The notes below the pieces were generated by a model that saw only the letters and a list, made by a program, of their open reading frames with translations, ran no database searches and was not told the origin of the DNA. Source: Deltaproteobacteria bacterium (GTDB taxonomy: Bacteria; Desulfobacterota; Desulfobulbia; Desulfobulbales; Desulfurivibrionaceae). From it: a DNA stretch of 40,071 bases. Positions 1 to 40,071 of the stretch are shown piece after piece; position 1 is the stretch's first letter; each line of letters starts with the position of its first letter. Location: positions 1-40,071 of the forward strand of contig JAJZRF010000029.1 of the NCBI GenBank assembly GCA_021847425.1, in the 5' to 3' direction. The translations under genes were made by a program, and so were the position numbers.

Positions 1-300
1 GAAGAAATAGCCGCAGTGCTTGGTCGCCGGGTAGTTCCAGGAAAAGCAGGAAGGCCGTGCAAGCAAACAGCCGATAATGAGAAGAACACAGAAAAGACTC
101 GTGGAAAAACGTGGTCTGTCCCTGATTAGGGGGCCCGCGGCTACTCAGGAGCGGGTCATCGGTCATCGGGCATGCCCACTGCAATGTGCTGGTGGTGCGT
201 TGCCCGTAACCCGTGACCACTTTCTGCCGGAGAAAGCCGTTATTCCGTGTAAAATCAGTGTGCTCCGGTAAGAAAATTGCAATATCAAGCAAAACGTCAA
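1..300. other. Gene-free left edge
   Basis: No coding region that I can support is visible here. A 64-codon open frame (77-271) has no convincing ribosome-binding site and its translation resembles no family I know. The stretch 408-540, between two repeat elements, is likewise empty. Confidence 0.5.
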
Positions 301-407
301 AATCCCCCCTCGCCCCCCTTTTTCAAAGGGGGAAATAATATGATGCTCCTATTTTCCAAAGGGGGGCTTTGCCTCCCCCTTTGGAAAAAGGGGATTGCGG
401 GGGATTT
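301..407. repeat. C/G-rich inverted-repeat element
   Basis: The left part (301-333) and the right part (374-407) are near-perfect inverted copies of one C- and G-tract-rich unit built around CCCCCTTTG and AAAAAGGGG. An alternative inner hairpin pairs 356-365 with 375-384 over ten bases. The layout is typical of a dispersed palindromic intergenic repeat. No protein is encoded. Whether it folds in RNA or is a passive mobile repeat cannot be told from one copy. Confidence 0.7.
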
Positions 408-540
408 ATTAGTCGATGATACAGCATGTTGCCAGGATGCAATTTCCTAACCGGACAGTGCTGGTGTAAAATATGAAAATAGGGGGACGCCCATGAAAAT
501 ATGCGTTCCCATTCTTTGAACCGCGTCGGGTTAAGCTCCG

Positions 541-614
541 CGAAACCCAACAGTTTTAGTCGCCAAGCAGATCATGCTGCCGTTTTTGTCAACATTCACA
601 CCTGTTGGGTTTCG
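541..614. repeat. Inverted repeat with 12-base perfect arms
   Basis: The arm at 541-552 (CGAAACCCAACA) is the exact reverse complement of 603-614, with 50 bases between. The right copy continues into a GTTCCTCAGCCCAACCT tail, and the left copy has a related tail in the outward direction (AAGCTCCG towards 530). It looks like two head-to-head copies of a short dispersed repeat rather than a gene-regulatory site. Confidence 0.65.
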
Positions 615-670
615 TTCCTCAGCCCAACCTCCCGGGCGTTATTGCCTCTCTGCAATTTCAGGCAAAAAAG

Positions 671-699
671 TTGACATTACCAGTGAACAGCATTGCACT
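671..699 (+). promoter_or_regulatory. Possible sigma-70 promoter for the dodecin gene
   Basis: A perfect -35 box TTGACA (671-676) is followed after 17 bases by TGCACT (694-699), which matches only three of six -10 positions. It lies about 70 bases upstream of the dodecin start in the right orientation. The perfect -35 box and spacing support it; the poor -10 box keeps confidence low. Confidence 0.3.
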
Positions 700-771
700 T
701 AAGAAAGAAGCATGCATAAAATGGCAGAAGTGCAGGAATTCTTTTCACGAACCCAAGCAGAGGAGACAACC

Positions 772-981
772 ATGTCAGGGAGCGTCTACAAAATCATCGA
801 AGTGGTGGGCACCAGCACCGAATCCTGGGAAGCTGCAGCCAAAACGGCAATCGACACGGCGAGCAAGAGCCTGAAGGATCTCCGGGTCGCCGAGATCACC
901 AAGCTGGACATGAAGATCGAAGACGGCAAGGTGACCGCCTACCGGGCCCGGGTTTCGCTTTCTTTCAAGTATCATCCATAA
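772..981 (+). CDS. Dodecin family flavin-binding protein
   Basis: A 69-residue protein beginning MSGSVYKIIEVVGTS and ending with LSFKYHP. The length and the succession of a short strand, one helix (about residues 16-33) and two strands match dodecins. Dodecins assemble into hollow dodecamers that store or buffer flavins (FMN, FAD, riboflavin) in the cytoplasm. The start at 772 is chosen because AGGAG (761-765) lies six bases upstream; the same frame is open further upstream from 712 but lacks such a site. The gene stands alone, with a possible promoter at 671-699. The next gene, a P-type ATPase, starts about 200 bases downstream and has no obvious functional link. The family call rests on the size and the K-E-x-x-G-x-S/T-x-x-S-W-E pattern, which is typical of dodecins. 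Confidence 0.9.
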   Translation: MSGSVYKIIEVVGTSTESWEAAAKTAIDTASKSLKDLRVAEITKLDMKIEDGKVTAYRARVSLSFKYHP

Positions 982-1186
982 CCAGAACAGGCCCAGGGGT
1001 GGGGTCGCCGCCACGCTGGCCATAGCTTGACAGCCCCGCCCCATAAACCAGCCAAGCGGACGCCGCTGATTTATTGAATCAGGTCTGCCCCCCTGAATTC
1101 GGTTGCGGCAGACCTTTGCCGGTCGTCTTCTTTCTCCTGATGATGCCCGGCTGGGTATCTCAGCTTTCGCTTCATTCCGGAGGTGC

Positions 1187-3649
1187 ATGGTCGTGCGCTC
1201 AATGCCAGCAAACAAGAAGGGCCCGGGCATCGCTTCCGCGCCGATTGCCGAAACGCTCGCGATGCTTCAGGTGAACCCAGAGGCAGGCCTGACGCGGGTA
1301 GAGGTGGAGGCCCGTCTGAAGGAGCACGGCTACAACGAAGTGGCCGAGCAAAAGCAGCACCCGATTCTCAACTTCCTCGGGAAATTCTGGGGTGTATCGG
1401 CGTGGATGCTCGAACTGATCATGTTCCTGTCCGCCGTCCTCCGGAAATACTCGGATCTTGCCGTGGTGAGCGCGCTACTGGTTATCAATGCGGTGTTGAG
1501 CTTTATGCAGGAGCGCCGGGCCGCCGGCGTCGTCGATGCGCTGCGGCTCAGGTTACAGGTGAGTGCGCGGGTGCTGCGCGAAGGGAGCTGGCAGGTTATC
1601 CCCGCCCGGGCGCTGGTCCCCGGCGACATTGTCCGCGTGCGTCCCGGCGACATCATCCCGGCGGACGTGAAACTTCTCAGCGGAGCATTGCGTGTTGACC
1701 AGTCGGCCCTCACCGGCGAGTCGCAGGATGTAGACAAGGCCTCCGGCGAAGTGCTCTCGTCGGGGTCCGTCGTCCGCCGGGGCGAGGGCAACGGGGTGGT
1801 AATACTGACCGGGGCGAAGACCTACTTTGGCCGCACCACGGAACTCGTGCAGGAGGCGCGGCCGAAGTTGCACATCGAAGCGGTGGTGGCCAAGGTGGTG
1901 CGTTGGCTCTTCGTCATCGTCGGGGCGCTACTCGGCGTAGTGATCGTCCTGTCGCTGATCCGCGGCGTGCCGCTTCTTGAGATGATCCCGCTCATGCTGG
2001 TCCTGTTGATGAGTGCGGTGCCGGTCGCCCTCCCCGTCATGTTCACGGTCAGCATGGCCTTCGGGGCGAAGGAACTGGCGAAGCGCGGCGTGCTGGTCAC
2101 GCGCCTCAGTGCCGCGGAGGATGCCGCAACGATGGACGTGCTCTGTGCGGACAAAACGGGCACGATCACGATGAACCAGCTGGCTGTCACCGGCGTGATC
2201 CCGCTGGAGCACGCAACGGAAGCCGACGTGCTCTTTGCCGGCGCCCTCGCGTCTCAAGAAGCCAACCAGGACCCGATCGACTTGGCGTTCCTCACTGCGG
2301 CGAAGGAGCGGCATATCTTCGCCGACCTTGCCAAGGTCAGACCAGTCTCCTTCACGCCGTTCGATGCGAAAAACCGGCGGACGGAAGCCGTGGTCGAACA
2401 GAACGGCCAGCAGCTGCGCGTGATGAAAGGCGCCGTGCGCACCGTTGCCCAGGCCTGCGGGCTTCAGCTCCCGGCGATCGAGGCCTTGGAGGCGCAGGTG
2501 CATGAATCGGCGCTGAAGGGCTATCGCACCCTGGCGGTGGCGCGGGGTCCCGAGACAGGCCCCCTCGCCTTGGTCGGCTTGGTGAGCTTGTATGATCCGC
2601 CGCGACCGGAGGCAAAGCAGCTCATCGCGACACTGCACGACCTCGGCGTTTCAGTGAAGATGCTCTCCGGCGATGCCCTGGCCGTCGCAAGTGAAATCGC
2701 GCACGGAGTCGGGTTGCCGAACATCCGGCGGGTGGCGGACCTGAAGGCGGCGAGCGCTCTGGCCAACAAGGAGCCGGTTGACTTGTTGGCCAGTGTCGAT
2801 GGCTACGCCGAAGTATATCCCGAAGACAAATACATCGTGGTCCAGCACCTGCAGGGAACGGGGCATGTGACCGGCATGACGGGCGACGGCGTCAACGATG
2901 CGCCCGCGCTGCGCCAGGCAGAAGTGGGGATTGCCGTCAGCACCGCCACCGACATTGCCAAGGGAGCCGCGAGCGTCGTTTTGACCGAACCAGGGCTGAC
3001 GAACATCGTCTCCCTGGTCGAGCAAGGGCGGACCATCTACCAACGCATTCTGACGTGGGTCATCAACAAGATCAGCCGGACGATCCTGAAGGCGGCCTTC
3101 GTGGCCATCGCCTTCGTGGTGACCGGCAAGTTCGTCGTTTCCGCCTTTGCCATGCTGCTGCTGGTCTTTATGACGGACTTCGCAAAGATCGCCCTTGCCA
3201 CCGACCATGTTCAGCCGTCCAAAAAACCGGAGACGTGGAACATCGGGGGCTTCATCACCGTATCCGTGGTGCTGGGCGTGGCGATGGTCGCGGAGGCGCT
3301 CTTCCTCTTGTGGGTCGGCTGGCTACGTTTCGGCTTGGCGACCAACAACAATGGGCTCTACACCTTCAGCTTCCTGACGCTGCTCTACTTTGCCGTATTC
3401 TCCATCGTGTCCGCGCGGGAGCGCCACTGGTTCTGGACGACGATGCCCAGCAAGACCCTCATGGGGGCCCTCATGGCGGATGCGTTCGCAGGCACCGTCC
3501 TGACCTTCGCAGGTCTCCCGGGACTCATGCCATTGCCTTGGTGGCAGACGCTCGTGATTTTCGCCTATGCGATGGCCTCCTGCCTTGTCGTGAACGACGC
3601 CATGAAGGTCGCAATGATCAAATGGCGCGTTCCCGCAGCAGTGGCATAG
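1187..3649 (+). CDS. P-type ATPase, plasma-membrane proton-efflux type (P3A-like)
   Basis: An 820-residue cation-pumping ATPase of the inner membrane. Visible hallmarks are the actuator motif TGES (176-179), the phosphorylation motif DKTGT with Asp322, and the hinge motif GDGVNDAP (566-573). About ten hydrophobic segments are arranged in the usual 2-2-6 pattern, including a PVALP motif in the helix before the phosphorylation site. The overall length and the absence of N-terminal metal-binding CxxC motifs fit the fungal/plant-like H+-ATPase subfamily rather than heavy-metal pumps. The transported ion cannot be proved from sequence. The frame is open from 1103, but a GGAGG (1179-1183) sits just upstream of ATG 1187. 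GTG 1193 has better spacing and ATG 1202 is also possible, so the exact start is uncertain. It appears to be monocistronic. Confidence 0.93.
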   Translation: MVVRSMPANKKGPGIASAPIAETLAMLQVNPEAGLTRVEVEARLKEHGYNEVAEQKQHPILNFLGKFWGVSAWMLELIMFLSAVLRKYSDLAVVSALLVINAVLSFMQERRAAGVVDALRLRLQVSARVLREGSWQVIPARALVPGDIVRVRPGDIIPADVKLLSGALRVDQSALTGESQDVDKASGEVLSSGSVVRRGEGNGVVILTGAKTYFGRTTELVQEARPKLHIEAVVAKVVRWLFVIVGALLGVVIVLSLIRGVPLLEMIPLMLVLLMSAVPVALPVMFTVSMAFGAKELAKRGVLVTRLSAAEDAATMDVLCADKTGTITMNQLAVTGVIPLEHATEADVLFAGALASQEANQDPIDLAFLTAAKERHIFADLAKVRPVSFTPFDAKNRRTEAVVEQNGQQLRVMKGAVRTVAQACGLQLPAIEALEAQVHESALKGYRTLAVARGPETGPLALVGLVSLYDPPRPEAKQLIATLHDLGVSVKMLSGDALAVASEIAHGVGLPNIRRVADLKAASALANKEPVDLLASVDGYAEVYPEDKYIVVQHLQGTGHVTGMTGDGVNDAPALRQAEVGIAVSTATDIAKGAASVVLTEPGLTNIVSLVEQGRTIYQRILTWVINKISRTILKAAFVAIAFVVTGKFVVSAFAMLLLVFMTDFAKIALATDHVQPSKKPETWNIGGFITVSVVLGVAMVAEALFLLWVGWLRFGLATNNNGLYTFSFLTLLYFAVFSIVSARERHWFWTTMPSKTLMGALMADAFAGTVLTFAGLPGLMPLPWWQTLVIFAYAMASCLVVNDAMKVAMIKWRVPAAVA

Positions 3650-3695
3650 ATTGCTGGCCGAGCAGGGTCCGCAAAAGACAAGGTTCGGACTGTAA

Positions 3696-4379
3696 TCAAC
3701 ATTCTACCTGCGACCAGAGTTCCGGATCGACAACGCCTATTTTCACGGCATAGCGCACCAAGGCCATGGGATCGTGAATATCGAGCTTTTTGACGATATT
3801 GGAACGATGTTTTTCCACGGTGCGCGGACTCAGGAAGAGCATCTGGGCTATATCCTTTGTCGTATGTCCTTCGACCACGAGGCGAAAAATCTGCTGTTCC
3901 CGCTCGGACAGGCTGTCATAACCCGTAACGCCGAGATCATGCACAGATTTGGGAGACAAGAATTTCATGATCACCGCGGTATTGAGTTTTGCGCTCAAAA
4001 AATAGTGGCCGGCGGCCGCCTTCTGAATGGCCAAAATAACATCATCGCCGGAATCGGTTTTTAAGACATAGCCGACAGCGCCCGAGGCAAGCGCTTGGTA
4101 GACATAAGCCTCCTTGTCGTACATGGAAAAAATCACCACCTTACTCTCCGGGGACACCTCTTTGAGCAAGGGCACCGCCTCAAGCCCGTTCAGCCCGGGC
4201 ATGCCGATATCCAGAAGGATGACCTCGGGCCTCGCTTGCTTGGCTTTCTGCACCACATCCTTGCCGTCAAAAGCCTCGCCCACCAGCTCCATCGCCGGAT
4301 GATCCAGAAGAAGCTGACGGATGCCATCACGGACAATGACATGATCATCCGCCACCATAACCTTCAGTTTACCATTCAT
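3696..4379 (-). CDS. NarL/FixJ-family response regulator
   Basis: A 227-residue two-component regulator. Residues 5-120 form a receiver domain with the acidic pair DD (11-12), the phospho-acceptor Asp57 in LLDIGMPG and a conserved Lys in VLKTD. The C-terminal 65 residues are a LuxR-type helix-turn-helix (SEREQQIFRLVVEGHTTKDI followed by SPRTVEKHRSNI), so it should bind DNA as a dimer when phosphorylated. Its ATG lies inside the last codons of the upstream sensor kinase: the two genes overlap by 11 bases, so they are almost certainly co-translated and form a cognate pair. Its target genes are not evident here. Confidence 0.95.
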   Translation of the reverse strand: MNGKLKVMVADDHVIVRDGIRQLLLDHPAMELVGEAFDGKDVVQKAKQARPEVILLDIGMPGLNGLEAVPLLKEVSPESKVVIFSMYDKEAYVYQALASGAVGYVLKTDSGDDVILAIQKAAAGHYFLSAKLNTAVIMKFLSPKSVHDLGVTGYDSLSEREQQIFRLVVEGHTTKDIAQMLFLSPRTVEKHRSNIVKKLDIHDPMALVRYAVKIGVVDPELWSQVEC

Positions 4380-6897
4380 GATATAACTCCACCAATGCGT
4401 TATCGCCTATCCTGGAAACAGAAGATGCCTCTTGTCCCCGATCCAACCATCTCACCTCCGCACGGATTTTTGTCCCTCCCCCGAGACATGAACGAACAGC
4501 AAGACTTCCGCCGATCGCCAGCATCCTTTCACGCATGCTCCGCAAGCCCAGGCCACCATGGGTTCCCAAGGGCGGCTCAGCCGGTTTCTCCGGCTCAAAT
4601 CCACGGCCATCGTCTACAACAGTCACTATGAGCGAGGGATAGCTGAATATCAAACGAACGAAGACAGTACTCGCTCCGGCGTGTTTGCCGATATTGGTGA
4701 GGCTCTCCTGAACCAGACGATAGAGGGCGATTTCATATTCAGGCGGTATTTTTCTCTGCGCGCCTGATATTTTCATGGAGGCTTGGATCGTTGGATAACG
4801 GCCGGCAAAATCCTGCAGTCCCCATTCCAAAGCCGGCACAAATCCCAGATTGTCAAGCAGGTCGGGCCTGAGCCTGTTTGTGGCCCCGCGAATAGCAGCC
4901 CCTATTATGTCGACAAGCTCACTGATTTTCATGAGCTCCGGGGCATTGCCTGCTTCGGGAGAGATGCTTTTTTTCTGAAGAGAGTCCACCTGCTGGCGCA
5001 GAGAAAGCAGAATAACCCCGAATTCATCGTGCAAATCGGCGGCGATTCGTTTTTGTTCTTCCTCCGCCGACTCGATTATCCGCAGGGAAAGATGCCGGAT
5101 TTTTTCTTCCGCAAGTTTTACCTGTGTCATATCACGGTGCATGCAGTGCATGAATTCAGCGCCGTTGAAGAAGATCAGTTTCCCCCGGCATTCGATAAAA
5201 TTTGTCCGGCCATCTGGACGCAACCAGGAATACAGCCCAACACACCGATTACCCCCGAAAGAACACAGGGAGGGGTTGTGAGTCTCCCGGCTCATTATTT
5301 TCTGCTTGTTTTCCTTCAGGGTTTTTATATCGGCACAAGCAAGCAGCTCTTCTTTACTGCGCCCCGCCAACTCCAGATAGCTCTCATTGCAGTCGACAAT
5401 CTTTTGCTCCCCGCCCGCCTCGGATATTTCGTAGATGCTGACTCCATCGGTACTGGTCTCAAAAAACGTGCGATACCGGGATTCCGACTCCTGCAACCTG
5501 TCGAGGATTTCCATATAGGGTGTGGTGTCCTCGGCAATACCGACCTCCCGGTATTTCTTGCCGGTCTGATCGCAAACCATAAACGCCTTGGTACGAATCC
5601 AACGGATGGCTCCGTCCGGGCGGATTATCCGGAACTCAAGACCTTGCTCTCGGGTCTTCCGGGAAAAAAGCTTTTCCCGCATCCTGCCGATGTCCTCCGG
5701 ATGTACGGCATCAAGCCAGGAGTCAGGATTTAAATAAAGACTTTCGCTGGGTCTCCCCCAGATCTTTTTATAGGCTGGGCTGACATACAGCACCTGCTCG
5801 TCGGTCAGGTCTCGAATCCAGAAAACGCTGTTGATATTCTCCGCTATCTGCCGGAAACGCTCCTCGCTTTCACGAAGCTCCGCCTCGGTTTCCTTTTGAT
5901 TTTCAATGGACTCAACCAATTCGGCAACCTTCTCCTCCACCTCCCTGGCCTGCTCGGCAATCTTCTTTTCCTGATCGGCGCAGGCCTTCCACAGTGCATC
6001 CTGTGTTTCTTGCAGCTCGACAGTCCGCTCCGCAATCAACTGTTCCAATCTCGCCTGGTATTGCACCAGTGCCGTCTCAGCCTGCTTGCGGGCCGTGATG
6101 TCGTGGACGATTCCGAGCAGACCTATCGATTTCCCCTCGTCGGAAACCACCGGGGATTTCACCGTATAAACTATATATTCTTTCCCGTCCGCCAGATAAC
6201 ACTCTTCCAACCCTTCCGACTTGCCGGAAGAAAGTATCCGACTGTCGTCCGCCCTGTATTTTTCAGCAAGATTCCTGGGGAAAAAATCGAAATCCGACTT
6301 GCCGGCTATCTCATCGGGAGAAACGCCCAGGTCACTGGCAAGATTCTTATTGCAGTACAGATATCGTGACTCGGAATCCTTCAGGAAAATCTTCTCCGGA
6401 AGATTTTCGAGCAGCAGCCGGTGAAAGATTTCCTTTCTCCTGGTTTCATCAAGCAATCGCTTCATCGGGGTTACCTCAACAACCACAACCCCTATTCCGG
6501 CAATTTCGCCGTTGCAATCAGGAACGGGAAACAGGGAATGCATCCAGTGGCGCACAATTCCAGGCTGCTCCGGTGTTTCGCCGCAGATATCTCTGTTGAG
6601 GATCGCCTCGCCGGTCGTCAACACCCTCCGGAGTCCCTCTTCCACTTCCCGGCCAACGGCAGCGGGATTTTCCTCGCTGATGCATCCGCCGAGGGGGGCT
6701 GCAACGCTGCAGCCGGCAAACTCGGCAAAGGTCTTGTTTATTTTGACATACCGCAATTCCCTGTCGAACAGGCCAAGCCCGACCGGCGCCTCCACAAAAA
6801 AAGCATCCATGCCCGCGGAGAGTAAAGCACAACGAGCCTCCAGCTCGCGCAGCCGTTGTGCCAGTTCCGCATAGGTCGGTTTTCCGTCCATGGACAT
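4369..6897 (-). CDS. Soluble multi-PAS sensor histidine kinase (NarX/HisKA_3 type)
   Basis: An 842-residue cytoplasmic kinase without transmembrane helices. Four PAS-like modules lie at about 15-135, 155-270, 345-465 and 470-595, with a long coiled coil (about 270-345) between the second and third. The dimerisation/phosphorylation domain has the HisKA_3 signature DLHDEFG with His623, followed by a HATPase_c domain with DDGRGFEP and GGLGLRSMRER. This class pairs with NarL-type regulators, and the overlapping gene downstream is exactly that. The frame opens at 6903, but there GGAGG touches the ATG; ATG 6897 has seven bases of spacing and is preferred. The ligand sensed is unknown. The last PAS domain carries two cysteines in its variable loop. 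Confidence 0.93.
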   Translation of the reverse strand: MSMDGKPTYAELAQRLRELEARCALLSAGMDAFFVEAPVGLGLFDRELRYVKINKTFAEFAGCSVAAPLGGCISEENPAAVGREVEEGLRRVLTTGEAILNRDICGETPEQPGIVRHWMHSLFPVPDCNGEIAGIGVVVVEVTPMKRLLDETRRKEIFHRLLLENLPEKIFLKDSESRYLYCNKNLASDLGVSPDEIAGKSDFDFFPRNLAEKYRADDSRILSSGKSEGLEECYLADGKEYIVYTVKSPVVSDEGKSIGLLGIVHDITARKQAETALVQYQARLEQLIAERTVELQETQDALWKACADQEKKIAEQAREVEEKVAELVESIENQKETEAELRESEERFRQIAENINSVFWIRDLTDEQVLYVSPAYKKIWGRPSESLYLNPDSWLDAVHPEDIGRMREKLFSRKTREQGLEFRIIRPDGAIRWIRTKAFMVCDQTGKKYREVGIAEDTTPYMEILDRLQESESRYRTFFETSTDGVSIYEISEAGGEQKIVDCNESYLELAGRSKEELLACADIKTLKENKQKIMSRETHNPSLCSFGGNRCVGLYSWLRPDGRTNFIECRGKLIFFNGAEFMHCMHRDMTQVKLAEEKIRHLSLRIIESAEEEQKRIAADLHDEFGVILLSLRQQVDSLQKKSISPEAGNAPELMKISELVDIIGAAIRGATNRLRPDLLDNLGFVPALEWGLQDFAGRYPTIQASMKISGAQRKIPPEYEIALYRLVQESLTNIGKHAGASTVFVRLIFSYPSLIVTVVDDGRGFEPEKPAEPPLGTHGGLGLRSMRERMLAIGGSLAVRSCLGGGTKIRAEVRWLDRGQEASSVSRIGDNALVELYHEW

Positions 6898-7203
6898 CCT
6901 CATGCCTCCGAGAGGGAAACTGTGACAACATTTCCTGACCCCATTAAAAATGGTGTGGAATAATAATTACGTTGTCAAGAAGAATTACGCGACAAAATTG
7001 CTCAAAAAGACAGGGGATTCATAACCGTTTCTTTGTTTACCACCTATCGCCCCTGCAGTTTTTCCCCAGCAGAAATACGTATTCCCTCGTATTGTTTTTT
7101 GCTTCCGTCGTTCTTTAGAATCAAATCATAATCCAACCCAGCACCCGAGTATTCACCCAAAAATTACAAGGTTAAACCGCAGCCACTTACGGGAGGAGAG
7201 TAA
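6898..7203. other. Divergent intergenic region
   Basis: About 300 A/T-richer bases separate the minus-strand sensor kinase from the plus-strand small Cys-protein gene, so promoters for both directions should lie here. I see no convincing sigma-70 or sigma-54 match, no strong hairpin and no gene. The right end holds a very strong ribosome-binding site (GGGAGGAGAG, 7191-7200). Confidence 0.4.
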
Positions 7204-7524
7204 ATGTGTCCCGAGAATCAGCAACAATATCTGTTCACCATGCGCCTTTTCGGCCTATTCCTCAAATGCCCCTTTCGCGAAGCAACCGCTGACTGCCCCT
7301 TCATTGATGTCCGCAAGCTGGGTAACCTGGAACTAAAGTTCCAGCTGGCCGAAAAAATGGCCAGTCACCCCAGATTCCGGGAGGATATCTGCAATACCCA
7401 TGAGGCGTGTTACCGGGAACGCATGCGGCAGGTGGTCAAGGTGTGCCGGGGCAGATCCGCTACGCCGGCAAGCCAAAGGACAAACCCCCTATTATCCCAT
7501 CATGCGGCCATGGGCCGGCCCTAA
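7204..7524 (+). CDS. Small cysteine-containing protein of unknown function
   Basis: A 106-residue protein that I cannot assign to a named family. The GGGAGGAGAG ribosome-binding site three bases before the ATG argues strongly that it is real. Residues 10-82 look like a compact domain with patterns CPF (22-24), DCPF (30-33), C63 and HEACYRER (66-73). The four inner cysteines could bind a metal. The last 25 residues are low-complexity and may be non-conserved. The gene ends ten bases before cheR and is the first gene of the chemosensory cluster, so a role linked to the receptor or to CheR is possible but unproved. There is no signal peptide and no membrane segment. Confidence 0.7.
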   Translation: MCPENQQQYLFTMRLFGLFLKCPFREATADCPFIDVRKLGNLELKFQLAEKMASHPRFREDICNTHEACYRERMRQVVKVCRGRSATPASQRTNPLLSHHAAMGRP

Positions 7525-7533
7525 GGAACTAAC

Positions 7534-8142
7534 ATGGCCTTCAGCTTTTTCATGCGCGACCAGCCGACCCTTGAGCACGCCGTTGACCAGATGATCCCCT
7601 ATGCCAGCGGCAGAAGCAGGATCAGAATCTGGGACGCGGGCTGCGCCCTTGGCCAGGAGACCTATACCCTGGCCATGATCCTGGCCGAAAAAATGAACCG
7701 TTTCGCCTTCAAGAACGTTCAGCTCGACGCCACCGATCATGACAGCGACAACCGTTTCGGCGATGTGATCAGTGCGGGAATCTACCCCCAGAATGAACTG
7801 CAGCGAACGCCCCGGAATCTGCTGGCCAAGTATTTCGAGCCTGCCCCCAATCAGGGCTATTCCCGGGTCAAGGACGAGCTGCGCAGCCGGGTGCGGTTCC
7901 AGTACCACGACCTGCTTTCCCTTAAACCCCTGGGGCCCGATTACTGCCTGGTGATCTGCAAGAATGTGCTCCTGCATTTCCAACCAGGGGAACGGGTGGA
8001 GGTGTTCAGGATGTTTCACCGGGCCTTGGCGCCTGGCGGCTATCTGGCCAACGAAAACACCCAGAAGCTGCCCCAGGAGGTGGCCCATCTTTTCACCCAG
8101 GTGGCGCCCGATGCCCAAGTCTACAAAAAGACAGGAAGCTGA
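7534..8142 (+). CDS. cheR: CheR-type MCP methyltransferase, minimal form
   Basis: A 202-residue SAM-dependent methyltransferase of the CheR family, which methylates glutamates on chemoreceptors. The SAM-binding motif is DAGCALGQETYTLAM (35-49). The CheR-specific segment with AGIYP (81-85) and a run of LLAKYF follows, then CKNVLLHF and LAPGGYL in the positions expected for the CheR catalytic core. The usual N-terminal all-helical domain (roughly 70-80 residues) is missing, so the protein is shorter than classical CheR of about 270-290 residues. It sits directly upstream of a chemoreceptor gene, its probable substrate. No CheB methylesterase is found in the window. The C-terminus also lacks a receptor-tethering extension. 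Confidence 0.85.
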   Translation: MAFSFFMRDQPTLEHAVDQMIPYASGRSRIRIWDAGCALGQETYTLAMILAEKMNRFAFKNVQLDATDHDSDNRFGDVISAGIYPQNELQRTPRNLLAKYFEPAPNQGYSRVKDELRSRVRFQYHDLLSLKPLGPDYCLVICKNVLLHFQPGERVEVFRMFHRALAPGGYLANENTQKLPQEVAHLFTQVAPDAQVYKKTGS

Positions 8143-8146
8143 GCGC

Positions 8147-8296
8147 ATGAAGGTCATGCAACTTGCCAGGAACCCAGCCATTTACACCTGCAACAGTTAC
8201 CTGCTCCGGGGAGACTGGCATGAACACCTGCAACAACCAGAAAAAACAACAAAATATCCCGTGAAAGAAAATCAGCCACGGGAAACAAGGCCATGA
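8147..8296 (+). pseudogene. Probable remnant of an MBL-fold hydrolase gene (N-terminus only)
   Basis: A 49-codon frame starts four bases after cheR with an AGGA upstream. Its first 24 residues (MKVMQLARNPAIYTCN, then SYLLRGDW) strongly recall the N-terminus of metallo-beta-lactamase-fold hydrolases, where NP-x-x-Y-x-C-N-S-Y-L is followed by GDWN and the strand leading to the metal site. After residue 24 the similarity stops: the rest is hydrophilic with no HxHxDH motif, and the frame ends at 8296. I read it as a deletion remnant. The family assignment is from memory and over a short stretch, so it is tentative; a genuine 49-residue peptide is the alternative. Confidence 0.4.
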
Positions 8297-8377
8297 GGGA
8301 GGTGCCACACGGGCCATTGTCGGGCGAGTTCTTGGTAATCACAGTCCATACATCACTAAACAGGGAGGATGCGCACC

Positions 8378-10645
8378 ATGTTCAAGAACATGAAGATAGG
8401 CATGAAACTCGGTCTGGGATTCGGAGTGGTACTCACCTTGATGCTGATCCTTGGGGTTATTGCCGTCAGCAAGCTCAAGACGCTGGGCAATGATACCCAG
8501 AATCTGGCTGATGACAAATGGCCAAAGGCCAAGCTTGCTTACGATGTCAGGGGGGAAACCAATCTCGTGGCCCGCGCGGTGCGAAACGCTCTGCTCACCA
8601 ATGAGGCGGCAATCCAGCAGGAAGAGCTGGCCAAGGTGCCGGAGGCAAGAGAAAGGGCGACCAAGAATATTGAGGAACTAACCAGTCTGGTGCGCAGCGA
8701 TGCCGGCAAGGCCAGTCTGAAAGCCATTACCGACAGCCGTGTGCTGTACGCTGAACAGCTGAAGACCCTGCTGGGCCTCGTGGAGGCCAACAAGAAGGAT
8801 GCGGCGATCGCCTTGCTCTTTGGAAAATTTCGCGAGGAACAGACCGCTTACATGGGTGCGATTGATGCTCTGATTAAGCTCCAGAGCGAGGAGATGAATA
8901 CGGTCGGCGATGAAGCCTCTGCCACAGCAGATATGGCCGAGAAAATTGTCATCGGCATCAGCGTGATCGCCCTGCTGCTCGGCACCATCATCGCCTGGGT
9001 GGTGACCCGCAGCATCACCAAGCCGGTCAGCGCCTGCACCGAGGCGGCCAAGAAGATTGCCGCCGGCAACACCGATGTAACCCTGGACACCAGCGGTCAT
9101 GACGAAACCGGCATGCTGCAGGCGGCCATGCACAAGATGGTTGAGGCAATCAACGCCCTGGTTGCCGATGCCAAGATGCTCGGCATTGCCGCAGTGGAGG
9201 GCAAACTGGCCACCCGAGCCGATGCCTCCAGGCATCAGGGCGATTTCCAGAAGATCGTGGAAGGGATCAACAATACCCTGGATGCGGTGATCGGCCCCCT
9301 GAACGTGGCTGCCGAATACGTGGACCGCATCAGCAAGGGCGATATCCCGCCCAAGATCACCGACAATTACGGCGGCGACTTCAACGAAATCAAGAACAAC
9401 CTCAACACCTGCATCGAGGCGGTCAACGGCCTGGTGGTCGATGCCAAAATGCTCTCCCAGACGGCCCTGGCAGGCGAGCTGGCCACCCGGGCCGATGCCT
9501 CCAGGCACCAGGGCGATTTCCGCAAGGTTGTGGAGGGGGTCAACAATACTCTGGACGCGGTGATCGGCCCCTTGAACGTGGCCGCCGAATACGTGGACCG
9601 CATCAGCAAGGGCGATATCCCGCCCAAGATCACGGACAACTACAACGGCGACTTCAACGAGATCAAGAACAACCTCAACTCCATGGTTGACAACCTCTCC
9701 AATTTCGCTCTCCATTGCCAGGAAGCAGCGGAACAGGTTGCCGCCGGCAGTGAGCAGATAAGCTCTTCCGCCGCGAACATGAGCCAGGGCGGAACCCAGG
9801 CCGCGGCATCCATAGAAGAGATCTCCAGCGCCATGGAGGAGATGAGCAGCACCGTGGCGCATACCGCTGACAATGCCCGGGAGACCACGGCAATAGCAAC
9901 CAAGGTTGCCGCCGATGCCAAGGAGGGCGGCGAGGCCATGGTCGAAACCGTTGCCGCCATGCGCAATATCGCGGAAAACATCCTGATTATCGAGGAAATT
10001 TCCCGGCAGACAAACATGCTGGCCCTGAATGCCGCCATCGAGGCGGCCCGGGCCGGCGAACACGGCAAGGGGTTTGCCGTGGTTGCCGCCGAGGTACGCA
10101 AACTTGCGGAAAGAAGCCAGAACGCGGCCAAGGATATCGGCAGTCTGGCTGGCTCAAGTGTCGAGATCGCGGAAAAAGCAGGGGACCTTATCGGCAAGAT
10201 GGTTCCGGAAATCCAGAAAACAGCGGATCTCGTTTCGGAAATCAATGCCTCGGCCAGTGAACAGGCCCAGGGTATCGCCCAGAACGCCAAGGCCATTGAA
10301 CAGCTCGATCAGGTAATCCAGCAAAATGCCGCAGCCAGCGAGGAGATGGCCTCCACCAGCGAAGAGTTGTCCAGCCAAGGGACGCAGCTCATGGAGACCG
10401 CGGGATTTTTCAAGTTAGACCGTAGCGCGGCAAAGGCACAGCCTGCCGCCCGGCCGCAAGTGGAAAGCCGCCCTGGGGCTGCCCGCCTGAAGGTGGTGAA
10501 AAAGGGACTGACCAAGCTCAAGGAAACCGGGGCGGTGCTCCTTGGCCGTCAGGTTGTTGACGAGGATAAGAGCAAGGTCCACCAAGCCGGTTTTCAAATG
10601 GCCCTGCAGGAAACGGCTGGTGATGGCGAATTTGTCCGGTATTAA
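8378..10645 (+). CDS. Methyl-accepting chemotaxis protein with duplicated HAMP-linker repeats
   Basis: A 755-residue chemoreceptor. Transmembrane helix 1 spans about residues 10-32. A periplasmic four-helix-bundle-type sensor domain follows (about 33-190), then TM2 (about 192-212) and a HAMP domain. Next come two nearly identical 91-residue units (nucleotides 9158-9430 and 9431-9703) of the HAMP-like linker type, each with [13 protein letters not shown] and [12 protein letters not shown]. The cytoplasmic signalling hairpin has the conserved tip around [17 protein letters not shown]. There is no C-terminal CheR-tethering pentapeptide; it ends GEFVRY. The start at 8378 is preferred to 8369 because GGAGG (8364-8368) abuts the earlier ATG. 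It is flanked by cheR and cheW. Confidence 0.95.
9158..9703 (+). repeat. Tandem 273-base repeat inside the MCP gene
   Basis: Two direct copies with a period of 273 bases (91 codons) lie head to tail. They are near identical in the middle (the [18 protein letters not shown] segment through [13 protein letters not shown]) and diverge at the edges. At the protein level they are consecutive HAMP-like linker modules. The high nucleotide identity suggests a recent duplication or ongoing gene conversion. Confidence 0.9.
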
Positions 10646-10704
10646 GCGAGGCGAGCACACCACGCAACCGAAACGTTGCTTCCTTCCCTGCAAAGGAGAA
10701 AGTC

Positions 10705-11256
10705 ATGACCGCATTAACTCCCGACGAAAACAAAAGCAATCAATACCTGACCTTCACTCTGCGCGACGAGGATTTTGCCATCGACATCGCCAAGGTGCGC
10801 GAGGTGCTGGACGTAACCACCATGACCAAGATTCCCCAGATGCCCTCTTTTATCAGCGGGGTCATCAACCTGCGCGGCAATGTGGTGCCGGTGCTGGATC
10901 TGGGCTGCCGGCTGGGCATGGATCCTGTTGTGCCGACGAAGAACACCTGTGTGATGATCGTGGAAACCACCATCGACGAACACGTTGTTTCCATGGGCAC
11001 GGTGGCGGACTCGGTGCAGATGGTGCTTGACCTGCAGGCCTCGGAAATCGAAGAAGTGCCGCGGATGGGCACAAATATCAACACCGACTTCATCAATGGC
11101 ATGGGCAGACAGGGAGAGAAATTTCTTGTCATCCTGAATATCGACAAAGTCCTTTCCCAGGGAGGGGAAGACCTCGCCCTCTGCCTCGACCTCAACCCGG
11201 CCCTGGCTTCGGACCCGGCAACACAGGCGGCGGAAGGCGCCACAGCGGCAGTGTAA
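10705..11256 (+). CDS. cheW: CheW-type chemotaxis scaffold protein
   Basis: A 183-residue single-domain CheW, which couples chemoreceptors to a histidine kinase. Visible family features are QYLTFTLRDEDFAIDI near the N-terminus, the IPQMPSFISGVINLRGNVVPV core (about residues 44-64) and the closing NIDKVLS. The C-terminal 25 residues are an Ala-rich tail outside the domain. The start is fixed by AAAGGAG a few bases before ATG 10705. It follows the receptor gene by 59 bases and precedes a receiver-only gene. Its usual partner, CheA, is not encoded in this window. Confidence 0.95.
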   Translation: MTALTPDENKSNQYLTFTLRDEDFAIDIAKVREVLDVTTMTKIPQMPSFISGVINLRGNVVPVLDLGCRLGMDPVVPTKNTCVMIVETTIDEHVVSMGTVADSVQMVLDLQASEIEEVPRMGTNINTDFINGMGRQGEKFLVILNIDKVLSQGGEDLALCLDLNPALASDPATQAAEGATAAV

Positions 11257-11276
11257 CCTGGCCTGAAAAAAATCAG

Positions 11277-11299
11277 GGACGGGGCATAATGCCCCGTCC
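11277..11299 (+). terminator. Hairpin after cheW, terminator-like
   Basis: A perfect ten-base stem (11277-11286 with 11290-11299) closes a three-base loop 20 bases after the cheW stop. The bases after it (TTCCGG) are not a clear U-tract, so it may be a weak terminator or an RNA-stabilising stem that sets expression of the downstream receiver gene. Confidence 0.45.
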
Positions 11300-11350
11300 T
11301 TCCGGAAAATGGTTTTGCCAAAGACCCTTATGAACCGACAGGGAGGCGCG

Positions 11351-11779
11351 ATGAAAAAGCATATACTGGTGGTTGACGACGACATTATACTGGGGGAAAT
11401 GATCAGCCGTTGCCTTACGGCAAACGGCTATACGGTGACCACGACAAACAGCGGGGAGGAGGCTTTCTCTTTTTTCACGATTCACCATTTTGACCTGGTG
11501 CTCTGCGACATCCACATGGACGGCAGGGACGGTTTCGCCGTTCTTGCCGCCTGCAAGGGCATACATCCGGGAACCAAGGTGATCCTCTGTTCCGGTGATG
11601 TTGTTTATAAAACTATCAGCATGGCGTTTAAATGCGGAGCGGACAGTTTTTTGGCCAAGCCCTTCCTGCCAAGCGAACTGCTGCATCAGGTAGGCCGCTG
11701 TCTTGGCCAGGAACGACAGGAACTCCCCGGACAACTACCCCTGCAGGCCCATGCGGCACAGGTTGTCGGCACAGTATGA
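11351..11779 (+). CDS. Stand-alone receiver-domain response regulator (CheY-like)
   Basis: A 142-residue protein consisting of a single receiver domain: the acidic cluster DDD (9-11), the phospho-acceptor Asp53 in LVLCDIHM, and the conserved Lys in LAKPF. No output domain follows, so it should act by protein-protein contact, as CheY or a phosphorelay intermediate does. The frame opens at 11309, but GGAGG (11342-11346) supports ATG 11351. Its position after cheW suggests it is the output of the chemosensory cluster. The hybrid kinase downstream (12046-14601) is a possible phosphodonor, given that CheA is absent. Confidence 0.9.
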   Translation: MKKHILVVDDDIILGEMISRCLTANGYTVTTTNSGEEAFSFFTIHHFDLVLCDIHMDGRDGFAVLAACKGIHPGTKVILCSGDVVYKTISMAFKCGADSFLAKPFLPSELLHQVGRCLGQERQELPGQLPLQAHAAQVVGTV

Positions 11780-11860
11780 TGCTTTCTTCGGCTGACAACC
11801 CAGCAATGAAAGAGATGGCTTTAGGGCCTCAGGAATTTCAAAAGTACCATTTACCCCCAT

Positions 11861-11936
11861 CGTCATGCCCGAATGGTTCCATCGGGCATCCAGCAAAGGT
11901 CCTGGATTCCCGCTCAAAAACATTGCGGGGATGACG
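11861..11936. repeat. Short inverted-repeat element
   Basis: The left arm CGTCATGCCCG (11861-11871) pairs with the right arm CGGGGATGACG (11926-11936) with one mismatch. Between them lies a second related pair including GGATTCCCGC. This layout (CGTCAT-CCCG ... GGGATGACG) is a widespread type of small dispersed palindromic repeat. It fills most of the gap between the receiver gene and the hybrid kinase gene. Confidence 0.6.
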
Positions 11937-12045
11937 GCGTTTTGAGCCTTGGCAACCGGGATATTTACAATTGCCGAGTCCCTTGGGTGCAACGCACTGC
12001 TGTTTGGCTGATATCGCCCGGCGAATACGACAGGAGAGCGAGCCG

Positions 12046-14601
12046 ATGATGAACCAGGAAACCGCTACGGAACCTATCCGTACCCCCTCACCGCAGAATG
12101 CGCTTGATGATCTTCGGCAAAAGTATCTGCGCTGCCAGAAACTCCTTGAAGCAACGACGGACTATACCTACACGGTACACTATAAGGACGGACAGCCCGC
12201 CGAAACCCTGCACGCGCCCAGGAGTTTTGCCATAACCGGCTATACCCCGGAGGAATACGAAAAAAATCCATTTCTCTGGTATGAGATGATCCATGAAAAA
12301 GACCGGGAAAGGGTCATGGCATATCTTGACCGGCTCATGAGCGGCTCACCAATCCCGCCATTGGAACACCGAATCATCCATAAGAATAGCTCTCTCCGCT
12401 GGGTCAGGAACACCACCGTGCCCTGCTTCACGGAAGGCGGCACCCTCCTCGGCTACGACGCCCTGGTAACCGATATTACCGAGCAAAAAATCGCCCGGGA
12501 AAAAATAGCCAAGGCCAACCGCGCCTACAAGACCCTCAGCCTGTGCAACCAGTCCCTCGTCCGATCGACAACGGAACAGTCTCTTCTGGAAAGCATCTGT
12601 CATATTCTTGTTGACCAAGGAGGGTATGCCCTGGCCTGGGTAGGGTATGCCAGGCAGGATGAAGAAAGAACCGTGCGTATCGCAGCCAAGGCAGGCAAAG
12701 ACCTGCAGTTTTTAGGCGAGCTGAGGATTTGCTGGGCCGCCACGAAAGAATGCGGGCAGAAACCGGCAGGGGAGGCCATCCGCACCGGAAAAACCGTTAT
12801 CAACAACAACACCTTTACCGCCCCATACGGTGAGACATGGAAGGAGACCGCTCTGCGCTACGGCTATCTTTCGTCCATCGCGCTGCCACTTTTTTTAGAA
12901 GAGAAAGTTCTGGGGTCCCTCAACATCTACGCCGAAGAAATAGAGGCATTCACCGTCGATGAAGTGCAACTTCTTTCCGAACTTTCCGAAGATCTTTCCT
13001 ACGGGATTCTGGCGCTGCGCACGAAAACAAAACATGCGAAATCCGCAACAGCTCTTGCCGCCAGCGAAACGCGGCTGAAATGCATCTTTGATACGGTTCA
13101 GACCGGCATACTCCTCATCGACCAGGAAACACGAACAATTCTGGATGCCAACATGGCCGCCGCAGGATTGATCGGCATCCCTCCAAAAAAGATTATCGGC
13201 CACACCTGCCATCAATTCATTTGTCCGGCGGAAAAAGAGCAATGCCCGATCCTGGACCTGGGTCAGCAGATCGACAACTCCGAAAGAATCCTCCGTACAG
13301 CAAACGGCGAAGAAATGCCGATCCTGAAATCCGTGGTGCAACTCGAACTCAATGGCCGCCAGTATCTTCTGGAAAGTTTCCTTGATATCTCCAAACGGGT
13401 ACAGGACGAAAAAGAACGGCTCGCCTTGCAGGGGCAGCTCCGGCAAGCCCAGAAGATGGAGGCCATCGGCACCATGGCCGGCGGCATCGCCCATGATTTC
13501 AACAATACGCTCCAGGCAATCCTTGGCTATGGAGGGTTGCTTGTTCACTCGCTTCCCAAGGAAGGCGAATCATACGGCTTCGCCCTGGCGATAACCGAGG
13601 CGGGGAAAGCGGCGGCCGAACTGGTGAGGCAGATTTTAACCTTCAGCCGCCAAACGGAAGTGGAAAAAAAACCCCTGAGACCTCAGTACCTGGTCAAGGA
13701 GGTATTGAAACTGCTGCGTAGAACCTTGCCCAGCACCATTGAATTGCGGGAAAGCATTGGGCTTTCATGTTCCCAGATAATGGCCGATGCCAGCCATATC
13801 CACCAGATCGTCATGAACCTTGGGACCAACGCCTACCATGCCGTCCGGTCCCAGGGCGGCATCATCGCCGTGAAACTGGATGAACTTGAAGTGGACGAGG
13901 AACTCATCAAGGAACTCCCGGAGGTACGCCCGGGCAGATATATGCGGCTCACGGTCAGCGACAACGGCTGCGGCATGGACAACGTAACCATGCAACGGAT
14001 ATTCGAACCCTATTTCACCACCAAGAATATAGGAGAAGGCACCGGACTGGGACTTGCCATAGTGCATGGCATCATAACCAGCTACAACGGGGCTATCCAT
14101 GTGCAGAGCGGCTTGGGCGAAGGAACCACCTTCACCCTGTTTTTCCCGATCGTGGAGGAGCTTGCCAGACAGGAAGTGGTGAAGGCGGTGCTTCCCTTGC
14201 CCAGACTGCACGGCCAGGTGCTTTTTGTGGATGATGTGGAATTCAATGTGGCGCTGGGCAAACACATCCTGAAACGGCTCGGCTGTGATGTTGTCGCCCT
14301 CAGCGACAGCAGGGAGGCTCTGGATCATTTCTGTGCAGACCCGGAAAAATTCGATCTGGTGATCACGGATCAGACCATGCCATATTTCACCGGTTTCGAA
14401 CTTGCAAAAAAAATGCTCGCGATTCGCCCGAACCTCCCGATCATTATGGTGACGGGGCATAGCGAAATTGTGAATGAGGAACAGGCAAAATCCATCGGCA
14501 TACAAAAATTTCTTCTTAAGCCCATGGATATAGCCACAATATCAAAGGCCATGGAAGAAATTCTCTGTTCCGTTCCAGCATGTTTGACGAAGGAGATGTG
14601 A
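12046..14601 (+). CDS. Soluble hybrid sensor kinase (PAS-GAF-PAS-HisKA-HATPase-receiver)
   Basis: An 851-residue cytoplasmic kinase. A PAS domain (about 30-150) is followed by a GAF domain (about 165-330), a second PAS (about 340-460), a HisKA domain with His483 in [10 protein letters not shown], and a HATPase_c domain (SDNGCGMD, then [13 protein letters not shown]). A C-terminal receiver (about 720-840) has ITDQTMP and FLLKPMD. The second PAS has a cysteine-rich loop ([17 protein letters not shown]), a recurring feature in kinases of this window. There are no membrane helices. The start at 12046 is set by AGGAG (12032-12036). It could phosphorylate its own receiver or the stand-alone receiver upstream; no DNA-binding regulator is adjacent. 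Confidence 0.93.
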
Positions 14602-14738
14602 CAAGAACAAAAAACGCAAAGAACTGCTCGACAAAAGCGGCCCTGAACCATTATGGTTTCTTGCTTGAAGAGTGGTTTTCGAATTCACACAATCCCTAAC
14701 AGGCCATTGGCACAAAATTCTTTACAGCCCCCTATTCA

Positions 14739-15116
14739 ATGATCTCCCGCATAGCCGCCGACACCATCCTCCTGCTGCATCTCGCCTTCACTCTTTTCAC
14801 CGTGCTGGGTGGCTTGCTGGTGCTGCGCCGCCCTTCCCTGCTCTGGGTGCATCTTACCGCCGTGCTCTGGGGGGTGGTGATCGAGTGGGCGGACTGGGTC
14901 TGCCCGCTTACGCCGCTGGAGAACTTGCTGCGGGAACGAGGAGGCGAGGCGGGCTATGCGGGAGGATTCATCGAGCATTACGTGGTCAGGCTCCTCTATC
15001 CCGAGAACCTCACCATTAAGCTGCGCTACCTGCTTGGCCTGGCGCTTATCGCGGCAAACCTGATCATCTATGGGTATATTTTTCTGGCGCGCCGCCGCAG
15101 GCACTCAAAAAAATAA
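14739..15116 (+). CDS. DUF2784 family membrane protein
   Basis: A 125-residue protein with four predicted membrane helices (about residues 7-25, 32-50, a third shorter segment near 70-85, and 93-117) and a basic tail. The pattern HLAFTLFTVLGG, then WVHLTAVLWGVVIEW and CPLTPLEN, matches DUF2784, a conserved family without a known function. There is no clear ribosome-binding site. It lies 137 bases after the hybrid kinase and converges on the PP-loop gene, with a 21-base gap. Confidence 0.85.
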   Translation: MISRIAADTILLLHLAFTLFTVLGGLLVLRRPSLLWVHLTAVLWGVVIEWADWVCPLTPLENLLRERGGEAGYAGGFIEHYVVRLLYPENLTIKLRYLLGLALIAANLIIYGYIFLARRRRHSKK

Positions 15117-15137
15117 TCATCCGGGAATTCCTGAATC

Positions 15138-15893
15138 CTATGTCCTCCGATTGCCGGGGGGGAAACACAGAGCCGCCTCCCGAACCCGCCCACCCAACCG
15201 GTGCTCAATATACTCGGCAACCCGCGGCAGCATGTCATCCAGGTACTGGCCGATCTCCTTCTCCGTCGCCGTGGTCAGGGTCTGGCAGAACAGACATTTC
15301 CTCTCGCCCCCGCCGGTGGAGGGCAGGCCGAAATCCTCCAGCACATGCCGGGTGATCATCTGGTCGTCAAAATCCTCGTACACAGGAAAGGTGGTGCTGA
15401 TCCCGAACCGGGCCGACAGCTCGGCGATCTTTTCCATGAAGACCGGAGTCTGCTCGGGGTAATACCCCTGTTTCTTGGTGTATCCGGCCACGAAATGGGG
15501 CACAAAATGCTCGTGGCAATAGATGATGGCCCGGGCATGCATGCCAAGCTTGCAGGCCACGCAGACAAGGTTTTTCCCGTTGTACAGCGGCAGGTATTCT
15601 TCATACCGGTCGAGCCACAGCCCCTGGAACAGCCTGCCCATGTCCAGCTCCACCATCTCAGCCGCCGGAATTTTTCCGGGGTCGGAGGCGTTGGCCAGCA
15701 GAATCTTTTGCGCGGACAGAAAGCGATTTTTGGGAAAATCGGCAAAACGGCCCATGCCGTTGAGCATGTGGAGCAGATGGATGCGCACCGGCCGGGCCAG
15801 GCCCGGATGATGGCCGGCGCTGGCCAGGGCATAGAGCGCGAGGGAATCGGTCCCCCCGGAATACAAAATCGCCAGCTCCTGCTGCATGCTCAT
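15138..15893 (-). CDS. PP-loop ATP-pyrophosphatase family protein with cysteine pairs
   Basis: A 251-residue protein with the PP-loop SGGTDSLAL near its N-terminus (from residue 10), the signature of N-type ATP pyrophosphatases. These enzymes adenylate a substrate, as in tRNA thiolation, QueC-type nitrile formation or NAD/GMP synthesis. It also has CVACKLG in the middle, a CHEH motif and CLFC near the C-terminus; these could form a zinc or Fe-S site. It does not match QueC, TtcA or MnmA closely enough for me to name it. The frame runs further upstream to 16004, but ATG 15893 overlaps the stop of the RibD-C gene in an ATGA junction and has GGGGGA before it, so the two are translationally coupled. 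Confidence 0.8.
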   Translation of the reverse strand: MSMQQELAILYSGGTDSLALYALASAGHHPGLARPVRIHLLHMLNGMGRFADFPKNRFLSAQKILLANASDPGKIPAAEMVELDMGRLFQGLWLDRYEEYLPLYNGKNLVCVACKLGMHARAIIYCHEHFVPHFVAGYTKKQGYYPEQTPVFMEKIAELSARFGISTTFPVYEDFDDQMITRHVLEDFGLPSTGGGERKCLFCQTLTTATEKEIGQYLDDMLPRVAEYIEHRLGGRVREAALCFPPGNRRT

Positions 15894-16537
15894 TCCCCCT
15901 TGCTCACTCGATATTTCAAAAACACTTCTCCGCTTGCCGCAGCCTCGCAGGACACCAAGGCGAGCGGCAGGAATGGATCTCCCAGCGGACCAGGGCCGCC
16001 GCACATGGCGGCGCCCCTCTGATCTCCCGAAAGTTTCGGCGTCAGGGTCAGGAGAATTTCATCGACAACCCCTTGGTGCAGGCAGGCGTAGTTCAGACGG
16101 CCTCCGCCTTCGACCAGCACCGAGGCCGCGCCGAGTTCCGCAAGATGGGCAAGGGCCGCGGCCAGGGAAAGCCCCCCGCCGGAGTAGTATTCCGGCAGGG
16201 TCACGACCTGAGCCAGACCGTCCAGCCTGTGCCGCAAACCCATGGCCGCAGTTTCCCCGGTGAAAATAAGCGGCGGCGGTCCTTGCTGAAATACCTTTTT
16301 CCCGGCCACCGGGATATCGCCGGATTGGGTAATGAAACCCCTGATCCGCTTGGGCAAGAGCCCCCCTTCCGGCCCTCGCATCTCCGGATCGCCCTGGCGC
16401 AGGGTTTCCGCGCCCAACAGGCTGGCATCGGTTGTTGCCCGCATTTTTTCAAGCAACCCGCGATCAAGCAGGCTGCCGGTGAGACCGGGACCGATACGCC
16501 CGCAGATGGTGCTGGCCGCAATGATGGTTACCAACAC
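15890..16537 (-). CDS. RibD C-terminal-domain reductase (dihydrofolate-reductase fold)
   Basis: A 215-residue stand-alone RibD_C domain, the NADPH-dependent reductase module that in RibD reduces the ribosyl side chain of the pyrimidine intermediate of riboflavin synthesis. Visible features are the early CGRI motif, the segment TDASLLGAETLRQGDP (37-52), and ASVLVEGGGRLN in the second half. There is no deaminase domain, and no other riboflavin gene is nearby. It starts with GTG after GGGGAGGGG. Its last codons overlap the PP-loop gene by four bases, so the two products probably act in one pathway. The substrate is unknown; a modified purine or pterin-like compound is only a guess. Confidence 0.85.
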   Translation of the reverse strand: MLVTIIAASTICGRIGPGLTGSLLDRGLLEKMRATTDASLLGAETLRQGDPEMRGPEGGLLPKRIRGFITQSGDIPVAGKKVFQQGPPPLIFTGETAAMGLRHRLDGLAQVVTLPEYYSGGGLSLAAALAHLAELGAASVLVEGGGRLNYACLHQGVVDEILLTLTPKLSGDQRGAAMCGGPGPLGDPFLPLALVSCEAAASGEVFLKYRVSKGE

Positions 16538-16607
16538 GTCGCCCCTCCCCCCAACCGACTTAACGATGTTGCCCGGCGGATGATTCTAAAAAGCCCTGTA
16601 AATTTCA

Positions 16608-16636
16608 TTGACAAGATGGCCCTTTTTTCCCATAGA
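16608..16636 (+). promoter_or_regulatory. Probable sigma-70 promoter for the ParB-like gene
   Basis: TTGACA (16608-16613) is followed after 17 bases by CATAGA (16631-16636). It lies in the gap between divergent genes. If real, transcription begins near 16643, which rules out the longer open frame starting at 16608 and supports a start at 16665 or slightly later. Confidence 0.4.
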
Positions 16637-16664
16637 GTCAAGCAGCCATGAACCTCAACAACCC

Positions 16665-17630
16665 ATGAGAATGCCAATGCCGCCCGTCTTTCGTTCAAGC
16701 CTCGTCAACCTGCACCACATCAATTTTCAGGACTTCAGCAACAGCCTTACTCCGGAGGAAGCACGGGAGCCAAGCCCCGAGTTGATGGCGTCCGTGGCCA
16801 GGGCCGGGATTCTCCATCCCCCCATCCTCAGGGAACAGGGGAGGACCAGCATGGAGATCGTCAGTGGCCGCAGACGGTTGCTGGCGGCCAGCGAGGCCCT
16901 TCACTCTATCTCGACCATCTGCCTGGTTCTGCCGGCTGACACCCTGCCGGCAGAGGCCCTGGCCATCAATCTGGAAGACACCTTGCTCCGCGGCAACATC
17001 ACCGTTGTCGAGCAGGCGATTTTTTTCCAGAAGATCCTCGTCCATCTGGACGAAAACGAGGCTGCCCGCCGTTTTCTTCCCGCCCTGGGGCTGGAACCGC
17101 ACCCCCATCACCTGCACAATCTGTTGCCGCTTCTCGGGCTTGAAGAGCATCTGCTCACCGCGCTCCATGAAGGACGGCTGCACGAGGGGGTGGCCAGGGA
17201 ATTGCTGGCCCTGAACTTCACTGACCGCCTCTCCCTCTACGAACTTATCGAAATGCTGAGCCTCAGCGTCGGCAACCAAAAAAAAATCACCGCCACCTGC
17301 CGGGAGCTGGCCGCCAGACACAACACCTCGGTCATGGCTCTGCTTTGCCAACCCGAGGTGCGGGAAATCCTTGATCCCCTGGAGACCAACATCCCGCAGA
17401 AAACAGCCCGGCTCATGCAGTGGTTCACCGGGCAGCGCTTCCCGAACCTCGCCGAGGCGGAGCAGGGCTTCCGCACCTTCGCGGCCTCACTCAAACTGCC
17501 GAAAGAGGTGGCCCTCAGCCACTCGCCCTCCTTTGAGCAGGACCAGGTGCATCTTTCCATTCCCTTTGCCAACCAAGATGAACTGCGCAGACTCTGGCCG
17601 CTCATCGCCAATGCTTTAAAATCCCCATAA
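16665..17630 (+). CDS. ParB/Srx-fold (ParB-like N-terminal domain) protein
   Basis: A protein of about 321 residues with a ParB-like N-terminal fold: a promoter-proximal INFQDFS strand region, then SVARAGILHPPIL (the S-I-x-x-x-G-I/L-x-x-P pattern) and VSGRRRLLAA (the G-x-R-R-x-x-A motif). The middle part is helical, like the ParB helix-turn-helix region, but is not the canonical sequence. No ParA gene is adjacent, so a chromosome-segregation role is doubtful; regulation or nucleotide binding (ParB proteins bind CTP) is possible. Several ATGs (16665, 16671, 16677) cluster without a strong ribosome-binding site. It is divergent from the RibD-C gene and ends three bases from the convergent HD-GYP gene. 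Confidence 0.7.
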   Translation: MRMPMPPVFRSSLVNLHHINFQDFSNSLTPEEAREPSPELMASVARAGILHPPILREQGRTSMEIVSGRRRLLAASEALHSISTICLVLPADTLPAEALAINLEDTLLRGNITVVEQAIFFQKILVHLDENEAARRFLPALGLEPHPHHLHNLLPLLGLEEHLLTALHEGRLHEGVARELLALNFTDRLSLYELIEMLSLSVGNQKKITATCRELAARHNTSVMALLCQPEVREILDPLETNIPQKTARLMQWFTGQRFPNLAEAEQGFRTFAASLKLPKEVALSHSPSFEQDQVHLSIPFANQDELRRLWPLIANALKSP

Positions 17631-17633
17631 CCG

Positions 17634-19190
17634 CTACCCGGCCAGGCTGGCTCTGATCTCCAGGATCGTGTCGATATTTTCAAAAAAAAGATCCACCAGA
17701 ACCGGATCGAAGTGGATGCCGCGCTCCGTGCGGATAAGATCAAGGATGGCCTCCATCTCCCAGGCCTGGCGATAGGATCGGTCATTGCCCAGGGCGTCGA
17801 ACACATCGGCAAGGGCCGTAATTCTCGCACTGATGTGGATATCCTCCCCCTTCAAGCCTTTGGGATAGCCGGTGCCGTCAAACTTTTCGTGGTGCTGCAG
17901 GGCGATGACAATGGCGGTCTTGATGACCTCCCGGTCGGAAAGGCCCAGCATCTCCTGGGCCCGGATGGTATGGGTCTTCATGACCTCAAACTCCGCGGCG
18001 GTCAGCGGCCCGGTCTTATTGAGGATGGCGTCGGGGATGGCGACCTTGCCCACGTCATGCATGGAAGAAGCAAGACGAATCACCTCCACCTCCCGCGGGC
18101 TCAAGCCATGTTTTTCCGCGAGCAGCCGGCTGTATTCCGCCACCCGGTGAACATGATTGCCCGTTTCCAGGGAACGCATCTCGGCAAGCTGGCCCAGGGT
18201 ATAGATGATCTCCTTCTGGGTTCCTTCAATTTCCTGGTTCAAAAGCACATTTTCGTAGGCCACCTGCACGTTGCCGCAAAAAACCTCGATCATCCGCCGG
18301 TCAAGCTCGCTGAGATCCCGCCAGCCCTCAAGATAGATAACCGTTTCTTCCCCCCGCTCACTGCAGAAATACCCCACATACCGGTTGTCCTGGCAGATGG
18401 AGTGCTTGAGCGCTGTCGCCCGCTGGACATACTCAAGAACCTTGGCCGGCAAATCCTCCCCGGCCTCGGCGTCGATATACGGCTCATAGGCCCCGGTGGC
18501 GGCCAGCATCTTGAAACTGCCCTGGACGTTGCTCACCGCGATGCCAGAGGTCTGGCAATAGAGGGCGTTTTCGCTGAGACGCAGAATGGAAACCAGCTGG
18601 GTCAAGACCCCGCTGGCCAGATTTTTGATCGAGCGGAGACGGCAGATATAGGTGGCCGCGTCGATGATCTTCTCCAGTCCCCTGCGGTTGGCCTCGATGG
18701 TGAGAATGTCCCGGTAGGAGCGGAGGGAGGCCACCATGCTGGTGAAAAGTTTCTGGGCGGTGAGCTCGGTTTTTTCCTTGTAATCGTTGATGTCATATTC
18801 AATGATGACCTTTTCCGCCGGCGCATGTCCGGGTTGCCCGGTGCGCAGGATGATCCGGACAAAGGAATTTTTCAGCTCCTCGCGGATGTGGCGGACAACC
18901 TCCAACCCTGCGTCGTTTTTTTCCATAACCACGTCAAGAAAAACAATGGCGGTATCGGGGTGTTCGGCAATAAGCTCCCTGGCCTCCCGGCCGGAATAGG
19001 CATGCAGAAAAAGCAGCCCTTTGTTTTCGTAGGAAAAATCCGCGAGAACCAGCTTGGTGACGGCATGCACCTCTTCCTCGTCGTCAACCACCAGCACCTT
19101 CCAGACGCCATTGCCTCCAGCGCCCTGCCGGGGAGAGACGACCCCCTCCGGCTCATCCGCAAAAAAAACTGCCTCATCCGATTCAACCAT
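17634..19190 (-). CDS. Response regulator with DUF3369 and HD-GYP domain
   Basis: A 518-residue regulator. The receiver domain (about 35-160) has the DDEEE acidic cluster and the phospho-acceptor Asp86 in VFLDVVM. A GAF-like DUF3369 module (about 180-345) follows, then an HD-GYP domain (about 350-510) with SSMHDVGK and HHEKFDGTGYP, both intact. HD-GYP proteins hydrolyse cyclic di-GMP, so phosphorylation by the partner kinase should lower c-di-GMP. The frame is open to 19262, but ATG 19190 is preceded by GGGGGG and lies inside the final codons of the upstream kinase (8-base overlap), so the two are coupled. Confidence 0.93.
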   Translation of the reverse strand: MVESDEAVFFADEPEGVVSPRQGAGGNGVWKVLVVDDEEEVHAVTKLVLADFSYENKGLLFLHAYSGREARELIAEHPDTAIVFLDVVMEKNDAGLEVVRHIREELKNSFVRIILRTGQPGHAPAEKVIIEYDINDYKEKTELTAQKLFTSMVASLRSYRDILTIEANRRGLEKIIDAATYICRLRSIKNLASGVLTQLVSILRLSENALYCQTSGIAVSNVQGSFKMLAATGAYEPYIDAEAGEDLPAKVLEYVQRATALKHSICQDNRYVGYFCSERGEETVIYLEGWRDLSELDRRMIEVFCGNVQVAYENVLLNQEIEGTQKEIIYTLGQLAEMRSLETGNHVHRVAEYSRLLAEKHGLSPREVEVIRLASSMHDVGKVAIPDAILNKTGPLTAAEFEVMKTHTIRAQEMLGLSDREVIKTAIVIALQHHEKFDGTGYPKGLKGEDIHISARITALADVFDALGNDRSYRQAWEMEAILDLIRTERGIHFDPVLVDLFFENIDTILEIRASLAG

Positions 19191-21135
19191 GCGATACCCC
19201 CCCAGGTATGACGGCCGGAAAAACAAGAACAAAGGATGTTCCCTTCCCTGGCGCGCTTTCACAGGTAATTGTCCCCAGCAATTTCTGGGTTACCAGATTA
19301 TATACGATATGCAGCCCTAAACCGCTCCCCCCTTTTTCCCGGTTTGTCGTAAAAAATGGATCAAAGGCATGGCTGACCTGTTCCCCGGTCATCCCCTTGC
19401 CGTCGTCGCTGTAACGGAACCGGACATTGCCGCCCTGCAAGCCGATCTCAACAAGCAGAGAGCCGACCTCATCCCCGTCGTAGGCATGGGTCAGGGAATT
19501 GGTGATGAAATTGGTGACGATCTGGGAAAAAGCCCCGGGATAGCTGTTCAGCTCCAGATCTTCGGGGCAGGAGATCTCCAGGCGATGGTCGGTGTTCTTC
19601 AAAACCGGCCTGAGGCTCAGGCAGACCTCGGCCAGATATTCCTTGACCCGAAAGGTCCTGCGCCCCTCCCCGGACTGATCCACCGCCACCTGCTTGAAGC
19701 TGCGAATGAGCTCCGCCGCCCGGTTCAGGTTGGAAAAAATCAGATTGGCGGCCTCCTGACAGAGGACAAGATACCGGTCAAGATCAGCGCGTTTCATGCG
19801 CCCTTCCCCATGGAGCGCCACGATTTCCCTGGTTTTATTTTCCAGATGCGAAGCCGCGGTTACGCCGACACCCACCGGGGTGTTGATCTCATGGGCAACG
19901 CCTGCCACCAGATCTCCCAGGGCCGCCATCTTCCCGGATTGCACCAGCTGGGCCTGGGTCTGCTCCAGCTGGCCCAACGTTTCCCGCAATTCCAGATTGG
20001 CGGCGTCCAGACGGGCGGTGCGCTCCATGACCCGCCGCTCCAAGGTATCGGTCAATTCCAGCAGATCGTGTTCCGTCCGCTTGCGCAGGGTGATGTCTTC
20101 AAACACCACAACCGTGCCCAGAATCTTATCGCCTTCCACAAGGGAGGTGCCGACGAACTCCACCGGAAAAACAGTGCCGTCCTTTCTGCCGAAATAGCTT
20201 TCTCCCCCCCGGTATTTCCTCCCCTCGCCATAGGCCGCGCACACCGGACAATCCTCCCGGCCATACGGTTCGCCGTCCCAGCGCACATGATGGTGAAAAT
20301 CATGGAGATGCAGACCGATCAGTTCCTTTTCATCATAGCCAAGGATCTGCAGGCCGGCCAGATTGACAAAGGTTATGCGCCCCTCGGTGTCCAGACCGTA
20401 AATCCCCTCGCCAGCGGATTTCAGGATCAGCTCATATTCCCGATGCAGCCGGGCAAACTGCTCTTCCGCGACATGACGCTCCGCCCCCTCCTTCTGTAGC
20501 AGAAAATTGGCGTCTTCCAGCTCGGCGGTCCGCTCCCGGACCCGTTCCTCAAGCTGATGCCGGGCTGCGGCCAGTTTCCGTTCCGTTTCCAGGCGCAGAT
20601 TGATTTCCTTTTCCAGGGGGGCAAGGGCGATACGCCTCAAGGTGAACCAGAGAACGATTCCGGCGATGGCCGTCAAGAGAAACGAGGCAAGACCCAGCTG
20701 CCAGTGGAGCTTGTGCAGGAGGCCATCCACCTCGGCGGAGGAGGACTCCATCCGCAAGGTCATCAGCTGCTTCCCCTGGGAAATTACTTTTTCTTCAACC
20801 AGAAAGGCCCTTGCCCCGTCCTTGGGGCGGCTGAAGGTAACCAGATCCCGGCCATCGGAACCGGTGGCGGCCAGACGCATCACTTCGGGATGCTCCTCGC
20901 CCCAGCGCAGGATGAATCCTTTTATCCCCTCATGGTCATCCTTGAGGCGTGGCTCAAGGAAATTGGCCGCCATCAGTTGCAGATCGCGACGGGCCTGATT
21001 TTCCGCCCGGGAAAACAAAAAATTCCGCTGATGGTGGGCAACAATGATGTCGCCCAGCGCCATGAAAAAAAACAAGACAGCCATGAAGGCCATGACCGCC
21101 TTGTTGTATCTGCCTTGTTGCGGGCCTGATTGCAT
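19183..21135 (-). CDS. Membrane-bound PAS sensor histidine kinase
   Basis: A 650-residue kinase. TM1 (about 12-33) and TM2 (about 147-166) flank a periplasmic domain of about 110 residues. A coiled coil, a PAS domain (about 235-355) with a cysteine pair (EDCPVCAAYGE), a second coiled coil, a HisKA-type domain with His415 in GVAHEINTPVG, and a HATPase_c domain (SDDGKGM, then GGSGLGLHIVYNL) follow. The long open frame begins at a GTG (21180) inside nrdJ; ATG 21135, 14 bases after the nrdJ stop, gives a proper N-terminus with the membrane helix. It overlaps the HD-GYP regulator by eight bases and is its obvious partner. Confidence 0.92.
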   Translation of the reverse strand: MQSGPQQGRYNKAVMAFMAVLFFFMALGDIIVAHHQRNFLFSRAENQARRDLQLMAANFLEPRLKDDHEGIKGFILRWGEEHPEVMRLAATGSDGRDLVTFSRPKDGARAFLVEEKVISQGKQLMTLRMESSSAEVDGLLHKLHWQLGLASFLLTAIAGIVLWFTLRRIALAPLEKEINLRLETERKLAAARHQLEERVRERTAELEDANFLLQKEGAERHVAEEQFARLHREYELILKSAGEGIYGLDTEGRITFVNLAGLQILGYDEKELIGLHLHDFHHHVRWDGEPYGREDCPVCAAYGEGRKYRGGESYFGRKDGTVFPVEFVGTSLVEGDKILGTVVVFEDITLRKRTEHDLLELTDTLERRVMERTARLDAANLELRETLGQLEQTQAQLVQSGKMAALGDLVAGVAHEINTPVGVGVTAASHLENKTREIVALHGEGRMKRADLDRYLVLCQEAANLIFSNLNRAAELIRSFKQVAVDQSGEGRRTFRVKEYLAEVCLSLRPVLKNTDHRLEISCPEDLELNSYPGAFSQIVTNFITNSLTHAYDGDEVGSLLVEIGLQGGNVRFRYSDDGKGMTGEQVSHAFDPFFTTNREKGGSGLGLHIVYNLVTQKLLGTITCESAPGKGTSFVLVFPAVIPGGVSHG

Positions 21136-21149
21136 GCAGATGTGTCCGC

Positions 21150-23333
21150 TCAACAGGACGAGTAACCGCAGCTCACGCACTGGTTGCAGCCGCCGCTCCG
21201 CCGCAGGCTCAACTTGCCGCAGACCGGACAGGAGGCATAGGAGGAAGGCTCGGCGTAAGGCTCCGGATCCTGCCCCACCTCGCCTTCTCCGCTCTTGTCA
21301 AGAACCTTGGCCAGGGCCGCGGGGATAGAGTAGCACCGGCCCAGCGAGGCGCTGATCCAGGCGCCGTCGGAGGAGATATCCTCCAGGGTCCGGGCGATCT
21401 TGCCCACCAGCCGGTAATCGTGCTGAAGCGCCACGGAAATGACCCGGCCCAGGGCCTCGCTCATCCCGTGCAGGGTCGAACCCGACTTGGTGGTGTTGAG
21501 GAAAACCTCGCGCACATGCCCCTGTCCGCCCTTGTTGGCCGTGATATACAGCGGGGCCGGCCCCCTGAATTTATAGGTGCTGCCGCTGCGCACGTCCATG
21601 TCGCAGAATTCGCAGGTTGCCTCCAGCTTACCGGCATGATCGCTCAACACCCCTTCCATGGAGGAATCGCGGAACATGGTGATGCCCTTGAGATTGCTTT
21701 TCCGGGCATACTGAAGGATATTCTTGATCTCGGCCACCGTGGTGTCGGCGGGCAGGTTGATGGTCTTGGAAACCGCGGTATGATTGAAGGCCTGGCACGC
21801 CTCAAGAATCCGGATTTGCTGATACGGCTCGATCTTGTGCGCGGTCTGCCCGGCAACCCATTCCAGCTGCTCCTCCTCGTACTGGTAAAATTCCAGGGGC
21901 ACGAGGATGAACTCCTTCCAGGAATCATCCACATCCTTGACCTTGCGGCGCTGGATCATGGAGAAATAGGGCTCCACCCCGGTACAGGCCACCCGCATCA
22001 GCTGGGAGATGGACCCGGTGGGGGCCTGGGAGGTGGTCACCGAGTTGTACAGGCCGCCAAGCTTGCGCAGGGTGGTAAAGATATCGGCGGTCCGCTTGCG
22101 CCACAAATTCTTGTTGGGCATGTCCGACTCAATAAAGGCCAGAGCCTCGCTGTCGATCTTGTCGACGTAGGTCATGTTCCATTCCTGGGGAGTGAGCTTT
22201 TTCTGCTTGCCCTCCTTCTTGATGAACTCGGCGTAGTCGAGGCTGCCCTGCATGGAGCCCAGCATCAGGACCAGCTGGGTCGCCTTGGCAAAGAGCGGGG
22301 CCTCATGCTCATCGGCATAGGAAACACCAAAATGATTCATGGCATGATGCAGGCCGGTAAAGCCTATGCCGATGGGCCGGAATTTAAGGGTATTGGCCTT
22401 GATCCGCTCAATGGGCGGAAAACCGCCCAGGTCGAGGATCTCGTTGCCCGCGATGGCCGCGAGCCTGGCTGCCTCGAAAACGCGATCGAAAAATTTGTCC
22501 TTGTCCTCCTCAAGACACTTTGGCAGACAGACCGTGAGCAGGTTGCAGGCCGTGTCCTTGGTGGAAAGGTATTCCCCGCAGGGGTTGGAATACACCGGAT
22601 TGTACTTGGCGGGCACCGGGGTATTGGCCATGCTCTTCTGGGTAAAAAGCAGGCCAGGGTCGCCGGATTTCCAGATGTATTCGGCCACCAGGGTGGTGAG
22701 CGCCTCATCCTTCCAGAACTTCTCGTCGGTCACATTGAGAGAGATGTTGCAGCCGCTGTACTGGCCGGGATTATCCCCCTTGAAGGTGATGAACTCCTTG
22801 ACATCCTTGATATCCCAATCCGCCTGGATCATCAGGGCGCCCCGCCGCTTGCCGCCCTGGCTGATGCGCTCCGAGAGATGGGAAAAGCCCTTGGCAAAGG
22901 AAACCGGTCCGGAGGCAAGCCCCTGGCCGTTGTCAACAATGGTGCCCTTGGGCCTGATCTTGGTCACGTCGATGCCGCCGCCGCCGGCATGCTGGAAGAT
23001 GCTGACCAGATCCCGCTCCATGTCAAAGATGGCATCGGTGGAGTCTTCCACATCACCCAAGGGATAGCAGGAATAATAGCCGGCCCGGCGGGTATAGGGG
23101 TTTCCGCCGTTCATCAAAAATGGCGTGGCCGTAATGATGGTGCCATGGATCAGAGCCGTGGCCACCGCAGGGTGCTTGAACTGCTTGCTGATGCGCAACA
23201 ACACCTGGCCCATGTCTTTTTCCATGGGAATCCCGGTTTTATTGTTGCGGATGGCGTACCTGGCCTGCACCAGATACTCTTCAAAACGCTCCCACTCCTT
23301 CAGCGCTTCATCAAAACTGATTGGTAACTCCAT
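21150..23333 (-). CDS. nrdJ: Adenosylcobalamin-dependent class II ribonucleotide reductase
   Basis: A 727-residue enzyme that reduces ribonucleoside di- or triphosphates to deoxy forms using a B12-generated thiyl radical, with no need for oxygen. The core has the active-site motif NPCGE with Cys252, and the first redox cysteine is Cys89 in YYSCYP. The C-terminus is a Cys-rich zinc-ribbon-like tail (CPVCGK, then CNQCVSCGYSSC), typical of NrdJ. No N-terminal ATP-cone is present. ATG 23333 follows GAGGGG. I found no cobalamin riboswitch or clear NrdR box upstream; instead a structured repeat (23363-23472) sits 30 bases before the start. The downstream kinase follows after 14 bases and may be co-transcribed. 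Confidence 0.97.
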   Translation of the reverse strand: MELPISFDEALKEWERFEEYLVQARYAIRNNKTGIPMEKDMGQVLLRISKQFKHPAVATALIHGTIITATPFLMNGGNPYTRRAGYYSCYPLGDVEDSTDAIFDMERDLVSIFQHAGGGGIDVTKIRPKGTIVDNGQGLASGPVSFAKGFSHLSERISQGGKRRGALMIQADWDIKDVKEFITFKGDNPGQYSGCNISLNVTDEKFWKDEALTTLVAEYIWKSGDPGLLFTQKSMANTPVPAKYNPVYSNPCGEYLSTKDTACNLLTVCLPKCLEEDKDKFFDRVFEAARLAAIAGNEILDLGGFPPIERIKANTLKFRPIGIGFTGLHHAMNHFGVSYADEHEAPLFAKATQLVLMLGSMQGSLDYAEFIKKEGKQKKLTPQEWNMTYVDKIDSEALAFIESDMPNKNLWRKRTADIFTTLRKLGGLYNSVTTSQAPTGSISQLMRVACTGVEPYFSMIQRRKVKDVDDSWKEFILVPLEFYQYEEEQLEWVAGQTAHKIEPYQQIRILEACQAFNHTAVSKTINLPADTTVAEIKNILQYARKSNLKGITMFRDSSMEGVLSDHAGKLEATCEFCDMDVRSGSTYKFRGPAPLYITANKGGQGHVREVFLNTTKSGSTLHGMSEALGRVISVALQHDYRLVGKIARTLEDISSDGAWISASLGRCYSIPAALAKVLDKSGEGEVGQDPEPYAEPSSYASCPVCGKLSLRRSGGCNQCVSCGYSSC

Positions 23334-23675
23334 CGGGCACCCCTCGGGTAAATGTCATGATTGTTGAAATCGCAGATAAGCGCAGACTTCGGAAAGCCGC
23401 GATTTCAACGGTTATTGTTTTGTCTCTCTTTGATTTTGAGTCACGGACCTGTGACCGTGTTCCCTTTTAGCTGATCCCTCTTGATTGTCACGGAAATAAA
23501 ACACGATATGGCGCATCAGTCGCATGTGCCACCACAATATATGGTACATCATACCCAAAGAGGGGCGTGGGAGGAAGTACTTTTTCAGATAAAAAGCAGG
23601 GAGGAAAAATGGCGGACTGCGCCTTTTGATTGAGGGCGAGGCACCTTTAACACTGCACGACAAGATCCCCTTGAC
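23334..23675. other. Gap upstream of nrdJ
   Basis: This 342-base gap lies between the nrdJ start and the 3' end of a sensor kinase gene; both genes are on the minus strand. Its first half is the structured repeat described separately. The rest (23473-23675) should contain the nrdJ promoter, but I see no clear consensus boxes. An 83-codon minus frame across it (23412-23663) overlaps the repeat and looks spurious. Confidence 0.4.
23363..23472 (+). repeat. Structured repeat, copy A
   Basis: An 11-base perfect inverted repeat (23363-23373 with 23399-23409; GTTGAAATCGC) is followed 30 bases later by a five-base stem GTCAC/GTGAC (23440-23444 and 23451-23455) closing the loop GGACCT, and then a pyrimidine-rich stretch. 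About 70 bases from the right arm onward align without gaps to 37192-37261 with roughly three quarters identity. In this copy the lower hairpin is fully paired. Orientation is given as plus because the base-pair changes between the copies fit plus-strand RNA pairing; it could still be read on the other strand, where it would lie in the nrdJ leader. Confidence 0.7.
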
Positions 23676-25751
23676 TTACTGCCGCTTGCGCTGGGCAAAG
23701 GGCAATTGAATGATAAATATCGAGCCCTCGCCGGGCCTGCTTTTGGCGGTGATCCTCCCGCCGTGCCGGGCAACTATTTTTTCGCAGGTGGCCAGGCCGA
23801 TCCCGGTCCCTTCATATTCATGCCGCCCATGCAGACGGACAAAGGGCTGAAAAATCCGCTCCACATGCTTTTCCTCAAAGCCTATGCCGTTATCCTGCAC
23901 TGTGATTTCATAGATTCTACCCGGCAGCGTTCTTCCCTTCACCTCCACCACGGGGGGCAGATTTTCCCGCCGGTATTTCAAGGCGTTGGCAATGAGGTTC
24001 TGAAAAAGCTGCCGGAGCTGGGTCTTGTCCCCCTCAATGGCCGCAAGAGCGCCCACGCCGATATTCCCTTGCGTCTGCCTGATCCGCTCTTCAAAATCAC
24101 CCATCACCTCCCGCAGGAGATCACCCAACTCCACCACGGAAAAAGGGTGCTCGCAGCTGCGCACCTTGGAGAGCTGCAGGATATCATCCACCAGATTCTG
24201 CAACTGCCGGGCAGCCTTGAGAATGCGCCCGAGAAATTCACCCGCCTTGCCGTCGAATTTTTCCGGCCATTTGGCCAGCAACCGCTCGGCAAAAGCGACA
24301 ATCAGCAGCAGCGGCTCCTTCATGTCGTGGGAGGCCACATGGGCGAACTGTTCCAGCTCGGCATTGGAACGCCTGAGGCTTGCCGCCAGCCGCTCCAGCT
24401 CCTGCTGCGCCTGCTGACGCTCAGCCACCTCCAGCAGCAGCTGCGCATTGACGGCCTTTACCTCCTGCGCCCTTTCATCGACCATATCCTCAAGCCAGTC
24501 CCGATATTCCTGAAGCTCCTCTTCCATCTTTTGCAGCTTGGTGATATCGGCAAAAACCCCGTTGGCATGATCCCCGATCCCCCTGGCCCGGTCATGGACC
24601 CATAACCATTTCCCGTTTTTATGCCGCAGCCGGTACCGGAGGGAAAACTCCCTGCCCTTGGCAAAAAGCTGCCCGTATCGCTTCCGGAGCTCCGCAACAT
24701 CGTCGGGATGAACGCGGCTGAACCTGCTTTTGCCCAGCAGCTCACTCGGCTCGTAGCCGCAGATCCTTCGGACGTTGGGGCTGACATAGACCAGATTCCC
24801 TTCTGCATCCGCCCGCCAGGCGACATCAGGGATATTTTCCACCAGGCTGCGAAACTGCTCCTCGCTTTCCCGCAGCGCCTGCGCGATGCGCCTTTGCGCG
24901 CTGACATCCTGCAAGATAACAATACCGCCGGGGATGCCTCGCACCTTGCCCAGCGAAGAGCCGCTTATCAAAACCGTCCGGCTTTCTCCTCCAACCGTGA
25001 GGGCAACCTCGATATTGGCAAAGGAGCCATGTTGGGCCAGATTTTTCTCAAGCAAACAGGTCTTGCATGCTTGCGGCCCGAACAACTGAGCGCACGGCTT
25101 GCCGAGCAGCGTCTCGCCCCGAGCCTCGAAAAAGTCCGCAAAGGCGCCATTGACGTCAATCAGACATCCCTGCTGATCAACAATGCAGGCAGGCTCGGCC
25201 ATCCGGTGAAAGATAGTCGCGTAACGCCTTTTTTCATTGAGGATAAAATGTTTGGCCTCACGGAGCCGGTGCTGGGCAGAGCTGGCCTCCGCCTTGAGCC
25301 ACTGGCTGGCGGCAACGGTTTCCAGGCAATCAAAAAATGAGGCGCCCGCCGGCGGCAATAGAACAGGCAGGGGAGGCTCGTTGAGCACGGTCCGGCGGAG
25401 GCATTTTAGAAGGGAAAAGAAGGCGGCAAAGGGCAAACCATCCTGCCGGAAGAGCTGGACGGCTTCGCGACCAAGCGCGGCGGGGATATCCGGAGAAAAA
25501 AAATCAACGGAGGCAGGGTTGTCCGTCCCTGAATCTCCACGGTCGGCATGTGCGTGGAGAAAATCGGCAAGACCTTCCACCACGCGGCAGACAAAACAAC
25601 GCCAGGCTTCGTCCTGCAAGGCAAGGTGCTGGGTGTATCCGGCGTGTTCGACCGCAGCAGCGTTAGCGGCAAAAGTAAAGGGGTCACTCAGCCCCTGCCC
25701 TTTGGTGCGCAACAATCCGAGATTCTTGCCCGGCAGCTTGCCTTTAGCCAT
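23676..25751 (-). CDS. Soluble PAS sensor histidine kinase (phytochrome-like HisKA)
   Basis: A 691-residue cytoplasmic kinase. The N-terminal 175 residues form a helical domain of unknown type, including FFSLLKCLRRT near 110, which resembles N-terminal regions of other deltaproteobacterial kinases. Two PAS domains follow (about 175-295 and 300-420); the first has a cysteine-rich loop (GKPCAQLFGPQACKTC). The HisKA domain has His475 in ASHDMKEPL, and the HATPase_c domain has NALKYR, DNGIGFEE and GTGIGLATC. Its ATG overlaps the stop of der by eight bases (the last base of the ATGGCTAA junction), so it is translated from the der message. No regulator gene is adjacent; the cognate partner is unknown. 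Confidence 0.92.
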   Translation of the reverse strand: MAKGKLPGKNLGLLRTKGQGLSDPFTFAANAAAVEHAGYTQHLALQDEAWRCFVCRVVEGLADFLHAHADRGDSGTDNPASVDFFSPDIPAALGREAVQLFRQDGLPFAAFFSLLKCLRRTVLNEPPLPVLLPPAGASFFDCLETVAASQWLKAEASSAQHRLREAKHFILNEKRRYATIFHRMAEPACIVDQQGCLIDVNGAFADFFEARGETLLGKPCAQLFGPQACKTCLLEKNLAQHGSFANIEVALTVGGESRTVLISGSSLGKVRGIPGGIVILQDVSAQRRIAQALRESEEQFRSLVENIPDVAWRADAEGNLVYVSPNVRRICGYEPSELLGKSRFSRVHPDDVAELRKRYGQLFAKGREFSLRYRLRHKNGKWLWVHDRARGIGDHANGVFADITKLQKMEEELQEYRDWLEDMVDERAQEVKAVNAQLLLEVAERQQAQQELERLAASLRRSNAELEQFAHVASHDMKEPLLLIVAFAERLLAKWPEKFDGKAGEFLGRILKAARQLQNLVDDILQLSKVRSCEHPFSVVELGDLLREVMGDFEERIRQTQGNIGVGALAAIEGDKTQLRQLFQNLIANALKYRRENLPPVVEVKGRTLPGRIYEITVQDNGIGFEEKHVERIFQPFVRLHGRHEYEGTGIGLATCEKIVARHGGRITAKSRPGEGSIFIIQLPFAQRKRQ

Positions 25752-27084
25752 ATTCTTTTCGTTGCCGTTCCTTGAGGATGATCTTGATGGGGATGGAGTC
25801 CAGTTTAAGACCGGCCCGGAACTGATTCAGCAGGTAACGGAGGTAGGAAAAATGCACCCCCTTGGGATAGTTGGTAAAAACGATAAAGGTGGGCGGCTTC
25901 GTGGAAACCTGCGTCGTGTAGAAGAACTTGAGGCGGCGGCCCTGGTGCATGGTCGGATTATGGCTCTCCAGCGCGGCCTGCAAGATCCGGTTGAGCTTGC
26001 CGGTTGAAAAGGAGCCGCAATACTGCTTGTAGATCTTAGCGACCATGGGCAGCAACTGCTTCACCCCGGCGCCGGTAAGGGCGGAAATTTTAAGCACCGG
26101 GGCATACTCGACAAAACTAGTGGCCCGGGTGATCTCCTCCATCAGCTGTTTCTGCCGCTTCGCATTTCCATGGAGCAGATCCCATTTGTTCACCAGAATC
26201 ATGCAGGCCCTCCCCCGTTCAAAGGCATAGCCCAGCACCTTGGTGTCCTGCTCGGTGATCCCTTCCCCGGCGTCGATGAGGATCAGCACCACATCGCAGC
26301 GTTCCAAAGCGCCCAACGCCTGGAGTACGCTGAACTTTTCCAGTTTTTCCTGCACCTTGCCCTTGCGCCTGATCCCCGCCGTGTCAATGAGCAGATACGG
26401 CTGCTTGCCAACGGTGAGCAGGGTGTCCACCGAATCCCTGGTGGTGCCCGGGATATCCGAGACCACCATGCGCTCTTCGCCCAGCAGCCGGTTGATCAGG
26501 GAGGATTTGCCCACGTTGGGCCGCCCCAGGCAGGCCAGGCTGATGGTCTCCGGCGGGATGTCTTGGGACTCGGGAAAAACCGGCAGGGTTTCGAGCAGGG
26601 CCTCGAAAAACGGTTTGACCCCATAGCCGTGCGCCGCGGAAACAGGCCAGAGCCTGTCCACCCCCAGTTCGTAAAAGGAAGGAAGCAGCTTTTGCTCAAG
26701 CTCCGGGCTGTCCACCTTGTTGACCAGGAAATGAACCGGTTTTTCCGTGCGCCGCAAATAATCGGCCACCTCAAAATCTTCCGGCAGCACCCCTTCCTTG
26801 CCGTCCAGCAGAAAGAGGATCACGTCCGCTTCCCGCATGGCCTGCAGGGTCTGCTCGCGGATCAAGCCGGCCATCATTTCCCGGCCGTCGCCTTCAATGC
26901 CTCCGGTGTCAACCAGGATAAAGGTACGTTCCTCAATGGTCACCTGCTCGTAATGACGGTCACGGGTTACGCCGGGGGTGGGATCGACAATGGCTTTGCG
27001 GTGCTTGGAGAATCGGTTGAAAAGGCTCGATTTGCCGACATTGGGCCGGCCGACCAAGGCAACTATGGGATATCGGGTCTGCAT
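25744..27084 (-). CDS. der: Ribosome-assembly GTPase Der (EngA)
   Basis: A 446-residue double GTPase needed for 50S ribosomal subunit maturation. Two G domains in tandem each carry the P-loop GRPNVGKSSL, a DTGG or DTAG switch II motif, and NKVD or NKWD for guanine recognition. The C-terminal KH-like domain (from about residue 350) ends in KERQRKEYG. Length and organisation are as usual for the family. There is no strong ribosome-binding site before ATG 27084. It lies 117 bases after the amgK-like gene, with a dispersed repeat (27151-27223) in between, and overlaps the sensor kinase gene downstream. Confidence 0.98.
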   Translation of the reverse strand: MQTRYPIVALVGRPNVGKSSLFNRFSKHRKAIVDPTPGVTRDRHYEQVTIEERTFILVDTGGIEGDGREMMAGLIREQTLQAMREADVILFLLDGKEGVLPEDFEVADYLRRTEKPVHFLVNKVDSPELEQKLLPSFYELGVDRLWPVSAAHGYGVKPFFEALLETLPVFPESQDIPPETISLACLGRPNVGKSSLINRLLGEERMVVSDIPGTTRDSVDTLLTVGKQPYLLIDTAGIRRKGKVQEKLEKFSVLQALGALERCDVVLILIDAGEGITEQDTKVLGYAFERGRACMILVNKWDLLHGNAKRQKQLMEEITRATSFVEYAPVLKISALTGAGVKQLLPMVAKIYKQYCGSFSTGKLNRILQAALESHNPTMHQGRRLKFFYTTQVSTKPPTFIVFTNYPKGVHFSYLRYLLNQFRAGLKLDSIPIKIILKERQRKEYG

Positions 27085-27150
27085 AAGAGTTATGGGGTTC
27101 CGTGTTGGTTATTGAGGACGCCGTTGTCACAAAACAAGTACGTCATTCTG

Positions 27151-27223
27151 GGCGGCAAAAACGGTATAAGGTGCCGCAACGAATGGACTGCAATACAATA
27201 ATTATCTCGTAACGGCTCCTAAA
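27151..27223 (-). repeat. Dispersed repeat E, copy 1, overlapping the end of the amgK-like gene
   Basis: Read on the minus strand the element opens with TTTAGGAGCCGTTACG and closes with CCGTTTTTGCC. It matches 32834-32902 in both end blocks and in the TGGACTGC (plus-strand) middle block, with small indels. The first part encodes the last residues of the amgK-like protein (LGAVTR) and its stop codon, so the insertion seems to have remodelled that C-terminus. Confidence 0.65.
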
Positions 27224-28239
27224 TTTCTCGCCTGCTCCACCACAGCGCGCAGGCAGGGGAAATCCCGCCCCTGCGGCGCGGCCAGGTGTTGGTGAAGGGT
27301 GCTGGCAGCGGGCTTGATGAACTGCCGGAAAAACTCTTTCCCCCGGTTTTTCGAGAGAAAGGCAAAAGCCCCAAGAATCTGCAGGTTACGCTGCAGAGCC
27401 ATGTAGTAATATCCCTCAATGAATCGTCCCCGGTCAAGGGGAATGTGAGAGGCGAGCGCATCCAGATAGAAGCCAAGAAGGGCCTGCTGCCGGTCCGGGG
27501 ACAACCCGGCATAGGGATCGATGAGCAGGGAGGCCGGATCATACCCCAACGGCCCCAATCTGGCACCCTGAAAATCAATGATCCTGACTTTCCCCTTGTG
27601 CACCATGAGGTTGCGCGATTGAAAATCCCGGTGCAGGATGAATTCGGCCGGTTCCTGCATGGCCCGATCCGCCAGAAAGACAAACTCCTGGCCAAGCCCT
27701 TGGGGCAAGGCGGTCATGCCCAGAAAATCCTCGCACAGGGCCTTTTGGAAATAACCCGACTCCCTGGTCAGCATGAGCGCGCGGTCATACCGGGGGGTAT
27801 CCCAGCACCACTGAGGCTGAAAACCTTGGCGGGTCTCGGTCTGCAAATGGGCCAAGGCAGCCAGACCCTGCCGGTAGTATGCCTCTACCTCCGGAGCCTG
27901 CGCGCCCTGCTGAAGAACCAGGTCATGGAGCTTGGTATCGCCCAGATCCTCAAAGAGAAGCAGACCGCATTCTTCGGCAAAGCCGTAGATTTGAGGAACC
28001 GCCGCCCCATTCTCAAAAAAATGACGGCCTATTGCATGGGCGGCCCGCGCCTCGGCCATGCCCTGGGGTTGGCTGGCCCCCGGCAAGACCGCCAGCAGGG
28101 AAAGGCCGCCAACGGCAAGCCGGTAAAACTGCCGGTCGGAGCCGTCCCCGGCCATCCTTTGGGCCACCCGGATCTCCGGGTCAAACCCCTGCGCGGCCAG
28201 CAGCCTGTCCAGCCCCTGCCTTTGCTGATCCGTAAACAC
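27202..28239 (-). CDS. amgK: Aminoglycoside-phosphotransferase-fold sugar kinase (AmgK-like)
   Basis: A 345-residue kinase of the APH/choline kinase fold. The catalytic loop is HRDFQSRNLMV and the metal-binding motif is IIDFQGARLG. Directly upstream, one base away, is a MurU-like nucleotidyltransferase. In Pseudomonas this pair (AmgK and MurU) phosphorylates anomeric N-acetylmuramate or N-acetylglucosamine and then makes UDP-MurNAc, recycling cell wall without de novo MurA/MurB steps. That is known for the family; here it is inferred from gene pairing and length. The start is GTG 28239 with GGGGGG upstream. The last residues are encoded by a dispersed repeat. Confidence 0.75.
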   Translation of the reverse strand: MFTDQQRQGLDRLLAAQGFDPEIRVAQRMAGDGSDRQFYRLAVGGLSLLAVLPGASQPQGMAEARAAHAIGRHFFENGAAVPQIYGFAEECGLLLFEDLGDTKLHDLVLQQGAQAPEVEAYYRQGLAALAHLQTETRQGFQPQWCWDTPRYDRALMLTRESGYFQKALCEDFLGMTALPQGLGQEFVFLADRAMQEPAEFILHRDFQSRNLMVHKGKVRIIDFQGARLGPLGYDPASLLIDPYAGLSPDRQQALLGFYLDALASHIPLDRGRFIEGYYYMALQRNLQILGAFAFLSKNRGKEFFRQFIKPAASTLHQHLAAPQGRDFPCLRAVVEQARNLGAVTR

Positions 28240-28240
28240 C

Positions 28241-29140
28241 TTAATCCCCCCCGATGATGATACTGTCCGTCACGATGCTGCCCGGGGCAACCCTGGCCCC
28301 ATCCCAGACTACGACCCGCGTCAGGCTGGCCCCCTCGCCGATGGTTGCCCCATGCCCGATGGAGACCCACTCCTGAAGCGAGACCCCTGCCCCGAGCACT
28401 GCGTCTTTCCCGAGATAGAAAGGACTGCCCCCATCGCCTGCGGAAAATCCGGGCAATCTTTTTTTGAGCAGAATATCCTCGTGGAGCTGCAGGTAATCCG
28501 CCGGGGTGCCCATATCGGTCCAGAAATGGCCCGAGACCACCAGCCCCTGAATAGTGCCCCCGCGTTTGAGCAAGTCGGCATAACAGTCAATGATGTTATA
28601 AAAAACGCCCTCGGGGATGCGGGACAGAACCGCAGGGTTGATGACCTGCACCCCGGTGAAGGCCAGAAGGCGCTCGCCCTGTCCCGCTGGACCGGAAAAC
28701 CCCACGATCCTGCCCTGGCCATTCACCCGGACATTGTTGAACCGCGGACAGTCGTGCAGCACCATGGTCACATCCGCGCCAAAGGCGCAATGGCTCCCAT
28801 AAGCCGCAGCCAGATCAAGATCGTGAACAATATCGCCGTTGACCGCAAGAAAGGGGGTATCGCCGAAATGGCTTTGCGCCAGCCGCAGGCCGCCCCCGGT
28901 TCCCAGCTCCAGATCCTCCATCTGCACCTGAACGTCCCCTTGGCCGTGGAGCATACCCCTGATCTGCTCCCGGAGATGGTGGGCATTGACCACGATCCCC
29001 TCTGCCCCGCTCCGGCGGAGCTGGGCCAGGGTATGGGTCAGAAGGGGGGTGTCGAGCACCGGGAACAGCGGCTTGGGACGTTTCAGGGAATAGGGGTGCA
29101 ACCGGGTTCCGAACCCGGCGGCCAGAACCATGGCTTTCAT
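28241..29140 (-). CDS. murU: Sugar-1-phosphate nucleotidyltransferase (MurU-like)
   Basis: A 299-residue nucleotidyltransferase. The N-terminus MKAMVLAAGFGTRL is the nucleotide-binding signature, KRPKPLFPV and GTGGGLRLA follow, and FLAVNGDIV carries the metal-binding aspartate. After about residue 230 the C-terminus shows hexapeptide-like repeats (GKDAVLGAGV, IGHGATIGEGASL), an extension relative to the short MurU of Pseudomonas. It is paired with the AmgK-like kinase. The frame is open to 29152 (three clustered ATGs), but the start at 29140 gives the classical N-terminus. GDP-mannose or glucose-1-phosphate transferases are alternatives if the kinase link is wrong. Confidence 0.75.
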   Translation of the reverse strand: MKAMVLAAGFGTRLHPYSLKRPKPLFPVLDTPLLTHTLAQLRRSGAEGIVVNAHHLREQIRGMLHGQGDVQVQMEDLELGTGGGLRLAQSHFGDTPFLAVNGDIVHDLDLAAAYGSHCAFGADVTMVLHDCPRFNNVRVNGQGRIVGFSGPAGQGERLLAFTGVQVINPAVLSRIPEGVFYNIIDCYADLLKRGGTIQGLVVSGHFWTDMGTPADYLQLHEDILLKKRLPGFSAGDGGSPFYLGKDAVLGAGVSLQEWVSIGHGATIGEGASLTRVVVWDGARVAPGSIVTDSIIIGGD

Positions 29141-29191
29141 GAGATGCATCATCCTGATGGCTGAGTACAGGTAACGAAAAAACTACAGCAG

Positions 29192-29329
29192 GTAACTGTT
29201 CAGCAGCGCCGCTTAGCTGCTGCCACAGATGCGCGGAAGAGGTCTGCGAAGTGGCTGTTGCACATGAGCAGGCCGATGACAGCTAAGCGAGTTTACGAGA
29301 CTTCGGATGTGGTGCTGCTGAACAGTTAC
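29192..29329. repeat. Nested inverted repeat between lpxI and murU
   Basis: The outer arms 29192-29207 and 29314-29329 are perfect 16-base inverted copies (GTAACTGTTCAGCAGC). Inner arms 29210-29219 and 29280-29289 are perfect ten-base copies (CGCTTAGCTG). The element is 138 bases long, encodes nothing, and its right edge touches the lpxI stop codon. The layout resembles a MITE-like insertion or a long RNA stem; no target-site duplication is obvious to me. Confidence 0.75.
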
Positions 29330-30165
29330 TACAACGACAAGGTTCCGTCCGCTAGCTCCTCCACCCCGACCACGACAATCCCGGCCCGGTTCGCCATGTC
29401 GATCACGGCCTCCCGGTCAAAGAGCAGGGATTGGCCTGTTTCCACCGCCAGGACAGCACCTTTGACCGAGGCCATGGTCTCGATGGTTTTCCCGCCGATG
29501 GCCGGAAGATCGAAACGGAAATCCTGTTTCGGTTTCTTCACCTTGACGATCACCACCTTTTCTTTCCCCAGCGAGCCGCCCCGGGCGATGGCGGCATCCG
29601 TTCCCTCAATGGCCTCAACCGCCAGCACCGTGCGGTCCCGGACCACAACGCACTGCCCGATATCAAGGGCGCCGATGGCCCGTGCGGTCCGCCAGCCGAA
29701 GCGGATATCCTCAAGCTGCTCGGCCGTGGGCTTTTTCCTGGTGAGAACCCCTTTGGGAAAGAGCAGATCCTTGAGGTAGAGGGTCGATTCCAGAACGTGG
29801 ATGCCTTCTTTTTCCAGGGCCTCGGCCACTGCCCGCAGGATCGCGTCGTCCTGCCGGACATCTATCTTATTCCACAGAGTCAAACCCTTGAGGTCCGGCC
29901 ATACATCCTTGAAAATTTTGGTTTTGGTGATGGCGCCCAAAAAAACGGCTTCGCTGACCCCATGTTCCCGAAAGAAACCTATGATCCGGCCAAGCTGGCC
30001 GAGCTTTACCCAGCAGAACCTGTCGGCGACGGTTTCAAGCTCGGGCCAGGACTCCCCCTGGTGTGCGACGATCACCACCTCGCGCCCCGCCTTCCTGGCC
30101 GCCTCGGCAAAGAGTTTCGGGAACTGCCCGCCGCCGGCGATGATCCCGATCCTATTCTTCGTCAT
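29329..30165 (-). CDS. lpxI: UDP-2,3-diacylglucosamine pyrophosphatase LpxI
   Basis: A 278-residue LpxI (DUF1009) enzyme that hydrolyses UDP-2,3-diacylglucosamine to lipid X, the fourth step of lipid A synthesis; bacteria lacking LpxH use it. Features are the N-terminal IGIIAGGGQFPKLFA, the LGAITKTKIF segment, and the C-terminal FDLPAIGGKTIE followed by AGIVVVG. The frame runs to 30204, but ATG 30165 overlaps the end of lpxA by 14 bases and gives the normal N-terminus. It is the last gene of the lpxD-fabZ-lpxA-lpxI run. Confidence 0.95.
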   Translation of the reverse strand: MTKNRIGIIAGGGQFPKLFAEAARKAGREVVIVAHQGESWPELETVADRFCWVKLGQLGRIIGFFREHGVSEAVFLGAITKTKIFKDVWPDLKGLTLWNKIDVRQDDAILRAVAEALEKEGIHVLESTLYLKDLLFPKGVLTRKKPTAEQLEDIRFGWRTARAIGALDIGQCVVVRDRTVLAVEAIEGTDAAIARGGSLGKEKVVIVKVKKPKQDFRFDLPAIGGKTIETMASVKGAVLAVETGQSLLFDREAVIDMANRAGIVVVGVEELADGTLSL

Positions 30166-30955
30166 CACCGGCCATACGGACAACACTGCGTTTTGAAGTG
30201 GCAAAAAAATTCACCAGTCTGGCAACCGGCTCACAATCGGGAATCTCCGCGATGGTTTTGGCAAGCGCCTCCTGCAGCAGCAATTCCGGGCTGCGGAAGA
30301 TAATCTTGTAGGCCTGCCCCAGTTTTTTGATGTCCTCCGCGGTAAAGCCGGATCGACGCAGGCCGATCCGGTTAATGCCCGTTACCCGCATCTGGTTGCG
30401 GATGCCGGCCATGATCACATAGGGGGGCACATCCTTGCTGAGCCCTGACATGCCGCCGATGTAGGCATACTCCCCGATCCGGACGAACTGATGCACGGCG
30501 GTAAGCCCCCCGATGATCACCCGGTCGCCGACCTCGACATGCCCGCCCAAGGTGGCGGCGTTGGCCATGATGACATGGTCCCCGACCACGCAGTCATGGG
30601 CGATATGGGTGTAGGCCATCAGCAGGTTGCCGCTGCCCACCGTGGTCACCCCATGGCCGCCCGGGGTGCCGCGATGGATGGAAACGTACTCCCTGATCTG
30701 ATTATCATCGCCGATCACCAGCCGGGTGGGCTCGTTGTTGTATTTCAAGTCCTGGGGCGGGCCGCCGATATTGGTAAAGGAACCGATGGTATTGCGGGCG
30801 CCGATGGTGGTAAGTCCCGTGACCACGGCATGGGGGCAGACCACGCAATCGGGGCCGATCACCACCCCTTTTTCGATAACGGCATAGGGGCCAACCGTGG
30901 TGGAGGCATGGACCTGCGCCTCGGGATCAATAACTGCGGTAGGATGTATGTTCAT
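30152..30955 (-). CDS. lpxA: UDP-N-acetylglucosamine acyltransferase LpxA
   Basis: A 267-residue acyltransferase that adds a 3-hydroxyacyl chain to UDP-GlcNAc, the first step of lipid A synthesis. The protein begins MNIHPTAVIDPEA and consists of left-handed beta-helix hexapeptide repeats (VGPYAVIEKGVVIGPDCVV and so on). The expected catalytic histidine lies in YTHIAHDCVVGD, and a helical C-terminal domain follows. GAAGG five bases before ATG 30955 supports the start. It lies downstream of fabZ (66-base gap) and overlaps lpxI. Confidence 0.97.
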   Translation of the reverse strand: MNIHPTAVIDPEAQVHASTTVGPYAVIEKGVVIGPDCVVCPHAVVTGLTTIGARNTIGSFTNIGGPPQDLKYNNEPTRLVIGDDNQIREYVSIHRGTPGGHGVTTVGSGNLLMAYTHIAHDCVVGDHVIMANAATLGGHVEVGDRVIIGGLTAVHQFVRIGEYAYIGGMSGLSKDVPPYVIMAGIRNQMRVTGINRIGLRRSGFTAEDIKKLGQAYKIIFRSPELLLQEALAKTIAEIPDCEPVARLVNFFATSKRSVVRMAGDDEE

Positions 30956-31021
30956 TATACCTTCGCTTGGGTTTGGTTAGGTGGGGCGCCACAAAAGTGG
31001 AGGAAGAATCGGGCAGGCGGC

Positions 31022-31468
31022 TCAGGCAAACGTGGCCATGAGCTCCGCTTCGGCCACGAGCTTGCCATCGACAAAGGCCTTGCCGTCCATCTTCCAGAAT
31101 CTGGCTTTGCGTTTGCTCACCGAAAGCTCGTAATGGAGCTGGTCGCCGGGCACCACCTTCTGCCGGAACTTCACGCCCTCAAGACCGGCAAAATAGACAA
31201 GTTTGCTGGCAACCGCTTCGGGATCGGTGACATAGGCAAGAATCGCCCCGACCTGGGCCATGCCTTCGAGGATCAAGACCCCGGGCATGACAGGCTGCCC
31301 GGGGAAATGCCCCTGGAAAAAATTTTCGTTCATGGTCACATTCTTGTACCCCCGGATGGACTCGCCGAGATGCATCTCAACAATCCGATCCACCATGAGA
31401 AAGGGATACCGGTGCGGCAAAATCTTCAGTATTTCCAGAATATCAAGCTGTTGCAAATCAGAATTCAT
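31022..31468 (-). CDS. fabZ: 3-hydroxyacyl-ACP dehydratase FabZ
   Basis: A 148-residue hot-dog-fold dehydratase of fatty acid synthesis. The motif PHRYPFLMVD, the catalytic His54 in GHFPG and Glu68 in LILEGMAQ are all in their usual places, as is the C-terminal KFRQKVVPGD. The enzyme draws on the same 3-hydroxyacyl-ACP pool as LpxA and LpxD, which explains the clustering. The frame opens at 31528, but ATG 31468 has AGAGGAG nine bases upstream and gives the family's N-terminus. Confidence 0.97.
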   Translation of the reverse strand: MNSDLQQLDILEILKILPHRYPFLMVDRIVEMHLGESIRGYKNVTMNENFFQGHFPGQPVMPGVLILEGMAQVGAILAYVTDPEAVASKLVYFAGLEGVKFRQKVVPGDQLHYELSVSKRKARFWKMDGKAFVDGKLVAEAELMATFA

Positions 31469-31528
31469 CCCAGGTCTCCTCTCTAATTTCTCTAAGCCGA
31501 CCGCCTTTCCGGCAAACAGTCCGGCCAT

Positions 31529-32602
31529 TCAGCCATTGTTGCCGAGGCTTTCATCCTCGCCTGGCGTCATTGCCCGGGACAACTCGGCAACCCTCCGGCG
31601 CAATTCCCGCAGTTCCCGCACCATTTCCGGGAGTTTCGCATAGACGGCGCTGGACCGCAGCCAGGTTTTATGGGGGATCGCCGGGATGCCGGCCACGACG
31701 GCGCCCGGCTCCAGATTGTTATGCACTCCTGATTTGGCCGCAATCATTACCCGGTCCCCAAGATGGATGTGCCCGCTGAGACCGACCTGTCCGCCCAGAA
31801 CCACATTGTTGCCGGTGGTGGCGCTGCCGGCGATGCCCACCTGGGCGACAAGCAAGGCGTCTTCCCCAATGACCACATTATGGCCAAGCTGCACGAGGTT
31901 ATCGATCTTTGCCCCCCGCTTGACCCAGGTCTTGCCGAAGGTGGCTCGATCAATACAGGTGTTGGCGCCGATCTCCACATCGTCATCAATCTGGACCACG
32001 CCGACCTGTGGCCGTTTGACGTGGTGCCCGTTTTCATCGGTGGCATAGCCGAAGCCGTCACTGCCGATCACCGCACCACTGTGGATGATGACCCGGTTCC
32101 CGATCCGGCAGCCGTGGCCGATCGTGACATTGGCATACAACACCGCATCATCGCCGATGACGGCATCATCGTAGACAACCACTCCCGGATGGAGCGTTAT
32201 CCGCCGCCCCAGCCGGACCCGGTTGCCAAGATAAACCAGCGGACCGATGGAGACCTCGGCGGGGATATGGCAATCATGGCCGACCACCGCCCGCGCATCG
32301 ATGCCGGTGGCGGCAAACGGCTCGTCAACAAACAGGGCATGGATGCGGGCCACGGCCAGATAGGGGTTCCTGACCCGGATCGCCGAGCCGTTGATCCCGG
32401 TGGCTGCGGCGGGAACAATAATCGCCGCGGCCCTGCATTCGGCAAGCCGAGCCCCATGTTTCAGATCGGCGACAAAGGTTATCTCGCCCTCGCCGGCGCT
32501 GTCAAAATCAGCAACCCCGCCAATAAGCACCTCTGGGTCACCAACCAGCTCCCCTTGAACCAGGGCAGCCAGTTCCGCAAGACGTTTTTTCTCACCAGCC
32601 AT
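31529..32602 (-). CDS. lpxD: UDP-3-O-(3-hydroxyacyl)glucosamine N-acyltransferase LpxD
   Basis: A 357-residue enzyme for the third lipid A step. An N-terminal uridine-binding domain (about 1-100; [29 protein letters not shown]) is followed by a long hexapeptide-repeat helix. The catalytic-histidine region is QLGHNVVIG, and the C-terminal helix is [16 protein letters not shown]. It starts the lipid A run and is followed by fabZ after 60 bases. No skp/ompH or bamA gene lies upstream, unlike in many proteobacteria; instead there is a 336-base gap with repeats and a terminator. Confidence 0.97.
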
Positions 32603-32727
32603 GTCCTCGCCCTCTCTCTGCCTGTCGGATGCACCGCAGCATCCCGGGACATAAAAAGAAATCGCCGTTGTTCACAAATAATTGCGACATTAAGAATACC
32701 CTGGCCGGCAGCAGCGAAGCGGCGTAA

Positions 32728-32743
32728 GGAGCCGAACGGCTCC
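32728..32743. repeat. Perfect 7-base hairpin sharing the repeat E end motif
   Basis: GGAGCCG (32728-32734) and CGGCTCC (32737-32743) flank AA. Read on the minus strand it starts TTAGGAGCCGTT, the same start as the two repeat E copies, directly after the poly-T of the terminator. It may be a truncated third copy. Confidence 0.5.
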
Positions 32744-32744
32744 T

Positions 32745-32795
32745 AAAAAAAAAGACGGGCTGCCTCCTTGCTGCCAAGGGAAACACAACCCGTCT
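32745..32795 (-). terminator. Intrinsic terminator downstream of ihfA
   Basis: On the minus strand the stem AGACGGG (32795-32789) pairs with CCCGTCT (32759-32753), encloses a second small stem CCTTG/CAAGG, and is followed by nine T (32753-32745). This is the classical layout of a rho-independent terminator. It ends transcription from ihfA and insulates lpxD. It lies about 145 bases after the ihfA stop. Confidence 0.75.
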
Positions 32796-32833
32796 CGATA
32801 AGCCGTCGTAGCAAAACAACCTTGCCGTTTGCA

Positions 32834-32902
32834 TGGCAAAAACGGATAAAAATCCGTAACGGAACGGCCTGGACTGCCTTGATTCCGTAACGGCTCCTAA
32901 AC
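32834..32902 (-). repeat. Dispersed repeat E, copy 2
   Basis: It matches 27151-27223: shared blocks are GGCAAAAACGG, TGGACTGC and CGTAACGGCTCCTAAA on the plus strand, with indels between. It includes a CGGAT-AAAA-ATCCG mini-hairpin. Here it lies in the untranslated 3' region of ihfA. Confidence 0.65.
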
Positions 32903-32938
32903 GCGTCAGCGGCGGAAATGCGCACCAGCAAAAGGGTG

Positions 32939-33223
32939 CTATTCTCCGTTAATCCTGGAACGCAGGAGTCCGGACGGCTTGAAGGTTACAACCTTACGGG
33001 CATCCAGAATCAGCTCATCACCGGTCTGGGGATTTCTCCCCCGCCGGGCATTTTTCTTTTTTACGTTGAACTTACCAAAACCACTGATCAAAAGATCCTC
33101 ACCGGTATTCAGGCATTTTTTGGCAATGCGCAGAAAAGCCTCAACGGCCTCGGCAGCCTGGGCCTTGGTGAAGTTGTGATTTTGATATACCTTTTGGACA
33201 AGATCCGCCTTTGTCAGGGTCAT
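32939..33223 (-). CDS. ihfA: HU/IHF family DNA-bending protein, IHF alpha-like
   Basis: A 94-residue nucleoid protein. The sequence LTKADLVQKVYQ at the start, LISGFGKFNV in the middle, GRNPQTGDE with the DNA-intercalating proline and VVTFKPSGLLRSR at the C-terminus fit IHF alpha better than HU. It should bend DNA as a dimer with a second IHF subunit not encoded here. A good ribosome-binding site (GGAGGG, six bases before the ATG), a promoter (33249-33277) and a terminator (32745-32795) mark it as an independent transcription unit between eno and lpxD. Confidence 0.9.
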   Translation of the reverse strand: MTLTKADLVQKVYQNHNFTKAQAAEAVEAFLRIAKKCLNTGEDLLISGFGKFNVKKKNARRGRNPQTGDELILDARKVVTFKPSGLLRSRINGE

Positions 33224-33248
33224 GGGGCACCCTCCTTTATTGACTCAT

Positions 33249-34581
<1,333 letters not shown>

Positions 34582-34616
34582 TTATTAAAAAACCAATACA
34601 GGGTACTCCCTGAGAA

Positions 34617-35828
34617 TCAACCGCCTACTGCCCCGGCCATACTGAAGATGGGCAGGTACATGGCAATAACCAGCCCGCCGATCATGCCGCCCAGAAAACA
34701 CATCATCAACGGCTCAATCGCCGCAGTCAGGTTCTCCACGGCCTGGTCGACCTCTTCGTCATAAAAATCCGCAATCTTGGACAACATGACATCAAGGGCG
34801 CCGGTGGCCTCACCGACATTGATCATCTGCACCACCATGCCGGGGAACACCCCGGTCTCCTCCAGGGGCTCGGCAATGGCCCGTCCTTCGCTGATACTGT
34901 CCGTCACCCTAAACACCGCCATCTCAATGATCTTGTTGCCCGCGGTTCTCGCCACGACATTCAAAGATTCCAGGATAGGCACGCCGCTTTGCAGCATGGT
35001 GCCGAGGGTCCGGGTGAACTTGGCCACCGCCACTCGCCGCAAAAGAGGTCCGACAATGGGCATGTTCAGCATCATCCTGTCCATCTGGATACGACCCTTC
35101 TCCGTCTTGTATATCTTTTTCACCAGAAAAACCGCAGCAAAGATCGCCCCGATGATAAAAAGAAAATTCTTTTGCGCAAACTCGCTCATATTGACCACCA
35201 TCTGGGTGGGGGCGGGAAGAGCGCCGCCAAAATCCGCGAACATCTTCTGGAAAACCGGCACGACAAAAACAAGCATTACCGCCATGACCACAAAGGAGAT
35301 ACAGAGGCAGATAACAGGATAGGTCATGGCGCCCTTCACCTTCTTCTTGAGCGCCATGTTTTTTTCCATAAAGGAGGCCAACCGGCTCAAGATGGTATCC
35401 AAAATACCGCCGACCTCGCCGGCCTCCACCATGTTGCAGTATAGAGTATCAAAACAGGTGGGGTGTTTTTTCATGGCATCGGCAAAGGTGGTGCCGGTTT
35501 CGACATCCGCCCTGATTGCCCGCAACACCTTCTTGAAAGAAGGATTCTCCATCTGTTCCCCCAGAATCTCCAGACTTTGCACCAGCGGCAGTCCTGCATC
35601 GATCATGGTGGACAACTGGCGGGTAAAGATAACCACATCCTTGCCGGTTATTTTGGGCTTTAAAAACGCAATATTTTCGAACATATCCTTGGGGGCTTCT
35701 TTCAGCATGGACACCGTTATCCGCATCTTTTTCAGATGCGATTGCGCCATGGCTTCGTTGGGCATCTCTATCTTGCCCTTGCGTTTTTCCCCATAGGAGT
35801 TGACCCCCTTCCAGATATAAAACGGCAT
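34617..35828 (-). CDS. pilC: Type IV pilus inner-membrane platform protein PilC
   Basis: A 403-residue PilC/GspF protein, the inner-membrane platform on which PilB and PilT act during pilus extension and retraction. It has two T2SSF domains (about 65-190 and 270-390), each with FTRQLSTMIDAG- or FTRTLGTMLQSG-type starts, and three membrane helices (about 172-195, 220-240 and 375-395). The start has GGGAGAGG before ATG 35828. No other pilus gene is in the window. It could be GspF of a type II secretion system, but the N-terminus (YIWKGVNSYGEKRKGKI) is PilC-like. Confidence 0.93.
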   Translation of the reverse strand: MPFYIWKGVNSYGEKRKGKIEMPNEAMAQSHLKKMRITVSMLKEAPKDMFENIAFLKPKITGKDVVIFTRQLSTMIDAGLPLVQSLEILGEQMENPSFKKVLRAIRADVETGTTFADAMKKHPTCFDTLYCNMVEAGEVGGILDTILSRLASFMEKNMALKKKVKGAMTYPVICLCISFVVMAVMLVFVVPVFQKMFADFGGALPAPTQMVVNMSEFAQKNFLFIIGAIFAAVFLVKKIYKTEKGRIQMDRMMLNMPIVGPLLRRVAVAKFTRTLGTMLQSGVPILESLNVVARTAGNKIIEMAVFRVTDSISEGRAIAEPLEETGVFPGMVVQMINVGEATGALDVMLSKIADFYDEEVDQAVENLTAAIEPLMMCFLGGMIGGLVIAMYLPIFSMAGAVGG

Positions 35829-36146
35829 ATCCCTCTCCCTCTCGTTCTGAAATTAAACCGGCACTTCTATCTTATATCTTAAGATTTTCCCAAAAACAAT
35901 AAATAGATAGCGTTTATTTACGCCTGAAAATTCCACGACGCCTATAATTTTTACCGGGAGAGAACCCCTTCCCGCCCCATATCGTTCTTCTTTTTTTATT
36001 GACACAGCAGGCGGGATAATTTAAATAAGCTGATTCTTTACTGAGATGTTGCGCCGGTTTGCGGCGGCTTCCTGACTACCCAACAAACAGCACCCAATCA
36101 GGGGATGAACGCGACTCCCGACCTGGGTTTCATTCGGAGGATGACA
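35829..36146. other. Divergent gap between pilC and a small Cys-protein gene
   Basis: This 318-base A/T-rich gap holds a promoter candidate for the plus-strand gene (35999-36026). The pilC promoter on the minus strand should lie at 35829-35990, but I cannot single out boxes. No further gene or repeat is seen. Confidence 0.4.
35999..36026 (+). promoter_or_regulatory. Probable promoter for the small four-Cys protein
   Basis: TTGACA (35999-36004) and TTAAAT (36021-36026, four of six positions matching) are separated by 16 bases, about 120 bases upstream of the start codon. The region around it is A/T-rich. Confidence 0.45.
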
Positions 36147-36413
36147 ATGGCAAAAGCGGCTCCCAAGGATATGACCAGCAAATATACCACCGGCCAGTTT
36201 CAGCAGATCATCGACAAATGCGAAGGTTGCGAGCGCATGGTTGAGGTCGAGACGATAAAATATTGCTCCACCTACACCATGCCCGAAGCCAAATGGCGGC
36301 TGGGGCTTTGTAACTTTGCAACCCACGTGAAACCAGAGATCAGCGTATCCACACTCAAGATCAACCCCTTGAAGGCCTCAAAGCGCGCCGCCACGCAAGG
36401 CAAGAAAAAATAA
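36147..36413 (+). CDS. Small four-cysteine protein of unknown function
   Basis: An 88-residue basic protein. Four cysteines, C25-x2-C28, C40 and C55, lie in the segment CEGCERMV, KYCSTYTMPEAKWRLG and CNFATHVK. Such spacing suggests a zinc ribbon or a small Fe-S site. The well-formed core implies a conserved family, but I cannot name one. The frame opens at 36105; GGAGG (36136-36140) is six bases before ATG 36147, which is chosen. The gene has its own promoter candidate and a strong terminator, so it is probably well expressed and independent. The Lys-rich C-terminus (KASKRAATQGKKK) might bind nucleic acid. Confidence 0.8.
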   Translation: MAKAAPKDMTSKYTTGQFQQIIDKCEGCERMVEVETIKYCSTYTMPEAKWRLGLCNFATHVKPEISVSTLKINPLKASKRAATQGKKK

Positions 36414-36430
36414 TCTTTTGTTCTGTACAC

Positions 36431-36467
36431 AAAAAAAGCCCTTTCCGGAAACGGAAGGGCTTTTTTT
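36431..36467 (+). terminator. Strong bidirectional intrinsic terminator
   Basis: Seven A, a stem AGCCCTTTCCG paired with CGGAAGGGCT around GAAA (one bulged base), and seven T. The symmetry lets it end transcription from the small Cys-protein gene on plus and from the gene at 36486-37013 on minus. Confidence 0.92.
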
Positions 36468-36485
36468 GTGCCACCTCGCAGACAA

Positions 36486-37013
36486 TTACAATATTGCCTT
36501 GGGATACAGGGCGCTCAATAATTTCTCGTCCTCCTTGATCTCCTTGAATCGCTCGTAGTTTTCCTGAAAATGGGCGGGCCTCTCCGCACTCCCGGCCACC
36601 CTCCCGGCCGCCTGGGCCAGAAGCTCTTCCGAGCAGTCATACACCGCCTGAAAAACCTTATCGACCACCAGCTGCGGATTTTTTTCATAGGGGGGAGGCG
36701 CCTTGATGATGGCAATGACCGCCTGCGCCACCGTGGGCTCGGCAATACACCGGAAAAGATCGGGAGCATCATAGATATCCGCGGCTGCCAGCATTTTCTC
36801 AATGGCATTGCCGCTCAACGAATGCAGCAGCCCGCGAACCCGCGCCGGATTGCCTTCCCCATCGGGCGCCATGAACAACTTGATGTATGGCGTGATTTCA
36901 TGGGGGGTTAGAACCTCTTTCCGCAAAGCGGCTTCAAGCCAGCGCAGCTGCATTTCCGGACTTCTGGCCACAAAGGGCAGGTATTTCTCATACCATTTCC
37001 GTTTTTTCAGCAC
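36486..37013 (-). CDS. Hypothetical helical protein
   Basis: A 175-residue protein without a family that I recognise. It is predicted mostly alpha-helical and soluble, with an amphipathic N-terminal segment (RKWYEKYLPFVARSPEM) and a charged C-terminal end (FKEIKEDEKLLSALYPKAIL). The frame starts at a GTG (37013) with GAAGG immediately upstream; the spacing is short, so the true start is uncertain. Coding is supported by frame integrity and by the terminator directly after the stop. It is divergent from the NorQ-like gene, with structured repeat copy B in between. Confidence 0.65.
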   Translation of the reverse strand: MLKKRKWYEKYLPFVARSPEMQLRWLEAALRKEVLTPHEITPYIKLFMAPDGEGNPARVRGLLHSLSGNAIEKMLAAADIYDAPDLFRCIAEPTVAQAVIAIIKAPPPYEKNPQLVVDKVFQAVYDCSEELLAQAAGRVAGSAERPAHFQENYERFKEIKEDEKLLSALYPKAIL

Positions 37014-37338
37014 ACCTTCACCGCTCTTGCACCCGTATTTCTCCGTCCTGCCCCCACTCGGGAGAACCGAACTTCCCGTTTAATTGCCCATGAGATATCA
37101 TGGCCATATTTTCCAATCCTTACCCCCAGCAGGTGCCAGCGGCAAGTTATTTTGTCTTGGCCCCACATTTTGTTGAAATCGCAAACAACCTGCGATTACA
37201 ACGGTTGTTGCTGTGTAACTCTTTAATTTCATGTTGCGGACCTGCGACCTTTTCCCCTTTTTCCGGGTTTGTCACATTTTCATTTGCCTGCAACGCGAAC
37301 CGTTCTTACTCTTCTTCTATCAAGGAGGGCCGGAACAC
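37014..37338. other. Gap upstream of the NorQ-like gene
   Basis: This 325-base gap contains structured repeat copy B (37172-37262) and a strong ribosome-binding site AAGGAGGG (37322-37329). Promoters for the two divergent genes must lie here, but no clear boxes were recognised. Confidence 0.4.
37172..37262 (+). repeat. Structured repeat, copy B
   Basis: An imperfect 12-base inverted repeat (37172-37183 with 37191-37202, one A-A mismatch) and a lower stem GTTGC/GCGAC (37233-37237 and 37244-37248) around the loop GGACCT, followed by TTTTCCCCTTTTT. It aligns to copy A at 23363-23472. Relative to copy A one A-U pair has become G-C and one C-G pair has become U-G, so pairing is kept. It ends about 75 bases before the NorQ-like start codon. 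Confidence 0.7.
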
Positions 37339-38145
37339 GTGAAAAACATCGCCATTACAGAGCATCTTATTACGAAAAAACCATTCTACCTTGAACAAGA
37401 AGAAGAACTGCTCATCGCCAGGACCGCGTATCTCAACTGCCTGCCGATTCTGCTAAAAGGCCCGACCGGCTGCGGCAAAACCCGGTTCATGCAGCGTCTG
37501 GCCTGGGAACTCGCCCGTCCGCTCATCACCGTATCCTGCCATGACGATCTCTCCACCAGCGACCTTGTCGGCCGTTTTCTCATCAAGGGAGGAGAAGCGG
37601 TCTGGATGGACGGCCCTCTCACCAAGGCGGTCCGGGCAGGAGCCATCTGTTATCTCGACGAGATCGTTGAGGCCAGAAAGGACACCACCGTGGTCATCCA
37701 TCCCCTTGCCGATGACCGGCGGGAGCTGCCCATTGAAAAACTTGGGGAAACCCTGACCGCCCCGCCCGAATTCATGCTGGCCATCTCCTACAATCCCGGC
37801 TACCAGAGTGTTCTCAAGGATCTCAAGCAATCCACCCGCCAGCGGTTCGTTTCCTTTGAATTCAACTATCCCCCGGCCGAACTGGAGATCAGCATTGTGC
37901 GGGAAGAATCAGGCATCGAGCAGCCGATTGCGGAAAAACTTGTCCGGCTGGCAGCCATGACCCGGAGCCTGAAAGATTCGGGGCTGCAGGAGGGGGCAAG
38001 CACCCGGCTCCTGATCCATGCCGGCAAACTCATCAAAAGCGGAATCGCCCCACGCACTGCCTGCCGGGCCACGATTACGGAGACACTGACCGATGACCAT
38101 GAAATGCTGGCCGCCCTTGAGGAAATGGCCAGTTCTCTCTTCTGA
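37339..38145 (+). CDS. norQ: MoxR-type AAA+ ATPase of the NorQ/CbbQ family
   Basis: A 268-residue AAA+ protein. Walker A is GPTGCGKT (41-48), Walker B is CYLDEI, and the sensor region is AISYNPGYQ, followed by the QSTRQRFVSFEF segment typical of NorQ/NirQ/CbbQ. These ATPases work with a NorD/CbbO partner to activate or insert metal into a client enzyme (NO reductase, Rubisco or others). The frame is open to 37231, but GTG 37339 has AAGGAGGG nine bases before it and gives a normal N-terminus. The NorD/CbbO-like gene follows after 11 bases. No client enzyme is encoded in the window, so the symbol is by family only. Confidence 0.85.
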   Translation: MKNIAITEHLITKKPFYLEQEEELLIARTAYLNCLPILLKGPTGCGKTRFMQRLAWELARPLITVSCHDDLSTSDLVGRFLIKGGEAVWMDGPLTKAVRAGAICYLDEIVEARKDTTVVIHPLADDRRELPIEKLGETLTAPPEFMLAISYNPGYQSVLKDLKQSTRQRFVSFEFNYPPAELEISIVREESGIEQPIAEKLVRLAAMTRSLKDSGLQEGASTRLLIHAGKLIKSGIAPRTACRATITETLTDDHEMLAALEEMASSLF

Positions 38146-38156
38146 AACACGTTGCC

Positions 38157-40071
38157 ATGGACACACGCGAACTCAAGGCCAGATTTGCCCAGGCTGTCCT
38201 GCCGGACATCCTGAACGACTGGGAAATCGAAGAGATAATCGAGCCCCTGCAGGGTTTGCCCGATACGGCGCTGCAGGAAATTTTCCGTCAGATCACGGCA
38301 ATCTGGCCGGTGAGCCATGCCCTGTGCAATAATTTCCTCCAGGCGGTCACACAGGGACTTACCTGCCTGCATCCCTCCCAGCTTGGCGATTGGGTCAAGG
38401 CCATCCTTGCGGCCTATGAATCCGGGGGACTGCATCAGTCCCGGCAACTCCTGGAACGGGTGGAAGAAACGTTTCTCTGCACGATCCGGGGCGAGACCGG
38501 CATCAGCCTTACCGAAATCACCGGCAGGCTGCAACCTTATGCCAACGGGCTGGCCGGACACCCGCTGGAGCTGGTCCCGGGCCAGGATATCTACACGGAC
38601 ACGGCGGCGATCCATCTCCCCCGCAGGATCGCTGTCCTGCCGAAACAGACGGACAATTTCCTGCTCTACAAACTCATCATCTCCTTTCAATGGGCTTTTA
38701 TTGCCATCGGCACCTTTTCGCTTCACCTCCCGGAAGACGGCGCCCCGGCGATTACCGCCGCGGCAAAACAATACCACACCGTTTTGCCGCCAGAATTCGC
38801 GGGCCTCGACGATTTCTTCGACCTGTTCCCGGACCCGTCCGTTGCGGCCCATCTTTTCCACCTTGGCGAAACAGCCCGGGCCACCGCCTTTCTCCGGGAG
38901 AGGCTTCCCGGCCTCATGCGGGAAAGCGGTCCGCTCTTCCAAACCCTTGCCCGGACCATCCCCCAAAACGCACAAGGCTCCACCGGAGACCTGCAACGAA
39001 GCATCCTTCTGCATGCCGAGTTGGGCACCCACGCCGAACCTCCCGCGGCAACGCCCACAAACAAGATTTTTAACGTGTTATTTCAACATGATAAGACCAA
39101 CTACGACTCTGCCTGTTTTGCAGCGGCGGCCTATGACTGGTTCCTTAGCCAGGCCGGGGAGCCTTGCCCACCCATGATCTTTCAGGGCGTGCTGCGCCCG
39201 GCGGAGGTTATGGCGGTAAAGCGCAAAAAAAGAATGGCGGCCAAGGAGCAATTCATTGAAGCGCTCGCCGCCGCCATCAAAGCGCAAACGCCCCAGAATG
39301 TCCCAATCGAAAAAGAAAAAAACAAAGCTCTGGGTACGGGATTTCCTGAGCTGGAAGGCCAGACCGCCGTGGTTATCCCGCCCGACGGGGCCGGAAAAAA
39401 TCACCGGGATGCTGAGTCGCAACAGGAGAAAACCGCTGAGTTCATCACCATTGACGACAGCCGGATCGACTTTCCGGACAAACTTAAAAAACTGGCCAGG
39501 GAAATCGTCGAGGATCTCGGCCAGATTCCACCCCAGTATATCTCAAGCGCCAGGCAGGCACCGGGCAAGGCGCTGGCGCAGGGCAACGCCCCGCCCGCCC
39601 AGGAGGGGGGAGAAGCCCTTGCCGGAGCCAACCACCTCTCCATCTATGACGAATGGGACTACCGGCGCTCCGGCTTCCGCAAAAACTGGTGCTCCCTTGC
39701 CACCAAGAAAATTATCCCGGTCACCGGCGCCTTTGTCGGCAACACCTTGGAGAAATACCGCGGCCACCTGACCCGGCTCAAACACCAGTTCGAAATGATG
39801 CGCAACCAGGAACGCTTTATCCGGCGGCAAAAAGACGGAGACGAAATCGATCTTGACGCTCTCATCGAAACGCTTGCCGATATCAAGGCCGGCCTTTCCC
39901 CCGCAGAGGAACTCTTTATCCGGCTGGCCCGGGACAAACGCAATATCAGCGCCCTCTTTCTCGTCGACATGTCCTCTTCGACCGAGGGGTGGGTCAACAC
40001 TGCCATCAAGGAATCCCTGCTCCTCATGTGCGAAGCCCTGGAAGTTCTGGGCGACACCTACGGCATCTACG
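38157..40071 (+). CDS. norD: NorD/CbbO-like von Willebrand factor A protein (partial, runs off the end)
   Basis: An open frame of at least 638 codons without a stop, cut by the window end. I translated it codon by codon. The C-terminal part seen here has the NorD/CbbO block YDEWDYRRSGFRKNWC, then KHQFEMMRNQERFIRRQ and DIDLDAL-like residues, and the start of the vWA domain with the MIDAS motif DMSSS (604-608). The N-terminal 400 residues are weakly conserved and helical. vWA proteins of this kind bind the AAA+ partner and the client enzyme. ATG 38157 lies 11 bases after norQ with a weak ribosome-binding site, so translation may depend on norQ. Confidence 0.85.
   Translation, partial: MDTRELKARFAQAVLPDILNDWEIEEIIEPLQGLPDTALQEIFRQITAIWPVSHALCNNFLQAVTQGLTCLHPSQLGDWVKAILAAYESGGLHQSRQLLERVEETFLCTIRGETGISLTEITGRLQPYANGLAGHPLELVPGQDIYTDTAAIHLPRRIAVLPKQTDNFLLYKLIISFQWAFIAIGTFSLHLPEDGAPAITAAAKQYHTVLPPEFAGLDDFFDLFPDPSVAAHLFHLGETARATAFLRERLPGLMRESGPLFQTLARTIPQNAQGSTGDLQRSILLHAELGTHAEPPAATPTNKIFNVLFQHDKTNYDSACFAAAAYDWFLSQAGEPCPPMIFQGVLRPAEVMAVKRKKRMAAKEQFIEALAAAIKAQTPQNVPIEKEKNKALGTGFPELEGQTAVVIPPDGAGKNHRDAESQQEKTAEFITIDDSRIDFPDKLKKLAREIVEDLGQIPPQYISSARQAPGKALAQGNAPPAQEGGEALAGANHLSIYDEWDYRRSGFRKNWCSLATKKIIPVTGAFVGNTLEKYRGHLTRLKHQFEMMRNQERFIRRQKDGDEIDLDALIETLADIKAGLSPAEELFIRLARDKRNISALFLVDMSSSTEGWVNTAIKESLLLMCEALEVLGDTYGIY

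Follow-up and report, generated by a model that had tools for sequence, protein, structure and literature searches.

The window analysed here, the whole stretch of 40,071 nucleotides, contains two copies of a repeat on its plus strand, copy A (positions 23363 to 23481) in the leader of nrdJ and copy B (37172 to 37274) before norQ. Both open with GTTGAAATCGC (23363 to 23373 in A, 37172 to 37182 in B), which pairs with a perfect GCGATTTCAAC in A and with GCGATTACAAC in B, where there is one A-A mismatch. Beginning at this 3' arm, 54 of 70 ungapped bases are identical between the two copies; the best other place in the window reaches 32 on the plus strand and 33 on the minus strand. An earlier note on this DNA had described the inverted repeat and an ungapped likeness of about 70 bases, which this comparison bears out, and the lower hairpins with the six-base loop GGACCT are exactly as it gave them: GTCAC-GGACCT-GTGAC in A (23440 to 23455) and GTTGC-GGACCT-GCGAC in B (37233 to 37248). 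Its starts for the two copies also stand, but its extents of 23363 to 23472 and 37172 to 37262 end too early, as the copies reach about 23481 and about 37274, where flanking direct repeats begin.

Copy A, a long-loop form running from GTTG to CCCTCT (the consensus end being CGAGTCCATCA), was delimited by its nhmmer match in locus L186, its sequence and empty orthologous sites. It is flanked by the target duplication TGATT at 23358 to 23362, within TCATGATT, and again at 23482 to 23486. The terminal hairpin, HP1 (23363 to 23409, plus strand), has perfect 11-bp arms and a 25-nt loop. The larger hairpin region that follows, HP2 (23410 to 23456, plus strand), holds the small hairpin and is a predicted fold at which the family is without covariation. 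Copy B is a short-loop form delimited by the same kinds of evidence (nhmmer match in locus L176), with HP1 at 37172 to 37202 and a predicted HP2, including its small hairpin, at 37203 to 37249, both on the plus strand. Its target duplication is CATTTT (37166 to 37171 and 37275 to 37280), the left one reading CACATTTT if the adjoining CA is counted. In the predicted fold of the consensus and of B, the 5' arm of the small hairpin pairs with an upstream GTAAC, within the larger hairpin GGTTAT...GTGACC. The norQ ORF as called starts inside copy B (37231), and alignment with relatives suggests that the true start is near 37339.

The repeat is widely dispersed. A seed pattern searched against the genome that contains the window (2.70 Mb in 121 contigs, 81% complete) gave 9 forward and 8 reverse matches at 15 distinct places, and the reversed control of the pattern gave none in the same 2.70 Mb, so the likeness of A and B is far above chance. 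With the consensus as query there are 26 matches in this genome; some are partial, and one copy accounts for two. The element is present in all 17 genomes searched of the genus and in 6 of 41 other genomes searched, two of these six only at E near 0.001. The exact first-hairpin pattern identified 96 stretches in a genome collection; the 80 listed by title are from metagenome-assembled genomes labelled Deltaproteobacteria, delta proteobacterium, Proteobacteria, proteobacterium, Desulfobulbaceae or Desulfurivibrio; conservation of the first hairpin among copies picked in this way is biased by the choice. The virus contigs searched with the pattern had no match. No Rfam family was found at gathering score in the window or in seven loci, and literature searches, judged by titles and abstract openings, gave no recognised description of the element. 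The end sequences entered as text led, among the papers listed, to unrelated titles. In all, 147 distinct copies were assembled, of which 131 are full-length and aligned.

The element starts with GTTGAAATCGC (or TGTTG...) and ends with CGAGTCCATCA. From 5' to 3', a small hairpin is followed by a larger, imperfect one (GGTTAT...GTGACC) and then by a pyrimidine-rich tail such as CTTTTTCCCTTTTTACGAG. The terminal inverted repeats are imperfect, TGTTGAAATCGCAAAAA and TGATGGACTCGTAAAAA agreeing at 13 of 17 positions of the consensus ends when one T of the left flank is counted as element. The length is about 100 nt, with long forms of up to about 180 nt; full-length copies span about 90 to 179 nt and are too short for a transposase gene. 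The longest match, L187 (179 nt), has a fold of -67.3 kcal/mol that includes long-range pairing. Some copies have extra small hairpins. Such hairpins, of the TCGGCAGCA...TGCCGA type (L097, L168, L210) or containing CCGATGGGTCAAGCCCATCC (L017, L043), seem inserted at differing points of the element, and in L210 one is also found near another repeat end. Tandem copies were seen in L059, L064 and L097, the end of one continuing into the start of the next. By a crude ORF script, 100 of 121 sites are outside called ORFs.

Among orthologous loci, some sites hold the element and others are empty. At norQ, 5 of 9 loci lack it and three of these read CCACATTTTCATTTG once, while the filled site in the window reads CCACATTTT, the element and CACATTTTCATTTG. 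The loci of genomes G016, G006 and G015 have a degraded insert at the same place, judged by eye to lack intact first-hairpin arms; two of these three still match the profile and the third was judged by eye. Of the 17 nrdJ leaders, 12 have no insert, 3 have the element (the window's own genome, G009 and G007) and 2 have a different insert (G004 and G016). A tenth match to norQ, weak and in G014, is left out of these counts, as is another nrdJ fragment of G001. At both genes the target sequence is single when the site is empty and repeated when it is filled. The different insert upstream of nrdJ (L193, L198) lies at the target site of copy A and runs from GTAAT(T/C)GTTCACCATGAACG... to ...GCTGAACGTTTATGA, which makes the nrdJ leader a repeated target.

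Across the family, 62 of 121 copies have an exact direct repeat of at least 5 bases at their flanks, and the other 59 do not. In 200 shuffles that re-paired the flanks, such repeats were seen at 8.7 copies on average and at no more than 18. A stricter position-wise count covers 98 copies (L158 was taken out by name), and A and B are in neither count because their right ends are too diverged for the script. Agreement between left and right flanks is clearly above the shuffled level at positions -3, -4 and -5 (0.70, 0.66 and 0.71 versus 0.38, 0.27 and 0.40) and slightly above it at -6 (0.63 versus 0.53), which gives a duplication of 4-6 bp. On the left the TT at -2/-1 hardly varies, and it is frequent on the right as well, so that it cannot separate duplication from target preference. 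The boundaries of the element are fixed to within 1-2 bases, its exact ends and the duplication length within 4-6 bp being ambiguous.

The dispersal, the boundaries, the empty sites, the duplications and an end held in common with another element of the order are all directly observed, and A and B are very probably copies of one non-autonomous, MITE-like mobile element. The hairpins belong to the element itself. The earlier note had named a mobile repeat as the simpler alternative, and dispersal, empty sites and target duplications have come down on its side. On this reading the gene-less element inserted into A+T-rich, mostly intergenic targets, which it duplicated over 4-6 bp with TT at the end, and spread through the genus. 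It would be moved by a transposase acting in trans, for which no parent candidate was found among the loci searched. Pfam matches in the window's own genome comprise 9 Y1_Tnp, 4 rve and 1 DDE_Tnp_1; 13 loci covering these 14 matches of three Pfam families, in a genome that is 81% complete, contained no pair of element ends. A half-element search for long copies carrying genes gave three pairs of a left and a right half separated by over 500 bases; two of the pairs are separate copies, and in the third (L056) the right half is a weak match (E 0.33).

The window element is less than 500 bp, gene-less, multicopy and dispersed, has terminal inverted repeats within 4-30 bp and target-site repeats, and is mainly intergenic. 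In a review of prokaryotic MITEs (PMC10969869), which covers Correia, ERIC, QMITE and Chunjie of Geobacter uraniireducens, such elements are likewise short, gene-less, multicopy and mostly intergenic, with terminal inverted repeats, target duplications, predicted folds, size variants and clustering; this likeness is one of description. Multicopy intergenic sequences, some palindromic, appear in two papers on Geobacter genomes (PMC2700814, PMC2996986), where a motif GRCGTAGCGCTGCTACGCC is quoted and one family, also in Desulfotalea psychrophila, is called a predicted short RNA family. By these descriptions, the Geobacter families and the window element are alike in being multicopy, intergenic and delta-proteobacterial (PMC2700814, PMC2996986). 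The window element is a new family of MITE-like elements.

The earlier note had read the differences between the lower hairpins of A and B as a compensatory base-pair change and thus as evidence of an RNA, which does not hold in the larger family. In 36 copies found by blastn (alignment A5; of 37 with a suitable length, a second L074 copy was left out), the covariation of the small-hairpin helix is 0.218 against 0.243 when shuffled, and 2 cells are changed on both sides where 2.0 are expected. For HP2 the values are 0.166 and 0.164; HP1, which rarely varies, has 0.017 against 0.012, a level reached by 22 of 500 shuffles. The "compensatory" pair is mixed in the 131 aligned copies: A-T 61, G-T 48, T-T 7, G-G 4, A-C 3, G-C 2, A-G 2, C-T 1 and a gap in 3. 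At position 64, G is opposite T 48 times and opposite C twice, making the G-C pair of copy B a rare combination. Column correlation over the 131 copies (effective number about 63) placed the helix pair 63-74 among the 40 most correlated column pairs, yet its combinations (T-G 63, C-G 35, C-T 12, A-G 11, C-A 5) are mixed and thus not consistently paired. The first-hairpin pairs 6-25 and 11-20 are also in the top 40, each through a single divergent copy.

The earlier note had also claimed from the two copies that the plus strand is favoured. On that strand G-T outnumbers A-C cells by 522 to 133 at the fixed pairs of HP2, a count biased by a geometry that came from the plus-strand fold, and by 32 to 1 in the small hairpin. 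The few cells of the first hairpin with paired neighbours go the other way, 1 to 9. A clearer signal of this kind comes from a related element.

The 18 bases that close the window element's consensus at the 3' end are identical to those with which a second hairpin element begins. On the other strand the common end reads TGATGGACTCGTAAAAAG, and further repeats have it as their left end too. Its exact 20-mer, TGATGGACTCGTAAAAAGTC, was found in 19 of 146 genomes searched in the order, up to 32 times in one genome, and is absent from all 17 genomes of the window's genus. At E 0.001 the typed consensus of the second element has matches, many of them partial, in 59 of 395 genomes of the phylum. The main form carries a long hairpin besides a terminal one of about 25 nt, and is 127-130 nt in 26 aligned copies. 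A right end was recognised at 12 of 30 loci with this left end, and 9 of the 12 have a direct repeat of 4-5 bp. Homology of the two families rests on the common end and the similar layout rather than on the sequence of the hairpins.

Among the 65 loci L235-L299, a script picked out 35 with a second-family hairpin element, from which L256 was dropped as apparently spurious. This left 34 for pairing without an energy model; the 26 of at most 132 nt were aligned, and 19 are in alignment A3, which leaves out L264 and the divergent L283, L288, L289, L293, L294 and L299. In the long hairpin of these 19 copies 94.7% of cells are paired, against 86.0% when shuffled, and 22 of 45 pairs are changed on both sides, against 11.8, with none of 500 shuffles as high. 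The other cells on the strand shown are 64 G-T (in 17 pair columns), 6 A-C (in 2) and 39 of other kinds. With pairing defined free of an energy model, the ratio of G-T to A-C is 55 to 8, 27 to 6 or 13 to 2 according to the flank required. The copies are related and were chosen partly by fold energy, so that these ratios are indicative and no test, and the consensus structure was predicted with G-U allowed. Covariation, together with mismatches that favour G-T over A-C on one strand, supports the structure in the second element. In L235-L264 and L270-L299 the arms of the central hairpin, around CATACATATGGTATG, were also seen to differ between genomes and yet stay complementary.

The nrdJ leader also contains two A+T-rich, palindrome-like repeats at 23501-23518 and 23534-23551, 33 bp apart and seen in the leaders of relatives too. 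They resemble tandem NrdR boxes, and copy A lies between these putative boxes and the nrdJ start codon.

A and B are most likely not regulatory RNAs. The earlier note had proposed that A is an independent small RNA and B the 5' leader of norQ, and there are observations in keeping with this: the plus strands fold at -29.0 (A) and -29.3 kcal/mol (B), against -26.9 and -21.3 on the minus strand, and copy B lies before norQ on the norQ strand. CsrA-binding small RNAs have GGA in hairpin loops, and GGA is kept in the small-hairpin loop of 100 of 131 copies (GATCCT is found in 9 and GAACCT in 5). Against these stand the small-hairpin helix without covariation, the lack of an Rfam match, the absence of any sigma-70-like promoter match in the 401-base region around A or that around B, and a norQ leader without the element in 5 of 9 genomes and with a degraded one in 3; before nrdJ it is missing in 14 of 17 genomes, two of which have the other insert. 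Nor is orientation relative to genes consistent. Among sites called with the crude ORF caller, for copies at least 700 bases away from the locus ends, both neighbours run against the element at 35, both with it at 23, divergently at 32 and convergently at 10, and 21 are inside ORFs. A functional RNA at either gene is thus extremely improbable. The excess of divergent (32) over convergent (10) sites, the position of A in the nrdJ leader and a terminator-like stem in A (23442-23459) could instead mean that single copies have been co-opted as promoter-region elements or weak terminators. This is improbable, since a preference for A+T-rich targets can account for the position, 12 of 17 nrdJ leaders are without any insert, and terminator-like sites number 1 in the A region against 0.4 by chance and 3 in the B region, all upstream of B and none inside it.

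The two remaining alternatives concern how the element moves. REP sequences are hairpins in intergenic DNA, and the hairpins and mostly intergenic sites of the window element, along with the 9 Y1_Tnp matches in its own genome, are what a REP-type sequence moved by a RAYT (a Y1 transposase) would have. The window element differs in its target duplications, observed together with empty sites, and RAYT movement is not known to leave such duplications; with no pair of element ends within about 1.5 kb of 8 Y1 loci, this reading is very improbable. A stronger claim than mobility is that the hairpin of the mobile element is selected as a single strand, RNA or ssDNA, the element being moved as ssDNA, moved through RNA, or carrying a small RNA. 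In its favour are the 22 of 45 covarying pairs of the second element, its G-T excess (64 to 6, and 55:8, 27:6 or 13:2 free of an energy model) and the 522 to 133 of HP2. These have to be set against target duplications that indicate ordinary integration, HP2 and the small-hairpin helix of the window family without covariation, and the 1 to 9 of its first hairpin; kinship moreover inflates the cell counts, and the second-element copies were picked partly by fold energy, with G-U allowed in the structure. Single-strand selection is therefore unlikely, if less so than the other alternatives. Like co-option it is compatible with a mobile origin, and the chances given to these readings and to the MITE-like element overlap for that reason.

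Given the structural constraint seen in its relative, the fold of the MITE-like element may have a strand-specific role, either in movement or as an RNA. It is possible, though doubtful, that there is a superfamily of mini-elements in many genera of the phylum, with the common end TGATGGACTCGTAAAAAG, short duplications and a hairpin kept on one strand by compensatory change, in which the mobile unit is a folded single strand.

A compensatory change between two copies should not be taken for RNA function, as the signal vanished with more copies. What has been gained is a defined repeat family in a group for which metagenome-assembled genomes were used here, with insertions before nrdJ and norQ and known empty sites for both. 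With a wider relative that has a covarying hairpin and a seeming strand preference, the mode by which such mini-elements move becomes testable. If the superfamily exists, its members would be either MITE-like elements that require a structure on one particular strand or a mobile family of small RNAs.
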